A stretch of DNA of 64,000 nt from Cytophagales bacterium. Its GTDB lineage: Bacteria > Bacteroidota > Bacteroidia > Cytophagales > Cyclobacteriaceae. Shown piece by piece: positions 1 through 64,000 of this stretch. The notes beneath the pieces are model-generated. The model did not search any database. It was not told the DNA's origin and was given only the letters and a program-made list of their open reading frames with translations. Where the stretch lies: assembly GCA_017303805.1 (NCBI GenBank), contig JAFLBQ010000002.1:372001-436000 (forward strand). The letters run 5' to 3'. The position numbers were made by a program, and so were the translations under genes. Each line of letters opens with the position of its first letter. Position 1 is the stretch's first letter.

Positions 1-850
1 TGCTCTCCATGGTTTCCGGATTATAAACCGGGGTATGAGCTGCATCACTCTGAAATTTAACTCCGGCCGCTTTCATAAATTCAAAAGGCGGTTGATAGCC
101 CGTCATGGCCAACACGAAATCATTTTCAATTGTAATTATCCCTTCTGGGGTTTTTATGTCTATTGTTTGAGCTGCAATGCGATGAACGGTTGAATTAAAA
201 TAAGCTTTGATCGAGCCTTCCTTAATACGATTTTCAATGTCGGGCTTTACCCAATATTTTACGCTTTCGCGGATGGTGGCCTCGCGGATTATCATTGAAA
301 CCTCAGCCCCCTTGCGCCAGGTCTCTAATGCGGCATCTACGGCCGAGTTGGCAGCACCAACAATGGCAACCTTCTGCGCAAAGTATGGGTGGGGTTCATC
401 ATAGTAATGTTTCACTTTCGGCAACGCTTCGCCTTCTACATGCAGCAAGTAAGGTAAATCATAAAAGCCTAAAGCAAGTACAACTGCTTTTGCAACATAA
501 ACACCCTTTGAGGTAGTAACGGTAAAGTCTTCACTTTTACTAACTGCAAGCACGCGTTCATACAGCTTTACATTCAATTGCCAACTGGCGCACACCCTTC
601 GGTAATATTCCAGGGCTTCGGGTCGCGTGGGTTTTGCATTGTTCGATATAAAAGGAACTTCGCCAATCTCCAGCCTGTCGCTGGTAGAAAAGAAAGTCAT
701 GTTGTGCGGATAGTTGTAAAGTGAGTTTACAAGGCAGCCCTTTTCAATTATCAAATGGCGCAAGCCTGCCTTTTTTGCTTCAATAGCACACGCCAGCCCA
801 ATGGGCCCGGCACCGATTATTATAATATCCCACTTGCTTCTGGCTTCCAT
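1..850 (-). CDS. YpdA-family flavin disulfide reductase (3' end cut by window edge)
   Basis: Reads on the minus strand from an ATG at 850 and runs off the window at base 1, so about 283 N-terminal residues are visible. The N-terminus has a Rossmann dinucleotide motif, GAGPIGLACAIEAKKAGL, for FAD, and a second one near residue 165 (VAIVGAANSAVDAALE) for NAD(P)H. The segment between, with NYPHNMTFFSTSDRLEIG, resembles the YpdA group of putative bacillithiol disulfide reductases and the thioredoxin-reductase fold. In that family the enzyme uses NADPH to reduce bacilliredoxin-linked disulfides in the cytoplasm; bacillithiol is known in several Bacteroidota. No CxxC redox pair is seen in the visible part, as expected for YpdA. 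Family assignment is good; the substrate is inferred. Confidence 0.82.
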   Translation of the reverse strand, partial: MEARSKWDIIIIGAGPIGLACAIEAKKAGLRHLIIEKGCLVNSLYNYPHNMTFFSTSDRLEIGEVPFISNNAKPTRPEALEYYRRVCASWQLNVKLYERVLAVSKSEDFTVTTSKGVYVAKAVVLALGFYDLPYLLHVEGEALPKVKHYYDEPHPYFAQKVAIVGAANSAVDAALETWRKGAEVSMIIREATIRESVKYWVKPDIENRIKEGSIKAYFNSTVHRIAAQTIDIKTPEGIITIENDFVLAMTGYQPPFEFMKAAGVKFQSDAAHTPVYNPETMES

Positions 851-869
851 TTTGGTATCTAAGATCAAT

Positions 870-877
870 CAAAAGTA
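870..877 (-). promoter_or_regulatory. Possible Bacteroidota -7 element for the YpdA-like gene
   Basis: On the minus strand the octamer TACTTTTG fits the Bacteroidota -7 consensus TAnnTTTG and lies 20 bases upstream of the start codon at 850. No convincing TTTG -33 partner was found at the usual distance, so this is only a weak call. Confidence 0.25.
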
Positions 878-1027
878 ACATCCTTAAATGGGAGTTTGAG
901 TGAGAATTTTCTTTTGAGTTATTTTTACTTAATGGAAGGTGCGCACATCGAATTTCAGAGCACTCCGGTGTGGCTTAGTGCCTACGAAACCATAAAGAGT
1001 GTAGTATCTGTAAACGCAGGCATGTAA

Positions 1028-1927
1028 ATGAAGCAACCAAATCAGGAAAAGCGGGCAAAGCGATTCTGGCGTCTGGCGATTGCTTCAGCCTTTTTGCTGG
1101 CGTTAGTGTGGCCCCTCGGAAGTTTTATAGTGTGGCCCCTGGGTGGGCTTTCTGCATATTTTATTTTTCTGGCCCGCTATTATTCACCAGGTAAACCGAA
1201 AGGGTTTACTTTCCAGGCAACCAAAAGGCGCGAACCTTCGCGGGCAAACAGCACGCAGCGGCCTGTGAAGCCAATAACCCCGCAGCAGAAAAGGCGATTG
1301 GTGTTTATAGTTATCGCTGGCTCCACTTTATTTATTTTCATTTACTTTTTCGTGTCGCTTATTCAGTTTGTGCAATCAGAAGGCTCGGGTGCAATTGATG
1401 AGACTGACCGGCAAACGCTGGCGATTGATCCCAACAACCTGGACGCACTCACCAACCTGGGGAACGACTACTACAGTAACAAGCAATATGATTCGGCACT
1501 TTATTACTATAACCGGGTACTACAGGTTGATTCTGAAAATAGCAGCGGCCTGTTTAACACAGCCCTGGTTTTTTTTCAGCAGCAGCGCTACAGTCAGTCC
1601 ACCGAGTTGTTGAGGCGGTGCATTCGTTTATATCCCGATAACACCGATGCCTACATGTTAGTGGGCGATAATTACTACATACAAAACTTGTATTCCGAGG
1701 CCCTGCCCTGGTACCGCCAGGCATACGATAAAGGGGTGCGTGCTGCTGAGATGCTGAACATTATGGGGTATTTGTATGAACAGCAAAACAACACCACTGA
1801 ATCCATTCGGTTTTACAAAGAAACATTGCAACAAGACAGCAGTTTGGTGGAGGTATATGACCGGTTGGCGGTACTTGATATCGCAAACGCTGGGCGATAT
1901 AAATCCCTCTCAGCTCGTTGGAAATAA
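1028..1927 (+). CDS. Membrane-anchored TPR protein
   Basis: 299 residues. The N-terminal part has two closely spaced hydrophobic stretches (about residues 15-50) and a third at about 90-112, separated by a basic loop rich in K/R. From about residue 128 to the end there are tandem tetratricopeptide units: LDALTNLGNDYYSNKQYDSA, SSGLFNTALVFFQQQRYSQS, TDAYMLVGDNYYIQNLYSEA and a fourth with AAEMLNIMGYLYEQQNN. Such a protein would sit in the inner membrane with the TPR array as a protein-binding platform. The first hairpin contains a near-duplicated VWPLGSFIVWPLGG, which is also a DNA direct repeat. ATG at 1028 is preceded directly by a stop in the same frame. The partner and process are unknown. 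Confidence 0.75.
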   Translation: MKQPNQEKRAKRFWRLAIASAFLLALVWPLGSFIVWPLGGLSAYFIFLARYYSPGKPKGFTFQATKRREPSRANSTQRPVKPITPQQKRRLVFIVIAGSTLFIFIYFFVSLIQFVQSEGSGAIDETDRQTLAIDPNNLDALTNLGNDYYSNKQYDSALYYYNRVLQVDSENSSGLFNTALVFFQQQRYSQSTELLRRCIRLYPDNTDAYMLVGDNYYIQNLYSEALPWYRQAYDKGVRAAEMLNIMGYLYEQQNNTTESIRFYKETLQQDSSLVEVYDRLAVLDIANAGRYKSLSARWK

Positions 1928-1970
1928 TTCTTTTCGCTTTCTCCCTTTTCTTTGCCATCTTTCTAAATCT

Positions 1971-2849
1971 ATGACCACTATGAAGGTTTTGACTTTGCTT
2001 TTGTTATTGTTTGCATTTGCCACGTACGCCCAACCCGGCTCCGAAATCATACTCTTCGATCTCAAAGCAAAAAAGAAGCGTGTAACGCTCACCAAGCCCC
2101 GAAACATTACTAACCATCCCGGCTACGATAATCAGCCATCGTTTCACACCGATGAACCTGTTATTTATTACGCCTCCTTTAATGAGGAGGGTCGTTCGGA
2201 TATAAAAGCCTATAACGTAAAAACACAGACCACCACTACAATTACCCGCACACCTGAGCGTGAATACTCGCCTACATTAACGCCCGACAAAACCGGGATC
2301 TCGTGCATCATTCAGCGAGACAATGGTGCACAGGATTTGGGGAAGTATCCACTTGACGGAACGGAACCTTATGTAATAATTGATTCACTCATTGTGGGCT
2401 ACCATGTTTGGGCCGATAACAGCCACCTCGCACTGTTCGTATTAGGTAAAAACAATACCCCCAACACCTTGCATTATGTAAGGTTACCCACAAAAGCAGA
2501 TACGGTAATTGCAGAGAATATAGGGCGGTCGCTGCATCGCATTCCAAAAGAAAGAGCTATAAGTTTTGTCCATAAAGCAGGCGAGGGTAATTGGCAGATT
2601 AAAAAACTCCACCTCGAAACCATGCAGGTGAGTTTCATCACCAATACGTTGCCCAACCACGAAGACATTGCGTGGCTACCGGATGGGCGAATCATTTCAA
2701 GTGATGGAACTAAATTGTTCGTAATCAATCCTCGCATCGAGAAAACCTGGAGCGAAGTATCCGTAACCGATGCCGGACTATTAAAGGGGATTACCCGCCT
2801 GGCGGTAAATGCCAGTGGCGATAAACTTGCCGTTGTAGTTTCTGAATAA
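1971..2849 (+). CDS. Exported TolB/WD40-like beta-propeller protein
   Basis: About 292 residues from ATG 1971 (MTTMKVL); the in-frame ATG at 1980 is an equally good start. A longer frame opens further upstream but overlaps the TPR gene and lacks a signal peptide at its start. The N-terminus is a classic signal peptide (LTLLLLLFAFATYAQ) with cleavage likely after AQ. The mature part has repeated YYASFNEEGRSDIKAYNVKT-type units typical of PD40/TolB propellers (DNQPSFHTDEP, YSPTLTPDKTG, DIAWLPDGRI). These proteins are usually periplasmic or outer-membrane associated and bind partners rather than catalyse. It is followed after 29 bases by the serine hydrolase, so the two may be co-transcribed. 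Confidence 0.78.
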   Translation: MTTMKVLTLLLLLFAFATYAQPGSEIILFDLKAKKKRVTLTKPRNITNHPGYDNQPSFHTDEPVIYYASFNEEGRSDIKAYNVKTQTTTTITRTPEREYSPTLTPDKTGISCIIQRDNGAQDLGKYPLDGTEPYVIIDSLIVGYHVWADNSHLALFVLGKNNTPNTLHYVRLPTKADTVIAENIGRSLHRIPKERAISFVHKAGEGNWQIKKLHLETMQVSFITNTLPNHEDIAWLPDGRIISSDGTKLFVINPRIEKTWSEVSVTDAGLLKGITRLAVNASGDKLAVVVSE

Positions 2850-2878
2850 ACCTTAACCCTCATAACCAAAATCAAACC

Positions 2879-4150
2879 ATGTTCTTACTAAAAAGAATTC
2901 TTGCATTGGGTATAGCGGCTTTAGTGCTTGCCTGTGGTGCACCCGAAAAGAAAGTTGATGATAACCATATCATTACCGATCAGGCCAAAGCACGACTTGA
3001 TTCAACGTTGAATGCATTGGTTACCTCCGAACGGATTGCCGGAATCTCCGCCTTAATTTTCGAGAAGAATAAAGAGGCGTACTTTCACTCCGTTGGCAAT
3101 GCCGATCGCGAAGCCAACAAACCGATGGACAGGAACACCCGCGTGCGCATTTATTCCATGACAAAGCCGATTACCGGAGTGGCGCTAATGAAACTGTACG
3201 AGCAAGGATTATTTCAACTGGATGATCCGATTTCGAAGTACGCACCCGAGTTTACCAACATGAAAGTAGTAACCGGTGCCGATGCCAAAGGCAAGCCCAT
3301 TTTGGTAGCAGCAAACCGGCCCATTACCATTCGCGATCTTACACGCCATACAGCAGGCTTTGCGCAAGCGAACCACCCGGTTGTGGGTAATCTGGTGCGC
3401 GAGGCAGACGTGATGAACACCAACAACACACTTGCGCAGATGGCTGTTAAACTTGCAGCACTACCGCTCGCCTTCCACCCGGGCGAAGAATGGAGTTACG
3501 GAATTTGTGTAGATGTGCAAGCTTACCTGGTAGAGCGAATCTCCGGAAAATCATTTGACGAATTTGTACGCGAAAATATAACCGGGCCGCTCGGTATGCA
3601 TTCTACCAAATACGTTCCCGAAGATCTGAGTTTATTGGCTGCCATGTACCGAAGAACAGAAGCGGGGGCGCTGGAACGGATTGCCGATTCGATTGCCAAT
3701 GGGTTTAACAAAAAAGAATGGCCCTTGAAGCCCGGTGGCTACGGACTAACCAGCAATATTGATGATTACATGCGCTTTGCACGCATGCTTGTAAACAAAG
3801 GAACCCTCGAGGGCACCACCATTCTTAAACCCGAAACGGTGGAGTTAATGGCCACCAATCACCTGGCTGATAGTGTTACCGAGCGCATGTGGTTGCCCAG
3901 CAAAGGGCAAGTTGGTTTTGGTATCGACTTCGCGGTGCGCATTAAGCCACCGGTAGATGAGAAAGAGCATGCCGGTGTGGTAGGCGAATTTTTCTGGGAT
4001 GGTGCCGCTTCCACGTTGTTCTGGGTCGATCCGAAAAACGAATTAACGGCTGTATTATTTGTTCAGATTTTTCCATTCGATAACAGCGTACACAATGCAT
4101 TTAGAAGAGCCGTGTATGGCCCCTTTAAGCCGCAGCAGCCGGGCATGTAA
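2879..4150 (+). CDS. Serine hydrolase, class C beta-lactamase/esterase family, lipoprotein
   Basis: 423 residues with a lipoprotein signal (LALGIAALVLAC, lipid Cys19). The nucleophile motif SxxK is SMTK at residues 93-96 in RIYSMTKPITG. The general-base region is WSYGICVDVQAYLVERISGK at about 202-221, where the usual YxN is YGI, and the C-terminal KTG-type motif is not obvious (HAGVVGEFFWDGAASTLFW). The fold and length fit Beta-lactamase (PF00144) proteins acting as esterases or D-aminopeptidases in the periplasm rather than true beta-lactamases. Substrate unknown. It precedes the ADP-ribosylglycohydrolase-like gene by 8 bases, so both are probably one operon. Confidence 0.85.
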   Translation: MFLLKRILALGIAALVLACGAPEKKVDDNHIITDQAKARLDSTLNALVTSERIAGISALIFEKNKEAYFHSVGNADREANKPMDRNTRVRIYSMTKPITGVALMKLYEQGLFQLDDPISKYAPEFTNMKVVTGADAKGKPILVAANRPITIRDLTRHTAGFAQANHPVVGNLVREADVMNTNNTLAQMAVKLAALPLAFHPGEEWSYGICVDVQAYLVERISGKSFDEFVRENITGPLGMHSTKYVPEDLSLLAAMYRRTEAGALERIADSIANGFNKKEWPLKPGGYGLTSNIDDYMRFARMLVNKGTLEGTTILKPETVELMATNHLADSVTERMWLPSKGQVGFGIDFAVRIKPPVDEKEHAGVVGEFFWDGAASTLFWVDPKNELTAVLFVQIFPFDNSVHNAFRRAVYGPFKPQQPGM

Positions 4151-4158
4151 ATAAAATT

Positions 4159-5502
4159 ATGAGAGTCTGTTTTCTCTTACTCTTACTCGTGGCGGGTTGC
4201 GGTAGCAAGGTAAATCCGGATGTTGAAATAAACCCAGACTTTACCTATCAAAACCGTAACCCATCTGGTAAGGTAACTGCTGTTTCGCGCAAGGAGTATG
4301 CCAGCAAGCTGTATGGTTTTTGGTTAGGGCAATGCATTGCCAACTGGACAGGCCTTGTTACCGAAATGGATAAGATCGGAAACATAGGGGACATTAAAAC
4401 CGGGGCGTTTTATACTCGCAATGATTGGGGCAAACCAGACCAGCCCAACATCTGGTCGCCCGGTAAACCAAGCGATCTTTCTCCTACCATTGATTTTGTT
4501 TTTCGTAGTGAAGATGAAGTGTGGGGCGCTGACGATGATACAGACATCGAATACATGTATCAGCACCTGTTGCTTACCAACAAAACCAACGTGCTCACAC
4601 CACAACAAATTCAACAAGGTTGGTTACAGCACATTAAAGTTGAGGAAGAAAACTATTTGTGGGTTTCAAATCAAAAGGCGTTTGATCTGATGCGGAAAGG
4701 AATGCTGCCCTCTGAAACCGGCAGCGAAGCAAACAACGAGCATCATGCTATGATCGATGCGCAGCTCACAACCGAAATTTTTGGGCTCTTTGCTCCTACG
4801 CGCCCTGATCTTGCACTCCGCATGGCACACTTACCCATTCGCACCACCGCAAGCGAAAGCATAGCGTCCATACCGGAGTTTTATGTTACCATGTACGCGC
4901 TGGCTACAGTGGTTGATGAAACCCTGCCGATGAAAGAAAAGACACAACAGATGGCTTCGGCAGCCCGTGGCCGGATGGATGATAACAGTACTCCTGCTAA
5001 AATGTACGACTATGTAAAATCAAAGTACGACAGCGGCTTGCCATGGGAACAAACCCGCGATTCGGTCTATGTTCGGTATCAGGTAAAACAATTGGATAAC
5101 TATACCATCACTTCTCAAAATCTTTATTGCAATGGCTGTTATGCCGCAGGCATTAACTATGCTGCTAGTTTGATAAGTTTATTTTATGGCGAAGGCAATA
5201 TTGTTGAAACAATAAAGATTGGTGCATTGGCCGGCTGGGATTCTGATAACCCTACTGCTACCTGGGGCGGCATGCTCGGTTTTATGTTAGGAAAGGAAGG
5301 TGTAGAAAAAGCATTTAATCGTACCTTCTCCAATCAGTTCAACATTCATCGCACGCGACAAAATTTTCCGAACAATGGGTTAGATACGTTTGAAAACATG
5401 GCTCGCACCGGGATTTTTATTATTGATAGAGTAGTGCAGGAAGACATGAACGGAGCGATCGACCTGGTGAAAAATGAATGGCTTATTCCGGTTGAAAACT
5501 AA
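4159..5502 (+). CDS. ADP-ribosylglycohydrolase-fold lipoprotein
   Basis: 447 residues. A short lipoprotein signal (LLLLLVAGC, lipid Cys14) precedes an ADP-ribosylglycohydrolase (ARH/DraG) fold. The family signatures are visible: GFWLGQCIANWTG at about 54-66 (the GxxxGxxxG start), GADDDTD at 123-129 (metal ligands in the family), and GWDSDN at 359-364 followed by TATWGGMLGFMLG, which supplies the C-terminal Mg-binding Asp residues. In characterised members the enzyme removes ADP-ribose from proteins in the cytosol; here the lipobox puts it in the envelope, so the natural substrate is probably different (many Bacteroidota members are exported and may act as ribosyl/glycosyl hydrolases). Follows the serine hydrolase closely. 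Confidence 0.85.
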   Translation: MRVCFLLLLLVAGCGSKVNPDVEINPDFTYQNRNPSGKVTAVSRKEYASKLYGFWLGQCIANWTGLVTEMDKIGNIGDIKTGAFYTRNDWGKPDQPNIWSPGKPSDLSPTIDFVFRSEDEVWGADDDTDIEYMYQHLLLTNKTNVLTPQQIQQGWLQHIKVEEENYLWVSNQKAFDLMRKGMLPSETGSEANNEHHAMIDAQLTTEIFGLFAPTRPDLALRMAHLPIRTTASESIASIPEFYVTMYALATVVDETLPMKEKTQQMASAARGRMDDNSTPAKMYDYVKSKYDSGLPWEQTRDSVYVRYQVKQLDNYTITSQNLYCNGCYAAGINYAASLISLFYGEGNIVETIKIGALAGWDSDNPTATWGGMLGFMLGKEGVEKAFNRTFSNQFNIHRTRQNFPNNGLDTFENMARTGIFIIDRVVQEDMNGAIDLVKNEWLIPVEN

Positions 5503-5511
5503 AACGCAATT

Positions 5512-5919
5512 TTATTCTCCGGCAAGCTCAAGCACAATAGCCCACTCTTCGTTAGTTACCCGGCCCACGCTTAACCTGCTCAGGCGAATAAGATCCATGT
5601 TTTTCAAGCGCTGGTCGGCTTTTACTTGGGCCAGTGTTACTGGCTTCTTTAGTTTTCGAACAGGTTTTACATCTACCACTACCCAGGCCGGCTCTTTTGT
5701 GGTAGGATCCTGATATGCTTCTTTCACAACTTTTACAATGCCCACAATCTCCAGGCCTTCATTGCTGTGATAGAAGAATAACTCATCGCCTTTTTTCATG
5801 CTTTTAAGATTATTGCGTGCAGCATAGTTGCGCACACCGTCCCAAAAGGTTTGTTTATCTTTTACTAATTGATCCCAACTGTATTTAAAGGGTTCTGATT
5901 TGATAAGCCAATGCGCCAT
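5512..5919 (-). CDS. EVE domain protein
   Basis: 135 residues, which is the full length of a single EVE (PUA-like) domain. Recognisable features are WLIKSEPFKYSWDQL at the N-terminus, TFWDGVRNYAARNNLKSMK near residues 25-43, the DELFFYHSN strand, and the C-terminal RLSVGRVTNEEWAIVLELAG. EVE domains bind modified bases in DNA or RNA in an aromatic cage; stand-alone members of this length are widespread and cytoplasmic. It is convergent with the ADP-ribosylglycohydrolase gene, ends 9 bases from it, and stands alone on its strand. Confidence 0.9.
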   Translation of the reverse strand: MAHWLIKSEPFKYSWDQLVKDKQTFWDGVRNYAARNNLKSMKKGDELFFYHSNEGLEIVGIVKVVKEAYQDPTTKEPAWVVVDVKPVRKLKKPVTLAQVKADQRLKNMDLIRLSRLSVGRVTNEEWAIVLELAGE

Positions 5920-6120
5920 CTGAAAATTTTATAAATGTAAATAAAGCGACTCTGTAATTTGAACAGTCGTAAATTAATGCAAAGTAGTTCCGTTAACCGG
6001 ATTAGTCGAGTTAATGGTGGTACTAATATAAATTTTGGGTGGGTGCATCGAATTGCCAGCAGGCAACTAAACATTGGATTTGTTTTTGAATCTAACCCCA
6101 CAAACAAAAAACAAGATGTT

Positions 6121-6723
6121 ATGAAAAGAACAATGGTGTTAGTTGCAGGAATGATGGCCGGGGCTGTTGTTTTTGCGCAGGAAAGACACGGTGAGCACGG
6201 GGGCCACCATTCAAAGCAAAATCTTAAAGAAGCGTTGATGCTGGACGAAGCCCAGGAAGCAACGATACGCAGCCTGAATAAAAAGTATGCTGCTGAATTT
6301 GCTGCCATCTGGCACGACTCTGCTCAAACACATGAACAGAAGCGGGAAGAGTTGGGTAAGCTACGCGAAAAGCGCGAGAAGGAAATTAATGCTGTGCTTA
6401 CGCCAGAACAGAAAGCAAAGCGGAAGGCACAAATGGAATCGCGCAAAGCAAAAGGCAATGCGCGCACCCAAAAAATTCGTGAGTTGCATCAAAAGGAAAG
6501 AGCAGAACTTGGGCTTTCTGCGGAACAGGAAACTCAACTAAAGCAGGCGCGCAAAAAATTTGCTTCAGAAAGAGCCGCATTAAATCGCAAGAGTAAAGCG
6601 GAATACAAAAAGCTGGAAACAGAGTACAACAGGCAACTCAAATCATTTCTTAGCGAAGACCAGCTTAAGAAATTAGAAATGAAGAAAGAGCGAAGAAGCA
6701 AATCAAACAGGAAGAACCGCTAG
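6121..6723 (+). CDS. Periplasmic Spy/LTxxQ-like helical protein
   Basis: 200 residues from ATG 6121 (MKRTMVLVAGMMAG), chosen because it opens a signal peptide ending VVFAQ; the frame is open upstream to 5959 but that extension is not protein-like. The mature protein starts with a His-rich segment (ERHGEHGGHH), then is almost entirely charged helix, with two LTPEQKAKRKAQMESRKAK / LSEDQLKKLEMKKE type motifs that match the LTxxQ pattern of Spy/CpxP chaperone-like proteins. The His-rich start could bind metal. Such proteins are usually envelope-stress chaperones or metal-response proteins; the exact role here is inferred. A strong terminator follows at once. Confidence 0.75.
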   Translation: MKRTMVLVAGMMAGAVVFAQERHGEHGGHHSKQNLKEALMLDEAQEATIRSLNKKYAAEFAAIWHDSAQTHEQKREELGKLREKREKEINAVLTPEQKAKRKAQMESRKAKGNARTQKIRELHQKERAELGLSAEQETQLKQARKKFASERAALNRKSKAEYKKLETEYNRQLKSFLSEDQLKKLEMKKERRSKSNRKNR

Positions 6724-6729
6724 GAAGAA

Positions 6730-6770
6730 AAGTAGCCCGTGAGCATACCACGGGCTACTTTGTAGTTTTT
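6730..6770 (+). terminator. Intrinsic terminator after the Spy-like gene
   Basis: Perfect 12-bp stem (6730-6741 with 6749-6760), 7-base loop, then a T-rich tail ending in five T at 6766-6770. It begins seven bases after the stop codon at 6723. Confidence 0.85.
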
Positions 6771-7153
6771 GCAGGAGAAATTTTTAGCAAGAACTTAGGC
6801 CTGCTTCCTTTATGAATGTATGGTACACTAAAAAAGAGGATGCCTCGACTTCCCCTTTTGCCGCGTCAAGATCAATTATAGGCTGCCATTTTTAGGCAGC
6901 CGTTTTTCTTTAAAAGGAAACAGGTTGAGGCAGCGCGATCATTTTGAGCTATGCTGCACATGTTCTAACCACCTAAAACCCTTTTTCACGGGGTAAATTC
7001 AAAATGCGCAGCTGGTTTTTATGCAATAGTTTGTATAAAAAAATCACCGAAAACGTTTGCCCCCCATTTTTGAGCGGTTTACCCACCCTCTTGAAGTATT
7101 CAAAAGTTAACCTTTCTGCTGTAAAAAATGAAGGCTGGATAAGGAACACAGAC
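6771..7153. other. Intergenic region between Spy-like gene and the PUL
   Basis: No convincing gene on either strand. It holds a second terminator-like hairpin (6881-6910) and, between the two hairpins, a 27-codon reading frame (6812-6895) that I do not trust. Upstream of the PUL are a TTGAA-gta-TTCAA inverted repeat (7091-7103) and an AAACGTTT palindrome (7051-7058), which are candidates for regulatory sites in front of the SusC operon, the place where an HTCS would be expected to bind. A long minus-strand frame (6973-7260) crosses it but looks like chance. Confidence 0.4.
6881..6910 (+). terminator. Second terminator-like hairpin
   Basis: GGCTGCC (6881-6887) pairs with GGCAGCC (6895-6901) around a 7-base AT loop, followed by GTTTTTCTTT. 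It may end a short transcript starting after the previous terminator or act as a back-up terminator. Confidence 0.65.
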
Positions 7154-7273
7154 ATGCGCAGAAAATTTGAAGACCTCTTACGCAACGAACGGTTCCTGAA
7201 AAAACTTGAAATAGGCGTAGGCATACTATCACTGCTTTTCATCCTTATCCTGCTTCGCATTTTTCTCTATTAA
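7154..7273 (+). CDS. Candidate 39-residue single-pass membrane peptide
   Basis: From ATG 7154 the peptide reads MRRKFEDLLRNERFLKKLE, a charged amphipathic segment, then a strongly hydrophobic helix (IGVGILSLLFILILLRIFLY) to the stop. The charge pattern suggests an N-in orientation with the C-terminus in the membrane. It ends 20 bases before SusC on the same strand, so it would be the first cistron of the PUL. The frame extends upstream to 7004 but that part is not protein-like. No family recognised; it may also be chance in a leader. Confidence 0.4.
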   Translation: MRRKFEDLLRNERFLKKLEIGVGILSLLFILILLRIFLY

Positions 7274-7293
7274 TCCAAACAAAACCCATTTCT

Positions 7294-10200
7294 ATGGAAA
7301 AAGAGTTTTTACAAAAAATCAAACTGCGATTAGCAGGCATGTTACTATGCCTTCTTTTCACCATACCCCAGGCCGTGGCCCAAAAGGCTGTTGTAAGTGG
7401 TAGCGTAAAAGATGCTGGCGGGGTAGCTATGCCGGCAGTTAACGTGCTAATTAAAGGTACGCTTACCGGAGTAACTACTGACGCCTCGGGTAACTTTAGC
7501 ATTCAGGCATCGGCTCAAGATGTGCTGGTTTTTTCTTTTATCGGGTACTCTAGCCAGGAGATACTAGTTGGTAACAAAACAACCTTTACCATAACCTTAG
7601 AAGAAGACGTAACCGCTTTGCAGGAAATTGTAGTGGTAGGCTACGGTACTCAAAAGAAGAGTGACCTTACTGCTGCTATTTCTTCGGTAGGGGGAGAAAC
7701 CCTGCGGAACTCTGTAACCACAAGTATTGATCAGGCTTTGCAAGGCCGCGTGTCAGGTGTGCAGGTTACGCAAAACAGTGGTGCACCGGGCGGAGCAGTT
7801 TCTATTCGCATCCGTGGGACGACATCATTAACCCAAAGCAGCGAGCCACTTTATGTAATAGACGGTGTGCAGGTTGGCGGAAGGGCTCAGGGCATTGCGG
7901 GTTTTGATTGGGCTGGAGGTACAGGCGGGCAGCAAGCCGCAGCCAGTAACCCCATGGCTTCGTTAAACCCGGCCGATATTGAAAGCTTTGAAGTATTAAA
8001 AGATGCGGCCGCCACAGCTATATACGGTTCGCGTGCTGCAAATGGAGTAATAATTATTACCACCAAAAGGGGTAAGAAAGGCGAGGCAAAGGTTAGTTAC
8101 AACGGTTTTTATGCCGTGCAGGAAGTGTACAAAACTTTCGACATGATGGACCTTCCTACCTATGCGGCTTACAACAACGAAGTAGCACAAGAGGTTTCTA
8201 CCATTGCTGCTAACCCCAACTTTGCCGACCCCAGTTTATTAGGCCGCGGTACAGATTGGCAAGATGCTGTTTTCAGGGTAGCACCTATGCAAAATCATAA
8301 CATTACTATCGCTGGTGGAACGGAAGGAACCCAATACACCGTTTCGGGAGGGTTCTTTAAACAAGATGGTATTATTATCGGCTCTGATTTTGATCGGTTT
8401 ACATTGCGTGCCAACATCGACAGTAAAGTAAAAGAAGGGATTAAGATTGGAAGCAGCATTGCACTTTCGCGGAAGAATGAAAGAATGATTTCCAGCGATG
8501 GAGGAGATGGGGTGATTGCACAGGCCGCCCAGATGGCGCCACACATACCAGTACGTAATTTTGACGGAAGTTTTGCGGGGCCAGAACAGCAAAATGTTTC
8601 TTCGCAGGTAAGTTTTAACCCCGTGGGCTTAGCATTGCTACGCAACAATACGTTGTTGAATAACAGGGTTATGACCAACCTGTTTGCCGATGTTCAGATA
8701 ATCAAAAACCTGTCTTTCAGAACAGACCTTGGTATTGATTACAGCAACTCCATGAACAAAGCATTTATGCCCACGTTTCAGTGGGGAACGCTTGTAAACA
8801 ACACCAGCCAGTTTGCACAACGGGCCGATCAGAATTTCTATTACAACTGGACCAACTCATTACGTTATGCCCGTACTGTTGGCCGCCATGATTTTGCCGT
8901 GCAATTATTTGCCGAAGCAATAAAAAGTGAGTGGGAAGGATTTACTGCTTATAAAGTGGGTCTGCCCAACGACATTCCGGTTATGAACCAGGGGGAAATT
9001 TCAAATATCCCCAATGGAGGCTATAAAGGTTGGAACACGTTGGTTTCGCAATTTACCCGCGTAAATTATGTGTTTGACGATCGGTATTCTTTTGAGGCAA
9101 CACTACGAAGAGATGGATCTTCTCGATTTGGTCCGAATAACCGGTGGGGATTTTTCCCTTCCGTATCAGCAGCCTGGAATATTACCAAAGAAGATTTTTT
9201 TTCGAGCATAAATACCAATACCCTCACCAGCATGAAATTGCGGGCAAGCTGGGGTAATGTAGGTAACCAGGAAATCCGCAACTATGCATTTGGTTCAGCC
9301 CTTAACTCGTTCAACTCATATTTTGGACCAGCCGCTATTAACAGCGCCTATTCAAATCCGGATATAAAATGGGAGTCAACCGAAATGGTGAACATTGGTC
9401 TGGATGCAGAACTTTTTTCGGGCCGGTTACAACTTGCCTTTGAAGCCTACCAAAAGAAAACCAACAACCTGTTGTTACAGGTAAACCTGCCGGCAATTTT
9501 TGGCGATCAGGTTGCGGGCCCCATGGCTAATGTAGGCAGCATGACCAATAAAGGGTTGGAGCTTACCATTACTACGGTTAACATAGACAAAGCAAAACTC
9601 AGATGGACAACCAACGCAAACATTTCGATTAACCGGAATCGTGTAACCGATATGGGCGGCAATGCCATCTACAACAACATCTATTGGTACTCCGGCTTTC
9701 AAACAGCTATTATGACCCGCGCAGGGTATCCGGTTGGCCAATTCTTTGGATATGTAATGGACGGAATTTTTACTTCTCAAGAGGAGATACTGGCCCATGC
9801 GGTACAAATACCAAGCGACAACAATCCGAATGTAAACAAAATAGAAAGAACAACCGGTTTGTGGTTGGGCGATATTAAGTGGAAAGATTTGAATGGCGAT
9901 GGGAAGATAACCTCCGAGGATCAAACAGTAATTGGAAACCCCAACCCCGATTTTGAATTCGGATTTGACAATACCTTTAGTTACGGTCCCTTTACACTCA
10001 ATGTGTTTTTCACCGGAGTGGTAGGTGGCGATGTACTTAACTTTTCGCGCACACGCAACGAGCAAATGATTGGCAACTTCGACAATCAATCTATGACGGT
10101 ATTAAATCGCGCACGCGTGCAATTGAAACCGGGCGGCACCAACATAAATAGCATTGAAGACATTGAATTGGTTAACCCCAATACAACCATGCCTCGCTTT

Positions 10201-10500
10201 GATAACGGAGGCGAAAACTTTAATCATTACATGTCTAGCCGATGGATTGAAGACGGAACCTATGTGCGGTTACAGAATGTAAAACTTTCCTACTCATTGC
10301 CAATAGCGCTGATTCAAAAAGCCAAAATAGCGCGCGCACAGGTTTATGCCAACATTCAGAATGCTGCCACCTTTACCCGCTACACGGGGTTAGATCCTCA
10401 AATTGGTGCGTTTAACCAAAGCTCGTTGCAACGTAACGTGGATATGGGCCGCTATCCGGCACCACGGGTATATACGTTAGGAGTGAACATTGATTTTTAA
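7294..10500 (+). CDS. SusC/RagA-family TonB-dependent outer-membrane glycan importer
   Basis: 1068 residues. Signal peptide to about residue 29 (TIPQAVAQ), then a carboxypeptidase-regulatory-like domain (about 32-110; VVSGSVKDAGGVAMPAVNVL, VFSFIGYSSQEI), the TonB box EIVVVGYGTQKK (about 112-123), the plug domain (SIDQALQGRVSGVQVTQNSG, IRIRGTTSL, PLYVIDGVQ) and a 22-strand-type barrel ending in the aromatic-rich YTLGVNIDF. This is the channel that takes up oligosaccharides across the outer membrane using TonB energy, working with the SusD lid encoded 20 bases downstream. Length is typical. It heads an operon through 15513. Confidence 0.97.
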   Translation: MEKEFLQKIKLRLAGMLLCLLFTIPQAVAQKAVVSGSVKDAGGVAMPAVNVLIKGTLTGVTTDASGNFSIQASAQDVLVFSFIGYSSQEILVGNKTTFTITLEEDVTALQEIVVVGYGTQKKSDLTAAISSVGGETLRNSVTTSIDQALQGRVSGVQVTQNSGAPGGAVSIRIRGTTSLTQSSEPLYVIDGVQVGGRAQGIAGFDWAGGTGGQQAAASNPMASLNPADIESFEVLKDAAATAIYGSRAANGVIIITTKRGKKGEAKVSYNGFYAVQEVYKTFDMMDLPTYAAYNNEVAQEVSTIAANPNFADPSLLGRGTDWQDAVFRVAPMQNHNITIAGGTEGTQYTVSGGFFKQDGIIIGSDFDRFTLRANIDSKVKEGIKIGSSIALSRKNERMISSDGGDGVIAQAAQMAPHIPVRNFDGSFAGPEQQNVSSQVSFNPVGLALLRNNTLLNNRVMTNLFADVQIIKNLSFRTDLGIDYSNSMNKAFMPTFQWGTLVNNTSQFAQRADQNFYYNWTNSLRYARTVGRHDFAVQLFAEAIKSEWEGFTAYKVGLPNDIPVMNQGEISNIPNGGYKGWNTLVSQFTRVNYVFDDRYSFEATLRRDGSSRFGPNNRWGFFPSVSAAWNITKEDFFSSINTNTLTSMKLRASWGNVGNQEIRNYAFGSALNSFNSYFGPAAINSAYSNPDIKWESTEMVNIGLDAELFSGRLQLAFEAYQKKTNNLLLQVNLPAIFGDQVAGPMANVGSMTNKGLELTITTVNIDKAKLRWTTNANISINRNRVTDMGGNAIYNNIYWYSGFQTAIMTRAGYPVGQFFGYVMDGIFTSQEEILAHAVQIPSDNNPNVNKIERTTGLWLGDIKWKDLNGDGKITSEDQTVIGNPNPDFEFGFDNTFSYGPFTLNVFFTGVVGGDVLNFSRTRNEQMIGNFDNQSMTVLNRARVQLKPGGTNINSIEDIELVNPNTTMPRFDNGGENFNHYMSSRWIEDGTYVRLQNVKLSYSLPIALIQKAKIARAQVYANIQNAATFTRYTGLDPQIGAFNQSSLQRNVDMGRYPAPRVYTLGVNIDF

Positions 10501-10520
10501 CTGGAAGAAAAAGAAAGTGT

Positions 10521-12233
10521 ATGAAAAAAAATCTTAAATATCTTTTTGCTTTCGCACTAACCTTCACACTGGTTTCGTGCGGAGTTGACTTTCTGGAATT
10601 TGTTCCGGAAGATCAGGCCACTGTAAATGGGTGGTATAGAAGTGAAGCGGAAATCCGTCAGTCAACAGCTTCAATGTATGGCCGGCCATGGTTTGGATTC
10701 AACGATGTATTTAGCTGGGCCGCTGGCGATTTAATGGCTGGCGAAATGCATCACAACTGGGACCAGGAAGGGCAGTTTTTTTACTTGTCGTACAACGAAA
10801 ACAATAGCCATATAGGCGATGGCTGGCAAGGTCTTTACGATGTTATTTCGTATGCCAACCTGATTATTGATGATATGCCGGCCATTGCAAGTGGGTATGG
10901 CGTTAGCCAGGCTGTTATTAACCGTGGTTTGGGCGAAGCCCGTTTTTTCAGGGGCTTTTCATTTTTTCTATTGGCAGAATATTGGGGCGATGTTCCGATA
11001 ATAGAAAGACCGGCCGAGAAAGTTGCCACCGGGAATCTTCAGTTACCTAAAAACACGGTAGCAAGTGTATATGAATTTGCACGCAGGGACCTGGTGTTTG
11101 CAGCCGAAAATTTACCGGCAACCGATGCGGCCGGGCGTGTTACCGCGTGGGCAGCAAAGGGCATGCTTGCCAAGCTGCACGTTACGCTGGGGCAAAGAAG
11201 TGTGGGTGGAGGTACCATTGGTTCTGCCGCAGATTTTACGATAGCGGCAAACTATGCAGCCGATGTAATCAACAACAGCGGCTTAACGCTTTACAGCAAT
11301 TATGAAGATATGTTCAAAATTGCCAACGAACACAACCGGGAAATTTTGTTTGGGCTGCAATTTATAAACGGAGGTTGGGGCTTTGGCAACAGTCGCCAGG
11401 CCCGTTTTGCGCGCCACTCGGTAATAACTGGCGATGCCCAGGCCTGGGGTGGTGGAAAGTGTATGTCGATTAGTTTTTTGAATACCCTTGCAGCAAACGC
11501 AGAAGGCAAAACTGATTTGCGCAGAAGAGCTATCTATATGCAAAACGGAGATATATATAGTTACCTCGCCACAAAATCGGGTGGTTACAAATACAACATT
11601 GTTTCGCGCGATGCAGAGGGAACTCAGATTGAAGGAGCCACCCCCACACTCAATAGTCTGAAAAAATATGTGGTTGGAAATGTGGATGATCATGGCTATG
11701 TAATCTCTAATCAGGACTCGCCAATGGATATCTACATGCTGCGATTGTCGGATGTTTACCTGCTGTATGCCGAAGCGTTATTGGGAAGTAATTCATCCCT
11801 TACGAGTGGTCCTGGATATGACGCTTACCTGGCTGTGCGAGCACGCGCTGGCTTAAATCCTCCAGCCGATGGAAGCATGACCTATGTTGATTTGTTTAAC
11901 GAACGCAGAGTTGAGTTTGCATTAGAAGGGATTGCCTGGCTTGATGTTAAACGCAGGTACTATCGTAATTCATCGGAGGCGCTGGCATATCTAAACAGCC
12001 AGGGCCGTACCGATAGATTTTTCAGAATTAATACCAACGATAACCTGGAGAACGATGCAGCCGGGTATGAAGTAGTTGCAGCTGGCGGTATTGGTTCAGG
12101 TGGTGCGGTTAACACCGATCCGGTAGTAGCCTTTACAGCAACAAAAATGACGTTGCCCATTCCGGGCATTGAGGTAGTAAATAATCCGCTGCTGAGAGCC
12201 GAAACGCCAGCCGTTGAATATGATTTTAACTAA
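10521..12233 (+). CDS. SusD/RagB-family surface glycan-binding lipoprotein
   Basis: 570 residues with a lipobox FTLVSC (lipid Cys20). The order of motifs is that of SusD: an N-terminal NGWYRSEAEIRQSTASMYG helix, the TPR-like WQGLYDVISYANLIID and GEARFFRGFSFFLLAEYWGD segments, and the C-terminal DIYMLRLSDVYLLYAEALL and FNERRVEFALEGIAWLDVKR. SusD forms a hinged lid over SusC and captures oligosaccharides at the cell surface. The gene lies directly after susC and 14 bases before the first TIG-domain lipoprotein, so it is part of the same transcript. Ligand cannot be read from the sequence; the neighbouring GH26/GH5 suggest mannan. Confidence 0.97.
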   Translation: MKKNLKYLFAFALTFTLVSCGVDFLEFVPEDQATVNGWYRSEAEIRQSTASMYGRPWFGFNDVFSWAAGDLMAGEMHHNWDQEGQFFYLSYNENNSHIGDGWQGLYDVISYANLIIDDMPAIASGYGVSQAVINRGLGEARFFRGFSFFLLAEYWGDVPIIERPAEKVATGNLQLPKNTVASVYEFARRDLVFAAENLPATDAAGRVTAWAAKGMLAKLHVTLGQRSVGGGTIGSAADFTIAANYAADVINNSGLTLYSNYEDMFKIANEHNREILFGLQFINGGWGFGNSRQARFARHSVITGDAQAWGGGKCMSISFLNTLAANAEGKTDLRRRAIYMQNGDIYSYLATKSGGYKYNIVSRDAEGTQIEGATPTLNSLKKYVVGNVDDHGYVISNQDSPMDIYMLRLSDVYLLYAEALLGSNSSLTSGPGYDAYLAVRARAGLNPPADGSMTYVDLFNERRVEFALEGIAWLDVKRRYYRNSSEALAYLNSQGRTDRFFRINTNDNLENDAAGYEVVAAGGIGSGGAVNTDPVVAFTATKMTLPIPGIEVVNNPLLRAETPAVEYDFN

Positions 12234-12247
12234 CTGAAAAAATAAGT

Positions 12248-13504
12248 ATGAAGCTTACAAAATATATAACTGGTGCCCTTGCGTTTGGCATAGCATGCAG
12301 TAGTTTATTCGTGGTTAGTTCTTGTGAAGAGACGGGCGATGGGATGAGTATAGAAAACCCGGATGGCCCTCCGGTAGTTGATTATATCCGGCTCACAAAC
12401 CCGGCCAGTTCCGATTCGCTGCTGGTTAGTGCTTCGCTGGGAACAGGCATTGCAATCGTAGGCAAAAATCTGGGCGGAACCCGCGAAGTATGGTTTAACG
12501 ACAGAAAGGCCGTTATCAATCCCATCTGGGTAACCAACAAAACCATTTTGGTAAGCGTGCCCAGCTTTGCACCAAACAGAATTACAAATGTATTGTACCT
12601 GGTAAACGCGCAGCAAGACACCCTTAAACATCCATTCATTGTTTCAATACCGCCCCCGGTATTGAATAATGTACGAAACGAATGGCCGCAAGCAGGCGAG
12701 AACCTTGTTATAAACGGAAACTATTTTTTTGAACCCTTAACAGTAGAGTTTAGTGGTGGCGTAACAGGCCAGGTAGTTTCGGTAACGCAAAACCAGGTTG
12801 AGGTAACGGTTCCTACGGGCGCAACCGAAGGCCCGATAACCTTAGCTACAAATTTTGGCGAAGCGGAATCCTCTTTTCATATCTGGGATAAACGAAACAT
12901 CGTTTTAAACTTTGACGATAAGGTTGCCAACGGCTGGCGTATTGGTTTACGCGAAAATACGGATGGCCCTATAGACGGTAACTACCTGGTGGTGCGGGGT
13001 AACATCGCGGCAAATCAGCGCGATGAAGGCCCGGGTGCGCCTGCACAATCTCCTTTGTGTATGGAGTTTTGGGGTGGCCCCGCAGGGCGTACCGAAAACT
13101 TCTATCCTCTGTATCCTAATTCTTACCGCGATTATGTAGTGAAGTTTGAAGCCAAAATAAACAAGTGGTATGGTGGATATCTTAATCTGTGTTTATCTAC
13201 ACCCACACACAGCGGAAGCAACCAGGAGATATGGAGCAACTCATTAAATGCCCGCGGAATTTGGGGGCCCTGGGCGGCAACCGGTGCCGAGGTAAACACA
13301 AATGGCCGGTGGATTACGGTAATAATTCCGCTAACGGAATTTCAATATTACATGGGCGCACCTAACAATGTTGTTTATACGCCCGGCCAAAAATTTATTG
13401 AAACAGCTGCCGGGTCGTTCAGCACGTGGTTGCTTGGTTCTCCTGAAAACAGTGGTAATGCGGTAGAGTTTTACATCGATAACATCCGTTTTGTTAAACC
13501 TTAA
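12248..13504 (+). CDS. Surface glycan-binding lipoprotein with TIG domains and C-terminal glycan-binding domain
   Basis: 418 residues, lipoprotein signal with lipid Cys26 (FVVSSC). Two IPT/TIG immunoglobulin-like domains follow (about 40-125 and 130-215), seen as SLGTGIAIVGKNLGGTREVWF and NEWPQAGENLVINGNYFFEP. The C-terminal half (about 220-418; IVLNFDDKVANGWRIGLREN, YVVKFEAKINKWYGGYLNLC, VEFYIDNIRFVKP) resembles the beta-sandwich glycan-binding domain of SGBP-B type proteins in mannan and xyloglucan PULs. It would hold polysaccharide at the cell surface next to the SusCD complex. Aromatic residues are abundant in the last domain, as expected for a sugar platform. Ligand inferred only. Confidence 0.85.
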   Translation: MKLTKYITGALAFGIACSSLFVVSSCEETGDGMSIENPDGPPVVDYIRLTNPASSDSLLVSASLGTGIAIVGKNLGGTREVWFNDRKAVINPIWVTNKTILVSVPSFAPNRITNVLYLVNAQQDTLKHPFIVSIPPPVLNNVRNEWPQAGENLVINGNYFFEPLTVEFSGGVTGQVVSVTQNQVEVTVPTGATEGPITLATNFGEAESSFHIWDKRNIVLNFDDKVANGWRIGLRENTDGPIDGNYLVVRGNIAANQRDEGPGAPAQSPLCMEFWGGPAGRTENFYPLYPNSYRDYVVKFEAKINKWYGGYLNLCLSTPTHSGSNQEIWSNSLNARGIWGPWAATGAEVNTNGRWITVIIPLTEFQYYMGAPNNVVYTPGQKFIETAAGSFSTWLLGSPENSGNAVEFYIDNIRFVKP

Positions 13505-13515
13505 CAAATTCTGAA

Positions 13516-15513
13516 ATGAAAAAAACAGGTAAGTATAAATTTGGCATTCTTGTTTCTTTGCTACTGGTAGCAGGGTTTGCTTTTCTTTCATCATGCCAGG
13601 AAGAGGAGGGCTCAAGCGAAGTGATCCTATTAAGCTTTGGCCCATCGGGTGTACACCATGGCGATGAAATAACATTCTTTGGTCAAAACTTAGATAAGGT
13701 TTCGGCTATCGTGTTCGCGCCTTCCGTTGAAATTCCTAAAAGCGCTTTTAACTCTTCGAGGGCAGATCGGATAAACATTACAGTGCCCGAGGCTGCCGAA
13801 GCCGGTAAAATAATTTTAAAAACTCCACAAGGAGATCTTGAAAGCAAAACCATTCTTAATTTTGAGGTGCCGGTGGTGATTACCAGCATTACCCCCGAAG
13901 CGAAGCCGGGTTCAACCATTACCATACGGGGAGAAAAGATAAACTGGATTGAAAGGCTAACTTTCCCCAGCGACATCGTACTGACGAAGGAAGATTTTAC
14001 AAGTCAATCGTTAACCGAACTTGTAGTAACAGTGCCTCTGGACGCACAAACCGGATTTCTTTTATTTGCTACGGGTGGAACGAAGCCATTAACGTTTGGA
14101 TCGGAAGACCAATTGATTGTAACGGTCCCAGCAGTAACTGCGGTTACTCCGGCAGCCATTCGGCATACAGGCCAGTTGACTATAACAGGTACAAATCTGG
14201 ATCTTATAACGGCAGTTCAATTTGGAGGCGGGGCGTCTGTTTCGAAAGCCAACTTTGCAAGCCATTCGCAAACAGAAATCAAACTGGCGGTGCCGGCCAC
14301 CACGCTAAAAGGTAAATTAACCTTAAAGCAACAATCACCGGTAGATATTCAAACACCCAACGAGTTGGTTATTATTTTGCCAATTGGCACAACAGCAACG
14401 CCATCGCCCGCTATTCCCGGAACAAGTGATCTTACTATTTCGGGTACTGATCTTGATCTTGTGGCCGAATTAGGGTTACCGGTTTATGGTTCCGTACAGG
14501 CTTCTGCATTCAAGTCGCAATCGGCAACACAGATTGTTGTGGCTGTGCCCGTAGGCACTAAGTCAGGCGGAATAACCTATACTACCATTCATGGTTTCTC
14601 TGGTAACCTGGGTGTTACGGTACGAGTGCCCGCACCGGGGCCGGCTCCATTGCCCATTACGCTATACGATGAGACGATTGCACCCGGAGGTGGAAACTGG
14701 AGTTGGAATGCAGTAGTTTCTGATGTTGCCAGCACAGAACAATTTTATTCAGGCGATGTGTCGTGGAAATTTGAGACCACCTCGGGTGGCGGACTTTCTG
14801 CTGGAGGTATAACGGCAATTAATGTTAGCGGCCAGCAGGTATTTACATTTGCATTGTACGGTGGCCCGGGTACAAATGGCCGCGAGGTGGCCGCCATCTT
14901 AAACGACAATTGGGGTGATTATAACGCTGTAGTTTTAGAAGAGGGCAAATGGACAGAATACCAAATTCCATTGAGCCGATATCCCACAACTAATCTTAAT
15001 CAGATAGTGCGGTTTGCCTTTAAAGTAGAGGGCATTTCATCTTCTATTATTTATGCCGATCGCGTGGGCTTTGGTGCAGCCGGGCCGCCACCACTGGACT
15101 ATTACATTTATGACGATGCCGTTAAAAACAACTGGCAACAATGGGATGGCTGGGGTTTAACTTCAAAAGACTTTGCCAATGAAGAAGAAGTTTTTAAGGG
15201 TACGAAATCAATTAAGGTGGTGTATAATGATACGTATGGCGCCATACAAATTGGAAGAGGCTCTGCCTTTGATATGAGCGGATACACTACGCTTACGTTC
15301 CGCGTATATGCTTCAGCCGCGCAAAACTTAATTGTACAATTAAACAACGATTCAGACAATTATCTGAGCATTCCGCAAGGGTGGAGCGAGGTGGCATTAC
15401 CCATTGCCACTATGAACGGAAATACCGGGGCAGTATCTGAATTGCGAATTAAAAACAACAATTCGAATTTGCCGGTAACAATTTACTATGATGAAATTGG
15501 CTTGAGAAATTAA
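13516..15513 (+). CDS. Large multi-TIG surface lipoprotein with two C-terminal beta-sandwich modules
   Basis: 665 residues, lipoprotein signal with lipid Cys27 (AFLSSC). About four TIG/IPT repeats fill residues 35-375; each has the pattern ITGTNLDLITAVQFGG or ISGTDLDLVAELGLP followed by a PxGTxSG turn. Two related beta-sandwich modules of about 145 residues follow (about 380-520 and 530-665): DETIAPGGGNWSWNAVVSD and DDAVKNNWQQWDGWGLTSKD at their starts, and ADRVGF and YDEIGLRN at their ends. The modules resemble carbohydrate-binding domains of the galactose-binding-like fold. The TIG repeats probably form a long stalk. It is the second glycan-binding protein of this PUL and the last gene before a terminator. 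Confidence 0.8.
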   Translation: MKKTGKYKFGILVSLLLVAGFAFLSSCQEEEGSSEVILLSFGPSGVHHGDEITFFGQNLDKVSAIVFAPSVEIPKSAFNSSRADRINITVPEAAEAGKIILKTPQGDLESKTILNFEVPVVITSITPEAKPGSTITIRGEKINWIERLTFPSDIVLTKEDFTSQSLTELVVTVPLDAQTGFLLFATGGTKPLTFGSEDQLIVTVPAVTAVTPAAIRHTGQLTITGTNLDLITAVQFGGGASVSKANFASHSQTEIKLAVPATTLKGKLTLKQQSPVDIQTPNELVIILPIGTTATPSPAIPGTSDLTISGTDLDLVAELGLPVYGSVQASAFKSQSATQIVVAVPVGTKSGGITYTTIHGFSGNLGVTVRVPAPGPAPLPITLYDETIAPGGGNWSWNAVVSDVASTEQFYSGDVSWKFETTSGGGLSAGGITAINVSGQQVFTFALYGGPGTNGREVAAILNDNWGDYNAVVLEEGKWTEYQIPLSRYPTTNLNQIVRFAFKVEGISSSIIYADRVGFGAAGPPPLDYYIYDDAVKNNWQQWDGWGLTSKDFANEEEVFKGTKSIKVVYNDTYGAIQIGRGSAFDMSGYTTLTFRVYASAAQNLIVQLNNDSDNYLSIPQGWSEVALPIATMNGNTGAVSELRIKNNNSNLPVTIYYDEIGLRN

Positions 15514-15569
15514 ATAAAATTAGAACTCGATAAATAAAAGAAACAGGGTTTAGTTTGTTTGTTCAATAT

Positions 15570-15610
15570 CCGGAAGGCTCGGCTAAAGAGCCTTCTGGTT
15601 TTGTATTTTT
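15570..15610 (+). terminator. Terminator inside the PUL, between the SGBP and GH30 genes
   Basis: Stem of 11 pairs including one G-T (15570-15580 with 15588-15598), 7-base loop, then TTTTGTATTTTT. It lies 57 bases after the stop of the multi-TIG gene and 25 bases before the GH30 start, so it may end the SusCD transcript or attenuate read-through into the enzyme genes. Confidence 0.75.
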
Positions 15611-15634
15611 AAAAGAAGATTTGGGTTAACGTGA

Positions 15635-17056
15635 ATGATGATGAAAGCTGTTAAATTGAGTTTGACTTTTCTATGTGCAATTATTATTGCGCTTATGGTA
15701 GCCTGCAACGGGGGGCAGCCTACTACAGAAATTACGCCACCAACACCGGTATCCGATAGTATTTCCGTTACATTAAATCTATCTGTTAAAAAGCAAGAAA
15801 TGATTGGCTTTGGCGGTGCACTTACCTGGTATAGCAACTGGCTAACTACACATAGTAAAGTAACCGAAATGGCTGATTTGATGTTTAGCGACCTCGGAAT
15901 TGATATTGTGAGATTCAAAACCTGGTATTACCCGGATAATTATCCAACTAATAAGTTAGTAAGCAACATGTCCAGCAATGGCGATAATGATTATGCCAAA
16001 GCACATTGGGATGCCACAAACCAACTGCATCAATTAGCTAAGGCGCGCAACCCAAATATTAAAGTGCTGCTATGTTCATGGGGGCCACCTGCATCGTTAA
16101 AAGATAACGGCAAGCTGCAAGAAGGCGCACTAAAAAAAGATGCCAATGGGTTTATGTACAATGAGTTTGCCGACTATTGGGACGATATACTGGATTATAC
16201 CCCTTTTAATCCGGACTACATCAGCATTCAAAACGAACCCACCTTTACTACTGCCGGCTGGACAACCAGTAAATGGTCGATAAGTGAAACCTCTTTACTG
16301 CCTGGCTATAACACGGCCTTTACCAAGGTTTTTGATAAGATAAAGAACCGTGCGCACGTGCCCGTAATGGTTGGCCCCGAATCGCAGGATATCCCCACGT
16401 TTACACCTTTTGTAAATGTTCTTAAAGACAATCCCAATTGTCCGGTGTTTGCGTGGCATCCTTACAATGTAAACTCCACCACAACAGCGTCTGCTATTAC
16501 GGCATCGCTAAAAAGCGTAGGCAGCTTTTCTACAAAACCCAATATGATGACTGAGTTTTCCGATAATCTGGGTTGGTACAACACAGCATTGTTTATTCAG
16601 GAGTCGTTGATCCATGCCAATACATCGGCCTATATTTATTGGAAGTTGATGTGGGCAACCCCTTCTTCTGGCGAAGATGCCGGAATGATCAGCACAGGCT
16701 CCAGCCCTACCTCGCCTTATCAGGTAACACCCTACTACTACCTGATTAAGCATTTTTCAAAGAACATTGATGCCGGGTATCACCGTGTTGAAACCACAAC
16801 GGCAACCATACCTGCATCAAACCTGGTTACATCGGCTTTTGTAAGCCCCGATGAAAAGAAGGTAACAGTAATTGTTGTTAATAATGGAACAACGCCCGCC
16901 AAGGTGCACTTTCAAATTACCGGAAAAACAGCCAAGGGCATTTCTATTGTGCAAAGCAAAGAAGACAGTTATTATAAAACGATAAACACATCATCGCCCA
17001 CAAAGTCAATAAGCCTGGCGGCTAAAACTATTACCACTGTTGTGCTTGATATCTAA
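15635..17056 (+). CDS. GH30-family glycoside hydrolase, surface lipoprotein
   Basis: 473 residues from ATG 15635 (two more ATG codons follow at once). Lipoprotein signal with lipid Cys24 (ALMVAC). The TIM barrel starts with MIGFGGALTWYSNWL and carries LLCSWGPPASLKDNG, a GH30 signature. The predicted acid/base is Glu201 in SIQNEPTF and the nucleophile Glu307 in MMTEFSDN; after the barrel comes the side beta-domain (about 385-473) usual for GH30. Family members include glucuronoxylanases and beta-1,6-glucanases; the specific substrate cannot be assigned. Lipid anchoring suggests that it works on the cell surface, supplying oligosaccharides to SusCD. GH26 follows after 9 bases. Confidence 0.85.
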   Translation: MMMKAVKLSLTFLCAIIIALMVACNGGQPTTEITPPTPVSDSISVTLNLSVKKQEMIGFGGALTWYSNWLTTHSKVTEMADLMFSDLGIDIVRFKTWYYPDNYPTNKLVSNMSSNGDNDYAKAHWDATNQLHQLAKARNPNIKVLLCSWGPPASLKDNGKLQEGALKKDANGFMYNEFADYWDDILDYTPFNPDYISIQNEPTFTTAGWTTSKWSISETSLLPGYNTAFTKVFDKIKNRAHVPVMVGPESQDIPTFTPFVNVLKDNPNCPVFAWHPYNVNSTTTASAITASLKSVGSFSTKPNMMTEFSDNLGWYNTALFIQESLIHANTSAYIYWKLMWATPSSGEDAGMISTGSSPTSPYQVTPYYYLIKHFSKNIDAGYHRVETTTATIPASNLVTSAFVSPDEKKVTVIVVNNGTTPAKVHFQITGKTAKGISIVQSKEDSYYKTINTSSPTKSISLAAKTITTVVLDI

Positions 17057-17065
17057 CATACGGAG

Positions 17066-18451
17066 ATGATTAGAAAAATTTTTTTTTGTCTTACACTAGG
17101 CTTTACGTTAGTGAACGGGTTTGCACAGGTGGCTGAGAACGCTTCAGAGAAAACAGTTATTCTGTACAACAACCTGAAAACAGTACAAAACAGCAGCTAC
17201 TTTCTTTTTGGTCAGGAATTCTTCAACAGCTTTCGCTATAGTTCGGGCAGCGCCCATGGCGATAAAACCTATTCAGATAGTTATGCTGTTACGGGTGCCT
17301 ACCCTGCAGTGCTGGGATCCGATTTTCACTACCACCTCGATAAAAGCCCAACCGAAAGAAGCTACCATACGGAAGCAGTAAAATGGGCGTATCAACAAGG
17401 GCTTGTGATTACTTTCGATTGGCATTTAAGCGCCCGTAACACTTCTTCTTATACGTGCAACGGGTCTCCGCTTAATCTGGCCAAAAACATTGCCAACGGA
17501 AACGCCAATGGAGATCGGGATTGGTACCTGGCAGAGTTAGATAAAGTAGTAGATATAATCAATAACGATTTGGTAGTGAATGGTGAAAAAATTCCTATTG
17601 TGTTCAGGCCATTGCATGAAATGAATGGCAATTGGTTTTGGTGGGGTGCCGCCTGTTCGGGCTTTACTCCTGCCGATTATAAAAAACTTTATCAGCTAAC
17701 GGCCGATTACATTAAGGAGAGAACCAACAGTGTACTTTTTTGTTGGTCGCCCAACAGCCCGGTTAACAGCGCCATTATGGCCAATTATTACCCAGGCGAT
17801 GCATACGTGGATGTTTTAGGTTTGGATATGTATGAAATTACGACCGACCTGTTTAGACAATACATGGGTGTGCTTGTAGATTATGCTCAAACGCATAATA
17901 AAATTGCAGCCCTTACCGAAACCGGTTACCGCAACGATACGGGCAATGGTGATGTTGCTGCAAAGTATTGGAGCGATACAGTGCTGCCAGCTATACTAAA
18001 TGATCCTTCGGGCAAGTCGCGTAAGATAGCATGGGTGCTTACGTGGATCAACTCCGCCTGGTCACACCCCTACGTGCCCCATGCTGCAAGCACCTCTACG
18101 GCAAAACAGAGTTTTACAAATTTTAAAGACTCTCCTCATGTTATGTTTAGTGGCGAGGCGGAAAACATGTATCAGCCCATAGTAATTCTTTCGGCAGAAG
18201 CGCCTTCGGCAAATGACCCGAAGGTTCAGGTAATATCCGAAGAAAACCAGATTAAAGTAGCGTTAACTAATTTTTCAACACCAGTGTTGGTAAGTGTGCT
18301 GGATGCTTCAGGAAAGAAATTAGCAGAGGAAAAAACAAGTAAGCAGGAAATTACTTTTTCAATTGAAAAACTGATGATGAAGCCTGGTTTGTACATTATA
18401 AAAGTAACGAGCAAATCCAAAACCATATCGCAAAAGGTTTATATACTATAA
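17066..18451 (+). CDS. GH26 beta-mannanase-like enzyme with T9SS sorting domain
   Basis: 461 residues. Signal peptide to about residue 21 (LVNGFAQ). The catalytic barrel shows GQEFFNSF, HYHLDKS, FDWHLS and the two GH26 active-site segments: RPLHEMNGNWFWWG with acid/base Glu185 and ALTETGYRND with nucleophile Glu285. The last 85 residues (about 375-461) form a type A T9SS C-terminal domain, with the typical VSVLDASGKKL, KPGLYIIKV and KTISQKVYIL strands, so the enzyme is expected to be exported by the type IX system and attached or released at the surface. GH26 enzymes are mostly endo-beta-1,4-mannanases, which is the main clue to the PUL substrate. Confidence 0.92.
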   Translation: MIRKIFFCLTLGFTLVNGFAQVAENASEKTVILYNNLKTVQNSSYFLFGQEFFNSFRYSSGSAHGDKTYSDSYAVTGAYPAVLGSDFHYHLDKSPTERSYHTEAVKWAYQQGLVITFDWHLSARNTSSYTCNGSPLNLAKNIANGNANGDRDWYLAELDKVVDIINNDLVVNGEKIPIVFRPLHEMNGNWFWWGAACSGFTPADYKKLYQLTADYIKERTNSVLFCWSPNSPVNSAIMANYYPGDAYVDVLGLDMYEITTDLFRQYMGVLVDYAQTHNKIAALTETGYRNDTGNGDVAAKYWSDTVLPAILNDPSGKSRKIAWVLTWINSAWSHPYVPHAASTSTAKQSFTNFKDSPHVMFSGEAENMYQPIVILSAEAPSANDPKVQVISEENQIKVALTNFSTPVLVSVLDASGKKLAEEKTSKQEITFSIEKLMMKPGLYIIKVTSKSKTISQKVYIL

Positions 18452-18471
18452 AGGCCGCACAAAAAACAGGG

Positions 18472-18503
18472 TTTGGTTTAGCGGCATAAAATGGATAAAT
18501 TTT
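18472..18503 (+). promoter_or_regulatory. Possible promoter in front of the HTCS gene
   Basis: TTTG at 18472-18475 and TAAATTTT at 18496-18503 with 20 bases between them resemble the Bacteroidota -33/-7 pair (TTTG, TAnnTTTG). The spacing is right but the start codon follows only four bases later, which would give a leaderless message. It allows the regulator to be made separately from the enzyme genes. Confidence 0.35.
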
Positions 18504-18507
18504 ATTC

Positions 18508-21500
18508 ATGAAGAGGTGCCACGCAACCCATAGTTTATACTTAGCAACCGGAATGGTGTTGCTGCTTTTTTTGCAGCCCTTTTTGGCTCAGGCGCAACCC
18601 GAAGATTTGCGCGAAAAGAAAATAGTGTTTGATCAACTGCTGGAACAACAGAGTTTATCTCAAAGCTCGATCAACTGCATTCTGCAAGACAGTGAGGGGT
18701 TTCTTTGGATTGGCACGTGGTCCGGATTAATTCGCTACGATGGCTACACAACCACCGTATTTCATTCAGAAAACCAACCTGGTAAACTTCAAAGCAATAA
18801 AATCCTTAGTCTGTACGAAGACAAGTCGGGTTTTTTGTGGATAGGCACCCACATGGGCGGGTTATTTCGCTATAATAAGAATAACAGTACGTTCGAGAAA
18901 TTTGTACATGACGAGCGCGATCCGCACAGTCTAAGTAATAATAATGTGCGGGCCGTGCAAGAGGATGCCAATGGTAACCTGTGGATAGGAACAGAGTATG
19001 GATTAAATATTCTTAGAAAAGATAGTTTGGGGTTTCTGCACATCACCACAAAAACAGCCCCCACTCTTACCCACGATTTTATAACAGACATCCATCTTTC
19101 GGCAAATAATGAAATCTGGATTTCGACCGAGTACGGATTGAATAAACTAATCCCTGCAAAAGACCGGTACGAGTTTAAAAGTTACCTGTACGATAAGGAA
19201 GAAACGAACAGCGACTTACACAATCATATCTACAGCATTGCCAGTTTACCAACTGAAACCGGATCAAGCATTTGGCTAACCACCAAAAGCGGATTAAAGA
19301 GTTTAATTAACGGAACCATTACCAACCACCTGGTGCCTAATAAACCGCCCAGCTTTAGCTTTTTTAGCAGCCTGTTGGTGATACCCGGAGAACGACCGTA
19401 TCTGCTGGCCGGTTCAGAATCTGGCATTTCTATATTCGATGTAACAACCATGAAGTTTGATGATCAGATTTATGAACGGTACGATCTGATGAATCTCAGC
19501 CATGGATCCATCACCTCTTTATATTTAGACCGGGGCGGGGTGGTTTGGGTGGGAACCAAAAAGGGGATAAACAAATTTGACACCTACACAAAAGAATTTG
19601 AATCGTTTGAGGTTTCGCAGTTCGATAAAACCAAGAGCATAATTACCGGTGTGCAATTATCCGCCATTGGCGGCTATTGGATTTCAACTATTGGGGGCGG
19701 GCTTTACAAGTTTGATGGCGAAAACACCTTTACCAAATACACCATCGTTCCTAAAGAAGAAAACTCTTTCATAGAATTTGTTCAAACCTTGTATTCGGAT
19801 GGAAAGGGGAGTGTTTGGGTAGGCACAGCCGGAGCAGGAATTTTTCATTTCAATGAACATCAACTTACCTCGCACCAAATAACCACCTATAATCATTATT
19901 CTACCCAAACAAATGAAGTGTTGCGCGATAATTATATTATGGCCATAACGAGCGATGGACGCGATAACGTATTGATAGGGACCTGGCGCGGTGGGCTTTA
20001 TAAAATCTTGCAACATGGCGATGTAATCAGCTACAATGATTCTCGCCTGCTTAAAGCACCCATTGTGGTTTTATATGTAGATCGATCGGGTACAGCCTGG
20101 GCAGGCACCCGCGGCAATGGATTCTATAGCATAAAAGAAAGCGGAGAAGATCTGCTGATTGAACATTACAAGCGCTCTGAAACCAATAGCATTAACGATA
20201 ATTTTGTCAACTGTGTGTACGAAGATCATGCCGGTATCTTATGGCTTACAACCGATGCAGGGCTAAGTTCTTTTGACAGAAGAAGAAATGTTTTTGAAAA
20301 CTACCAGATACAAGGCGGACCAAGCAATAACGTAGTGGTAAGCATTCTGGAAGATAATCAGGGTAAACTTTGGCTTGCTCACTGGAATGGCCTTACCGTG
20401 GTAGATCCGGCCGACCCAAGCTGGACACGAAACTACGATAGGAATGACCGCATTATGGGGGGGTTTTTCTACAGCAATGTTTGTGTTAAAGGCCGCGAAG
20501 GACAACTGCTATTTGCGGGCTCCGAAGGTTTTAACCGTATTGATACAAAAAAGATTATTCAACGACCAGAGGATTTTCCGTTGGCCATCACGCAATTTGA
20601 ATTGTTTGGTAAGAATGTAGCACAAGGCGAAATAATTCACAACCGGGTATTGTTGGGCCAACCCTTGCGAAATAATTCTGTAATTGAACTTAACCACTTC
20701 GAAAACTCCGTTGCATTTGAATTTGCTTCATTGGATTTCGCAGCTCCGGCCAAAATCAGATATGCCTACATGTTAGAAGGCTTTAATGAAAACTGGAGTT
20801 ATACCGATAGCGACAGACGATTTGCCAACTACACAAACCTGAATCCGGGCACCTATATTTTTAAAGTAAAAGCATCGGGTATAGATGGTATCTGGCAGGA
20901 AAAATACACGCAGCTAAAACTGATTATACTGCCACCCTGGTGGAAATCGTATTGGGCAATAGCTTTATACGTAGCGCTTGGGTTTGGCGCCCTGTATGTA
21001 TTCAGAAAGTTTATTCTTTTACGAGCCAATTTACTACATGATGTAAAAGTAGAGCGACTGCAACGCGAAAACATGGAGAAGCTAAATAAAGCCAAACTCG
21101 ATTTTTTCACCAACATCTCGCACGAGTTTCGCACCCCACTAACGCTTATTCTGGGGCCGGTGCAGTCATTACTCGAATCTGTAGAATACAGCAAGCCCGT
21201 TCGCAATTTATTAGTAGGTATTAACAACAACTCGCAACGGTTACTCAGGCTGGTAAACCAATTACTCGATTTCAGAAAAGTTGAATCGGGTAATCTTAAC
21301 TTGAAAGTCTCAGAGGGTAATCTGGTGCGCTTTGTGCGCGAGGTAAAACTCTCATTTGATAACCTGGCAGAACAACTTCAGATCCGGTTTAACCTGGAGA
21401 CAAGCCATGAGAATATAAAGGTTTGGTTTGATCGAGACCAGTTCGAGAAAATCCTTTTCAATTTATTATCAAACGCCTTTAAGCATACACCAGCAGGGGG

Positions 21501-22671
21501 CACCATTACCATTAAAATAAAAGAAACCGACAGCGGGGTTCAACTTGAGGTGGAGGATTCGGGGCGAGGAATCAGGCAAGAGCATTTCGATCAGATTTTT
21601 CAAACCTTCTTCAGCTTTGATGAAGATAAACATCATACCGGTACCGGTATTGGCCTGGCACTTTCAAAAAGCCTTGTGGATATGCACCAGGGTAAAATTG
21701 AGGTAGAAAGCATGGAAGGTAAGTTTACCCGGTTTGTGATTACACTAAAAAAGGGAAATGCGCATTTTAATAAAGATGAAATTCAGCATTATTCTGATGA
21801 GTTTGAGTCTATGGATTATTATCCGGCATTAACTGAGAGCGATCTGGAGAGCATTGAGTATAACCCGTTGGTTGAAGCAGCTGCGACAAATGCGGGTAGC
21901 TTGCCCCGCTTGTTAATTGTGGAAGACACTAACGCGGTGCGGGCATATATTAAATCAATTTTCAGCAGCAACTTTACCATATTGGAAGCCGCCAATGGCG
22001 AAGAAGGCTGGGTTCAGGCAATAGAACATATACCTGATGTAGTGATAAGCGATGTTATGATGCCTGTAATGGATGGCATCGCCTTATGTAAAAAACTCAA
22101 ATCAGACAGGCGCACCTCACACATCCCCCTTATTCTGCTAACCGCCCGCACCTCGTTAATCTTTAAAGTAGAAGGGCTGGAGACCGGTGCCGATGAATAT
22201 CTAACCAAACCATTTAACCCAAAGGTTTTAGAACTGAAGGTACGCAATCTGCTGCGCATGCGTGCCCGCCTGCAAGAAGCTTTTACCGACAAAGCCGTAC
22301 TCAATATAGAACCTCAAAAAGTTACCCTCAATTCGGCCGATGAACTATTTGTGCAACAGGTAATGGAAAGTGTGGAGCATAATATGTCCGATACGGAATA
22401 TGCAGTGGAAACATTGTGCCGCGATGTGGCCATGAGCCGGATGCAACTATATCGTAAACTTAAGGCCCTTACAGGCCTATCGGCAAATGAATTTATTCGG
22501 TCTATGCGAATGAAGAGAGCAGCTCAGTTATTGGAACAAAATCAACTTACAATTGCCGAAGTAACCTACGAAGTAGGCTTTACCGATTTGCCATATTTTC
22601 GCGAGTGCTTTAAAAAAATGTTTGGGGTAACGCCATCTGACTATGCCCAACAAAGGAATGTGGATAAGTGA
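18508..22671 (+). CDS. Hybrid two-component system regulator (HTCS) of the PUL
   Basis: 1387 residues, combining sensor, kinase and transcription factor in one chain. After a signal peptide (ending LAQAQ), the periplasmic part has two seven-bladed propellers of Reg_prop repeats (about 40-700; GFLWIGTWSGLIRYDGY, GNLWIGTEYGLNIL, GSVWVGTAGAGIFHF), a Y_Y_Y domain (about 725-800) and one membrane helix (about 810-832). Inside follow the histidine kinase (NISHEFRTPLT, phospho-acceptor His872), the ATPase (NAFKHTPAGG, GTGIGLALSK), a receiver (SDVMMPVMDG, Asp1182) and an AraC-type DNA-binding domain in the last 100 residues. HTCS proteins bind a specific oligosaccharide in the periplasm and activate their own PUL. 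Length is typical. Confidence 0.96.
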   Translation: MKRCHATHSLYLATGMVLLLFLQPFLAQAQPEDLREKKIVFDQLLEQQSLSQSSINCILQDSEGFLWIGTWSGLIRYDGYTTTVFHSENQPGKLQSNKILSLYEDKSGFLWIGTHMGGLFRYNKNNSTFEKFVHDERDPHSLSNNNVRAVQEDANGNLWIGTEYGLNILRKDSLGFLHITTKTAPTLTHDFITDIHLSANNEIWISTEYGLNKLIPAKDRYEFKSYLYDKEETNSDLHNHIYSIASLPTETGSSIWLTTKSGLKSLINGTITNHLVPNKPPSFSFFSSLLVIPGERPYLLAGSESGISIFDVTTMKFDDQIYERYDLMNLSHGSITSLYLDRGGVVWVGTKKGINKFDTYTKEFESFEVSQFDKTKSIITGVQLSAIGGYWISTIGGGLYKFDGENTFTKYTIVPKEENSFIEFVQTLYSDGKGSVWVGTAGAGIFHFNEHQLTSHQITTYNHYSTQTNEVLRDNYIMAITSDGRDNVLIGTWRGGLYKILQHGDVISYNDSRLLKAPIVVLYVDRSGTAWAGTRGNGFYSIKESGEDLLIEHYKRSETNSINDNFVNCVYEDHAGILWLTTDAGLSSFDRRRNVFENYQIQGGPSNNVVVSILEDNQGKLWLAHWNGLTVVDPADPSWTRNYDRNDRIMGGFFYSNVCVKGREGQLLFAGSEGFNRIDTKKIIQRPEDFPLAITQFELFGKNVAQGEIIHNRVLLGQPLRNNSVIELNHFENSVAFEFASLDFAAPAKIRYAYMLEGFNENWSYTDSDRRFANYTNLNPGTYIFKVKASGIDGIWQEKYTQLKLIILPPWWKSYWAIALYVALGFGALYVFRKFILLRANLLHDVKVERLQRENMEKLNKAKLDFFTNISHEFRTPLTLILGPVQSLLESVEYSKPVRNLLVGINNNSQRLLRLVNQLLDFRKVESGNLNLKVSEGNLVRFVREVKLSFDNLAEQLQIRFNLETSHENIKVWFDRDQFEKILFNLLSNAFKHTPAGGTITIKIKETDSGVQLEVEDSGRGIRQEHFDQIFQTFFSFDEDKHHTGTGIGLALSKSLVDMHQGKIEVESMEGKFTRFVITLKKGNAHFNKDEIQHYSDEFESMDYYPALTESDLESIEYNPLVEAAATNAGSLPRLLIVEDTNAVRAYIKSIFSSNFTILEAANGEEGWVQAIEHIPDVVISDVMMPVMDGIALCKKLKSDRRTSHIPLILLTARTSLIFKVEGLETGADEYLTKPFNPKVLELKVRNLLRMRARLQEAFTDKAVLNIEPQKVTLNSADELFVQQVMESVEHNMSDTEYAVETLCRDVAMSRMQLYRKLKALTGLSANEFIRSMRMKRAAQLLEQNQLTIAEVTYEVGFTDLPYFRECFKKMFGVTPSDYAQQRNVDK

Positions 22672-22700
22672 ACTTTCGACTTAACCAGAACTAATTAGTA

Positions 22701-23684
22701 ATGAAGTATTCTTTCTTTCTTGTGGCCATGCTGGCCTGCATGGGGGTGTGCGCACAGCAATTACCCCGGGTAAAAGTTAGCGGCAAAAATTTTGTAACCG
22801 ATAATAATCAGCCTATTGTGTTTAAGGGGTTAGACACAAGTGATCCGTATAAACTAAAAAAGGATAAGCAATGGAATAAGCGCTACTTTCAAGAAATGAA
22901 AAGTTGGGGGGCCAACGTAGTCCGCTTTCCAGTGCATCCGGCAAACTGGCGGGCTATAGGTAGCAATGCCTACCTGCAATTGCTTGACGAAGGCATACAA
23001 TGGGCTACTGAATTGCACCTGTATGTTATTATTGATTGGCACAGCATCGGTAATCTTAAAACCGGAAAATTTTTTCGCCCTTCGTACGAAACAACAGTAA
23101 TTGAAACGAATGAATTTTGGAGAATACTAGCAAAGCGTTATGGCGGAAACCCAACCGTAGCATTTTTTGAATTGTTTAACGAGCCCGTAAACAACAACGA
23201 GTTTGGTGCCTGCTCCTGGGCAGATTGGAAAGCACTACAGGAAGAGATGATTGCCACTATCCGCTCGGAAGGCGCACTAACCATTCCGTTAGCTGCAGGT
23301 TTTAATTGGGGTTATGATTTAACCGAAGCCGGAGCTAACCCGATAAACGCTACCGGTATAGGTTATGTAAGCCACCCCTACCCTATGAAACGTGAAAAAC
23401 CCTGGATGGAGAAGTGGACATCAGATTGGGGCTTTATGGCCGAGAAATATCCACTCATACTTACGGAAATAGGATTTAGCGGCTCAGAAGAAAAAGGCGC
23501 ACATGTTCCGGTAATCAGCGATGAATCGTATGGCGAAGCTATTACCACTTATTGTAACGAGAAAGGAATTTCTTACACAGTTTGGTGCTTCGATCCAAGC
23601 TGGGCACCAATGCTTATTAGCGACTGGAATTTTAATACTACCCGCCAAGGGAAATATTTTAAAACCGAATGGCAACGAAAGTAA
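22701..23684 (+). CDS. GH5-family endo-glycanase
   Basis: 327 residues with a cleavable signal peptide (LACMGVCAQ). A single GH5 TIM barrel fills the chain. The signatures are VVRFPVHPANWRA on beta-2, VIIDWHSIGN on beta-3, FFELFNEPVNN with the acid/base Glu161 and LILTEIGFSG with the nucleophile Glu256; a Trp-rich strand (YTVWCFDPSWAP) closes the active site. GH5 covers cellulases, mannanases and other beta-glycanases; together with GH26 a mannan or glucomannan role is likely but the subfamily cannot be set by eye. No lipobox and no T9SS domain, so it is probably periplasmic and would act on imported oligosaccharides. Last gene of the PUL. Confidence 0.88.
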   Translation: MKYSFFLVAMLACMGVCAQQLPRVKVSGKNFVTDNNQPIVFKGLDTSDPYKLKKDKQWNKRYFQEMKSWGANVVRFPVHPANWRAIGSNAYLQLLDEGIQWATELHLYVIIDWHSIGNLKTGKFFRPSYETTVIETNEFWRILAKRYGGNPTVAFFELFNEPVNNNEFGACSWADWKALQEEMIATIRSEGALTIPLAAGFNWGYDLTEAGANPINATGIGYVSHPYPMKREKPWMEKWTSDWGFMAEKYPLILTEIGFSGSEEKGAHVPVISDESYGEAITTYCNEKGISYTVWCFDPSWAPMLISDWNFNTTRQGKYFKTEWQRK

Positions 23685-23733
23685 TTCGTATTGCTTAGCA
23701 ATTATATGTACCAGCTGCGTGGTTTTTTGTGAG

Positions 23734-24381
23734 TTACCGCTCACAGAGCCCGCCCCTGGCAATCCACAGTGTTTGAAACTCAAGCAGCAATAAACCTTCG
23801 CGCACTGCGGGGTCGGTTTCGATTACCGAATTGTCGAGGGTACCTTTCATTACCAGAATGCCGCCCTCATCACCACCAAATGTAGCCTCGGTAATTACGT
23901 TGCCGGTTTTAATAATCTCTTTCAGATAGTCGTCATGCTTTTTAAAAATGCGCGGAGTGTCTTGAATATTGAACTTAGCGATATTGGGAATGTAGCGAAC
24001 AAAGTGATAGGAAGTCATTTCGTATGGTTCAGCCACAGCACAGGCGCCACCCACGCGCGGGTAGTACGGCAATATTTCTACGCGCCAGCGGTTGGACTGC
24101 ACTCCGGGGTCGGTTTGCAGCCACTCGTTTACCTGCTCAACCGATTTAGATTTAAAAATGAAAATACCACCACCGGCTTCAAACGGGCCGGCACAAATCA
24201 GTTTGCCTTCTTTCGCCAGCCGGCCAATGTTGGCCATGTGTCCGTCCATTATTTTTTTTACTTCCGCTTCGGGCAACTCGGGTTTATCCGTGCGCTTATT
24301 CAAAAACACAAAAATTAATTCAGGTGTTTGGGCTAAGCCTAAGGCAGGAAGTAGCAACAAGATTAAAATCAGGCGCTTCAT
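23734..24381 (-). CDS. Exported protein with two YCII-related domains
   Basis: 215 residues from ATG 24381 (MKRLILILLLLPALGLAQ), a clear signal peptide; the six codons of open frame before it are ignored. Two YCII-like ferredoxin-fold units can be seen: residues about 22-110 (LIFVFLNKRT, HMANIGRLAKEGKLICAGPF, GGGIFIFKSKSVEQVNEWL, DPGVQSNRWRVEILPYY) and about 125-215 (YHFVRYIPN, HDDYLKEIIKTGNVITEATF, GGILVMKGTLDNSVIETDP). The HxxxGxLxxxG arrangement is typical of the family. Function of exported double-YCII proteins is unknown. It is transcribed toward the PUL and ends 49 bases from GH5. Confidence 0.8.
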   Translation of the reverse strand: MKRLILILLLLPALGLAQTPELIFVFLNKRTDKPELPEAEVKKIMDGHMANIGRLAKEGKLICAGPFEAGGGIFIFKSKSVEQVNEWLQTDPGVQSNRWRVEILPYYPRVGGACAVAEPYEMTSYHFVRYIPNIAKFNIQDTPRIFKKHDDYLKEIIKTGNVITEATFGGDEGGILVMKGTLDNSVIETDPAVREGLLLLEFQTLWIARGGLCER

Positions 24382-24439
24382 GCCTGAAAAGATAATCATT
24401 TATAGTGAACTTGTTTTTGAAAGAAGTACGAAGCCAGAT

Positions 24440-25357
24440 TTAGGCTGCCTTTTGCTTTCCGATCAGCAATACACCCACCAGAATGAAAACCGTGCCTAAG
24501 AGTTGAAGTGCCGAAATGGTTTCCTGCAAAAAGAAGTAAGCCATTATAATCGTGCTAACCGGCCCGATGCTACCAACAATCGCGGCATTATCAGAACCGA
24601 TTCGCTTAATGCCTTCTACTACCAGGTACGATGGAATAACCGTTGATAACACGGCCATCAAAATTCCATAGCCATAAACCGGCAACGTAAAACTCCACAA
24701 CGATACGTTGCTCGTTACTACAAAATGCAGCAACACACCCAATGCAGCAAAACTCATGGCATAGCTATTAAACTTGGCCGCACCCACCAGCGGAATTAAC
24801 CGGCCACTACCCACAATGTAGGCTGCATAAGTAAACGCACAAACAAAAATGAAGAGCGAGCCCAGCACAAAGTTCTTGTTCTGTGCTGATTGCACATCGA
24901 CTTCACTTATAAAAGCAACGAACAACCCAATATAAGTTATTATAAGCGCCAGCCATTGTAGTGGCTTAATTTTAACTTTGAAGATAACGGCCGACATAAG
25001 GAGTACCAGCGTTGGGTAGATGAAAAGAATCAGGCGCTCAATTCCTGCAGTTACATATTGCAGCCCCAAAAAATCTAATAAGCTGCTAACATAGTAACCC
25101 AGGCAGCCCACCAAGGCAACCTGTAGCCATTGCGTGCCGGTAAAGCGCACATTGCTTTGTTTAGATGATGAAACCGCAGCAGATACCACAAAAAAAGGAA
25201 GCGAGAAAATCATCCGCAGGGCTAACAGCGAAATCGCATCTACCTCCGTATCGCGATATGCAAGTTTTACGAATACCGCCTTTGTTGAAAAGCAAATGGC
25301 GCCCACCAAGGCAATTACGACTCCGCCCACAAATGCGGGCTGCGATTTTTTTGTCAT
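24440..25357 (-). CDS. EamA/DMT-family ten-helix transporter
   Basis: 305 residues made of ten hydrophobic helices in two repeats of five, the layout of EamA drug/metabolite transporters (RhaT/YdcZ superfamily). The second repeat contains VLSTVIPSYLVVEGIKRIG and IGPVSTIIMAYFFLQET, the usual conserved segment between helices 7 and 9. It should export or exchange a small metabolite across the inner membrane; the substrate is not predictable. The start codon lies directly next to the stop of the GMC oxidoreductase gene (25357/25358), so the two are co-transcribed, oxidoreductase first. Confidence 0.88.
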   Translation of the reverse strand: MTKKSQPAFVGGVVIALVGAICFSTKAVFVKLAYRDTEVDAISLLALRMIFSLPFFVVSAAVSSSKQSNVRFTGTQWLQVALVGCLGYYVSSLLDFLGLQYVTAGIERLILFIYPTLVLLMSAVIFKVKIKPLQWLALIITYIGLFVAFISEVDVQSAQNKNFVLGSLFIFVCAFTYAAYIVGSGRLIPLVGAAKFNSYAMSFAALGVLLHFVVTSNVSLWSFTLPVYGYGILMAVLSTVIPSYLVVEGIKRIGSDNAAIVGSIGPVSTIIMAYFFLQETISALQLLGTVFILVGVLLIGKQKAA

Positions 25358-27076
25358 TTATACTTTACCCCATTTCTGATTCTTCATGGCATGGTGAGCA
25401 GCCCGTGCAGCAAAGGCCATGTAGGTAAGCGATGGATTTTGAGTGGAGGTTGAAGTCATGCACGCACCATCGGTAACATATACATTGGTGCAGCTATGCA
25501 ACTGATGGTCTTTGTTGAGCAACGAGGTTTTCGGGTCTTTACCCATGCGCACCCCGCCCATCTCGTGTATGTCAAGCCCGGGTGCGCGATGATCGTCACG
25601 CACGCGAATGTTGGTAAAACCAGCCTTCTCAAACATTTCGGTCATCTGCTGCTGATAGTCTTTTACCATTTTTTCATCGTTGTCATCGTAATCCACATTC
25701 ACGCGCAGCAGGGGGATGCCCCATGCGTCTTTTTCATCTTTACTTAGCGCAACAAAATTGGTTTCTTTCGGTATCGTTTCACCCATCATGTGCGAGCCCA
25801 CACTCCAGTTACTATACTTTGATGGATTTAATAATTCTTCTTTCAGCGCAAGCCCGATACCGCTTTGATCGGCATAATTATACCTGCCGGCACTAAATCC
25901 GGCTGCATAGCCCCGTAAAAAATCCGTTTCCTGTTTATGCAAATTGCGGAAGCGCGGAAAATACCCACTGGTTGGTCTTCCACCTGTAGTGGTGTAGTCA
26001 CTTAGTCCTTCGTACTCGGCCGAGATACCCGCCCGGTAATTATGAAAGGCCACATACTTACCTAACAACCCGCTATCGTTACCTAATCCATTTGGAAAAC
26101 GGTTGGAGGTGGAATTAAGCAGAATAAGATTTGTATTAAGCGCAGCAGCGTTTACAAAAATCACATCGGCAAAGTACTCTTCCGTTTGGTGGGTGTTGGC
26201 ATCTACTATCCGCACGCCAACCGCCTTGCCTTTTGATTCATCATAAATGATTGAATGCACCACGGCATTCGTTCGCATAGTAAGGTTGCCGGTTTTTTCG
26301 GCCCACGGTAAAGTGGAGGCGTTGGCGCTGAAGTATCCACCAAACGGACACCCGCGCTGGCAAAGGTTGCGGCTTTGGCATTGCACTCTGCCTTGCTGCT
26401 TGTAGTAATCCAGGTTGCCGGTTATGTGGGCACAACGAGCCAATATCATGTGGCGACTATCGCCATAATGTTTCTTTAGTTGCGCCTGAAAATATTTTTC
26501 TACGATGTTCAATTCGAAGCCGGGTAAAAACTCGCCATCGGGCAAATGAGCGAGCCCATCTTTGTTACCCGATACACCCGCAAATTTTTCTACATGACTG
26601 TACCATGGTGCAATGTCTTTGTAACGAATAGGCCAATCTACGGCAAAGCCATCGCGGGCCGGCCCTTCGAAATCAAAATCGGACCACCGTTGCACTTGCC
26701 GGGCCCATAGCAATGATTTACCACCTACCTGGTAGCCCCGAATCCAATCGAATGGTTTTTCCTGCACGTAAGGATGCTCTTTGTCTTTTACAAAGAAGTG
26801 CATGGCATCTTCGCGGAAAGCATAACACTTACTCACCACAGGGTTTTCTGCTTCCACTTCTTTAGTAAGTTGCCCCCGGTGCGTAAACTCGTAGGGCAAC
26901 ATGTTGGTAGTGGGGTAATCGTGCAGGTGTTTTACATCGCGCCCGCGTTCAAGTACCAACGTTTTTACTCCGTGTTCGCACAATTCTTTTGCGGCCCAAC
27001 TGCCGCTAATGCCCGAGCCAATTACAATTGCCTGAAAGGTGCGTTCAGCCGTTGCGTCTATATTAAAATTAGCCAT
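25358..27076 (-). CDS. GMC-family FAD-dependent oxidoreductase (gluconate dehydrogenase large-subunit type)
   Basis: 572 residues. N-terminal FAD-binding VIGSGISGSWAAKELCEHG with the acidic LVLERGR, the GMC-type CQSRNLCQRGCPFGGYFSA Cys-rich segment at about 233-251, and the C-terminal active-site region DIHEMGGVRMGKD, followed by NVYVTDGACMTSTSTQNPSL. In this sub-group the FAD protein pairs with a small subunit 3 and oxidises sugars or polyols, passing electrons to the respiratory chain. The gene overlaps the subunit-3 gene by eight bases, which supports a two-protein complex. No signal peptide on this chain; export may ride on the partner. Sugar substrate unknown. Confidence 0.9.
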   Translation of the reverse strand: MANFNIDATAERTFQAIVIGSGISGSWAAKELCEHGVKTLVLERGRDVKHLHDYPTTNMLPYEFTHRGQLTKEVEAENPVVSKCYAFREDAMHFFVKDKEHPYVQEKPFDWIRGYQVGGKSLLWARQVQRWSDFDFEGPARDGFAVDWPIRYKDIAPWYSHVEKFAGVSGNKDGLAHLPDGEFLPGFELNIVEKYFQAQLKKHYGDSRHMILARCAHITGNLDYYKQQGRVQCQSRNLCQRGCPFGGYFSANASTLPWAEKTGNLTMRTNAVVHSIIYDESKGKAVGVRIVDANTHQTEEYFADVIFVNAAALNTNLILLNSTSNRFPNGLGNDSGLLGKYVAFHNYRAGISAEYEGLSDYTTTGGRPTSGYFPRFRNLHKQETDFLRGYAAGFSAGRYNYADQSGIGLALKEELLNPSKYSNWSVGSHMMGETIPKETNFVALSKDEKDAWGIPLLRVNVDYDDNDEKMVKDYQQQMTEMFEKAGFTNIRVRDDHRAPGLDIHEMGGVRMGKDPKTSLLNKDHQLHSCTNVYVTDGACMTSTSTQNPSLTYMAFAARAAHHAMKNQKWGKV

Positions 27077-27635
27077 TGATTTTCGGGTTTGAGATACTGC
27101 TGAGTAATACTTCGCCCTTGTAGCTGCCAGGAATTAAACTGTACGGCTTTATATCTTTCATAATGTATTCGCTCATCATAAAACCTTGTATGGTAAAGCG
27201 CTTGGTAATCGATAAAAATTCGCGAACAGACTTTTGAATTTCATCGGCTGTACCTGGAGCTATTGCCAATCCGGCACTGATAACTTTTTCTTTTTCGGTA
27301 GCCTCAAGCTTTAAAAATTTAGACCCTCCAACTTTTTTGCTATACGCATCAAACTCTTGCAGGCCCTGTGTAAACAGCGCTTGCCTTTCTTTATCCAGGC
27401 AATCATTTACCATTACCAGAATAAAATCCTGAACGGCAATGTCTCCGGCACCTTTCAGGTTACCAGGTGGAATTATGCTGTTAGCAACCGCACTCAATAG
27501 GGTTTGTTGCGTGGAGGTTATCTGCAGGTTGGAATACGCAGCCAGAATATCTTCCTTTTCAAAATTACAGGAAGGAATCAGCACGGCTCCGCCTGTTAAG
27601 ATAGCCAGGCTTTTAAGCGCTTCTCTTCGTTGCAT
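27069..27635 (-). CDS. Gluconate 2-dehydrogenase subunit 3-family lipoprotein
   Basis: 188 residues. The N-terminus MQRREALKSLAILTGG has an RR pair followed by a hydrophobic stretch and LIPSC, so it looks like a Tat-type lipoprotein signal (lipid Cys23). The rest matches the helical subunit 3 of membrane-bound gluconate dehydrogenases: LLSAVANSIIPPGNLKGAGD, VNDCLDKERQALFTQGLQEF and YIMKDIKPYSLIPGSYKGEV are typical. It overlaps the GMC gene by eight bases and is the first gene of this operon (subunit 3, GMC, EamA). It probably carries or stabilises the flavoprotein in the envelope. Confidence 0.85.
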   Translation of the reverse strand: MQRREALKSLAILTGGAVLIPSCNFEKEDILAAYSNLQITSTQQTLLSAVANSIIPPGNLKGAGDIAVQDFILVMVNDCLDKERQALFTQGLQEFDAYSKKVGGSKFLKLEATEKEKVISAGLAIAPGTADEIQKSVREFLSITKRFTIQGFMMSEYIMKDIKPYSLIPGSYKGEVLLSSISNPKING

Positions 27636-27723
27636 AGGAGTTCTTTTTTGATCTGAGTAAAGATATCAAAGACTAAATGATATACCAGTTGTTAGGTACC
27701 GACTTAAATTTTGAGGTCAACCA

Positions 27724-28878
27724 TTAGTTGCCAACCAGTACCTTTACCAGGTGCATCAGGTCTTTTTCGGTATTGTACAGGTGTGGCGAAACGCGGATTA
27801 CATTACCTCTAAACGAAACCGAGATTTTGTTTTTTACGATTCGCTTCTTCACAGCCTCCAGATCAATACCTTCCGGCAAACGAATGCCAAATAAATGATA
27901 GCCCCGCGCATCGTCATCTTCTATCCAGAAACCAGCCTCGCGTAAAATCCCTACCGGTCTTTCTGTTATCGATTGGCAATACTGCTGAATGGCTTTCGGC
28001 TTCCATTCATTTATCTGTTTCAAAGCCTGCAGCATCATGGGTACAAGAATAAAATTGCTATGCTCGCCCACTTCATACCGAAGGGCTCCGGGTTGATACT
28101 GCGGCTGGTAGTTTACCAGGCCGGCAAAGTTCTCGCTGTTCAACCGGTTAATCCAGTTTTCTTCTACCGGCCTCCCATTATCAAACGCTTCGCCATAATA
28201 AGCCAGCCCGATTGAGTATGGGCCCATCAACCATTTATAGCCGGCACAAATCACGGCATCGGGTTCAATTTCTTTTATGCTGAATGGCAATGCGCCAATA
28301 GATTGCGTGCCATCAATTACTAAACGGGCGCCTGTTTCGCGCGTGCGTGCACGGATTGCTTTCAGATTAAATTTTGTTCCATCGGCCCAGTGCACGTGGC
28401 CCAGCGCCACCAGCCGGGTGTTACTGTCAATTGCTTCGAGCAACCGATCGTTCCATTGCTTGCCGCGATTGGTTTTGGTTTCTGGTGCAGAAACTATTTT
28501 TATTTGAACTCCCGTATCGGAATGCAGGCGCTGCCACGGATAAAAGTTACTTGGAAACTGTTCGGCTGCCACAACAATATTGTTGTGTGCACTTACCGAC
28601 AGGTTGTTCATTACGTTTGCCATTCCATACGATACCGATGGAATAATTACAACCCGCAAAGCCTCCCCCTGAATAAGTTTAGCAAACTCTTTTCGGAGCT
28701 TTTCGGTGTCAGCGAAAAAATCGCCCGTAGAAATAGCAGCCGGATTCCGTTTCTTTAATAATCCGGTTACTCCCTGTTGCTCTACCGCCTTAAGCAGCGG
28801 AGCCATGTAAGCACAATTGAGGTAGCACAGGTTGCGGGGCAAGGTAAACCGGGCGCGTTGGTGAGTAAGAGCATTCAT
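27724..28878 (-). CDS. Class V-fold PLP-dependent aminotransferase/lyase
   Basis: 384 residues. The chain follows the class V aminotransferase layout (cysteine desulfurase, kynureninase, isopenicillin epimerase relatives): VIIPSVSYGMANVMNNL near the N-terminus, HVHWADGTKFNL, PLP-pairing Asp189 in LVIDGTQSIGALPF and the Schiff-base Lys215 in CAGYKWLMGPYSIG. The C-terminal domain ends with VIRVSPHLYNTEKDL. No catalytic Cys loop of a desulfurase is apparent, so it may be an epimerase or lyase rather than a sulfur donor. Stand-alone gene, transcribed away from the next one. Confidence 0.85.
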   Translation of the reverse strand: MNALTHQRARFTLPRNLCYLNCAYMAPLLKAVEQQGVTGLLKKRNPAAISTGDFFADTEKLRKEFAKLIQGEALRVVIIPSVSYGMANVMNNLSVSAHNNIVVAAEQFPSNFYPWQRLHSDTGVQIKIVSAPETKTNRGKQWNDRLLEAIDSNTRLVALGHVHWADGTKFNLKAIRARTRETGARLVIDGTQSIGALPFSIKEIEPDAVICAGYKWLMGPYSIGLAYYGEAFDNGRPVEENWINRLNSENFAGLVNYQPQYQPGALRYEVGEHSNFILVPMMLQALKQINEWKPKAIQQYCQSITERPVGILREAGFWIEDDDARGYHLFGIRLPEGIDLEAVKKRIVKNKISVSFRGNVIRVSPHLYNTEKDLMHLVKVLVGN

Positions 28879-28982
28879 AATAAGAAACCGTGAGTCGCAA
28901 GATCAGTTTTTTTAGAATTGATTGATAGCGCAGGTTAAACTTGTGGTTACAATTCTTGTCGAAGCGCAATACACGTTTTTCT

Positions 28983-29237
28983 ATGTTGGTGCCTGCAGAG
29001 TTATATCGAGGAATTGAATTTATCCGGATAAGCAAACTTCCGGTTGGCCAACAACAACGAATTAAAGCTACTCTTGCCCCGGTTTTGATTATTAAGATTC
29101 TTATTGGAAGTACGATAGTGCCCGACTGCATTCAGTATTCGGACTACCGGGCCTGGTACGAAACCACCTTTAAGCCAGCTCCACCTTTAAGCCCGGCACC
29201 ATCGGGTGCAATAGCCCTTGCGGGCGAGCCTGGTTAG
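28983..29237 (+). CDS. Small conserved-looking hypothetical protein
   Basis: 84 residues from ATG 28983 (MLVPAELYRGIEFIRISKLP). The body is compact and protein-like: it contains PVGQQQRIKATLAPVLIIKI followed by GSTIVPDCIQYSDYRAWYET, with aromatic and charged residues placed as in a folded small domain. I have the impression of similar 70-90 residue proteins in other Cytophagales but cannot name a family. The last 20 residues are Pro/Ala/Gly-rich and may be read-through of non-coding sequence. It is divergent from the aminotransferase gene and its stop overlaps the end of the VOC gene by four bases. Confidence 0.5.
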   Translation: MLVPAELYRGIEFIRISKLPVGQQQRIKATLAPVLIIKILIGSTIVPDCIQYSDYRAWYETTFKPAPPLSPAPSGAIALAGEPG

Positions 29238-29623
29238 CCCCATAACCCAGCAGGAACTATTTCCACTACGTTGCCGGCCGGATCATTAAAATAGAAAGAC
29301 TCCAGCCCGTTGCCCCACTTTACGCAGTCGATAATAGCAATTCCTTTTTGAAGCAACTCCGCTTTGGTTGCCGGGTATTCCTGGGCTGCAACTTCAAATG
29401 CAAAGTGATAGCGACCGCTGCTATAATGGGCTGGTGGACTGGATTTAGTACGGGATTCTTCCGGATTAAAACAAAGTAACACGCTGTTACCGGCTCTGAA
29501 AAATACATGCTGATTGTGCAGCTCAGCAATTATGGGTAACCCTAACAGATCGTGATAAAAGCCTTTGGCTGCTTCAAGGTTAGCAAAGTAGAGGCAGGTT
29601 TCTTTTATCTGAGTAATCTGCAT
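29234..29623 (-). CDS. VOC (glyoxalase/bleomycin resistance) family protein
   Basis: 129 residues from ATG 29623 (MQITQIKETCLYFANLEAAK); a 10-codon upstream extension is possible but starts less well. The two beta-alpha-beta-beta-beta halves of a VOC fold are visible: LYFANLEAAKGFYHDLLGLP with VFFRAGNSVLLCFNPE, then YHFAFEVAAQEYPATKAELL with SFYFNDPAGNVVEIV, the usual C-terminal metal-side motif. Such small proteins are metal-dependent lyases, dioxygenases or binding proteins; no substrate can be given. Stand-alone on its strand. Confidence 0.85.
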   Translation of the reverse strand: MQITQIKETCLYFANLEAAKGFYHDLLGLPIIAELHNQHVFFRAGNSVLLCFNPEESRTKSSPPAHYSSGRYHFAFEVAAQEYPATKAELLQKGIAIIDCVKWGNGLESFYFNDPAGNVVEIVPAGLWG

Positions 29624-29974
29624 GGCTGGTAAACTTAGTGCAGAAAGGTACACTTAATGATTCTATGGGGTTGAAAATCTGAATCTTAGAATTGCAGAAA
29701 AAACCCGACCCCGAAATGTGCGCTTTGGCAGTTGTCCACAAAGAACAGATTAACGGGAAATGGCTTAAATAATTGGTATTCAGCAAGTTAATGCGTAACG
29801 ATCCGGTAATGTGGATAAGTGTGGAATTTTGTGGAATTCTATTTTGGCCTTTTTTTGGTTGATTCTAAGTAGTTGAATTATACCCCCTTACTCGGTCACC
29901 TTGCATCAACCTTACATACCCGGATTTTGAAAATTATTATCAAACTGAATCGGCTAAATTTACGTTTTTGCAAC
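29624..29974. other. Divergent intergenic region with DnaA-box-like sites
   Basis: No gene seen between the divergent VOC and thioredoxin-like genes. It contains one exact DnaA-box match on the minus strand (TGTGGATAA at 29810-29818), one 8-of-9 match on the plus strand (TTGTCCACA at 29732-29740) and two weaker TGTGGAATT copies (29820-29828, 29830-29838), followed by a T-rich stretch at about 29840-29860. TAAATTTA just before the ATG at 29975 might be a -7 element. Whether DnaA binds here cannot be told from the sequence. Confidence 0.35.
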
Positions 29975-30457
29975 ATGATTAAGTCGCTCGGTTTTATCCT
30001 TTTTGTAATCTTGTTTTCTTCGGCAGCTTCTGCGCAGGGCATCAGGCAAATAAAGCTTAACGATTTACAACAACTGATAGCGGCCAAATCGGAACGCATA
30101 CAAGTAATAAATTTCTGGGCCACCTGGTGTGCGCCCTGTGTTAAGGAAATTCCCTTATTTGAAAAACTGAAACTGGATAACACCGGGGTTGAGGTTACGT
30201 TGGTGAGCATGGATTTCGATCTTGATCCCAATCCCGCCAAGGTAGAACGGTTTGTTACCCGTAAAAACCTGAAGAGCACGGTAGTAATTCTGGCCGAGAC
30301 AGACCCGAACGCATGGATAGACAAGATTGATAAAGAATGGAGCGGTGCGCTGCCGGCAACGCTAATCATCAACACCCAAACCGGAAAACGCAGGCTGGTT
30401 CAAAGAGAATTACACGAGGGCGACCTTGAAAAATTGATAAACGAAGTACGTAACTAA
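29975..30457 (+). CDS. Exported TlpA/ResA-like thioredoxin-fold protein
   Basis: 160 residues from ATG 29975 (MIKSLGFILFVILFSSAASA), which starts a clean signal peptide; the open frame upstream to 29873 is discarded. The active site is NFWATWCAPCVKEIP, a CxxC with the TlpA-type CAPC. The fold continues with VTLVSMDFDLDPNP and the cis-Pro loop GALPATLIIN. These periplasmic proteins reduce disulfides, for example during cytochrome c maturation or protection of exported proteins. The next gene, another thioredoxin-fold protein, follows after 12 bases, so they form a two-gene redox operon. Confidence 0.88.
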   Translation: MIKSLGFILFVILFSSAASAQGIRQIKLNDLQQLIAAKSERIQVINFWATWCAPCVKEIPLFEKLKLDNTGVEVTLVSMDFDLDPNPAKVERFVTRKNLKSTVVILAETDPNAWIDKIDKEWSGALPATLIINTQTGKRRLVQRELHEGDLEKLINEVRN

Positions 30458-30469
30458 AAACCGATTGCT

Positions 30470-31066
30470 ATGAAAAAACTAGTTGTTGTGATGTTGGCTT
30501 TGATAGCCGTAGCGGCAAGCCCAGTTAGAGAGGGTTTTGAGGTAGGCGATACCGCTACCGATTTTAAGTTGAAGAATGTGGACGGTAAAACTGTTTCGCT
30601 TGCCGAATTTAAAGATGCAAAGGGCTACATCGTAATTTTTGATTGTAATACATGCCCTTACTCCAAAGCATATAACCAACGCATTATTGATTTAAATACA
30701 AAGTATGCAGCGAAGGGAGTTCCGGTGGTTGCCATTAATGCCAACGATCCCGGCCTGTCGGCAGGCGATTCATTTGAGGAGATGGTAAAAGTTGCTAAAC
30801 AGAAGGGTTATAAGTTTCCGTACCTGGTAGATGAAACCCAGGAAGTTGCTAAAGCGTATGGTGCAACCAACACACCACATGTATTTGTACTTTCTAAAGA
30901 TTTGAAAGTAACCTACATCGGGGCCATTGACGATAACTCGCGCAAAGCAGAAGCAGTTAGCAAGCGATATGTAGAAGATGCGGTGGATGCATTGCTGCAG
31001 GGCAAAGCGGCACCTACCACTAAGACCAAGGCAATTGGCTGCGGCATTAAGTGGAAGAGCGCATAA
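30470..31066 (+). CDS. Exported thioredoxin/redoxin family protein
   Basis: 198 residues, signal peptide at the N-terminus (VVVMLALIAVAASP). The AhpC/TSA-like fold starts EVGDTATDFKLKNVDGKTVS and has the sequence FDCNTCPYSKAYNQRI, so the catalytic pair is CNTC; then VPVVAINANDPG, YLVDETQEVAKAYGATNTPH with the cis-Pro and VTYIGAIDDNSR. This is the typical sequence of the Bacteroidota and Planctomycete group of secreted redoxin-like proteins. A third Cys near the end (IGCGIKWKSA) is unusual in position. Follows the TlpA-like gene by 12 bases and is followed by a strong terminator. Confidence 0.87.
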   Translation: MKKLVVVMLALIAVAASPVREGFEVGDTATDFKLKNVDGKTVSLAEFKDAKGYIVIFDCNTCPYSKAYNQRIIDLNTKYAAKGVPVVAINANDPGLSAGDSFEEMVKVAKQKGYKFPYLVDETQEVAKAYGATNTPHVFVLSKDLKVTYIGAIDDNSRKAEAVSKRYVEDAVDALLQGKAAPTTKTKAIGCGIKWKSA

Positions 31067-31091
31067 CCAGTAGCAAGACCACTTTAAAAGG

Positions 31092-31126
31092 AAGAGGCTG
31101 TCTCACAAAAGGCAGCCTCTTTTGAT
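31092..31126 (+). terminator. Intrinsic terminator after the redoxin operon
   Basis: An 11-pair stem (31092-31102 with 31111-31121, one T-G pair), 8-base loop and a short T run ending at 31123, 26 bases after the stop of the redoxin gene. Confidence 0.8.
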
Positions 31127-31279
31127 TTTGGGTTGGCAAAATTATGAGACCCTCTCTTTATCAACTGGGCCAGTTTTCCTGCTGGTAAGGGCCTACAGGG
31201 CCGGATAAATAACGAGCACAAAAGCTCTAACAACTTCGTTAGAAGTTTTCTGTTTCGAGCATCCTTTTATACAGCATTC

Positions 31280-32713
31280 CTATTTTAATACCGGCAGTGG
31301 TGGCGGGCCTTCGGGTATGTAGGCCTTGTACACGTGCCCGCCTCTTCGTTGTTCAAACTCGGCTCTAATGCTCTTGCGCAAGGGTTCCTGCTCGAACAAA
31401 TCTACCATGGTAAGAGCCAGTGCCTTTGCTGCATACACCAGGCCCTTATGCCCGATACTCATGCCTCCGCATGCAACCACAGCCCACCCATGCCACGCGG
31501 TGTGAGCAGGTGCTGTAGTAGCCACCAGGGTAATTTCAGGAACAACCCAACTAATATCGGCCACATCAGTAGAGCCATTGTTGGGATCTTTTAGCGTTGG
31601 CTTTAAAGGTGAAATTTTTCCATTTAGTCCGGTTTGAGCCACGCCCTGGGCTTGCTGAATTTGTTTGGCAAAAGTTTGTTCATCTTCAGTAAATACAAGT
31701 GGGCCTAACCGTTCCAGATTTTTTTGCAACACTTCGGCCCCAGCCAGATTTATGAGCAACTCATACGAGCCCGTTTGTACCGTAATCTTTGTAGTTACTC
31801 CCGCAATCAACGCTGCACCAGCGGCAATTTCTTTTACGCGTGCAAACACATCTTCTACGCCTGCGCGCTGACTGTCCCGGATCCACATCCACACTTTTGA
31901 ATACTCCGGAACCACGTTGGGCACATCGCCACCGTTAACCAGGGTGTAATGCATACGCACACTGGGCCGCACATGTTCGCGTAAAAGATTTACGCCATGG
32001 GCAAAAGCCTCAAGCCCATCGCTTGCACTGCGGCCATTCCAGGGGTCGGCAGCGGCATGCGCAGCTTTGCCGGTAAACTCTACGGTAAAATCAACCATTG
32101 CCTGCGAGCTTTGAGTATTGGCCGCAGTTTCCATATCGGGGTGCCAATCCAAGCACACGTCCAGATCATTAAATAATCCATCGCGCAGCATGTAAATTTT
32201 TCCACCCACGGCTTCTTCTGCTGGCGTTCCATAAAAACGAATAGTACCTGTTAATTTTCCCTGAGCAATTAATTCTTTAACGGCTACTGCTGCACCTAAA
32301 CTGCCAGCTCCAAAAAGATTGTGCCCACAGCCATGGCCGCCTGCACCGGTAGCTGCTGCTTCTTTAGTTGGTTGTGCTTTTTGCGATAAGCCGGGTAATG
32401 CATCGTACTCGCCCATTATCCCTATAATAGGTTTGCCGCTACCAAATTCTGCAATAAAAGCCGTAGGCATTCCCGCAACTCCGCGTGTAACCTTAAAGCC
32501 TTGCAATTCGGCATAATCGGCAAGGGCTTTGGCCGATTGAGTTTCCTGAAGCGCGGTTTCGGCATACGCCCAAATCTTATCGCTTAACGTTATTAACTCA
32601 GCCTGGTGCCGGGTTACCGATTGAATAACAAAATCTTTGTTGGGATTATTTCCTTTTTTCTGTGCAATGGCGTGAGCGGGCACAAGCAATATCACAAACA
32701 GAATGCGGTACAT
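31280..32713 (-). CDS. Exported M20-family amidohydrolase, AbgB type
   Basis: 477 residues with a signal peptide (MYRILFVILLVPAHAIAQ). M20 peptidase with the usual insertion of a dimerisation (lid) domain. Metal-binding regions are GEYDALPG (about 106-113) and TGAGGHGCGHNLFGAG (about 127-142), both typical of the p-aminobenzoyl-glutamate hydrolase B (AbgB) branch; later TPAEEAVGGKIYM and DISWVVPEITLVATTAPAHT. Members hydrolyse amide bonds of small substrates with two metal ions. The export signal suggests a periplasmic peptide or amide substrate instead of folate fragments. Stand-alone; the other two M20 genes nearby belong to a different branch. Confidence 0.9.
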   Translation of the reverse strand: MYRILFVILLVPAHAIAQKKGNNPNKDFVIQSVTRHQAELITLSDKIWAYAETALQETQSAKALADYAELQGFKVTRGVAGMPTAFIAEFGSGKPIIGIMGEYDALPGLSQKAQPTKEAAATGAGGHGCGHNLFGAGSLGAAVAVKELIAQGKLTGTIRFYGTPAEEAVGGKIYMLRDGLFNDLDVCLDWHPDMETAANTQSSQAMVDFTVEFTGKAAHAAADPWNGRSASDGLEAFAHGVNLLREHVRPSVRMHYTLVNGGDVPNVVPEYSKVWMWIRDSQRAGVEDVFARVKEIAAGAALIAGVTTKITVQTGSYELLINLAGAEVLQKNLERLGPLVFTEDEQTFAKQIQQAQGVAQTGLNGKISPLKPTLKDPNNGSTDVADISWVVPEITLVATTAPAHTAWHGWAVVACGGMSIGHKGLVYAAKALALTMVDLFEQEPLRKSIRAEFEQRRGGHVYKAYIPEGPPPLPVLK

Positions 32714-32807
32714 GCTGGTAAGTTTTTATGAAAGATAAAGATTTTGAGAACACAGTTTTGAACCTTACAGCCCGGTATGGAGTCTATTTACAAAACGGAC
32801 ACAATTT

Positions 32808-33176
32808 ATGAGAGGAGTTGCTTTGCTGCTGTTGATTTTGACGATGCTTACCGCATGTGAGCAGGAGCCTGTACAAAAATGCGATGGGGCTGTGTTGGCA
32901 ACTGTGCGCGACCTTACCGGATTGGATGGGTGCGGGTATGTTTTTGAATTGCAAGATGGCACCCGGCTACAGCCGTACTTACTGCTGCGATGCGGAACGC
33001 CCCCACTGCCAAAAGAGGTTACAGAAAATCCGCTTTTCAATTTTGAATGGGTGGAGGGCAAGCGGGTGCTTATAACGTATGAAGTAATAACAGATATGGC
33101 CAGCAGTTGCATGGCCGGTTCACTTGTAAAAGTCACCTGCCTTCAGCAAGAAACCATTAACCCCGAGCAACTATGA
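32808..33176 (+). CDS. Small lipoprotein of unknown function (first of a pair)
   Basis: 122 residues, lipoprotein signal with lipid Cys17 (LTMLTAC). The mature part holds several Cys residues and a compact beta-rich segment (DGCGYVFELQDGTRLQPYLL, WVEGKRVLITYEVI). No family recognised with certainty. The stop codon overlaps the start of the next gene by four bases (33173-33176), so the two lipoproteins are translationally coupled. Confidence 0.6.
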   Translation: MRGVALLLLILTMLTACEQEPVQKCDGAVLATVRDLTGLDGCGYVFELQDGTRLQPYLLLRCGTPPLPKEVTENPLFNFEWVEGKRVLITYEVITDMASSCMAGSLVKVTCLQQETINPEQL

Positions 33177-33493
33177 AAGCAATTAGTCTTCTTTTAATTG
33201 CGGGCCTGCTCTGTGCCACAGCCTGTGAAGAATGCGACCACGAATTACCCGCTTGTGTTACTAATTTAATTACTACCGAGCCGCAACCCCTCGAGATCTG
33301 GCGGTATCGGTTCGATAATAAAATAGTGTATTACCTCGTGGGCGACTGCTGCGATCAATACAACTCGGTGTACGACCTCAACTGCAATCTTCTCTGTCAT
33401 CCTTCGGGGGGCATTGCCGGTAGTGGCGATGGCAGGTGCCCGGGGTTTCATAATACAGCCCAGCAAGGCGAATTACTCTGGAAGAAAAAATAA
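33173..33493 (+). CDS. Small Cys-rich lipoprotein (second of a pair)
   Basis: 106 residues, lipoprotein signal with lipid Cys18 (LLCATAC). The mature part has IWRYRFDNKIVYYLVGDCCD, NSVYDLNCNLLCHPSGG and GDGRCPGFHN, a Cys-rich small domain that I have seen in other Bacteroidota as a domain of unknown function (DUF6970-like, from memory). The Cys count (about nine in the mature chain) suggests disulfides in the envelope. Overlaps the preceding lipoprotein gene by four bases; no function can be stated. Confidence 0.65.
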   Translation: MKAISLLLIAGLLCATACEECDHELPACVTNLITTEPQPLEIWRYRFDNKIVYYLVGDCCDQYNSVYDLNCNLLCHPSGGIAGSGDGRCPGFHNTAQQGELLWKKK

Positions 33494-33522
33494 AATACAA
33501 GCAGGATAACCCGCTACGCAGC

Positions 33523-34824
33523 TTACTTCTTTGCAAACAAATAATCTACCGTAACATTCAGCATTGCTTTTACGCCCGTAACAAAAGCAGTTTCGTCAAT
33601 CATAAAATCGGGTGTATGGTGCGAGGGTACTTTGGCAGGATCGGTATCGGGGGGCATGGCACCTAAAAAGAAAAAGAAGCCCGGAATTTCTTTTTGATAA
33701 AAGGCGAAGTCTTCAGCTCCGGTAATGGCATTAATCTCGAATGTATGTGCTGCTCCTGCTGCTTTTTGTAAACTGGGAATCATCTTCTGAGTAAGTGCAG
33801 GATCATTGTAGGTTACCGGTGTTCCCCTGCGGATAGTTACTTCCGCTTTTGCTCCGGCACTCTCGGCAATCTTTGTGGCGGTTAGTTTTATTTTTTCATG
33901 AATTTTATCCTGCATGTCAGTATCGAGGGTACGAATGGTGCCGGCAAAAAATGCTTCTTCAGGAATAATGTTTTCGCGAATGCCCGATTGAATGCGGCCT
34001 ACGGTTATCACGGCAGCTTCTTTGGTCAACTCCGTTTGACGACTGATAATGGTTTGCAAGCCATTGATAATTTGTGCCGATACCACAATCGGGTCGATGC
34101 TCATCCACGGTGTAGAGCCATGTGCTTGTCTTCCTAAAATTTTTACCGAATACGTATCGGCTGCGGCCATCATGCCACCGGGCTTATACGTTAGTTTTCC
34201 CAGGGGCGTAACCGAACTAATGTGCAGGCCAAAGATTACTTCTACCTTCGGGTTTTGAAGCACCCCTTCTTTCACCATCATCGAAGCACCACCGTCTTCG
34301 CCTGCAGGGGCGCCTTCTTCTGCCGGTTGAAAAATAAATTTGATAGTTCCTTTAAGCTCGGTTTTGTTCCTGGTAAGGATTTCGGCCACGCCCATTAATA
34401 TTGCTACGTGGCTATCGTGGCCACACGCATGCATTACGCCAGTTTCTTGTCCGTTAAAAGTTGTTTTTACTTTGGAGGCGAAAGGCAAGCTGTTGCGCTC
34501 CGTAACGGGCAGTGCATCCATATCGGCACGCAAGGCAATTACAGGTCCGGGCTTACCGGTTTCCAATAAAGCCACAACGCCCGTATGGGCAACTCCGGTT
34601 TGTACTTTTAATCCTAATTTCTTTAGGTGCCCGGCTATATAGGCCGCTGTTTGTGTTTCGCGATTGGATAGTTCCGGGTTCTCATGCAGATGCCTGCGCC
34701 ATTCTACAACGCGGGTTTCTATTTCTTTTGCTTGTTGATCGAGTTTGGTTTGCAGTTTAGGGTTTACCTGGGCAAGGGCTTGCGCGCCAAGAAAACAAAT
34801 GATACTAATTAAAAATGATTTCAT
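33523..34824 (-). CDS. Exported M20D amidohydrolase (copy A)
   Basis: 433 residues, signal peptide ending ALAQ. M20D branch (hippurate, N-acyl-amino-acid or IAA-amino-acid hydrolases): WRRHLHENPELSNRE, VIALRADMDALPVTE, VMHACGHDSHVAILMG, FIFQPAEEGAPAGEDGGASM and the C-terminal GAEDFAFYQKEIPG and PSHHTPDFMIDE. All of the usual metal and catalytic residues (Cys/His in HACGHD, Glu-Glu in PAEE, final His in HHTPDF) are present. It would remove an acyl group or amino acid from an amide in the periplasm. Overlaps the alcohol dehydrogenase gene by four bases; last gene of the three-gene operon. Confidence 0.92.
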   Translation of the reverse strand: MKSFLISIICFLGAQALAQVNPKLQTKLDQQAKEIETRVVEWRRHLHENPELSNRETQTAAYIAGHLKKLGLKVQTGVAHTGVVALLETGKPGPVIALRADMDALPVTERNSLPFASKVKTTFNGQETGVMHACGHDSHVAILMGVAEILTRNKTELKGTIKFIFQPAEEGAPAGEDGGASMMVKEGVLQNPKVEVIFGLHISSVTPLGKLTYKPGGMMAAADTYSVKILGRQAHGSTPWMSIDPIVVSAQIINGLQTIISRQTELTKEAAVITVGRIQSGIRENIIPEEAFFAGTIRTLDTDMQDKIHEKIKLTATKIAESAGAKAEVTIRRGTPVTYNDPALTQKMIPSLQKAAGAAHTFEINAITGAEDFAFYQKEIPGFFFFLGAMPPDTDPAKVPSHHTPDFMIDETAFVTGVKAMLNVTVDYLFAKK

Positions 34825-35804
34825 GGATTAAGGTTTGCGTACCTGTTTACAATTATAATTACGTTTCCTGTTTTTTGTTGGCTTTCTACATAGCGATGAG
34901 CCTCCACAATTTGATCCAATGTATAGTGCCTGTCAATAACAGGTTTAAATTCTCCATTCTGAACGAGTTGTTTTAAAAACGCCACATCGCTTTTGCTGAT
35001 AGTGGGTAGCGGAAATAAAACTCGTTTACCATTTAACAGTGGTGTAAGCAACGACTTCCAGATGTTATCTCCATTTTTGCCTGGCTCTGTAGAAATATAA
35101 ATTCCTTTAGGTTTGAGTAATGGTTTACACGCTGCAAATGAACTTTTGCCAACGGCATCAAAAATAAAATCAAACTGTTGAGTTGTTCTGGTAAAGTCTT
35201 CGGTTTGATAATCAATCACTCCATCCGCGCCAAGTGACTTAACCAAACCCACATTTTTAGTATTGCATACTGCGGTAACATTTGCCTTAAAATGTTTCAA
35301 CAGTTGAACTGCTGCCGAGCCAATGGCTCCCGTGGCACCATATACCATCACATCATGGCCTGATTTTACTTTTGCCGCACGAATATCGCATAGCGCATAG
35401 TGGCTACCTTCTGTAATGGCTGCAGCGGTTTCAAATGATACGCCTTCCGGAATCGTAGCAATGGAAGCCGTCTCTTTTATCGCCAGGTATTCTGCATGGC
35501 CCCCGAAGGTTGCATCGTTGAAACCAAAAACCTTATCGTCAATCTTAAACGATTTTACTCTTTTGCCAATTGCCTCTACTACACCGGCAAACTCATTACC
35601 CAGAATTTTATTATTCGGTTTGAACAAGCCACTAAAGAACCGCGACACAAAATATTCCGCACTGCGAAAACCACAATCAGTCCGGTTAACCGTTGATGCA
35701 AAAACTTTTATCAACAGTTCATTCTCTTTGGGTTCGGGCTTGGGTATCTCCATTACCTGAACTACTTCAGGTGGACCGTATTTGAAATGGAGTGCGGCTT
35801 TCAT
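34821..35804 (-). CDS. MDR-superfamily NAD(P)-dependent alcohol dehydrogenase/quinone reductase
   Basis: 327 residues, no signal peptide, therefore cytoplasmic. MDR fold: PPEVVQVMEIPKPEPKENEL, an ASTVNRTDCGFRSAE loop, GNEFAGVVEAIGKRVKSF, the Rossmann motif VMVYGATGAIGSAAVQLLKH and DYQTEDFTRTTQQFDFIFDA. The GHE zinc site and Cys-rich structural zinc loop of classical alcohol dehydrogenases are missing, which points to the zinc-free quinone reductase group. It lies between two exported M20 paralogues and overlaps each by four bases (34821-34824 and 35801-35804), a tight operon whose biochemical logic is not clear. Confidence 0.9.
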   Translation of the reverse strand: MKAALHFKYGPPEVVQVMEIPKPEPKENELLIKVFASTVNRTDCGFRSAEYFVSRFFSGLFKPNNKILGNEFAGVVEAIGKRVKSFKIDDKVFGFNDATFGGHAEYLAIKETASIATIPEGVSFETAAAITEGSHYALCDIRAAKVKSGHDVMVYGATGAIGSAAVQLLKHFKANVTAVCNTKNVGLVKSLGADGVIDYQTEDFTRTTQQFDFIFDAVGKSSFAACKPLLKPKGIYISTEPGKNGDNIWKSLLTPLLNGKRVLFPLPTISKSDVAFLKQLVQNGEFKPVIDRHYTLDQIVEAHRYVESQQKTGNVIIIVNRYANLNP

Positions 35805-37105
35805 TTCTTCCAGCCTTCAGAATAATCCAACGTTAAATTTACCAACGCTTTCACGCCCGTAAGCATAGCAGCTTCATCAATCATAAAATCGGCTGTGTGG
35901 TGTGTTGGTTGAGTTTGCAGATTCAGGTGAGCCGGATACGCGCCCAAAAAGAAAAAGAATCCTGGCACCTTACGTTGATAGAAAGAAAAATCTTCGGCCA
36001 TAGTAACGGGCTGCGTTACTACTACATTTTTCTCTCCGGCCGTACGAATTAACGTAGGTACCATTTTGCGGGTAAGCTCTTCATGATTAATAGTGGCAGG
36101 GTACATTACCAAAATATTTACTTCGGCTGATGCACCAGCGCTTTCTGCAATTTTCTCTGCGGTGAGTTTTATTTTTTCATGCACCTTCTTCTGCATGGTA
36201 TCGTCAAATGTGCGAATGGTTCCTTCCAGCATTGCTGTCTCTGGAATAATATTTCTGCGCACTCCGGCATGCACGCTGCCAATGGTAACTACGGCTCCGG
36301 CTTTTGTTAACTCGGTCTGGCGGCTCACAATAGTTTGCAGGCCTTGTATTATCTGCGCTGCCACTACTATCGGGTCAACACTATCCCACGGAGTGGCTCC
36401 ATGCGCGCCCTTGCCTTTTACTTTTATATCCACGCCATCTACGGAGGCCATTAGGCCGCCACTGCGGTAAGCAATTTGCCCGGAAGGAAGCAACGATTGA
36501 ATGTGCAATCCAAAAATGGCGTCCACTTTGGGATTTTCTAATACACCTTCTTTTACCATTAACTCGGCACCGCCCGGCCACTCGTCTGCAGGTGCGCCTT
36601 CTTCTGCCGGTTGAAAAATAAATTTTACAGTGCCTTTTAGTTCAGCTTTATGCTTCACCAGAATTTCGGCCGCTATTAATAACATCGCCATGTGTGCATC
36701 GTGGCCGCAGGCATGCATTACTCCGGTTTGTTGGCCCCCAAAATCAGCTACCGCTTTTGAAGCAAACGGCAACCCGTTGCGTTCGGTAACCGGCAAGGCA
36801 TCCATATCGGCACGTAAGGCTACTACCGGGCCAGGTTTGCCGCCCTTCAACAATGCAACCACACCGGTTTTGGCAACAGGGTATTGAACTTCCAGTCCGA
36901 GCGCTTTTAAGTAAGCAACAATTTTTTCACTGGTTTTGAATTCGCGGTTAGAGAGTTCGGGGTTTTGATGAAAGTACCTGCGGAGTTCAATGAGTTTGGA
37001 CTCTAATAATTTTGCATCGGCATCGGTTTTGGATTGAAGTTTTGAAGGCTGGGCTAAGCCCATAGTAGCAATACTTAAGACGCAGAAAATAATAAGGTTT
37101 TTCAT
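35801..37105 (-). CDS. Exported M20D amidohydrolase (copy B)
   Basis: 434 residues, signal peptide ending MGLAQ. A paralogue of the copy at 33523-34824, colinear over the whole chain: LRRYFHQNPELSNREFKTSE, VVALRADMDALPVTERNG, VMHACGHDAHMAMLL, FIFQPAEEGAPADEWPGGAE and MAEDFSFYQRKVPG. Identity looks moderate rather than near-complete, so the duplication is old or the enzymes have divergent substrates. The copy here is the first gene of the operon on the minus strand. Metal-binding and catalytic residues are intact. Transcription probably starts in the 100 bases between 37105 and the antitoxin gene. Confidence 0.92.
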   Translation of the reverse strand: MKNLIIFCVLSIATMGLAQPSKLQSKTDADAKLLESKLIELRRYFHQNPELSNREFKTSEKIVAYLKALGLEVQYPVAKTGVVALLKGGKPGPVVALRADMDALPVTERNGLPFASKAVADFGGQQTGVMHACGHDAHMAMLLIAAEILVKHKAELKGTVKFIFQPAEEGAPADEWPGGAELMVKEGVLENPKVDAIFGLHIQSLLPSGQIAYRSGGLMASVDGVDIKVKGKGAHGATPWDSVDPIVVAAQIIQGLQTIVSRQTELTKAGAVVTIGSVHAGVRRNIIPETAMLEGTIRTFDDTMQKKVHEKIKLTAEKIAESAGASAEVNILVMYPATINHEELTRKMVPTLIRTAGEKNVVVTQPVTMAEDFSFYQRKVPGFFFFLGAYPAHLNLQTQPTHHTADFMIDEAAMLTGVKALVNLTLDYSEGWKK

Positions 37106-37205
37106 TGAATGAGTTTACAACCAAAGGTATTGAAATCAAGATTGAGTTTTGCTGGCTCATTCGTAGATGAAATAAATTTTATTAATTTTAATTCCTCAAG
37201 TGATT

Positions 37206-37409
37206 ATGAAGATTGAAATTCGAAAATATCAATTGATTGAACGGGTTATGACCCTGAACGAGAATCAATTAGAGAAACTCGAAAGTTTTCTGGCACAAGA
37301 ATCAGGCACTGAATTATCAGTCTCTTTGGATCGAGCCCTTCAGCAAGTTAAAGAAGGAAAGGTTACACCTCATACTCAGGTACGCAAGAAGTATGAGAAA
37401 TGGCTATGA
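37206..37409 (+). CDS. Antitoxin-like protein of a RelE/ParE module
   Basis: 67 residues from ATG 37206 (a GTG two codons earlier at 37200 is possible). Helical and charged, with SLDRALQQVKEGKVTPHTQV and a C-terminal RKKYEKWL tail that is common in small Bacteroidota antitoxins paired with RelE/ParE toxins. It ends at 37409 and overlaps the toxin start (ATGA, 37406-37409), the usual coupling in toxin-antitoxin pairs. The antitoxin reading frame looks intact even though the toxin is broken. Confidence 0.75.
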   Translation: MKIEIRKYQLIERVMTLNENQLEKLESFLAQESGTELSVSLDRALQQVKEGKVTPHTQVRKKYEKWL

Positions 37410-37689
37410 AAATTGTTTGGTCAGATGAGGCCAACGAAGGACTGGATGAAATAATTGAATATCTTGAAAACAACTGGACTGACCGGGAGATAAAGAACTT
37501 TTTCATTCGGCTTGAAGCTTGTTTAGATAAGATAGCAGAAGCTCCTCACCGGCAAAAAGATTCTTTGCGAAAACCGGGAACTAAAGAATATCAACATTTC
37601 CTCAAACCACTATCTTCTATTCTTATGATAACAATCATGTTAACATTTTACGTGTGTGGATGAATGCGAAAGACTCCGATAATCTTTGA
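37406..37689 (+). pseudogene. Frameshifted RelE/ParE-family toxin
   Basis: The first frame gives IVWSDEANEGLDEIIEYLEN and DKIAEAPHRQKDSLRKPGTK, a normal ParE/RelE start, then turns into LKPLSSILMITIMLTFYVCG and stops at 37663. The frame that is read after losing one base continues as QTTIFYSYDNNHVNILRVW and then MNAKDSDNL to a stop at 37689, which is the normal family ending (TTxFYxYxxxxVxIL). So a one-base deletion lies between about 37585 and 37605. The full-length toxin would have about 94 residues. Either a real inactivating mutation, a sequencing error, or a programmed -1 shift; no slippery heptamer is seen. Confidence 0.75.
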
Positions 37690-37781
37690 TTTGTATTCAG
37701 TCAATCGAAGTTCCCCATCCCTTTCCTCTGGCAATCGCTGATTTTCTTTCTTAAGTTGCCCCCTGATAAATTCTATCTGAT

Positions 37782-39746
37782 ATGAAATTCCGTGTTCTAT
37801 CGCTATTGTTTGTGTGCGTGGTAACCCTTGTGCAAAGTCAACCGCGTAAGTCAATTGAATCCACTACCCGCGCCATCCGCAGAGATGTGCCTCTGACTAA
37901 CTCTATTCGCAAAGCGCTGGAAGCCGGCACGCGCGATTTCTCTGGTAAGCCGGGCCCCAATTACTGGCAACTGGAAACAGACTTTTACATCCACGCAAGT
38001 TTAGACCCAGCCACGCAAACTATAACCGGCTCCGAAAAAATAACCATTCATAATAACAGCAAAGACGATCTTAAATCTATTGTGCTGCGCTTAGATCACA
38101 ACATCTTTCGGGCCGATGTGCCGCGGGGCTTTTCTACACCGGCTGAAACAACCGAAGGCATGGTTGTAACCAGTATGAAAATAGCGGGCAAGCAAGTTGA
38201 CCTTAGCGCAACTCCGGCACAACGTAACGAAACCCCCAGGCTGGCAGTCGTAAATCTTAACCGAACGGTAGCAACCCTGGTGTTAGACGAACCTATAAAA
38301 GCCGGAACAACAGCCGAACTTGAGATTGCCTGGCACACCAAACTACCTGGCGGGCCAAACGGTCGCGGCCACCGCATGACACAACGCTTCGATAACAAAT
38401 TGTTTCAACCCACCCAATGGTTTCCGCGCCTGGCTAAATACGATGACCTGCGCGGTTGGGAAACCAGTCCATACCTCGGGCCGGCAGAATTTTACAACAA
38501 CTTCGGCAAGTTCGATGTGCACATTACCGTGCCCGGTGGCTGGATTGTGAGTGGCACCGGGGTGCTTCAAAATCCGAATGAAGTGTTAACGGAGGCAACG
38601 CGCCAGCGATTGGCAAAAGTTCTTGAATCGGATGAAGAAATAACATTGGTTGGGGAAACAGAAACGCGTACAGCCACACGCGAAAAGTTAACCTGGCATT
38701 TTGTAGCCGATAAGGTAAACGACTTTGCGTGGGCTACTGCCGAAAACTTTATCTGGAAAGCAACTCGCGCAAACATCCCCGGCAAGGGGTATGTACCTAT
38801 TTACATGGTGTACGCACCCGAACGTGCAAAGTATTTTGAAAAAGCCGGAAAGATTACGCGCCATGCATTAGAGTATTATTCAAAGCTGTGGGCACCTTAT
38901 CCGTTTCCACAACTTACCCTTCAGGATGGACCGAGTGCAGGTATGGAATATCCCATGGTAATCAACTCCAACCAGGGCGCAGCCGATCATGAAACGGCAC
39001 ACCAATGGTGGCCCATGCTGCTGGGCACCAACGAAACCCGGTATGGCTGGATGGACGAAGGCTTTAATCAATACATGAACATTCTTTCAGATGCCGATGC
39101 GGAAGGTAAACCGTATAACCTCGATGGGCTTGGTCAAAGCTATGGTCGCATAAGTGGAGAAGAAGCCGAACCCACCATGATGTGGAGCGCTAACGATGCA
39201 GGTGTGTACTATGGATTTCAAACGTATCAGAAAACTCCGTTAATGCTGAGTATGCTGGGTGGGATTGTAGGTGATGACGCGGTTATTAACGCAATGAAAG
39301 AATATACCAAAGCGTGGAGCTACAAGCATCCATCTCCCTGGGATTACATTTTCTTTATGAACAATCAGTTGGGTCAAGACCTGGAATGGTTCTGGTATTA
39401 TTGGTTGTGGACAACCGAGTCGGTTAATGGTTCGATTACCGATGTAAAAACAGCTAAAGGCAAAACCACCGTTACGATTCATCAAGCTGGAGAAATGCCC
39501 GCGCCCGTGGTCTTGAAAGTAGAGTTTGAAGCCACTGGTCCGGCCATCGGAAAAATGGATAATGCAAAAATGATTGATGCCACTACGGCCCTTGTTACCT
39601 GGCCGGTATCGGTTTGGTTTGATGGCAAGCGCGATTTTACGGCTACACTTATTTTTGGTGAGCGCAAAATCAAGAAAATAACGCTCGACCCATACGGTCG
39701 CTTTCCGGATAAGGATGTGAAGGATAATGTGTGGCCCCGCGAGTGA
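37782..39746 (+). CDS. M1-family metallopeptidase (gluzincin aminopeptidase)
   Basis: 654 residues with a signal peptide ending VQSQ. The zinc site is HETAHQWW (His403, Glu404, His407) with the third ligand Glu426 in YGWMDEGFNQ at the right distance (18 residues between His407 and Glu426). The exopeptidase motif GxMEN appears as GMEYPM about 14 residues upstream. The N-terminal beta domain starts with DFYIHASLDPATQTITGSEK and the C-terminal domain is short. These proteins cut N-terminal residues from peptides in the periplasm. Length fits the shorter Bacteroidota M1 group. The Rieske gene follows after 7 bases. Confidence 0.93.
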   Translation: MKFRVLSLLFVCVVTLVQSQPRKSIESTTRAIRRDVPLTNSIRKALEAGTRDFSGKPGPNYWQLETDFYIHASLDPATQTITGSEKITIHNNSKDDLKSIVLRLDHNIFRADVPRGFSTPAETTEGMVVTSMKIAGKQVDLSATPAQRNETPRLAVVNLNRTVATLVLDEPIKAGTTAELEIAWHTKLPGGPNGRGHRMTQRFDNKLFQPTQWFPRLAKYDDLRGWETSPYLGPAEFYNNFGKFDVHITVPGGWIVSGTGVLQNPNEVLTEATRQRLAKVLESDEEITLVGETETRTATREKLTWHFVADKVNDFAWATAENFIWKATRANIPGKGYVPIYMVYAPERAKYFEKAGKITRHALEYYSKLWAPYPFPQLTLQDGPSAGMEYPMVINSNQGAADHETAHQWWPMLLGTNETRYGWMDEGFNQYMNILSDADAEGKPYNLDGLGQSYGRISGEEAEPTMMWSANDAGVYYGFQTYQKTPLMLSMLGGIVGDDAVINAMKEYTKAWSYKHPSPWDYIFFMNNQLGQDLEWFWYYWLWTTESVNGSITDVKTAKGKTTVTIHQAGEMPAPVVLKVEFEATGPAIGKMDNAKMIDATTALVTWPVSVWFDGKRDFTATLIFGERKIKKITLDPYGRFPDKDVKDNVWPRE

Positions 39747-39753
39747 GCAGCCC

Positions 39754-40074
39754 ATGAAATGGATAAAACTCTTTAACAGTCGGCAAGCAGCTTTGGATAA
39801 GATTGCAGACCACCAGCCGCGGTTAGTGGCAGTAGGCGAGCAACAAATTTGCCTGGTGCGGCAAGGAGATTCGTTTTATGCTGTTAGCAACCGGTGCACC
39901 CACAATGGCGAGTCGCTTAGCAAAGGCAAGGTAAATTTTGCCAATGAAATTGTCTGCCCTTGGCACGGCTACCAGTTTAATTTAAAAACCGGGCGCGAGT
40001 ACCAGCAACGTTCGGCCGATCTTGAAACGTTTCCTATAAAAATTGAACCCGATGGTGTTTACATTGCCTTGTAA
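39754..40074 (+). CDS. Small Rieske [2Fe-2S] protein
   Basis: 106 residues from ATG 39754; an upstream in-frame ATG at 39727 overlaps the peptidase gene and is less likely. The cluster ligands are complete: Cys48 and His50 in SNRCTHNGES, Cys68 and His71 in EIVCPWHGYQF. This is a stand-alone ferredoxin-type Rieske protein like those serving as electron donors to oxygenases or nitrite reductases (NirD-like), cytoplasmic. No oxygenase lies nearby, so its partner is unknown. Directly follows the M1 peptidase on the same strand. Confidence 0.9.
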   Translation: MKWIKLFNSRQAALDKIADHQPRLVAVGEQQICLVRQGDSFYAVSNRCTHNGESLSKGKVNFANEIVCPWHGYQFNLKTGREYQQRSADLETFPIKIEPDGVYIAL

Positions 40075-40119
40075 ATGATTTGGGCAATAGTTTCTTACTT
40101 TCGTGCGTTTGGTTGCTAC

Positions 40120-41109
40120 ATGAAGATACGCATGCTTTTAATGCTGGCTTTAGTGCCGCTGCTGGCGGGGGCTCAACAAGCCCATACGTCAGAGAGTATT
40201 ATTAAAAAATTATCGCTGGCAGGCGCAGTGCCCGAAGGGTTGTTGGCAAAGCGATCAGTGGTAGTGTACGAGGGCCCGGTTACGGGTAAAGAACTAAACG
40301 AAATCCAAAAATCGTTTCAGCAAACAGGGATTGATGCGGTAACCTATTTTCCGGCCAACCGGGTTTTAATCGGGGCCGATCCACAACGGGCATTTGCCAA
40401 TTACCTCATCAGCCGCAGCATAGAATTTATTGTGCTTATCCATAAAACACAACAAGCCTTTACCATTACCATCGTGCCGTTCAATGGCAAACCCACCCTG
40501 GTGAATGACCAGGCCAGCGGGTGGCAGCAACGCGATGCGGTACTAAAAGAATTATTGCTAACAGTTTATCGATTTGCAGTAAGTAATCAGAAAAAGCAAA
40601 ACTTTCTGATCAACGATTTTCCGGAAACGGGTAATACGTTTAAATATTACGATGGCAGGCGCAACGAAGCCTACACCACCCTGGTTAAAACTTTTAAAGT
40701 GGCGGTGCCCGGCACCGGCAACGAAAAAGAAGATGCCCGGCTGGAACAAATTTTAAAAGAATATCTTCCGGTTAAATATGAAATTGTAGGTGCCAACTTG
40801 CCGGAAGCAGAACTGGAGATAAAAGGATTTAAAACGATTATCCGGTTTGTGCATACCACCGGCAATATTGCGCGCGAATTGCTCGAGTATGATAATTCAA
40901 AAGTGAGTGCCACCCTGGCATCGGCCGCAGTTGTAAATGGAGAGCCGCAACTAAAAACGTTCCCCGCAGAAACGTTGATCTACAAGTTTTATATCAAGCA
41001 ACTCGACTATGGAAATTTGTTTTTAGGGAATACGTGGGATGCCGATCCCGACTGGCAGCAAGCGTTGATTAACCACCTGTACCTAATGCGACAACAATTG
41101 AATTATTGA
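40120..41109 (+). CDS. Exported protein of unknown function
   Basis: 329 residues from ATG 40120 (MKIRMLLMLALVPLLAGAQQ), a clean signal peptide; the upstream ATG at 40075 would add 15 residues but breaks the signal. The mature chain has no domain I recognise. It is alpha/beta-like with regular strands (SVVVYEGPVTGKELNEIQ, EFIVLIHKTQQAFTITIV), mentions of a central GWQQRDAVLKELLLTVYRFA helix and ends DWQQALINHLYLMRQQLNY. No Cys cluster and no lipobox. Stand-alone gene between the Rieske protein and a convergent membrane protein. Confidence 0.7.
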   Translation: MKIRMLLMLALVPLLAGAQQAHTSESIIKKLSLAGAVPEGLLAKRSVVVYEGPVTGKELNEIQKSFQQTGIDAVTYFPANRVLIGADPQRAFANYLISRSIEFIVLIHKTQQAFTITIVPFNGKPTLVNDQASGWQQRDAVLKELLLTVYRFAVSNQKKQNFLINDFPETGNTFKYYDGRRNEAYTTLVKTFKVAVPGTGNEKEDARLEQILKEYLPVKYEIVGANLPEAELEIKGFKTIIRFVHTTGNIARELLEYDNSKVSATLASAAVVNGEPQLKTFPAETLIYKFYIKQLDYGNLFLGNTWDADPDWQQALINHLYLMRQQLNY

Positions 41110-41116
41110 TTTGATC

Positions 41117-41419
41117 TTACGCTCTGTTTTTATTCTTTCGCGTAATTATAAACGCAATCACCAGCAACAGAGCAAACCAAACGTACCCATTCATGTATGT
41201 GCTGCCTAGGGTATAGTGATGGTCGCTTAGATCCCAGCCAAAAAGAGCATCGAACAAGGCGGCAAAAATTCCAATAATTGCCCCGATCAATCCAATGATC
41301 AATCCTACCAGCCCGGCAAACAAGCCGGCAATCATTCCTATTAATCCGGCACCTAAACCAATCCATAAAGGGAAGGTGAAAATGACAATTAATACAATTA
41401 AAAGTGTGGGGCGCTGCAT
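41117..41419 (-). CDS. Small Gly-rich multi-pass membrane protein
   Basis: 100 residues from ATG 41419 (MQRPTLLIVLIVIFTF); the frame opens at 41509 but the extension is not typical. The chain is nearly all hydrophobic with a regular GxxxG-rich segment: LGAGLIGMIAGLFAGLVGLI and GLIGAIIGIFAALF. A second hydrophobic stretch (YVWFALLLVIAFIITRKNK) follows a polar loop. Such Gly-zipper proteins oligomerise in the membrane; no family was recognised. It is convergent with the preceding gene. Confidence 0.6.
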   Translation of the reverse strand: MQRPTLLIVLIVIFTFPLWIGLGAGLIGMIAGLFAGLVGLIIGLIGAIIGIFAALFDALFGWDLSDHHYTLGSTYMNGYVWFALLLVIAFIITRKNKNRA

Positions 41420-41577
41420 AGTGTTAGGTATTTGATGCAGTGAACGCAAAAACTGTTCTGCTTTTTTCGGAAGCTGGAAAAACGCCCTTGCGATAAAAAT
41501 TACAAGCATGGCCTTAGCTTAACCGGGCGCAGGTGTATAAAACCGTACACAGTTTTTTGCAAGAGTGAACAAAACGG

Positions 41578-43068
41578 TCAGCCTACTTGCAGCACCGCAT
41601 TGGTGCGCTTGCGCGAAGTTAGTACTGCTGCCGGGTTGGTTGAAATAGATTGGCCGAAGGAAGGTGCCATTTCCTTCAGTCGGTTTTTCCAGGCCTCGGT
41701 TTGGCATTGTTTCTTAAAGCAACGCTGAATAAGTTCCAGCATCATTCCTACTGCGGTGGAGGCTCCGGGCGAGGCGCCCAGCAATGCAGCAACAGTTCCA
41801 TCTTCAGAAACTACCAACTCAGTTCCAAACTCCAGCACCCCACCTTTGTCTTTATCTTTTTTAATTACCTGCACCCGTTGGCCTGCTTCCAGCAACTCCC
41901 AATCTACTTGTTTTGTAAAGGGCACATACTCGCGCAAAGCTGCGTGCCGGTCTTCGGGGGTAAGGCGCAGTTGCTGAATAAGGTATTTGGTAAGGGGTAC
42001 ATTTTTGATGCCTGCAAAAATCATAGGCAGCAGGTTATCAAGTTTAATAGACTTAGGTAAGTCCATAAGGGAACCATTCTTTAAAAACTTGGTAGAGAAT
42101 CCCGCAAAGGGACCAAAGAGTAACTCGCGCTTGCCATTAATAAACCGGGTATCTACGTGCGGTACCGACATGGGGGGCGAGCCCACCGAAGCTTTGCCAT
42201 AAACCTTGGCATAATGCTTTTGTATCAGCTCTTCGTTATTGCATTTTAACCAGAGGCCGCTTACCGGAAATCCACCATACCCTTTGCGCTCTTTTATCTC
42301 CGCCCGCTTTAGTAAATGCAGCGTAGCACCACCGGCCCCAATAAAGGCAAAGCGGGTATTAAAAATTTTCTTTTCCCCTGTTTGCAAGTCGCGCACAAAT
42401 ACATCCCATCCTTTCTTTCCGTCCGGATCGAGATCTAAACACTCGGTGTTAAAATGAATGGTTACACCGGGCATTTTGCTTAGCTGCGCCAGCATGCCGC
42501 GTGTAAGCGCACCAAAATTTACATCGGTGCCCATCTCCATGCGTGTAGCAGCCACGGGTTGTTTTTTGGTGCGGCCCCGCATAACAATCGGAGCCCATTC
42601 GGAAATCGCATCGTGTACTTCTGAATAAGCCATGTCGGCAAAGAGCGGGTTGGCTTTTAGTTTTTCGTAGCGCTTACGCAGAAAGTCCACATTCTCCGCG
42701 CCCCATACCAAACTCATGTGGGGCACGCGGGTTATAAATTCTGCGGGGTTGCTCAGGTATTGTTTTTCCACGAGGTATGCCCAAAACTCCCGCGATACTT
42801 CGAACGACTCGCCAATTTTAAACGCCTTGTTGCATTCTACCGAGCCATCGGGTTTTTGAGGCGTGTAGTTTAATTCGCAAAAGGCAGCATGGCCGGTGCC
42901 GGCATTATTCCAGGCATCTGAACTTTCCATGCCGGGGGTATCCAAGCGTTCAAAAATGTGAATTGAGATTTCGGGGTCAAGCTCTTTAAGCAACATGCCC
43001 AATGTGGCGCTCATGATGCCAGCGCCCATCAGCACTACATCGGTTTTGGGGGTTCGGGGTTTGGTCAT
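41578..43068 (-). CDS. mqo: Malate:quinone oxidoreductase
   Basis: 496 residues, typical for MQO. The FAD-binding N-terminus is TDVVLMGAGIMSATLGMLLK with the Glu-containing IHIFERLD, followed by the MQO-specific NNAGTGHAAFCELNYTP. Further conserved blocks are PHMSLVWGAENVDFLRKRY, MEMGTDVNFGALTRG and the C-terminal LLGASPGASTAVGMML. MQO oxidises malate to oxaloacetate on the cytoplasmic face of the membrane and passes electrons to the quinone pool, replacing or supplementing malate dehydrogenase in the citric acid cycle. Single gene; nothing unusual. Confidence 0.96.
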   Translation of the reverse strand: MTKPRTPKTDVVLMGAGIMSATLGMLLKELDPEISIHIFERLDTPGMESSDAWNNAGTGHAAFCELNYTPQKPDGSVECNKAFKIGESFEVSREFWAYLVEKQYLSNPAEFITRVPHMSLVWGAENVDFLRKRYEKLKANPLFADMAYSEVHDAISEWAPIVMRGRTKKQPVAATRMEMGTDVNFGALTRGMLAQLSKMPGVTIHFNTECLDLDPDGKKGWDVFVRDLQTGEKKIFNTRFAFIGAGGATLHLLKRAEIKERKGYGGFPVSGLWLKCNNEELIQKHYAKVYGKASVGSPPMSVPHVDTRFINGKRELLFGPFAGFSTKFLKNGSLMDLPKSIKLDNLLPMIFAGIKNVPLTKYLIQQLRLTPEDRHAALREYVPFTKQVDWELLEAGQRVQVIKKDKDKGGVLEFGTELVVSEDGTVAALLGASPGASTAVGMMLELIQRCFKKQCQTEAWKNRLKEMAPSFGQSISTNPAAVLTSRKRTNAVLQVG

Positions 43069-43214
43069 GGGTGTTTGTGCGCGTAAAAACGCCTAATTTA
43101 AAATACCCCCTGCCCCTAAGCAAATGGCTGTTTAAGCCGGTTACAACCAAAACAAACAGGGCTGTGTCTATTGTGTACGATTTTTAGTAGTTTTATTTAG
43201 GCAACCCATCCCCT

Positions 43215-44435
43215 ATGAAGAAGTTACCCTTCCTGGCTTTTGCACTGGCTGTAGTAGTTATAGCCTGCGATCCGTTTGAACACAGTAACCGGACCTTAAC
43301 ACTCGAACTTCCAGAGCAGCCCTTCAACTACTCAGTAGCTGGAGTTTCGGATGATTTACCCACCCTGGGCCGGGTACTCTTTTATGATGGCCGCCTTTCC
43401 CTTAACAACAGTATTTCGTGTGGCAGTTGTCACAAGCAGGCATTGGCTTTTGCCGATAACGCAGCCCTTAGCCGGGGCTTCGAAAATCGGGTAACACCGC
43501 GCAACTCCATGCCCATTCAAAATATTATTTCCGATGCCTTCCAAACTTTTTTCTTGCCGGGAGTTCCTTCCGACTCTACTGCTAGTGACGACCCAGACCC
43601 CGGAACTGTAATTGAAACCGACCCCGGTGCTGCCGGCTATTTACCAGGCGTAACGCCCCCTGCCGAATTCTTTACTACACCCACTTCTCTGTTTTGGGAT
43701 GGTCGCGAAAGCAATCTGAAGTTAATGGTTACCCGGCCAATCATGAATCACATCGAAATGGGCATTCATGATATGGAAGCGCTTGCACAAAAACTTTCGC
43801 AACTGCCGATGTACAAGCCCTTGTTCGAAAAAGCATTTGGAGATGCTGAAATTACCAGCGAAAGAATTTCAGCGGGGCTAAGCGCATTCCTGATGAGCAT
43901 CCGTAGTAATCAATCCAAGTTTGATCAGGCTATGGTGGCTCGCACCGATGCCATCACGTTCGAAAGCAAACCGACTAACTCGCTAACAGTTAATACTCCG
44001 CTCATCTCACTTACTGCGCAGGAAGAATTAGGCCGCCAGCTCTTCTTCAACAAATTTAATTGCAACAGTTGCCACGAATTGAACGGCTTTGCCGATATAG
44101 GCCTCGATGCCGTTGCAAAAGATGATGGGTTAATGGCTACCACGCATATTGAACAACACAGGGGGCAGTTTAAAATTCCTTCGCTGCGCAATGTGCAGGT
44201 AACCGGGCCTTATATGCACGATGGCCGCTTTAAAACCCTGGAAGAAGTACTGGAGCACTACAGCCGGGGCATAAAAAACAGTGCCAACCTGGATAGTCGC
44301 TTAAAAGATAATGCCGGCCGCCCCATGCAAATGAATATGACTCCGGCCGAGATAAAAGCGATTGTTGCGTTTCTGGGTACGCTTACCGACTATCAGATGA
44401 TTTCCGATCCAAAGTTTTCAAATCCTTTTCGCTAA
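43215..44435 (+). CDS. Di-haem cytochrome c peroxidase (MauG/CcpA family), lipoprotein
   Basis: 406 residues. Lipoprotein signal with lipid Cys18 (VVVIAC). Two CxxCH haem-binding motifs: CGSCHKQALAFAD (Cys69, Cys72, His73) and CNSCHELNGFADIG near residue 285. Typical neighbours are RVLFYDGRLSLNNSISCGSC, SLFWDGRES, FKIPSLRNVQVTGPYMHDGR and the last LEEVLEHYSRG. It reduces hydrogen peroxide in the periplasm with electrons from small cytochromes, or acts as a MauG-type oxidase. An acidic, Pro/Asp-rich insertion at about 117-150 between the haem domains is not seen in short family members. Followed closely by a gene with GTG start. Confidence 0.92.
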   Translation: MKKLPFLAFALAVVVIACDPFEHSNRTLTLELPEQPFNYSVAGVSDDLPTLGRVLFYDGRLSLNNSISCGSCHKQALAFADNAALSRGFENRVTPRNSMPIQNIISDAFQTFFLPGVPSDSTASDDPDPGTVIETDPGAAGYLPGVTPPAEFFTTPTSLFWDGRESNLKLMVTRPIMNHIEMGIHDMEALAQKLSQLPMYKPLFEKAFGDAEITSERISAGLSAFLMSIRSNQSKFDQAMVARTDAITFESKPTNSLTVNTPLISLTAQEELGRQLFFNKFNCNSCHELNGFADIGLDAVAKDDGLMATTHIEQHRGQFKIPSLRNVQVTGPYMHDGRFKTLEEVLEHYSRGIKNSANLDSRLKDNAGRPMQMNMTPAEIKAIVAFLGTLTDYQMISDPKFSNPFR

Positions 44436-44441
44436 ACAATT

Positions 44442-45776
44442 GTGAGATACTTTTTGTGGGTACGTGTACCATGCGTTTTTGTGGGGTGTTTATTTTTTGC
44501 CGCGAGTGCCCGGGCCCAAACCGCCTATGAAAAAGGTTATTTCATAGATAAGTACAATCAACGCACGGAGTGCTACATTAAAGCCGAAGCCTGGAAAGCC
44601 GATAGCCGGTTTTCGTACCTGCTGGATTTAAAAAATCAACCACTGACCAAGCCATTAAGTGAAGTTAAGGAGATTGGGGTTGCGGGGGTATTTAAAATCA
44701 GGCACACGAAAGTATTAATTGATATGTCGGGCGATGAGAGCCCGTTGATAAGCTATACCTCCGAGCCGGAGTGGCACACCGAAGAACTTTTTTTATGGAC
44801 GCTGGTGGATGGGCACCTGTCGTTGTACGCGTTTGAGACCAATGGCCTGAAGCGATACTTCTTCAGCATCGGCAATGGCCCGATAGAGCAGTTGGTTTAT
44901 AAAAAGTATCACACTACTAGCGGTATATCACTTAATGAAACGTATAAGCAAACCTTATTCGACACAGTTAATTGCGGAAGTTACCCGCGTACCTATTTTG
45001 AAAACCTGCCTTACCAAGAGCAAGCCTTGGTTAAACATTTTCTGGCAGAAAATACGTGCAGGGGTTCGGCTGCTCAGGCCTATCTCATAGAGCCACAAAA
45101 CAACGCACTCACATTGCCCTCAACACGTCAATTAGATGAACGAGAAAAGCCTAAGCCTGCTGTGGTGGAGGTGAAAGAACCGGCTGAGCCCCGGAAAGTG
45201 CCCGTATTTACAGGGCCGCGGATTCGCTATGTGGGGGTAGAGGTAAATCCGTTGCTTCGGCAGATTATTAATTTGAATCCTAACAGCACGCCCACGAATA
45301 ATCCTTTTGGCCTACACTACGAATCTAACAGCACCAAGACCGGGCGGGGTTGGGCAACTGGATTAACCTTTACGCGCACACGTTTTAAAGACGATTCCAA
45401 CGGAACACTGCGTGAAACAGTTGAACGCGACATTGCATTTAGAATCGGCTACGACCGGAAGCATCAAATGGGCAAGCGCTGGATTGTTGCGCACGGCTAC
45501 GATCTTGTTTTTGGAGGCGCAAAATCACGCACCGAAGCGGATCAATTCGGAGTAACAGTTCTTACCGAAACAAAAACCAACTACTGGGGTATTGGTCCGC
45601 GAGCCGGACTCATGTTTCTGTTGAGCGAGTATATTACTCTTGGTACCGAAACAACCTACTACCTGCGGTTTATTACAGATAAAACCAGGCTTACCGGGCT
45701 GCCCGATGCGAAACAAACCACCTCAGAATTTAAGCTTACCGTACCGGTGGTTTTAATTCTTTCGATACGATTTTAG
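44442..45776 (+). CDS. Probable outer-membrane beta-barrel protein of unknown function
   Basis: 444 residues using GTG 44442, which opens a signal peptide (FFAASARAQ). The first half (about 25-245) is a soluble beta-rich domain, YFIDKYNQRTECYIKAEA and KEIGVAGVFKIRHTKVLI. The second half (about 260-444) contains alternating amphipathic strands with aromatic girdles: GWATGLTFTRTRF, YWGIGPRAGLMFLLSEYITL and the last FKLTVPVVLILSIRF, which looks like an 8-stranded barrel. A Lys/Pro-rich linker (EREKPKPAVVEVKEPAEPRK region) separates them. No family recognised; six bases after the peroxidase gene, so co-transcribed. Confidence 0.7.
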   Translation: MRYFLWVRVPCVFVGCLFFAASARAQTAYEKGYFIDKYNQRTECYIKAEAWKADSRFSYLLDLKNQPLTKPLSEVKEIGVAGVFKIRHTKVLIDMSGDESPLISYTSEPEWHTEELFLWTLVDGHLSLYAFETNGLKRYFFSIGNGPIEQLVYKKYHTTSGISLNETYKQTLFDTVNCGSYPRTYFENLPYQEQALVKHFLAENTCRGSAAQAYLIEPQNNALTLPSTRQLDEREKPKPAVVEVKEPAEPRKVPVFTGPRIRYVGVEVNPLLRQIINLNPNSTPTNNPFGLHYESNSTKTGRGWATGLTFTRTRFKDDSNGTLRETVERDIAFRIGYDRKHQMGKRWIVAHGYDLVFGGAKSRTEADQFGVTVLTETKTNYWGIGPRAGLMFLLSEYITLGTETTYYLRFITDKTRLTGLPDAKQTTSEFKLTVPVVLILSIRF

Positions 45777-45777
45777 A

Positions 45778-46506
45778 TTACCGGCAATTTTCTTTGCGGG
45801 CTTGTGCGGCACCTTCTACACCCAGTTGCTCAGCTTTTTGCAGATTAAGACACGCCTCGGATTTTTTTCCCAATTGAAGTTGGCACTCGGCCACATGCAG
45901 GTAATAGCCAACCGGAATGCGATCGCCCAGTTTTTCGCGCGAGGCATTAAAGTTATCCAATGCCAATTGGCTTTGCTGGGTTTTCTTATAGCAGTAGGCG
46001 AGTTCGTACAGCGGGTCGCCACTTGTTGGGTTTAATTCAGCAGCTAGTTTCATCTGCTCAATGGCTTTGGTATATTCTTCAAAATCAATCAACATGTAGC
46101 CGTATTCGTAATGTGCCTGGTAGTCGGTTGGATGTTCCTGCACCGCAATCTGGTATTCCTTAAGAGCTTCGCGCAAGTTGCCAATTCGCTTTAGCGCATA
46201 AGCGCGCTCCATGCGGGCGCGCAAATGGGTGGGGCTGAAGTAGAGCATGTAACTAAAATCGGCAATGGCTTCGTGGTACTGTCCCAGGTCAATGCGCACA
46301 TAGCCTCGTTGATGCCAGTAATCGAAACTCCATGGAAAAACGGCTATTGCGTCAGTAAACTTTTGAATTGCTTCAGCATATTTTTTCTGGCCTTTAAAAG
46401 CAAGGCCTTCGTTGAATAGCTTTTCTGCTTCGGCCGGGGCCTGGGTTTGTGCGTAGAGGTTGGTGCAACTGATCAGGAAAAAAAGCGATAACAGGTGATT
46501 CTTCAT
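45778..46506 (-). CDS. Exported TPR protein
   Basis: 242 residues from ATG 46506 (MKNHLLSLFFLISCTNLYAQ), a signal peptide; the frame extends upstream to 46659 but that part is not protein-like. About five tetratricopeptide repeats fill the mature chain: EKLFNEGLAFKGQKKYAEAI, DYWHQRGYVRIDLGQYHEAI, LRARMERAYALKRIGNLREA, QAHYEYGYMLIDFEEYTKAI and DPLYELAYCYKKTQQSQLAL. Periplasmic TPR proteins serve as scaffolds, often in envelope assembly or gliding. Partner unknown. It is convergent with the barrel protein gene (ends two bases away). Confidence 0.85.
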   Translation of the reverse strand: MKNHLLSLFFLISCTNLYAQTQAPAEAEKLFNEGLAFKGQKKYAEAIQKFTDAIAVFPWSFDYWHQRGYVRIDLGQYHEAIADFSYMLYFSPTHLRARMERAYALKRIGNLREALKEYQIAVQEHPTDYQAHYEYGYMLIDFEEYTKAIEQMKLAAELNPTSGDPLYELAYCYKKTQQSQLALDNFNASREKLGDRIPVGYYLHVAECQLQLGKKSEACLNLQKAEQLGVEGAAQARKENCR

Positions 46507-46729
46507 AAAGTAGAATTTTAGGTTAGCCAAAGTTCGATGAGGGATCATTCTGTTGAAATACCCAGTGGCACGGATATTCGAACCCGGGGTAGCCCTTGCA
46601 CTTCTGTTATCCCACTCATCCAAAATTTTTAACCCTTCACGCTTGATTAAAGCCTCCACACCCCTGCTTTGTACTTATGCGGTATTTCAACAGAGTTATT
46701 CCAACGTAATTTCATTTAACCCATTAATT

Positions 46730-48145
46730 ATGAAAACCTGGAAAAACGTAATGTCTGGCTTTTTGAGTTTTGCAGCAATTGCACTGATTGTTGTTTCAAT
46801 CAGCAGTTGTAGTGGCGATGAAGACGCCCCTGGCCCTACACAAAGTATTGTTGCTTTGGCACAGGGGCAAAGTAATCTGTCTTCGCTGGTAACAGCATTA
46901 ACCAAATACCCTGATCTGGTGAGTACTTTAAGCGGCACAGGAAACTTTACTGTTTTTGCACCCACCAACGATGCATTTGCCGCCCTTCTAAGTACGGTAG
47001 GTCAAACCAGCATTGACGATGTGCCTGAAGATGTGTTAAAATCGTTGTTGCAGTACCATGTTATCACTTCCGGGGCGGTTCTTTCCACTCAATTAACTGC
47101 TGGAAATGTAGCTACTGCTAATGGTGAAAACATTGCAGTAACCACAACAGGGGGCATCCGGTTGAATGGTAGCGCTCAAGTTGTAACGGCCGATGTACTT
47201 GCAACAAACGGTGTGGTACACATTGTTGATCAAGTATTGGTTCCACAATCCATTGGTCGATTTGTAAACACCATTGTTGAACCGGCATATTTCAATAAAA
47301 ATTTCACCACGTTAATTGCTGCTGTCAAAGCGGCAAGTCCTTCAATTCTGGAAACGCTTTTAAGCAGCACTAAGAAAACACTTTTTGCCCCAACTAATGA
47401 TGCGTTTACGGCTGCTGGTATAACCACCTTACCAAACCAAGCTACATTAAATGCGGTTTTAGCGTATCATGTAATTGAAGGCGAGGTTCGTGCGGCACAG
47501 CTCCCAACCAATACGGCTCCCGCCAATTCTGAAATCACCACACTGGGTGGTAAGTTTTATTTGAGCAACCGCGGTGCAAATGGGGTCTTTATTAACGGCA
47601 CCACACGAGTAACAACAACTGATATTATTGCAGATAATGGGGTGGTTCATGTTATTAATCGCACACTCTTACCTCCGTCACAAACTGTGGCAGCTATTGC
47701 AACTTCACTTTCACAAGCTACACAACCGCAATTTACACAATTGGTGGCTGCGCTTAATCGTGTTCCTTCATTGCTGGAGGCTGCATCAGCTTCAGGTTCC
47801 AACCTAACGGTTTTTGCACCAACCGATGCCGCCTTCCAGGCTCTGTACACCGCCCTGGGTGTATCAGGAATCAACGATATCAACCTTAATACTTTGACTG
47901 CTGTTCTTCAGCATCACATTGTATCGGCTCCAACTACTGCTACCGGCAGGGTGTTTTCAACCGATCTGGTAAATGGTGCGGTACCAACGCTAAACGGAAA
48001 TATAACCATAAGCGCTACGAATGGTACAGTTACCTCCAGCGGGGGCACCGTTGCCCAGTTAAGCGGTACGGCATCATTACTAAATGTGTTGGGTACCAAT
48101 GGCGTTATCCATACCATTAATGCTGTGTTAGTGCCTGGTAGTTAA
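46730..48145 (+). CDS. Fasciclin-domain surface lipoprotein (three FAS1 repeats)
   Basis: 471 residues from ATG 46730, chosen because it begins the lipoprotein signal (VVSISSC, lipid Cys27); the frame is open from 46553 but without a reasonable start. Three FAS1 domains: about 40-178 (NLSSLVTALTKYPDLVSTLS, FTVFAPTNDAFAALLS), about 185-325 (FTTLIAAVKAASPSILETLL, KTLFAPTNDAFTAAG) and about 330-470 (FTQLVAALNRVPSLLEAASA, LTVFAPTDAAFQALYT). Each ends with the family VLATNGVVHIVDQVLVP-type strand. FAS1 proteins mediate adhesion at the cell surface. A terminator follows. Confidence 0.93.
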   Translation: MKTWKNVMSGFLSFAAIALIVVSISSCSGDEDAPGPTQSIVALAQGQSNLSSLVTALTKYPDLVSTLSGTGNFTVFAPTNDAFAALLSTVGQTSIDDVPEDVLKSLLQYHVITSGAVLSTQLTAGNVATANGENIAVTTTGGIRLNGSAQVVTADVLATNGVVHIVDQVLVPQSIGRFVNTIVEPAYFNKNFTTLIAAVKAASPSILETLLSSTKKTLFAPTNDAFTAAGITTLPNQATLNAVLAYHVIEGEVRAAQLPTNTAPANSEITTLGGKFYLSNRGANGVFINGTTRVTTTDIIADNGVVHVINRTLLPPSQTVAAIATSLSQATQPQFTQLVAALNRVPSLLEAASASGSNLTVFAPTDAAFQALYTALGVSGINDINLNTLTAVLQHHIVSAPTTATGRVFSTDLVNGAVPTLNGNITISATNGTVTSSGGTVAQLSGTASLLNVLGTNGVIHTINAVLVPGS

Positions 48146-48162
48146 ATCTAAAATATTTGAAC

Positions 48163-48198
48163 AAAGGTGCCCGGTTAATTGTCCGGGCTCCTTTATTT
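48163..48198 (+). terminator. Terminator after the fasciclin gene
   Basis: Stem of eleven pairs with one mismatch (48163-48174 with 48183-48194), 8-base loop and T-rich tail, 17 bases after the stop. The following kinase gene therefore probably has its own promoter. Confidence 0.8.
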
Positions 48199-48234
48199 AA
48201 ACCTTGGGTTAATTTTCTTGTTATACACCAAGTT

Positions 48235-49290
48235 ATGTTCAGCGTAAGACAGCGGCACCTTTTTATTTTTTTACTGGGTGGTTACTCGTATGTAAACATT
48301 TTGCTAACCACGGGCCATTCATTTCTCGGGTTAAATTTACCCGAGCCACTGTTTATCACTTCGGTATTGGCCTTGGTAATTTTGGTTTGGGAGGCCAACC
48401 GATTGTTGCAGCATAACCTTGGGCGAATTCGGGTTTTCCTCCGAAGTAAGCTTCACCCGCTCATCATTCATTTTGCATTTAGTCTTATTGTTGTTGCTGC
48501 GGTCTCCAGCATAATTTCTATTGGGCTTGCTTATTTGTATCAGCTTGAAAAAGAATCTTTCTGGCTGGCGCTTAAATTATCGCTGGGTTTCAGTTTTCGA
48601 ATAAACCTGTTCCTGCATTGCATTAATGCCATTGTCTTTTATATGAATAAATACAAAAGGGTGCAGGTAGAAGCGGAGCAATTAAAGAAGCAAAGTATTG
48701 AGGCTCGTTTTGATGCCTTGCGCAACCAGATCAATCCGCACTTCCTCTTCAATTCATTAAATGTTCTTTCATCTCTTGTATATCGCGATCCGGATACCTC
48801 CGCACGGTTTATTGAACAACTCTCAAATGTGTATCGGTACTTACTGTATAACCAAGATCAAAAATTAATTCCCTTGCGGGAAGAGTTGGAGTTTATCAAC
48901 TCTTACTATTACCTGTTAAAAATGCGGTTTCAGGAGAACATCAACATAGCACACGAAATTCCGGAGGCTAAGAAGGATTATTACATCGCTCCGGCAACGC
49001 TTCAACTTTTGATTGAAAATGCGATCAAGCACAATGTAGTATCAAGGAAAAATCCATTGGAAATAAAAATATATATCGAAAACGGGAAACCGGAAGTTAA
49101 TAAGATAGTGGTTGAGAACAACCTGCAGCCGAAGCCCGTTCAGGAAGCTTCCTCAAAATTAGGGCTGAAAAATATTAAATCGAGATATTCTTTTTTGGCT
49201 GGCCGAGAAGCCGTTGAGATAATTGCTGCACCCAACTTTATTGTAAAAGTGCCATTAATTAAACTGTCGTACGAAACGGAGAATGGATGA
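48235..49290 (+). CDS. LytS/YehU-type sensor histidine kinase
   Basis: 351 residues from ATG 48235 (MFSVRQRHLFIFLLGGYSY); the frame opens further upstream at 48157 but that lies in the terminator. Four hydrophobic helices at about 8-150 form the membrane sensor, followed by a short coiled linker and the His_kinase domain: NQINPHFLFNSLNVLSSLVY carries the phospho-acceptor His. The ATPase region is LLIENAIKHNVVS (N box) and SKLGLKNIKSRYSFL (G box). It senses an envelope or membrane signal and phosphorylates the LytTR regulator encoded next, whose start overlaps its end by four bases. Confidence 0.92.
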   Translation: MFSVRQRHLFIFLLGGYSYVNILLTTGHSFLGLNLPEPLFITSVLALVILVWEANRLLQHNLGRIRVFLRSKLHPLIIHFAFSLIVVAAVSSIISIGLAYLYQLEKESFWLALKLSLGFSFRINLFLHCINAIVFYMNKYKRVQVEAEQLKKQSIEARFDALRNQINPHFLFNSLNVLSSLVYRDPDTSARFIEQLSNVYRYLLYNQDQKLIPLREELEFINSYYYLLKMRFQENINIAHEIPEAKKDYYIAPATLQLLIENAIKHNVVSRKNPLEIKIYIENGKPEVNKIVVENNLQPKPVQEASSKLGLKNIKSRYSFLAGREAVEIIAAPNFIVKVPLIKLSYETENG

Positions 49291-50042
49291 AGGTTTTAAT
49301 AGTTGAAGACGAGAAGTTAGCGGCCGAACGCCTTGAAGAGATGATTAAAAAGTACGACAAGGAAATTACCATAGCCGGCCCGTTAGATACTGTGCGGGAA
49401 ACATCGCAATACCTGGCCTGCCATAACGATGTTGACGTTCTCTTTTTGGACATCCAGTTGGCAGATGGAAAGAGTTTTGAGCTGTTTGATCAGAATCCTT
49501 ATTTCAAACCGGTGATTTTTACAACAGCCTACGATCATTATTCAATTAGCGCTTTTAAATACAACAGTATAGACTATCTGCTAAAACCAGTACGATTTGA
49601 AGAACTGGCTATCGCTTTAAATAAGTTCAAGAAGCTAAACCCAGCGGATAACACGGGTGGATTAACCAAAGAGGTGGTGCGAATGCTGTTACAATCAAAC
49701 ACCTACAAAAAGCGTTTTTTGGTAAAGCAGGGCACTCGAATTCAATATATTCCTGTGGCAGAAATTGCCTACTTGTATGCAGCGGGTAAAATTTCTTACC
49801 TGGTTTCCAAAGAACAAAAACAATATGTAATTGATCATACACTTGAAGAACTCGAATCAGAACTGCTTGATCCGGGTTTCTTTTTCAGGATAAGTCGTAA
49901 GGCCATTATTCAGATTGATGCAATTCAGGAAGTGCGCACAAAAAATAACAGATTAGAAATTAACCTTTTCGGGGCTTCAGATTTCCCATTGATTGTTAGC
50001 CGCGATAGACAGAAGGCTTTTAAAGATTGGTTGAATCATTAA
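49287..50042 (+). CDS. LytTR-family response regulator
   Basis: 251 residues. Receiver domain (1-120) with Asp55 as the phosphorylation site in VLFLDIQLADG, the acidic pair in LIVEDEKLAA and Lys in DYLLKPVRFEEL. The LytTR DNA-binding domain (about 145-250) shows RFLVKQGTRIQYIPVAEIAY and FFRISRKAIIQIDAIQEVR. LytTR proteins bind direct repeats upstream of target genes and are often activators of envelope or cell-adhesion genes. It overlaps the kinase gene (ATGA) and is followed by a small membrane protein after 26 bases. Confidence 0.95.
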   Translation: MKVLIVEDEKLAAERLEEMIKKYDKEITIAGPLDTVRETSQYLACHNDVDVLFLDIQLADGKSFELFDQNPYFKPVIFTTAYDHYSISAFKYNSIDYLLKPVRFEELAIALNKFKKLNPADNTGGLTKEVVRMLLQSNTYKKRFLVKQGTRIQYIPVAEIAYLYAAGKISYLVSKEQKQYVIDHTLEELESELLDPGFFFRISRKAIIQIDAIQEVRTKNNRLEINLFGASDFPLIVSRDRQKAFKDWLNH

Positions 50043-50068
50043 ACACTTTTGCTATTACATAGTTATTC

Positions 50069-50449
50069 ATGCATAAAATTCTTAGAATGAGATCTCGCTT
50101 TCTCTACATCGTGTGTGGTTTGGTTTTGATTGGAGTTTCCGTTAAGGCTCAATCCATTATTCCAGAGGACTCGCTGCGGCAGCAACTACTTCTTTTGCAG
50201 ACAGACATGGATCGGGTTAAAGTAAACCTGGGTCTGGCGCAGGCAAAGTTTCAAAGAGGAATTGCCTTAGCCACCATTGGCTATTCGGTTACCATTGCCG
50301 GTGGTTTAATGTTGGGACGCAGTAATGATAAACTGGGGCAAGGGCTATTGATTGCCGGTGGTGTAACGGGTATAGCCGGAACATTTTTACTGGTCGATTC
50401 CTTTAAATATTTAGGGCGAGCTTCGGGTAACCCTAAACGCAAGCGATAG
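50069..50449 (+). CDS. Small exported or membrane protein, unknown
   Basis: 126 residues. N-terminal hydrophobic stretch (YIVCGLVLIGVSVKAQ) resembles a signal peptide. The mature part begins with a coiled helix (DSLRQQLLLLQTDMDRVKVN), then two hydrophobic segments (ALATIGYSVTIAGGLMLG and LLIAGGVTGIAGTFLLVDSF) separated by SNDKLGQG. The chain ends with a basic tail (NPKRKR). No family recognised. Same strand as, and close to, the LytS/LytTR pair, so it may be its target or accessory protein. Confidence 0.6.
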   Translation: MHKILRMRSRFLYIVCGLVLIGVSVKAQSIIPEDSLRQQLLLLQTDMDRVKVNLGLAQAKFQRGIALATIGYSVTIAGGLMLGRSNDKLGQGLLIAGGVTGIAGTFLLVDSFKYLGRASGNPKRKR

Positions 50450-50453
50450 AGAT

Positions 50454-53132
50454 TCACTCACTCCTTAAACTCTTCACCGGGTCACTACTCGCAGCGCGAA
50501 ACGATTGGAAACTCATAGTAAGCCAGGCAACCATAAAAGCTCCGACTCCAGCAAATAAGAACAAACCTACTCCTATTTCAGTTTTGTACGTGTAATCTTT
50601 CAGCCACCAGTTTATACCATACCAGGCAAGTGGAGACGCCAACACAAACGCGATGGCAATCAGTTTGCCAAACTCCTTTGAAAGCAATAATACAATGCTA
50701 CTAACACTTGCTCCCAATACTTTTCGGATACCAATCTCTTTGGTACGCTGCTCTGCAGTAAATGCGGTGAGTGCAAACAAACCCAAACAGGCAATTACAA
50801 TCGCTAAGCCGGAGAATATTCCGATTATTTTACCCAGACGTGTTTCACTGGCATACATGCTGTTAAAACGCTCATCCAAAAAGAAATAGGAGAATGGCTG
50901 GCCAGGCGCAAGCTCTTTCCACTTTGCTTCTACAGTTTCAATAACTTCTTTCGCATTTTGAGATTTAAATCGGAACGAGATTGAACCATTAGGCGCATCG
51001 CTTAAATAAAGAATAACGGGGGCAACATTTTGCTTTAGCGATTCGAAGTGAAAATTCTCTACTACACCTATAAGATTTAGTGTTTCAAGATTATTGCGAT
51101 CGGGCTCACCCCCTAATCCATTGCCAAAGGTGGCTATGCGACTGCCAATAATCTCGCCCTTAAAACCAAAGGCCTTAAGTGCGGCCTCGTTCATAATAAC
51201 GGCCGAAGAATCGGAAGGAAATTCAAGTGAAAAATCGCGACCATTAATTATCTGCATGCCCATGGTTTTGATGTAGTCATAATCCACACGCCAGCATTGT
51301 ACGCTCACCAGGTTTTCTTGAACGGCAGGATCGCGGCCCTCAACCCACCACGGGTTATCGCTGCGCCAACTTCCGCTTACGGGCAGATATCCCGTCATCG
51401 TAGATGATTCCATTTTGCCATTACGCATCACCTCATCGCGAAAGGCAGTTCGGTTATTGCCCAGGGCATAGGCATCCTCCAACACAATTACCTGATCTTT
51501 GTTAAAGCCAAGTTTTTTATTTTGAATGTAGTTGAGCTGTCGATAAACCGCGAGCGTACCAATAACAAGTAGAATCGAAACACTAAACTGGAATACAACC
51601 AAGGCGCTTCTGATAAATCCACTCTTCATGCCTAAGGCAACGTTTCCTTTTAACACACTTGCCGGTTTAAAGGCCGAGAGAAAGAAGGAAGGATACAGGC
51701 CAGCCAGAATACCAACCAACAGAAAGGTTCCAAGAACAATGAGATAAAAGATTGGCTCACCAAAAGGAATTACCAATTGGCGCGAAGATAGATTGTTAAA
51801 TAACGGCAGTATCAGATAGGCTATGCCAATAGCCAGAGCCATTGAAACAGCGCTGAGCAGAACGGACTCAGCAAGAAACTGACGTACCAGGTGCGAGCGG
51901 AACGAACCCATTACTTTGCGGATGCCAACCTCCTTTGCCCGATTAGCCGACCGGGCAGTAGATAAGTTCATGAAGTTGATGCATGCAATGATAAGAATGA
52001 ACAGCGCGATAGCAGAAAACAAATACACGTAGGCGATGTCGAAGTTTGGTTCGAACTCGCCCTGCAATGAACTTTTTGTGTGTACATCTAAAATGGGCTG
52101 TAAGCTGAAAACAAATTTCTCCATCGTGAAATCATTACCCAATACTTCTTTTAACTGCGGCATAGCGCGATCTGTAACCAGTTTACTCAGCTTGGTTTCT
52201 AACTGGGCTACATCAGTGCCTTCTCGCAAGAGTAAATACGTTTGAAAATTGTTGCTGTACCACACCGTTCTCCTGGCTTCATCCAGTCCTTCCATTGAAA
52301 TCAGGATATCAAAATGAAAGTGTGTGTTGGCGGGCATGTCTTCGTAAACAGCCGTAACCTTTGCATTAATTTGATTATCCAGAATAAGGGTTTTGCCCAA
52401 GGCTTCTTCGCTGGGAAAATACTTATCGGCAATTTTTTTGCTTATGGCAATTGAGTTGGGCTCAGCCAATGCGGTAGTGGAATTGCCCGCAATAACAGGT
52501 ATTGAAAACACCTTGAAGAAATCTTTGTCGGCCCAGATTACGTGGTCTTCCTTTATGTTATCAACATCGCGCCTAACGAGGTACGAGCCTCGCTGGCGAA
52601 ACCGAATAGCCGCTTCTACTTCGGGAAATTCTTCAACTACTGTGCCTGCCATTACAGGGGGCGCATATACCATGTTGTAATGATTACCCCCAAATTTGAT
52701 TTCATTGTTAATACGATAAATTCTTTCGGCATGTTCAAAGTGCTTGTCGTAACTCATCTCATTTTTTACAAACAAAACAATGATAAAACAAATGGCCAAC
52801 CCAACAGAAAGCCCGGCCACATTTATAAAGGTATAGAAGCTATGCTTGCGCAGATTGCGGATAGCTACCGTAAAGTAATTCTTCAACATATCTTTTGGCT
52901 TTTTATGGTCTGATTGTATAGTCTGTTTTTGTGTTTCGCGCAGCCCGGCAGTATGCCCGAATCTTCTTAGTATTGTGTGATAGGCATCAATAAACCGCTT
53001 CTCTTTTTCCATCTCGGCCTCCACTGCCGAGCAGATGTGATCGATCAACTCATCCTGAATTCCCTCCGCCACAATGCCGCGGTAGTTCAGGTCTTTAATG
53101 ATGTAAGCAATATGATCTTCTGTTAGTTTCAT
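50454..53132 (-). CDS. MacB-like ABC transporter permease with N-terminal prefix domain
   Basis: 892 residues. The first ~90 residues (DHIAYIIKDLNYRGIVAEGI, DELIDHICSAVEAEMEKEKR) are the prefix domain common to Cytophagales permeases. Then come two MacB/FtsX repeats: helix at about 105-127, MacB-PCD periplasmic domain (EHAERIYRINNEIKFGGNHY), three helices at about 375-490 with RAKEVGIRKVMGSFRSHLVR, and a second PCD and FtsX set with TAFTAEQRTKEIGIRKVLGA. The EIGIRKVxG coupling-helix motif appears twice, as usual. No ATPase gene is next to it. Its PadR partner (53184-53516) is typical for this family, as they are commonly encoded together. Confidence 0.93.
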   Translation of the reverse strand: MKLTEDHIAYIIKDLNYRGIVAEGIQDELIDHICSAVEAEMEKEKRFIDAYHTILRRFGHTAGLRETQKQTIQSDHKKPKDMLKNYFTVAIRNLRKHSFYTFINVAGLSVGLAICFIIVLFVKNEMSYDKHFEHAERIYRINNEIKFGGNHYNMVYAPPVMAGTVVEEFPEVEAAIRFRQRGSYLVRRDVDNIKEDHVIWADKDFFKVFSIPVIAGNSTTALAEPNSIAISKKIADKYFPSEEALGKTLILDNQINAKVTAVYEDMPANTHFHFDILISMEGLDEARRTVWYSNNFQTYLLLREGTDVAQLETKLSKLVTDRAMPQLKEVLGNDFTMEKFVFSLQPILDVHTKSSLQGEFEPNFDIAYVYLFSAIALFILIIACINFMNLSTARSANRAKEVGIRKVMGSFRSHLVRQFLAESVLLSAVSMALAIGIAYLILPLFNNLSSRQLVIPFGEPIFYLIVLGTFLLVGILAGLYPSFFLSAFKPASVLKGNVALGMKSGFIRSALVVFQFSVSILLVIGTLAVYRQLNYIQNKKLGFNKDQVIVLEDAYALGNNRTAFRDEVMRNGKMESSTMTGYLPVSGSWRSDNPWWVEGRDPAVQENLVSVQCWRVDYDYIKTMGMQIINGRDFSLEFPSDSSAVIMNEAALKAFGFKGEIIGSRIATFGNGLGGEPDRNNLETLNLIGVVENFHFESLKQNVAPVILYLSDAPNGSISFRFKSQNAKEVIETVEAKWKELAPGQPFSYFFLDERFNSMYASETRLGKIIGIFSGLAIVIACLGLFALTAFTAEQRTKEIGIRKVLGASVSSIVLLLSKEFGKLIAIAFVLASPLAWYGINWWLKDYTYKTEIGVGLFLFAGVGAFMVAWLTMSFQSFRAASSDPVKSLRSE

Positions 53133-53183
53133 AATTAAGTTGCTGGCGACTTGCTAGCAGTGACAGGAAACCAGGAGCGAGTT

Positions 53184-53516
53184 TCATCCTAAGTTCACCT
53201 GCAACACATTGCCCATCGTTCTTATAAACTCCATAAATTCATTTACACGTTCTTTCACCAAACTACGGCCTTGCGGTGTTAGCGAATAGTACTTACGTAC
53301 CCGCTTGCCTATGTTCTCGGTTTCTGTTTTCAGCATCCCTTCAGCTTCCAGTTTATGAAGGGCAGGGTAAAGCGCGCCTTCTGTTAGCAGAATCCGGTCG
53401 TCCGAAAGTTCTTTTACCCGTTGCGTAATCTCATAGCCATACATTCGGCCATGATCTTTCAATACTTTTAGTACAATGGTTTGAAGGGTACCCTTCAGCA
53501 GTTCAGGCGAATGCAT
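53184..53516 (-). CDS. PadR-family transcriptional regulator
   Basis: 110 residues, the usual short PadR length. Winged-helix domain: LLKGTLQTIVLKVLKDHGRM, YGYEITQRVKELSDDRILLT, EGALYPALHKLEAEGMLKTE and KRVRKYYSLTPQGRSLVKER, all in the correct order; a short C-terminal dimerisation helix follows. PadR proteins repress their own gene and that of a neighbouring permease until an inducer binds. A perfect inverted repeat lies ten bases upstream of the start codon. The permease gene is directly downstream on the same strand (51 bases between). Confidence 0.95.
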   Translation of the reverse strand: MHSPELLKGTLQTIVLKVLKDHGRMYGYEITQRVKELSDDRILLTEGALYPALHKLEAEGMLKTETENIGKRVRKYYSLTPQGRSLVKERVNEFMEFIRTMGNVLQVNLG

Positions 53517-53525
53517 AAATCAACA

Positions 53526-53546
53526 ATACATAAGTGAATTATGTAT
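53526..53546 (-). promoter_or_regulatory. Candidate PadR operator
   Basis: ATACATAA (53526-53533), five-base spacer, TTATGTAT (53539-53546): a perfect inverted repeat with the A/T-rich ATAC..GTAT-like arms expected for a winged-helix dimer. It lies 10 bases upstream of the PadR start and would overlap the promoter, which fits autoregulation of the padR-permease operon. Confidence 0.6.
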
Positions 53547-53572
53547 ATAAGACGCTTTGTCGGTAAATCAGG

Positions 53573-53600
53573 TTGCATGTCGGGCCTTTTTTTATTTTTG
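53573..53600 (+). promoter_or_regulatory. Candidate Bacteroidota promoter for the HhH/coiled-coil gene
   Basis: TTG (53573-53575) and TATTTTTG (53593-53600) with 17 bases between them, the second matching TAnnTTTG exactly; the ATG at 53630 lies 29 bases further. It is divergent from the PadR gene. Confidence 0.5.
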
Positions 53601-53629
53601 TACCAATCTTTTCTTTATTCAATAGCTTG

Positions 53630-54445
53630 ATGCGTTCGGTTTATTTGCTTGTGGCAATCTTTGCAGCCTGGTGCCTTTTGGCGGCTTTCTGGTATTTGTT
53701 TTGGATAAAAGGGCTCGATCCTAATCCCCAGAATATTAATCCGCACGAGTCGGCACTGGCTATTGCTGAAATTTTATTGATAGTCATAGTTTCGCTTTTT
53801 ATCGGGTTTGGAATTGCTTGGTTTTTACGGCAACAACACATACAACACGCGGAAGCTGGCAATACCGAACTGAAGCTTCTGCTTGCAGAACAAAAACAAG
53901 CAACACACCTGGCAAACGAGCAGGCACAAAAGGCAGAGCAAACTTTAAACCGGGCTCGCGAAACATTTCGCGATGATTTTCTTACCGTATCGCGCGAGAA
54001 CGAACGATTAAAAACGGTGGAAGGCACGCTAACAGAAGAGCAGCAGCTATTACAACAGCAAATTTCAGTTCTTCAATCTACCATTAGCGATTTGCAACTT
54101 GGATTTAAAGAAGCATCGCGGCAAGCAACCCGTACCAAAGAAGAAAGCCATAAGTTGGAGATTGAGTTAGGGGAACTGAAACAGGTTAAGCGCAGCAAAG
54201 AGAAAGCACCGGCCTCATTAACCACCACCGAGGTAGATGACTTAAAACAAATAAAAGGCATTGGCCCGGGCATAGAAGCGAAGCTTATGAAAGCGGGCAT
54301 TACCAGTTACCGGCAAATTAGTGAGCTTACAGCCGAGAGTATTACCCAGGTAGCCCAGATCTTAGAATCTTTTCCGGGGCGCATTGAACGCGACCGCTGG
54401 GTGGAGCAGGCCTCGAAGCTATACCTGGATAAATTAAGAAAGTAA
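53630..54445 (+). CDS. Membrane-anchored coiled-coil protein with C-terminal helix-hairpin-helix
   Basis: 271 residues from ATG 53630 (MRSVYLLVAIFAAW); a 19-codon upstream extension is unlikely. Two membrane helices at about 3-23 and 38-62, the loop between containing LDPNPQNINPHESALA. Residues about 75-195 form a long Gln/Glu/Lys-rich coiled coil (LLLAEQKQATHLANEQAQKA, EGTLTEEQQLLQQQISVLQS). The last ~65 residues have DDLKQIKGIGPGIEAKLMKA and ITQVAQILESFPGRIERDRW, a helix-hairpin-helix domain of the type found in DUF4332-like and ribosomal L21-like proteins. So a nucleic-acid- or protein-binding tip may be presented on a membrane stalk. Function unknown. Confidence 0.75.
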   Translation: MRSVYLLVAIFAAWCLLAAFWYLFWIKGLDPNPQNINPHESALAIAEILLIVIVSLFIGFGIAWFLRQQHIQHAEAGNTELKLLLAEQKQATHLANEQAQKAEQTLNRARETFRDDFLTVSRENERLKTVEGTLTEEQQLLQQQISVLQSTISDLQLGFKEASRQATRTKEESHKLEIELGELKQVKRSKEKAPASLTTTEVDDLKQIKGIGPGIEAKLMKAGITSYRQISELTAESITQVAQILESFPGRIERDRWVEQASKLYLDKLRK

Positions 54446-54484
54446 TACCCGTTAGCGAATGAGCGCTTAAGGGCCGGCACATCT

Positions 54485-55084
54485 TTAACTATCCGGATCT
54501 AATTTAAGCGCCAGGTTAAACCTTACTTCCAGCGTATCTTCTACTTTAACCATACCCATCATGCGCGAGGGTGCTTCCAGGTTAAAGTCGGTAAAGGTAA
54601 ATCCCCGGTTGCCCCGCAGGTAAATAATTCCGTTGCTACGCGCTTCAATGGCACAGCCCACATCAAACACGTTGGTTATTCCGGCAAGGGAAATTTTAAT
54701 TCGGCCTTTAAACCGTTCTTCGCCACAACCATAAACAGGTACTTTTTCGAACCAAATAAAATCGATGGCTATAGCCGGATGCGCTTTTGATTTAATGGTT
54801 TTGTTAAAATCATTTGTCATCAGTTGCATGCCACAACTGAAAGCGGAAGCATCGAGGGTTACATTACCTTTTAAAAACACCGGCTGGCTGCCGGCACTTT
54901 CGCGAAGCACCAACGTATCGCGACCACAATACAAGGTTGTACACTGAAATGTATTAACGTTGGTTTTACCGGCAATAACTAAGGTGCTTTCGGGCTGCAC
55001 AATAAAACGATGCAGCAACACAGGCGAGGGAGTGAACGAGCCTGCAGTAAAGAGGGCCATCAGTAATGCCAAAGCACGGGTCAT
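54485..55084 (-). CDS. YceI-family exported protein
   Basis: 199 residues with a signal peptide (LALLMALFTAGSFTPS). YceI-like lipocalin-type barrel: LLHRFIVQPESTLVIAGKTN at the start, FLKGNVTLDASAFSCGMQLM, AHPAIAIDFIWFE, FKGRIKISLAGITNVFDVGC and the ending GMVKVEDTLEVRFNLALKL. Family members bind a lipid-like or quinone-like chain and are periplasmic; the function is mostly unknown. Four or more Cys residues in the mature chain are unusual in YceI. It follows the porin gene on the same strand but a terminator lies between. Confidence 0.85.
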   Translation of the reverse strand: MTRALALLMALFTAGSFTPSPVLLHRFIVQPESTLVIAGKTNVNTFQCTTLYCGRDTLVLRESAGSQPVFLKGNVTLDASAFSCGMQLMTNDFNKTIKSKAHPAIAIDFIWFEKVPVYGCGEERFKGRIKISLAGITNVFDVGCAIEARSNGIIYLRGNRGFTFTDFNLEAPSRMMGMVKVEDTLEVRFNLALKLDPDS

Positions 55085-55111
55085 AACATCGCATTCATAC
55101 TGTTAAAGATA

Positions 55112-55151
55112 TTTAAAAGAAAAGAGTTCCGGCCACCCCTGACCGGAACTC
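55112..55151 (-). terminator. Terminator after the porin gene (minus strand)
   Basis: GAGTTCCGG (55124-55132) and CCGGAACTC (55143-55151) form a 9-bp stem with a 10-base loop; on the minus strand a T-rich tail follows (55112-55123). It lies 22 bases after the porin stop at 55173. Confidence 0.8.
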
Positions 55152-55172
55152 ACCCATAAACCAACTTCCTGA

Positions 55173-56525
55173 TCAGAAGGAGATTGCACCTTGAATTACG
55201 AATCCGTCAAACTTGCCATTGTAAAACCGGTTGTTCGCTCCGGTGTCGCGATAGCCATCGTAATTTTGCGTTACATATTCTCCTTTTAACAAGATGTTGC
55301 GAGTAATAAACCAGCCTGCACCAAACGAAGTGCGATCGATAGTTACATCATAGCGGGTGCCGGCTGCATTGGCTGTGTAGCCTTCGGCAATAGTTGCCTT
55401 TACTTTAATGTAGCGGGCGCCAACATAAAACTGTTCGGCTTTGCCAAAGCGGTACAAAGCTTCGAAGGCTGTTTGGCTTGCTTTGCGATTATCCTGTGCA
55501 GCGTAGGTTGTGCCTTCGCCATTTTCAAATGCACTATTGCCTTTTGCCCATTCAAAAGTTCCGAATGCTTCCAGCCCGCTGAATTTTACAAACGGGTTGA
55601 TAACAAATGCCGTCATATTATCGCGGAAGCCAGGGTTAAAGCGGCCTGAGAACGCATTGCCGGTTAATGTTACCGGGGCATTCTCCATTACATATTGATA
55701 GTTGCTTCCGGTACGATCGCCACCAAACAAAGTGTTGCTGGCCGATGACTTGGTGGTAACTGCAGAACCGGTAAGTCTTACGCGCAGGTTATCACTCAGT
55801 TGTTTATCGAACCCCACTTTAGCATACAACGATGGTTTACGTTTGGCGCCATCGGGTTGCGATGGGCTGGCGACATTACCTTGAATTTCGCCATCGGTAA
55901 ATCCACCCATTATCATAATGCCATCTTTTTTCCAGTACAACTCAGCACCAATTTCTGTGGTAAACGCATCCATGATGTTGTTTTCAATCCAGGGGTTCCA
56001 TAAGGTGTGGCCGCCATCGCTTCTGCGGAAGTGTGCATCGCCATAGTTTACTTCCATGTGGCCTACCTTCAAAGTCAGGTTTTTCCACAGATTGTCGAAG
56101 AATTCGCTTTTTAGAAATCCTACTTTATCAATTTGCAGGTAGCCGCCTTTTACCCAAAACTCGTTGTGGTGGTGCGATGACATGTAAGAAACCAGATTAA
56201 GGCTTACCCCATCATAAAGTTGCACATCGATATTAAAGTTGGCTTGTGCCAGCGGAAAGCCGCCACCCATTTCGTAAAGAGCGGGTGTGGCAAGCCCGTT
56301 ACTATGATTCAACTTCTGGTAGCCTTGTGTAAAGCCGGCACCAAAACGAACCTTCAAACCATCGTATTGAGTTGTGTCGTCTTTAGAAGTTTCAAATACA
56401 TTGATACCGCGCTTATCATAGGGTCTCCAATATTGTATGGCAGGTTGCTGTGCCCGGGCGGTCCAGCCTAACACGAGGCCGAATACCAGCAGCAGACTTC
56501 TTAAGGTTGCAGATTTCGTTTTCAT
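55173..56525 (-). CDS. Outer-membrane porin-like beta-barrel protein
   Basis: 450 residues from ATG 56525 (MKTKSATLRSLLLVFGLVL), with a signal peptide ending ARAQ. The mature chain is composed of repeated amphipathic strands with aromatic belts (FGAGFTQGYQKLNHSNG, NFNIDVQLYDGVSLNLVSYM, WKNLTLKVGHMEVNYGDAHF, LYAKVGFDKQLSDNLRVRLT, FYVGARYIKVKATIAEGYTA) and ends with FVIQGAISF, the aromatic C-terminal residue typical for outer-membrane barrels. About sixteen strands can be counted, as in general or phosphate-type porins. The substrate cannot be told. It is downstream of the YceI gene at 56563 with 37 bases between, so probably one operon. Confidence 0.75.
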   Translation of the reverse strand: MKTKSATLRSLLLVFGLVLGWTARAQQPAIQYWRPYDKRGINVFETSKDDTTQYDGLKVRFGAGFTQGYQKLNHSNGLATPALYEMGGGFPLAQANFNIDVQLYDGVSLNLVSYMSSHHHNEFWVKGGYLQIDKVGFLKSEFFDNLWKNLTLKVGHMEVNYGDAHFRRSDGGHTLWNPWIENNIMDAFTTEIGAELYWKKDGIMIMGGFTDGEIQGNVASPSQPDGAKRKPSLYAKVGFDKQLSDNLRVRLTGSAVTTKSSASNTLFGGDRTGSNYQYVMENAPVTLTGNAFSGRFNPGFRDNMTAFVINPFVKFSGLEAFGTFEWAKGNSAFENGEGTTYAAQDNRKASQTAFEALYRFGKAEQFYVGARYIKVKATIAEGYTANAAGTRYDVTIDRTSFGAGWFITRNILLKGEYVTQNYDGYRDTGANNRFYNGKFDGFVIQGAISF

Positions 56526-56562
56526 AACTTTTAACATTTAGAGGTGATTTACAGATTGATAT

Positions 56563-57138
56563 TTATTTATTGGATAGGGTGATGTTGAAGGTGATAGTGA
56601 TCTCATCGCCTGTTTTAACTGAACCGAACATGAATGAAGGCGGCTCCACATTAAACTCAGTCATTTTAATTTTCTTGGAACCTTGGAAGCGAATTCCGTT
56701 TGCTTCCTGTTTAGCCGTAACGGTTAGTTCGGTTGGTTTAGAACTACCGGCTATGGTTAATGTGCCGTGCGCTATAATGTTACCGGCATTTACGGTGGCG
56801 TTATCCAATTGAAACCGGATGTCTTTATTCTTGTCGGTTTTAAGTGCGTTGTATGCATTCTTATCCATAGCGCCTTTGCCACTTTTCAGGCTTTCGGCCG
56901 GTATGGTTACAACAATGGAATTTACCTTGCTTAGCTGGCCGGCCGCATCCGTTTCAAATTGAGCCTGGGTGGCAGCTTGTTGGGAGGTCATCGTCCAATC
57001 GTGCATGGTGGATGTGCCGGCAATAGTAATGGTGGGGGTTCCGGTTAACCTATAATTCTGTTGGGCCTGAACGGGGGTATGGAAAAATGCCAGTGCAAAG
57101 AGAACTGCAAACCGGGTTTTTTTTGTGATCATTTTCAT
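56563..57138 (-). CDS. YceI-family exported protein
   Basis: 191 residues from ATG 57138 (MKMITKKTRFAVLFAL), a signal peptide ending VQAQ; in-frame ATG codons upstream to 57243 give no signal. YceI fold: YRLTGTPTITIAGTSTMHDW, SIVVTIPAESLKSGKGAMDK, KNKDIRFQLDNATVNAGNII, TELTVTAKQEANGIRFQGSK and the last VKTGDEITITFNITLSNK. The THDW-like MHDWTM sequence near the start is a typical family signature. Periplasmic, possibly binding a lipid or quinone. A second YceI gene follows two genes downstream; this one probably shares a transcript with the porin. It is divergent from the MarR gene. Confidence 0.88.
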   Translation of the reverse strand: MKMITKKTRFAVLFALAFFHTPVQAQQNYRLTGTPTITIAGTSTMHDWTMTSQQAATQAQFETDAAGQLSKVNSIVVTIPAESLKSGKGAMDKNAYNALKTDKNKDIRFQLDNATVNAGNIIAHGTLTIAGSSKPTELTVTAKQEANGIRFQGSKKIKMTEFNVEPPSFMFGSVKTGDEITITFNITLSNK

Positions 57139-57327
57139 GGCTTCGGGGTTCTTGTTGTTTGACAGTACAAGGTTAGGAAACCGGTTTAAGCCGGCACATG
57201 ATTGTTGACCATGCACAAACATGATCTTCGTCATACAACTCAAGAGGCAGTAAAGCCCGCCCGGAGGCCACAGTTGGTCGCCTTCAAGGAGCTAACGCGA
57301 TAAAATTTTCGCATTTAAATAGTATGC

Positions 57328-57357
57328 ATGCCGAATATTTTTCTTTACCTTCGGCAT
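57328..57357. promoter_or_regulatory. Inverted repeat upstream of the MarR gene
   Basis: ATGCCGAA (57328-57335) and TTCGGCAT (57350-57357) are perfect 8-base arms with a 14-base T-rich spacer. It lies 12 bases upstream of the MarR start codon at 57370, in the divergent region with the YceI-porin operon. It could be the MarR operator or a hairpin in the leader. Confidence 0.5.
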
Positions 57358-57369
57358 CGTTTGAAACGG

Positions 57370-57831
57370 ATGAAAAGAGAGGAAACGATAGATTATAATA
57401 TAAAGGCAGCCTGGCACAGCATTGCCCGCATGTACAACCAACAGGCCTCGCGGTACAATGGTACCATGTCTATCGGTTTCGCATTGCTAACTATTCACAG
57501 CGATGAAGGCACACCAGCAACCAAGATTGGACCTCTGATGGGGTTGGAACCGCGCAGCCTGACTCGTTTGTTAAAATCGATGGAAGAAAAAGGGCTGATT
57601 TATAAGCAATCGGATAAGCAAGACAAGCGCTCGGTTAGAGTGTTTCTTACCAAAGAAGGAAAGAAGAAAAGGGAGTTTGCCCGCGAAACCGTACTTCGGT
57701 TTAATGATGCCGTGCGCGAAGAATTTCCGGCCAGCAAACTGAATGCATTTTTTGAGGTAGTGCAGGGGATAAACCAAATGATTGAGAAAAATAGTATTTA
57801 TAAAGACATAGTAGTAACGGGTAGGCCCTAA
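57370..57831 (+). CDS. MarR-family transcriptional regulator
   Basis: 153 residues from ATG 57370 (MKREETIDYNIKAAWHSIAR); a 14-codon upstream extension would start inside the inverted repeat. Winged-helix MarR features: GFALLTIHSDEGTPATKIGP, MGLEPRSLTRLLKSMEEKGL, YKQSDKQDKRSVRVFLTKEG (the wing DKRSVRV) and flanking helices for dimerisation. MarR proteins respond to small aromatic or acyl ligands. It is 68 bases upstream of the fadN-like gene on the same strand and may control the beta-oxidation operon, in place of the TetR-type FadR of Bacillus. Confidence 0.93.
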   Translation: MKREETIDYNIKAAWHSIARMYNQQASRYNGTMSIGFALLTIHSDEGTPATKIGPLMGLEPRSLTRLLKSMEEKGLIYKQSDKQDKRSVRVFLTKEGKKKREFARETVLRFNDAVREEFPASKLNAFFEVVQGINQMIEKNSIYKDIVVTGRP

Positions 57832-57899
57832 GCAGTTCTGGACGACTTGTAATCGAACTGGCAAAAAAATAACCGATAGACATAAACAAGACTGGTAAA

Positions 57900-60299
57900 A
57901 TGAATAGATCCATCCGCAAAGTAGCCGTTTTAGGTTCTGGCATTATGGGCTCGCGCATAGCGTGCCACTTCGCCAATATTGGTGTGCAAGTGTTATTGCT
58001 CGACATCGCACCTAACGAACTTACCGAAGAAGAAAAGAAGAAGGGCTTAACGCTCGACCATCCGGCCGTAAAAAACCGGATTGTGAATGCAGCCTTCGAG
58101 GCAACGCTTAAAGCCAATCCGGCCGCGTTGTTCAGCAAAAAATTCGCTTCGCGCATCACGTTAGGAAACTTTACTGATGATATGCCCAGGATTAAAACCT
58201 ACGATTGGACCATAGAAGTGGTAGTAGAAAACCTGGACATAAAAAAGAAAGTTTATACCGAAGTAGAAAAGTACCGCACCCCGGGCACACTTATTACATC
58301 CAATACTTCGGGCATTCCCATTCACTTAATGGCCGAAGGTCGCAGCGAAGATTTTCAAAAGCATTTTGCCGGCACGCACTTCTTTAATCCGCCACGGTAT
58401 CTTAAACTTTTAGAAATTATTCCTACTGCCAAAACCGATCCGGAGATAACCAGGTTCTTGCTTCATTATGGCGATCTCTTCCTCGGTAAAACTACCGTGT
58501 TATGCAAAGACACGCCTGCCTTTATTGGAAACCGCGTAGGCGTATGGGGCTTGCTGAAGGTAATAGATTCCATGCGTAAGTACGATCTTAACGTTGATGA
58601 AATTGATAAGCTTACCGGCCCGGTAATCGGAAGACCCAAGTCAGCTACGTTCAGAACGTCTGATGTGGTTGGCTTAGATACTTTGGTTAAAGTAGCGAAC
58701 AACTTATATGCAGGGTTGCCCAACGATGAAGGTCGTGAAATGTTTAAGTTACCTGAAGCCGTAAACAAACTGGAACAAAACAAATGGTTGGGCGATAAAA
58801 CCGGCCAGGGGTTTTATAAGAAATCGAAAAACGCCAAAGGCGAAACAGAAATTCTTACGCTCGATCTGAAAACGTTCGAGTATCAGCCGAAAGCCAAAGC
58901 AAAATTTGCTACACTCGAAACCACCAAGACCATCGACAACCTGAAAGATCGCTTTAAAGTATTGCTGGCCGGTAAAGACAAAGCCGGTGATTTCTATCGC
59001 GATATGTTTTTCGATTTGTTCAAGTATGTGAGCAACCGTATTCCGGAAATCAGCGATGAGCTTTTCCGCATTGATGATGCCGTGAGTGGCGGCTTTGGTT
59101 GGGAGCTCGGGCCGTTCGAAACCTGGGATGCCGTGGGTGTGGAAAAAAGCATTTCCTTAATGGAAGCAGCTGGTTACAAACCCAACCCCTGGGTGTACGA
59201 TATGCTGGCAGGCGGCAACAAATCATTCTATAAAACCGAAGGCGGCATTAAAAAGTACTACGACATACCTTCTAAGTCGTACAAATCCATTCCGGGCAGA
59301 GAAAGTTTTATAATTCTGGAAAGCAAGAGCGAGAGCGTGGTATGGAAAAATGCCGAATCGAAAGTTACCGACATTGGCGATGGCGTGCTCAACTTCTCGT
59401 GGCACAGTAAGAGTTACACATTGGGCAGCAGCGTTATCGAAGGTATGAACAAAGCAATTGATCTTGCCGAAAAAGAGTACAAAGGTTTGGTGGTTGGGCA
59501 TCAGGGTGCGGACTTCTCGCTGGGCGCGAATCTTGGATTGGTATTTATGTATGCCATCGAGCAGGATTATGACGAGATCGATTTCATGATTAAAGCATTT
59601 CAGAATTCTGTAATGCGTTTACGGTATTCTTCTATTCCTGTGGTGGTGGCTCCGCAAGGCAGAACTTTAGGTGGTGGTTGCGAGATGACGCTGCATGCCG
59701 ATATCGCGCAAGCAGCAGCCGAAACGTATATTGGTTTAGTGGAGGTTGGCGTGGGTTTGATTCCCGGTGGTGGTGGAACCAAGGAATTTACCAAGCGGGT
59801 GAGCGATGCGTTACAGGAAGGTGATGTGGAATTGAATGCACTTCAAAATGCGTTTATGACCATCGCAACTGCAAAAGTGGCCACCTCTGCCGAAGAAGCA
59901 CGCGAACTCGGCATTCTCAAAAAGCTCGATCGCGTAAGCATGAATAAGGACCGCCAGATAGCTGATGCGAAGCAAGCCGTGCTTGACCTTGTTGAGGCTG
60001 GCTATACCATGCCGCAACAAGCAAAGAACATTAAAGTGCAAGGCCGCACCGGCCAGGCGTTATTCCTTGCGGGATTACAAGGGATGTTAATGGGCCGTTA
60101 TATTTCTGAGCACGATGCCAAAGTAGCCAGGTGGATTGCCAATGTAATGTGTGGTGGTGATCTCAGCTATCCGCAGGAAGTTACAGAACAATACCTGTTG
60201 GATCTTGAACGCGAGGCCTTTTTATCATTAACAGGCGAAAAGAAAACCTTGGAGCGAATTCAATCTATTTTGACAGGTGGGAAGCCATTGAGAAATTAG
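57900..60299 (+). CDS. fadN: 3-hydroxyacyl-CoA dehydrogenase/enoyl-CoA hydratase fusion (FadN type)
   Basis: 799 residues; N-terminal 3-hydroxyacyl-CoA dehydrogenase followed by a C-terminal enoyl-CoA hydratase, the order of Bacillus FadN rather than of E. coli FadB. The NAD-binding site is VAVLGSGIMGSRIACHFANI at about 9-28; the dehydrogenase motifs are GTHFFNPPRYLKLLEIIPT and KDTPAFIGNRVG. The hydratase part (about 480-690) has GLVVGHQGADFSLGANL, PVVVAPQGRTLGGGCEMTLH and VEVGVGLIPGGGGTKEF, containing both catalytic Glu residues. It hydrates trans-enoyl-CoA and oxidises the product in the beta-oxidation cycle. First enzyme of the fadN-fadA-fadE operon; 20 bases after its stop begins a heptamer array. 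Confidence 0.95.
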   Translation: MNRSIRKVAVLGSGIMGSRIACHFANIGVQVLLLDIAPNELTEEEKKKGLTLDHPAVKNRIVNAAFEATLKANPAALFSKKFASRITLGNFTDDMPRIKTYDWTIEVVVENLDIKKKVYTEVEKYRTPGTLITSNTSGIPIHLMAEGRSEDFQKHFAGTHFFNPPRYLKLLEIIPTAKTDPEITRFLLHYGDLFLGKTTVLCKDTPAFIGNRVGVWGLLKVIDSMRKYDLNVDEIDKLTGPVIGRPKSATFRTSDVVGLDTLVKVANNLYAGLPNDEGREMFKLPEAVNKLEQNKWLGDKTGQGFYKKSKNAKGETEILTLDLKTFEYQPKAKAKFATLETTKTIDNLKDRFKVLLAGKDKAGDFYRDMFFDLFKYVSNRIPEISDELFRIDDAVSGGFGWELGPFETWDAVGVEKSISLMEAAGYKPNPWVYDMLAGGNKSFYKTEGGIKKYYDIPSKSYKSIPGRESFIILESKSESVVWKNAESKVTDIGDGVLNFSWHSKSYTLGSSVIEGMNKAIDLAEKEYKGLVVGHQGADFSLGANLGLVFMYAIEQDYDEIDFMIKAFQNSVMRLRYSSIPVVVAPQGRTLGGGCEMTLHADIAQAAAETYIGLVEVGVGLIPGGGGTKEFTKRVSDALQEGDVELNALQNAFMTIATAKVATSAEEARELGILKKLDRVSMNKDRQIADAKQAVLDLVEAGYTMPQQAKNIKVQGRTGQALFLAGLQGMLMGRYISEHDAKVARWIANVMCGGDLSYPQEVTEQYLLDLEREAFLSLTGEKKTLERIQSILTGGKPLRN

Positions 60300-60318
60300 T
60301 ATTTGAGTTGTCAGCCTA

Positions 60319-60353
60319 AGTCCAAAGTAAAAAGTCTTGAGTCGATAGTTGAG
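60319..60353 (+). repeat. Left 7-bp-period array (AGTCNNN) at the fadN/fadA junction
   Basis: Five consecutive heptamers: AGTCCAA, AGTAAAA, AGTCTTG, AGTCGAT, AGTTGAG. The period is exactly seven, the AGT core is kept and the other bases vary. Orientation is opposite to the array at 60721-60783. AGTCGATAGTT (60340-60350) has its perfect complement AACTATCGACT at 60721-60731, on the other side of the four-helix-bundle gene. Confidence 0.85.
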
Positions 60354-60370
60354 GGTAAAAGAAAAAGGAT

Positions 60371-60799
60371 ATGAATAATTATAAGGATTTGATCGTTTGG
60401 CAAAAGTCCATTGATTTGGCCGTTAAAATTTATGAGTCCACAAAAGAGTTTCCAAAAGAAGAGATGTATGGACTAACTTCTCAAGTACGGAGAAGTGCGG
60501 TTTCAATCGCATCAAATATTGCTGAAGGTGCTGGTAGAAATTCCAAAAAAGAATTCAATAACTTTTTAGGAATATCAAATGGATCATCCTGCGAATTGGA
60601 TACTCAATTAATAATAGCAAACAAGGTTAATTTCTTAGATACACAGGCTCTTGAAAATATTCAAAGCGATATTTTAGAAATTCAGAAAATGAACTGGGCA
60701 TTGCAAAAATCGTTGGAGATAACTATCGACTATTTACTAAGGACTATGTACTATTTACTAAGAACTAAATACTTAAGACTATGGACGCATACATCGTAG
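60371..60799 (+). CDS. Four-helix-bundle protein of the 23S rRNA intervening-sequence (S23/IVP) family
   Basis: 142 residues. The family signatures are clear: MNNYKDLIVWQKSIDLAVKI, ESTKEFPKEEMYGLTSQVRR, SAVSIASNIAEGAGRNSKKE and FLGISNGSSCELDTQLIIAN. Members were first found in intervening sequences of bacterial 23S rRNA and share the fold of the Avd protein of diversity-generating retroelements; their activity is unknown. A normal family end would be near residue 118. Here the chain continues as TIDYLLRTMYYLLRTKYLRL because the reading frame passes through the right heptamer array (three heptamers equal seven codons, hence the YYLLRT repeat), and it stops 19 bases inside fadA. The gene looks more AT-rich than fadN and fadA. 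It lies inside inverted arrays, interrupting the fad operon. Confidence 0.92.
   Translation: MNNYKDLIVWQKSIDLAVKIYESTKEFPKEEMYGLTSQVRRSAVSIASNIAEGAGRNSKKEFNNFLGISNGSSCELDTQLIIANKVNFLDTQALENIQSDILEIQKMNWALQKSLEITIDYLLRTMYYLLRTKYLRLWTHTS
60721..60783 (+). repeat. Right 7-bp-period array (NACTNNN) at the fadN/fadA junction
   Basis: Nine consecutive heptamers: AACTATC, GACTATT, TACTAAG, GACTATG, TACTATT, TACTAAG, AACTAAA, TACTTAA, GACTATG. The core ACT is the complement of the AGT core of the left array, so the two arrays are inverted relative to each other. The last unit contains the ATG of fadA (60781). The array also codes for the C-terminal tail of the four-helix-bundle protein. Confidence 0.9.
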
Positions 60800-61956
60800 C
60801 AGGATTCAGAACCGGGGTGGGCAAAGCTAAAAAGGGAGGCTTTCGCTTTACACGGCCCGATGATTTGGCCGCAGAGGTAATCAAGCACCTGGTAAAATCA
60901 ATTCCCGGATTGGAAAACAAAATGGTAGATGACCTGATTGTGGGCAATGCGGTACCCGAAGCAGACCAGGGCATGCAGATGGGCCGCATGATTTCGTTGC
61001 TTGCATTAGGCATTGATACTCCCGGTATGGTGGTAAACCGCTATTGCGGATCGGGTGTAGAAACTATCGCCATAGCAAGCCAACGCATACAAGCGGGGCA
61101 GGCTGATATAATAATTGCCGGTGGTACAGAGTCCATGTCGCTTGTACCGGTAATGGGTTTTAAAACAGCACTCAATTATACAATTGCAAAGAACACGCCC
61201 ACGTACTATACCAGCATGGGCCTTACAGCCGAAGAAGTTTCAAAGCAGTTCAAAATTTCGCGCGAAGAGCAAGACCAGTTCTCCTACGAAAGTCATATGA
61301 AAGCTGCAGCCGCCTGGAAAGAAGGTAAGTTCAAAGATGAAGTTGTTCCCATCACTGTAAAGGAAACTTACGTGGATGAAAACATGAAAAAGAAAACGCG
61401 CGAGTTTGTGGTAGCAACCGATGAGGGCATTCGGGCCGATACTACCGTGGAGGGCTTAGCCAAACTGAAACCGGTGTTTGCGCTGGGCGGAAGTGTAACG
61501 GCTGGCAACTCCTCGCAAACATCGGATGGGGCCGCGTTTGTAGCGGTAATGAGCGAAAGGATGGTGAAGCAATTGAACCTGAAACCCATTGCCCGTATGG
61601 TAAGCTATGCTACAGCCGGTGTTGATCCGCGCATTATGGGTATTGGCCCGGTAGCGGCAATTCCAAAGGCACTAAAGATTGCCGGCCTCCAGCAAGATGA
61701 CATCGATTTGTTTGAACTCAACGAAGCTTTTGCTGCACAATCGCTGGCGGTAGTAAAAGAGTTGGGTATTGATCGCACCAAATTAAATGTGAACGGTGGC
61801 GCTATTGCAGTGGGGCATCCGCTTGGTTCATCTGGTGCACGTTTATCGGTACAACTCTTTAACGAACTCCGCAGGCGCAACAAAAAGTACGGAATGGTTA
61901 CCGCCTGTGTAGGTGGCGGACAAGGAGTGGCAGGGATTTATGAGATGATGAATTAA
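60781..61956 (+). CDS. fadA: Acetyl-CoA C-acyltransferase (thiolase), FadA
   Basis: 391 residues, the exact length usual for bacterial FadA. The acyl-accepting Cys89 lies in NRYCGSGVETIAIASQRI; the second active site is GGAIAVGHPLGSSGARLSVQ with the His, and the third is VTACVGGGQGVAGIYE with the catalytic Cys. The thiolase loop INELNEAFA is FELNEAFAAQSLAV here. It cleaves 3-ketoacyl-CoA with CoA in the last step of beta-oxidation. The start codon sits in the last heptamer of the upstream array and the four-helix-bundle frame overlaps it by 19 bases, so translation may be coupled. A second pair of arrays follows the stop by two bases. Confidence 0.96.
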   Translation: MDAYIVAGFRTGVGKAKKGGFRFTRPDDLAAEVIKHLVKSIPGLENKMVDDLIVGNAVPEADQGMQMGRMISLLALGIDTPGMVVNRYCGSGVETIAIASQRIQAGQADIIIAGGTESMSLVPVMGFKTALNYTIAKNTPTYYTSMGLTAEEVSKQFKISREEQDQFSYESHMKAAAAWKEGKFKDEVVPITVKETYVDENMKKKTREFVVATDEGIRADTTVEGLAKLKPVFALGGSVTAGNSSQTSDGAAFVAVMSERMVKQLNLKPIARMVSYATAGVDPRIMGIGPVAAIPKALKIAGLQQDDIDLFELNEAFAAQSLAVVKELGIDRTKLNVNGGAIAVGHPLGSSGARLSVQLFNELRRRNKKYGMVTACVGGGQGVAGIYEMMN

Positions 61957-61958
61957 AA

Positions 61959-61986
61959 AGTCCATACTCGATAGTCCTGAGTCCAT
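61959..61986 (+). repeat. Left 7-bp-period array at the fadA/fadE junction
   Basis: Four heptamers: AGTCCAT, ACTCGAT, AGTCCTG, AGTCCAT, starting two bases after the thiolase stop. Same orientation as the left array at 60319-60353. ATAGTCCTGAGT (61971-61982) is perfectly complementary to ACTCAGGACTAT (62025-62036) of the right array. Confidence 0.85.
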
Positions 61987-62002
61987 AGACTAGTAACGAC
62001 CT

Positions 62003-62058
62003 AACTAAGGACTATGGACTTAATACTCAGGACTATAGACTCAATACTAAATACTAAG
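62003..62058 (+). repeat. Right 7-bp-period array at the fadA/fadE junction
   Basis: Eight heptamers: AACTAAG, GACTATG, GACTTAA, TACTCAG, GACTATA, GACTCAA, TACTAAA, TACTAAG. It ends three bases before the fadE start at 62062. Together with the left array it can fold into a hairpin: 12 pairs, a 7-base bulge (one heptamer), then CCATAG/CTATGG (61983-61988 with 62012-62017) and a 23-base loop. No gene lies between the arrays here. Confidence 0.88.
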
Positions 62059-62061
62059 AAC

Positions 62062-63864
62062 ATGAACACAACAACAGCAACCAGGAGCGCAATTAAAGGC
62101 GGAGAATTTCTTATTCGCGAAACGCAGGCACACGAAGTTTTTATTCCGGAAGAGTTTACGGAAGAGCAAAAAATGATTGCACAAACGTGCAAGGATTTTT
62201 TGAAGCAAGAAATCCACACGCGACTGGATGAAATCGATTCGATGAAAAATCCTGAGCTGATGCCTCAGCTTTTAGATAAGGCCGGGGAATTGGGCTTGCT
62301 GGGCACCTCGGTGCCGCAAGAACTTGGTGGCTTTGGAATGGATTTTAATACTACCATGCTGGTAGCCGAAGTGTTGGGTGCAGGCCATTCATTTGCGGTA
62401 GCAATTTCGGCACACACGGGTATCGGAACTTTACCAATTCTGTATTATGGTAATGAAGCCCAAAAGAAAAAGTACATCCCAAATCTAGCCTCGGGCAAGT
62501 GGAAGGCTGCCTATTGTTTAACCGAACCCGATTCCGGCAGCGATGCCAACTCGGGCAAAACCAAAGCAGTGCTCAGTGCGGATAAAAAGCACTATGTTAT
62601 CAACGGCCAGAAGATGTGGATTACCAATGGGGGCTTTGCCGATGTATATGTGGTGTTTGCCAAAATCGATAACGACAAGAATCTGAGCGCGTTTATTGTG
62701 GAGAAAGCGTTCGGAGGCATCACCATGAATGAAGAAGAAAAAAAGATGGGTATTAAGGGCTCTTCCACGCGGCAGATTTTCTTTAACGACTGTAAAGTAC
62801 CCGTAGAGAATTTATTGAGTGAACGCGAGAACGGCTTTAAGATAGCAGTAAACATTTTGAACATTGGTCGCATTAAATTAGGTGTTGCCGCGGTGGGCGG
62901 ATCGAAGGCTACGTTAAGTAAAGCCATTAACTACGCCAAAGAGCGGAAGCAGTTTGGTGTACCGCTGGCAACCTTTGGCGCCATACAGCACAAGATAGCC
63001 GATGTGGCCACTCATATTTTTGCTTCCGAGTCGGCACACTATCGCGCCAGCCAGAATATTGACGATGCCTACAATGCCTTTGTTGCCGCGGGCATGAATT
63101 CTGCGCAAGCACGATTGAAGGCACTGGAAGAATTTGCCATTGAGTGTGCCATTCTGAAAGTACACGGCTCGGAAGTATTGGATTATAGTGTGGATGAAGG
63201 CGTTCAGATTTATGGTGGCATGGGATTCTCGGCCGAAGGGCCAATGGATCGCGCTTATCGCGATGCGCGCATCAACAGAATTTTTGAAGGCACCAACGAG
63301 ATCAACCGCTTGCTTACTATTGATATGCTGCTGAAGCGCGCCATGAAAGGTCATTTGGATTTAATGAATCCGGCTATGGCGGTGCAAAAAGAACTGATGT
63401 CGATACCTGACTTTGGTAGCGATGACGATACTGCGTTGTTCGCCAAAGAGAAAAAAGCCTTGCGTAATTTAAAAAAGGCCGGACTGATGGTTTCCGGTGC
63501 AGCGGTTCAGAAGTTTATGATGAAGCTTTCGGAAGAGCAGGAGATTTTGATGAACCTGGCCGATATGCTGATTGAAGGCTATGTAGCCGAATCGGTATTG
63601 TTGCGCGTAGAAAAGTTAATAAGCCTGCGGGGCGAAAAGGCCTGCGAGGCGGAAAAGGAAATGGCGATGATCTACTTACACCATGCGATTGATAAAGCGG
63701 CTGCTGCCGGCAAGAGCGCCATTACTTCTTTTGCCGAAGGCGATGAACAACGCCTGATGCTGATGGGCTTGAAACGCTTTACCAAAGTTGAACCCTACAA
63801 TCTGAAAAATGCAAGGCGCAAAGTAGCGAAGGTGTTGATTGAAAAGGGCGAGTATTCGTTCTGA
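62062..63864 (+). CDS. fadE: Acyl-CoA dehydrogenase, FadE type
   Basis: 600 residues from ATG 62062 (MNTTTATRSAIKGGEFLIRE); an upstream in-frame ATG at 62014 would read through the heptamer array and is rejected. The ACAD fold is complete: EVLGAGHSFAVAISAHTGIG, AYCLTEPDSGSDANSGKTKA (FAD/substrate), MWITNGGFADVYVVFAKI, GIKGSSTRQIFFNDCKVPVE, and EGVQIYGGMGFSAEGPMDRA with IFEGTNEINRLL near the catalytic Glu. The extra C-terminal ~170 residues are typical of the FadE group of Bacillus. It introduces the trans-double bond in acyl-CoA, the first step of beta-oxidation. Last gene of the operon; a terminator follows. Confidence 0.96.
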   Translation: MNTTTATRSAIKGGEFLIRETQAHEVFIPEEFTEEQKMIAQTCKDFLKQEIHTRLDEIDSMKNPELMPQLLDKAGELGLLGTSVPQELGGFGMDFNTTMLVAEVLGAGHSFAVAISAHTGIGTLPILYYGNEAQKKKYIPNLASGKWKAAYCLTEPDSGSDANSGKTKAVLSADKKHYVINGQKMWITNGGFADVYVVFAKIDNDKNLSAFIVEKAFGGITMNEEEKKMGIKGSSTRQIFFNDCKVPVENLLSERENGFKIAVNILNIGRIKLGVAAVGGSKATLSKAINYAKERKQFGVPLATFGAIQHKIADVATHIFASESAHYRASQNIDDAYNAFVAAGMNSAQARLKALEEFAIECAILKVHGSEVLDYSVDEGVQIYGGMGFSAEGPMDRAYRDARINRIFEGTNEINRLLTIDMLLKRAMKGHLDLMNPAMAVQKELMSIPDFGSDDDTALFAKEKKALRNLKKAGLMVSGAAVQKFMMKLSEEQEILMNLADMLIEGYVAESVLLRVEKLISLRGEKACEAEKEMAMIYLHHAIDKAAAAGKSAITSFAEGDEQRLMLMGLKRFTKVEPYNLKNARRKVAKVLIEKGEYSF

Positions 63865-63882
63865 GCGTAGAACTCACCCCAA

Positions 63883-63903
63883 CCCCTCTCCATAGGAGAG
63901 AGG
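63883..63903. repeat. Short intergenic palindrome (CCCCTCTCC type)
   Basis: CTCTCC (63886-63891) pairs with GGAGAG (63895-63900) around ATA. The surrounding CACCCCAACCCCTCTCC run looks like a known kind of repeated intergenic palindrome; copies elsewhere cannot be checked. Confidence 0.5.
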
Positions 63904-63924
63904 CTTAGAGCGGAGTAAATGATT

Positions 63925-63952
63925 AAACCCGGAGTGTTCCGGGTTTTTTGTT
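63925..63952 (+). terminator. Terminator of the fad operon
   Basis: AAACCCGGA (63925-63933) and TCCGGGTTT (63938-63946) form a 9-bp stem with a GTGT loop and a run of T after it, 60 bases after the fadE stop. Confidence 0.85.
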
Positions 63953-64000
63953 TCTTAACGATACTGTTTGCGGTTGGGTAAAATGCTGCAGGGAGTTGCT

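Follow-up and report, generated by a model that had tools for sequence, protein, structure and literature searches.

The S23 gene of the window and its heptamer arrays

The window, that is, the whole 64,000-nucleotide stretch of Cytophagales bacterium DNA that was analyzed, carries a gene for an S23 (23S_rRNA_IVP) four-helix-bundle protein at 60371..60799 on the + strand. The protein matched PF05635 (2.1e-40; 137.6 bits against a cut-off of 33.8) and TIGR02436 (3.1e-38; 130.3 bits against 24), which places it, as proposed in the initial annotation, in the family encoded by 23S rRNA intervening sequences (IVS). Its site is the fadN-fadA junction and not a 23S rRNA gene. Upstream lies a fadN/fadB-like 3-hydroxyacyl-CoA dehydrogenase/hydratase gene (57900..60299, +; NF052272, 1.1e-175, with 585.9 bits and hence under the curated cut-off of 999) and downstream an acetyl-CoA acyltransferase gene, fadA (60781..61956, +; TIGR01930, 3.1e-136, above the cut-off).

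The S23 gene is associated with two arrays. Reading of the sequence identified a left array (60319..60353, +) of five AGTNNNN units, AGTCCAA, AGTAAAA, AGTCTTG, AGTCGAT, and AGTTGAG, whose period of 7 was recovered by autocorrelation and which starts 19 nt after the fadN stop codon (TAG, 60297-60299). AGT is kept in all five units and AGTC in three, the remaining two having AGTA and AGTT; the five period-7 units initially described are hence present, but their spelling as five AGTCNNN was overstated. The right array (60721..60783, −) is inverted with respect to the left one, and here the sequence agrees with the initial description, NACTNNN being kept in nine of nine units. An 11-nt segment at 60340..60350, to which no strand is assigned, is an exact reverse complement of 60721-60731, again as first described. 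In first-order Markov simulations of these flanks, 3 of 2000 left-like sequences kept some trinucleotide through five consecutive heptamers, and none of 2000 right-like sequences did so through nine. The inverted period-7 arrays around the S23 gene are confirmed as real.

Gene and right array overlap. The S23 domain spans approximately residues 1 to 115, and the following 27 residues are mostly the translated right array. The 3' end of the gene runs over the fadA start at 60781, and the fadA ATG falls within the last array unit. Between the arrays, the S23 ORF is the only one of at least 80 amino acids, and the full-length element contains no transposase or nuclease gene. A search for known RNA families (Rfam) gave no match within 60000-62300. 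A second pair of arrays, absent from the initial annotation, with the same heptamer and no gene, is located between fadA and an acyl-CoA dehydrogenase gene; its left arm (61959..61993, +) was identified by sequence reading and its right arm (62003..62058, −) by sequence reading and a period-7 scan.

Heptamer arrays accompany S23 genes in several phyla

Of the 295 genomes of the bacterial family that we examined, 265 encode S23 proteins. We assembled 116 S23 loci: 4 from the genome of the window, 30 from the family, 14 named loci from multiple phyla, 28 from the genus, and 40 more from the genus (L137-L176). All 30 loci from the family, and most of the 28 from the genus, were taken as the best-scoring matches; the last 40 were hand-picked among the weakest genus matches listed (E 1e-28 to 2e-21) and cover only some of the matches in that range. 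Four elements probably occur in two collections (L065/L093, L066/L079, L067/L061, and probably L068/L096). Flanks of 300 nt were scored by their best 28-nt window of lag-7 identity, and arrays with at least 18 of 28 were called strong. Control segments lay 600 to 900 nt away, unsorted into coding and intergenic; they probably fall mostly in neighboring genes and therefore provide no measure of such flanks beside other small genes.

Strong period-7 arrays were present in 157 of 228 S23 flanks compared to 4 of 225 of these probably mostly genic controls (154 of 220 compared to 4 of 217 without the probable duplicates L065-L068). Period-8 arrays occurred in 16 of 228 flanks and in none of 225 controls, and the harmonics 14 and 16 were raised (100/228 and 11/228), whereas other periods from 4 to 15 gave 1 to 8 of 228 flanks and 0 to 9 of 225 controls. 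When scored per locus (score of at least 17 at period 7 or 8), 81 of 114 loci had arrays in both flanks and 109 in at least one, leaving five that failed in both; for control segments, the figures were 1 and 7 of 109. These counts are lowered by the right flanks of L065-L068 and L071, which were measured past part of the array. Relatives with the gene and without arrays, which the initial annotation would have counted against its reading, are thus largely absent.

The same architecture recurs with the S23 family in other phyla, in good agreement with the initial view of gene and arrays as one unit. Indeed, the six named loci outside Bacteroidota, from Stahlbacteria (L070), Acaryochloris (L073), Patescibacteria (L075), Firestonebacteria (L076), Verrucomicrobiota (L077), and Kuenenbacteria (L078), all have period-7 or -8 arrays; these lie on both sides in five of the loci, and in L076 the right arm is weak. 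Similarly, in an independent set of plasmids (12 of 42 plasmid records with an S23 match, from cyanobacteria, Gemmatirosa, and Azospirillum), such arrays were found on both sides in 11 of 12 loci and were clearly inverted in 9; the exceptions were L230 and L236, with arrays in the same orientation, and L231, which was weak. The S23-heptamer pattern is general, and we rate its extent as new: in the open-access PMC literature we found no general rule tying S23 genes to inverted heptamer arrays.

A period of 8 rather than 7 was seen at L072, L076, L078, L169, L172, L174, L234, L235, and L237, indicating that the array spacing itself varies among S23 lineages.

The two arms of a locus share a private heptamer

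The two arms, each located independently, were compared in the 76 loci whose flanks both hold strong period-7 arrays. Between the left arm and the reverse-complemented right arm of the same locus, the mean match was 4.60, compared to 3.27 ± 0.06 for permuted arms (maximum of 3.56 in 10,000), and the inverted match exceeded the direct match in 75 of 76 loci. Conservation was uneven over the seven heptamer columns in 78 of 83 loci. The column conservation also agreed between arms (mean r of 0.61, positive in 78 of 83 loci), but this is weaker evidence because the pooled profile used to locate the arms favors agreement. Even decay over the columns is what slippage alone should produce; the observed pattern instead looks like three to four read letters and three to four freer ones. 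The four best columns were contiguous in 36 of 83 loci against 20% expected at random, which is above chance and not universal. In 74 of 89 loci, G outnumbered C in the left arm. With arms detectable from about 4 units upward, the median length was 5 units; lengths of 4, 6, and 7 were also common.

The heptamer is private to each locus. The genome of the window (4.29 Mb) has four PF05635 matches, all with period-7 arrays on both sides, yet AGTC arrays at only one of them; their heptamers, one each, are AGTC, AAGCT, GTTACT (with a weaker right arm), and a TAATC/AGTA type. A single conserved heptamer (AGTC) was rejected, as the spelling differs across loci and among these four genes. Hence, AGTCNNN/NACTNNN does not hold as the rule initially suggested, although arrays do flank S23 genes widely. 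The window locus has the architecture of the class that we propose below, an S23 gene between inverted arrays of a common private heptamer.

The heptamer follows the type of S23 protein

We then compared heptamers between pairs of the 83 period-7 loci from different gene contexts. Below 60% S23 identity, heptamers were alike in 1 to 7% of the pairs per bin; at 60 to 70% identity, they were alike in 35% of 23 pairs, and above this in two of two. The signal was modest over the whole set (Mantel r of 0.160; null standard deviation of 0.035 and null maximum of 0.161 in 2000 permutations).

The same link was apparent in 40 genomes of the genus. Here, counts are pattern matches, several per array, shared descent is ignored, and the cut-offs for S23 type (70%; 60% and 50% identity) were set after seeing the identity lists. 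Genomes with an S23 at least 70% identical to that of the window (n = 7; 0, 5, 9, 9, 10, 36, and 46 matches) had a median of 9 AGTC matches, compared to 1 in the genomes without (n = 33; P = 0.0035, or 0.011 without the window's own genome). GTTG matches had a median of 27.5 (5, 27, 28, and 55) in the four genomes with an L101-type S23 of at least 60% identity, compared to 4 in the other 36 (P = 0.005); with L101-type S23 of at least 50% over the full length, the medians were 23 (n = 6) and 4 (n = 34; P = 0.001). Without the two genomes that supplied the heptamer, P was 0.08 in the four-genome version and 0.016 in the six-genome version. When heptamers and S23 types were crossed, no association was found in the 40 genomes (P = 0.48 to 0.95). 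Some genomes depart from the trend. The AGTC pattern occurs without matching S23 in G307 (16) and G302 (9) and the GTTG pattern in G314 (24) and G299 (21), while G309 (84% complete) has a matching S23 and no AGTC match; the 31 AGTC matches of G304 mostly have another heptamer spelling. As judged from these sequence comparisons, uncorrected for kinship, the link between heptamer type and S23 type is well supported.

The reversed control pattern CTGANNN was itself strongly enriched in G016, G103, and G262 (up to 84 matches per strand), in which other tetramer types may dominate.

Gene-less pairs are dispersed in the genome

In the genome of the window, the pattern AGTCNNNAGTCNNNAGTC gave 36 matches, overlapping matches within one array being counted separately, compared to 2 for the reversed control pattern. 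The AGTC-pattern places that we read were mostly inverted pairs with a short spacer, intergenic and without an S23 gene. A scan of 464 kb (the window and 400 kb more of the same genome) gave 17 period-7 arrays; 3 were assigned an overlap with a reading frame, including the two window arrays that run into start codons. Arrays without a gene, which the initial annotation had named as an argument against its reading, are hence indeed widespread, but the numbers of pattern matches follow the matching S23 type.

One gene-less inverted AGTC pair (L013:1494-1574; G000:C3, near 67123-67193) sits in frame inside a 454-amino-acid reading frame that looks, by eye, like a kynurenine monooxygenase; it adds about 27 codons and no stop. 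Another inverted pair, GTTACTGG-like (L177:14442-14805; G000:C1:214442-214805), has the heptamer found at the S23 gene of L003 and encloses a short reading frame of about 77 amino acids with hydrophobic stretches that is not an S23.

Elements turn over at the fadN-fadA junction

The fadN-fadA junction was compared in the 30 of 40 genus genomes that have this locus, and its states were scored by eye. In line with the insertion suspected initially, 5 junctions were empty or nearly so (L118, L119, L124, L130, and L134; 23 to 55 nt), 10 had arrays only, and 15 had an S23 gene with arrays, the fifteenth of these (L115) having been checked separately. Among these assignments, L118 and L124, scored as empty, may keep arm remnants, and L133, scored as array-only, has a weak left arm. 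Several types of heptamer occur at the S23-bearing junctions, among them AGTC, CAGT, and TGACA. On one quick fadN tree, at least 7 changes were needed for S23 presence, 12 for the three states, and 17 for states and heptamer type together. The window element is thus polymorphic as an insertion among relatives, and elements at this junction have repeatedly been gained, lost, and replaced.

Two more junctions, flanking a gene for a 368-amino-acid protein, were read in 12 loci. They carry AGTC arrays in the genome of the window and in several relatives and are empty in others: downstream of the gene in L201, L202, and L208 (6 to 7 nt from stop to start) and upstream in L207 and L208 (20 to 21 nt). 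The number of units varies between relatives. This variation between filled and empty orthologous junctions is insertion-like behavior. At the junctions read, no target-site duplication or exact insertion boundary was established. Where relatives have AGTC arrays, the upstream junction of L202 (approximately 1048-1270) contains a different element of about 110 nt in two near-identical direct copies.

Structure of S23 and a possible mode of recognition

An AlphaFold2 model of the window S23, computed from 27 sequences, had four helices and a pLDDT of 97.3. Its best matches in the PDB were 2gsc (Xanthomonas campestris XCC0516; TM score of 0.91 to 0.95) and 2rld (Bacteroides), both with five chains. 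This agrees with the available text of PMC4990558, in which the former, the Xanthomonas S23, is described as a toroidal homopentamer. In the open-access PMC literature, as far as its text was accessible, no function is assigned to S23 proteins.

Since a five-membered ring is matched by arms of about five repeats, a reading of one subunit per repeat suggests itself, for which TRAP provides a precedent. We know of no nuclease activity of S23.

Taken together, these data suggest a mobile element of a kind that has been little studied and whose protein may read its own repeat. We consider it fairly probable that the S23 loci form a class of small elements in which an S23 gene lies between inverted arrays of a lineage-private heptamer that is recognized by the element's own S23 pentamer. 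According to this hypothesis, the heptamer, or octamer in some lineages, would be private to each element lineage, and the ring-shaped pentamer would read the three to four best conserved letters with about one subunit per repeat, the arms having a median of five units. Such recognition could let S23 mark its own element or spread it into gene junctions, and the gene-less pairs would then be MITE-like satellites spread by S23 into the junctions between genes. S23-encoding 23S rRNA IVS may be members of the class that landed in rRNA. The architecture itself is firm; the binding of S23 to the heptamer, its stoichiometry, and the part of the protein in movement are what we infer here. A locus-specific repeat that tracks the protein does, however, provide a candidate ligand for each S23, so that the question of what S23 does becomes a binding test.

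Relation to known elements and repeats

S23-encoding IVS are the closest known relatives. In the available text of PMC4990558, the S23 ORF in the 23S IVS of Coxiella is preceded by three heptamers in tandem (in some strains two) plus a degenerate copy, and this IVS has a 28-bp near-perfect terminal stem and is excised by RNase III in vitro; Leptospira and Brucella are also named for such IVS. The Coxiella IVS resembles the elements described here in having an S23 ORF in an inserted element, complementary ends, and heptamers just upstream of the ORF, and the tandem heptamers strengthen the likeness to IVS that the initial annotation had drawn. The heptamer at L238 (Azospirillum plasmid), GGACAGA/TGACAGA, resembles the Coxiella heptamer GACAGAT. 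Unlike the Coxiella IVS, which lies in a 23S rRNA gene, our elements lie between protein genes and have dispersed gene-less copies, and in place of the 28-bp stem their arms have a common heptamer, with a mirrored unit order that was not significant.

The GGGAATC repeats of Xanthomonas and Nostoc are similar to S23 arrays in being mostly intergenic heptamers with inverted pairs. In X. campestris, the available text of PMC4692102 reports 186 heptamer sets, the majority with four units and 89% of them intergenic, 70 cases of convergent inverted pairs, and conservation of positions 1 to 4 and 6. These repeats are linked there to G-quadruplexes and not to S23; the terms S23, four helix, and XCC0516 are absent from the main text of PMC4692102, although the protein of 2gsc (XCC0516) is from X. 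campestris. TAACTGA heptamers were described in Beggiatoaceae, Cyanobacteria, and Bacteroidetes as mostly intergenic, their indels between two Cyanothece strains being mostly multiples of 7 in length (PMC4679880, available text). A role as regulator or a mobile origin is considered there, with S1, Csp, and Csr as candidate binders, and S23 is not mentioned in that text. In contrast to S23 arrays, they consist of a single heptamer repeated directly; the main genome has one inverted case.

REP/RAYT and MITE elements also have palindromic, gene-less intergenic copies that depend on a protein encoded elsewhere. S23 elements differ from them in having tandem heptamers instead of a fixed palindrome and no transposase gene.

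More tentatively, S23 proteins could form a very large family of rings that read short repeats in tandem, with one subunit per repeat and a heptamer or octamer of its own for each clade, and that spread their gene and its satellites. This would cover the 23S IVS, the Xanthomonas GGGAATC repeats, and the cyanobacterial and Bacteroidota arrays; it is a possibility that we entertain without leaning toward it. Three published oddities, the S23 rRNA IVS, the G-rich heptamer pairs of Xanthomonas, and the heptamers of cyanobacteria and others, might then be faces of one class, and the joined class would have no known transposase. If S23 does read short repeats in a modular way, the natural pairs of protein and repeat would allow the code to be learned.

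Alternative explanations

S23 proteins might instead be regulators, each binding its own arrays in mRNA (or DNA) and controlling a scattered regulon, with the gene-less arrays as selected targets. This would agree with pattern matches that follow the S23 type genome-wide, with the position of the arrays, at the junctions read, between one gene's stop codon and the next gene's start, and with gene-less arrays that share one heptamer look, as judged by eye, at the fadN-fadA junction of L114, L121, L122, and L131. However, among relatives this junction varies from empty to array-only to S23-bearing, the last with differing heptamers, and the 12 or more changes required fit turnover better than a stable regulon. 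We regard this explanation as rather doubtful.

The initial annotation had interpreted the window element as an mRNA intervening sequence: the operon transcript would fold via the inverted arrays, with the S23 ORF in the loop, and RNase III would cut the stem. The RNase III-cut IVS with tandem heptamers before its ORF (PMC4990558, available text) is a model for this, and the arms are complementary in motif across loci. Furthermore, S23 is on the strand of both neighbors in 106 of 113 loci, compared to 177 of 387 genes in a sample of the window's genome. This sense orientation could, however, be explained by dependence on read-through transcription alone, and of 10 annotated cyanobacterial plasmid copies 3 (L227, L231, and L236) are antisense to both neighbors. 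In the window, the arms combine the 11-nt exact complement with complementarity at the level of the motif; across loci, a mirrored unit order was not significant (P = 0.064), and duplex energies favored the sense strand in 59 and the antisense strand in 55 of 114 loci. Since the mirrored order is not significant and the energies do not differ between strands, we see no indication that an RNA stem as such has been selected. The lack of an Rfam match in 60000-62300, the many gene-less copies, and the one copy that sits in frame within a reading frame also argue against this reading, which we consider unlikely. The initial annotation is partly supported: the unit of gene and arrays and the insertion-like variation stand, whereas processing as an intervening sequence is unproven. 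Its better parts are the alternative that it gave of a mobile element and the idea that the protein recognizes the heptamers.

Slippage, in which S23 genes would merely insert in or near ordinary intergenic slippage repeats, would account for unit numbers that differ between relatives and for bacterial heptamer repeats described with no mention of S23 (PMC4692102 and PMC4679880, as far as available), but it is highly improbable given that the arms of a locus match far beyond chance and are inverted in 75 of 76 loci, that conservation is uneven across columns, that the heptamer follows the S23 type, and that only 4 of 225 nearby, probably mostly genic, controls have such arrays.

Finally, the element could be copied from RNA by a reverse transcriptase supplied in trans, with which the S23/Avd-like protein would act. 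After S23 itself, the next known family by fold was indeed Avd, which functions in the ribonucleoprotein of diversity-generating retroelements (DGRs) and has the four-helix bundle in common (chains 4dwl, 8ub7, 8ubb, and 8ube; TM scores of 0.76 to 0.86, 9 to 11% identity, and a Foldseek probability of 1.00 but E values of 0.09 to 0.36), and the sense orientation of S23 genes in operons would fit. By sequence the similarity is weak, NF033474 (DGR Avd) giving 23.6 bits against a cut-off of 80. In contrast to the setting of DGR Avd, the S23 element contains no reverse transcriptase: the neighbors of the window S23 are fadN and fadA, and the only PF00078 match of its genome is on another contig (C5). 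In a search with the PF00078 family alone, 29 of 40 genus genomes had no match, including the pattern-rich G274, G308, G251, and G229, which makes a reverse transcriptase unlikely as the mover, and we give this explanation very little credence.

Genomic neighbors of plasmid-borne S23 elements

On a Nostoc plasmid (L227), the S23 element lies antisense between the genes for the beta and alpha subunits of ribonucleotide reductase. At L230, L232, and L234, S23 and its arrays are found within CRISPR-Cas operons of cyanobacterial plasmids, the gene order being cas6 / S23 / cas4 in two of these loci and cas10 / S23 / cmr3 in the third.
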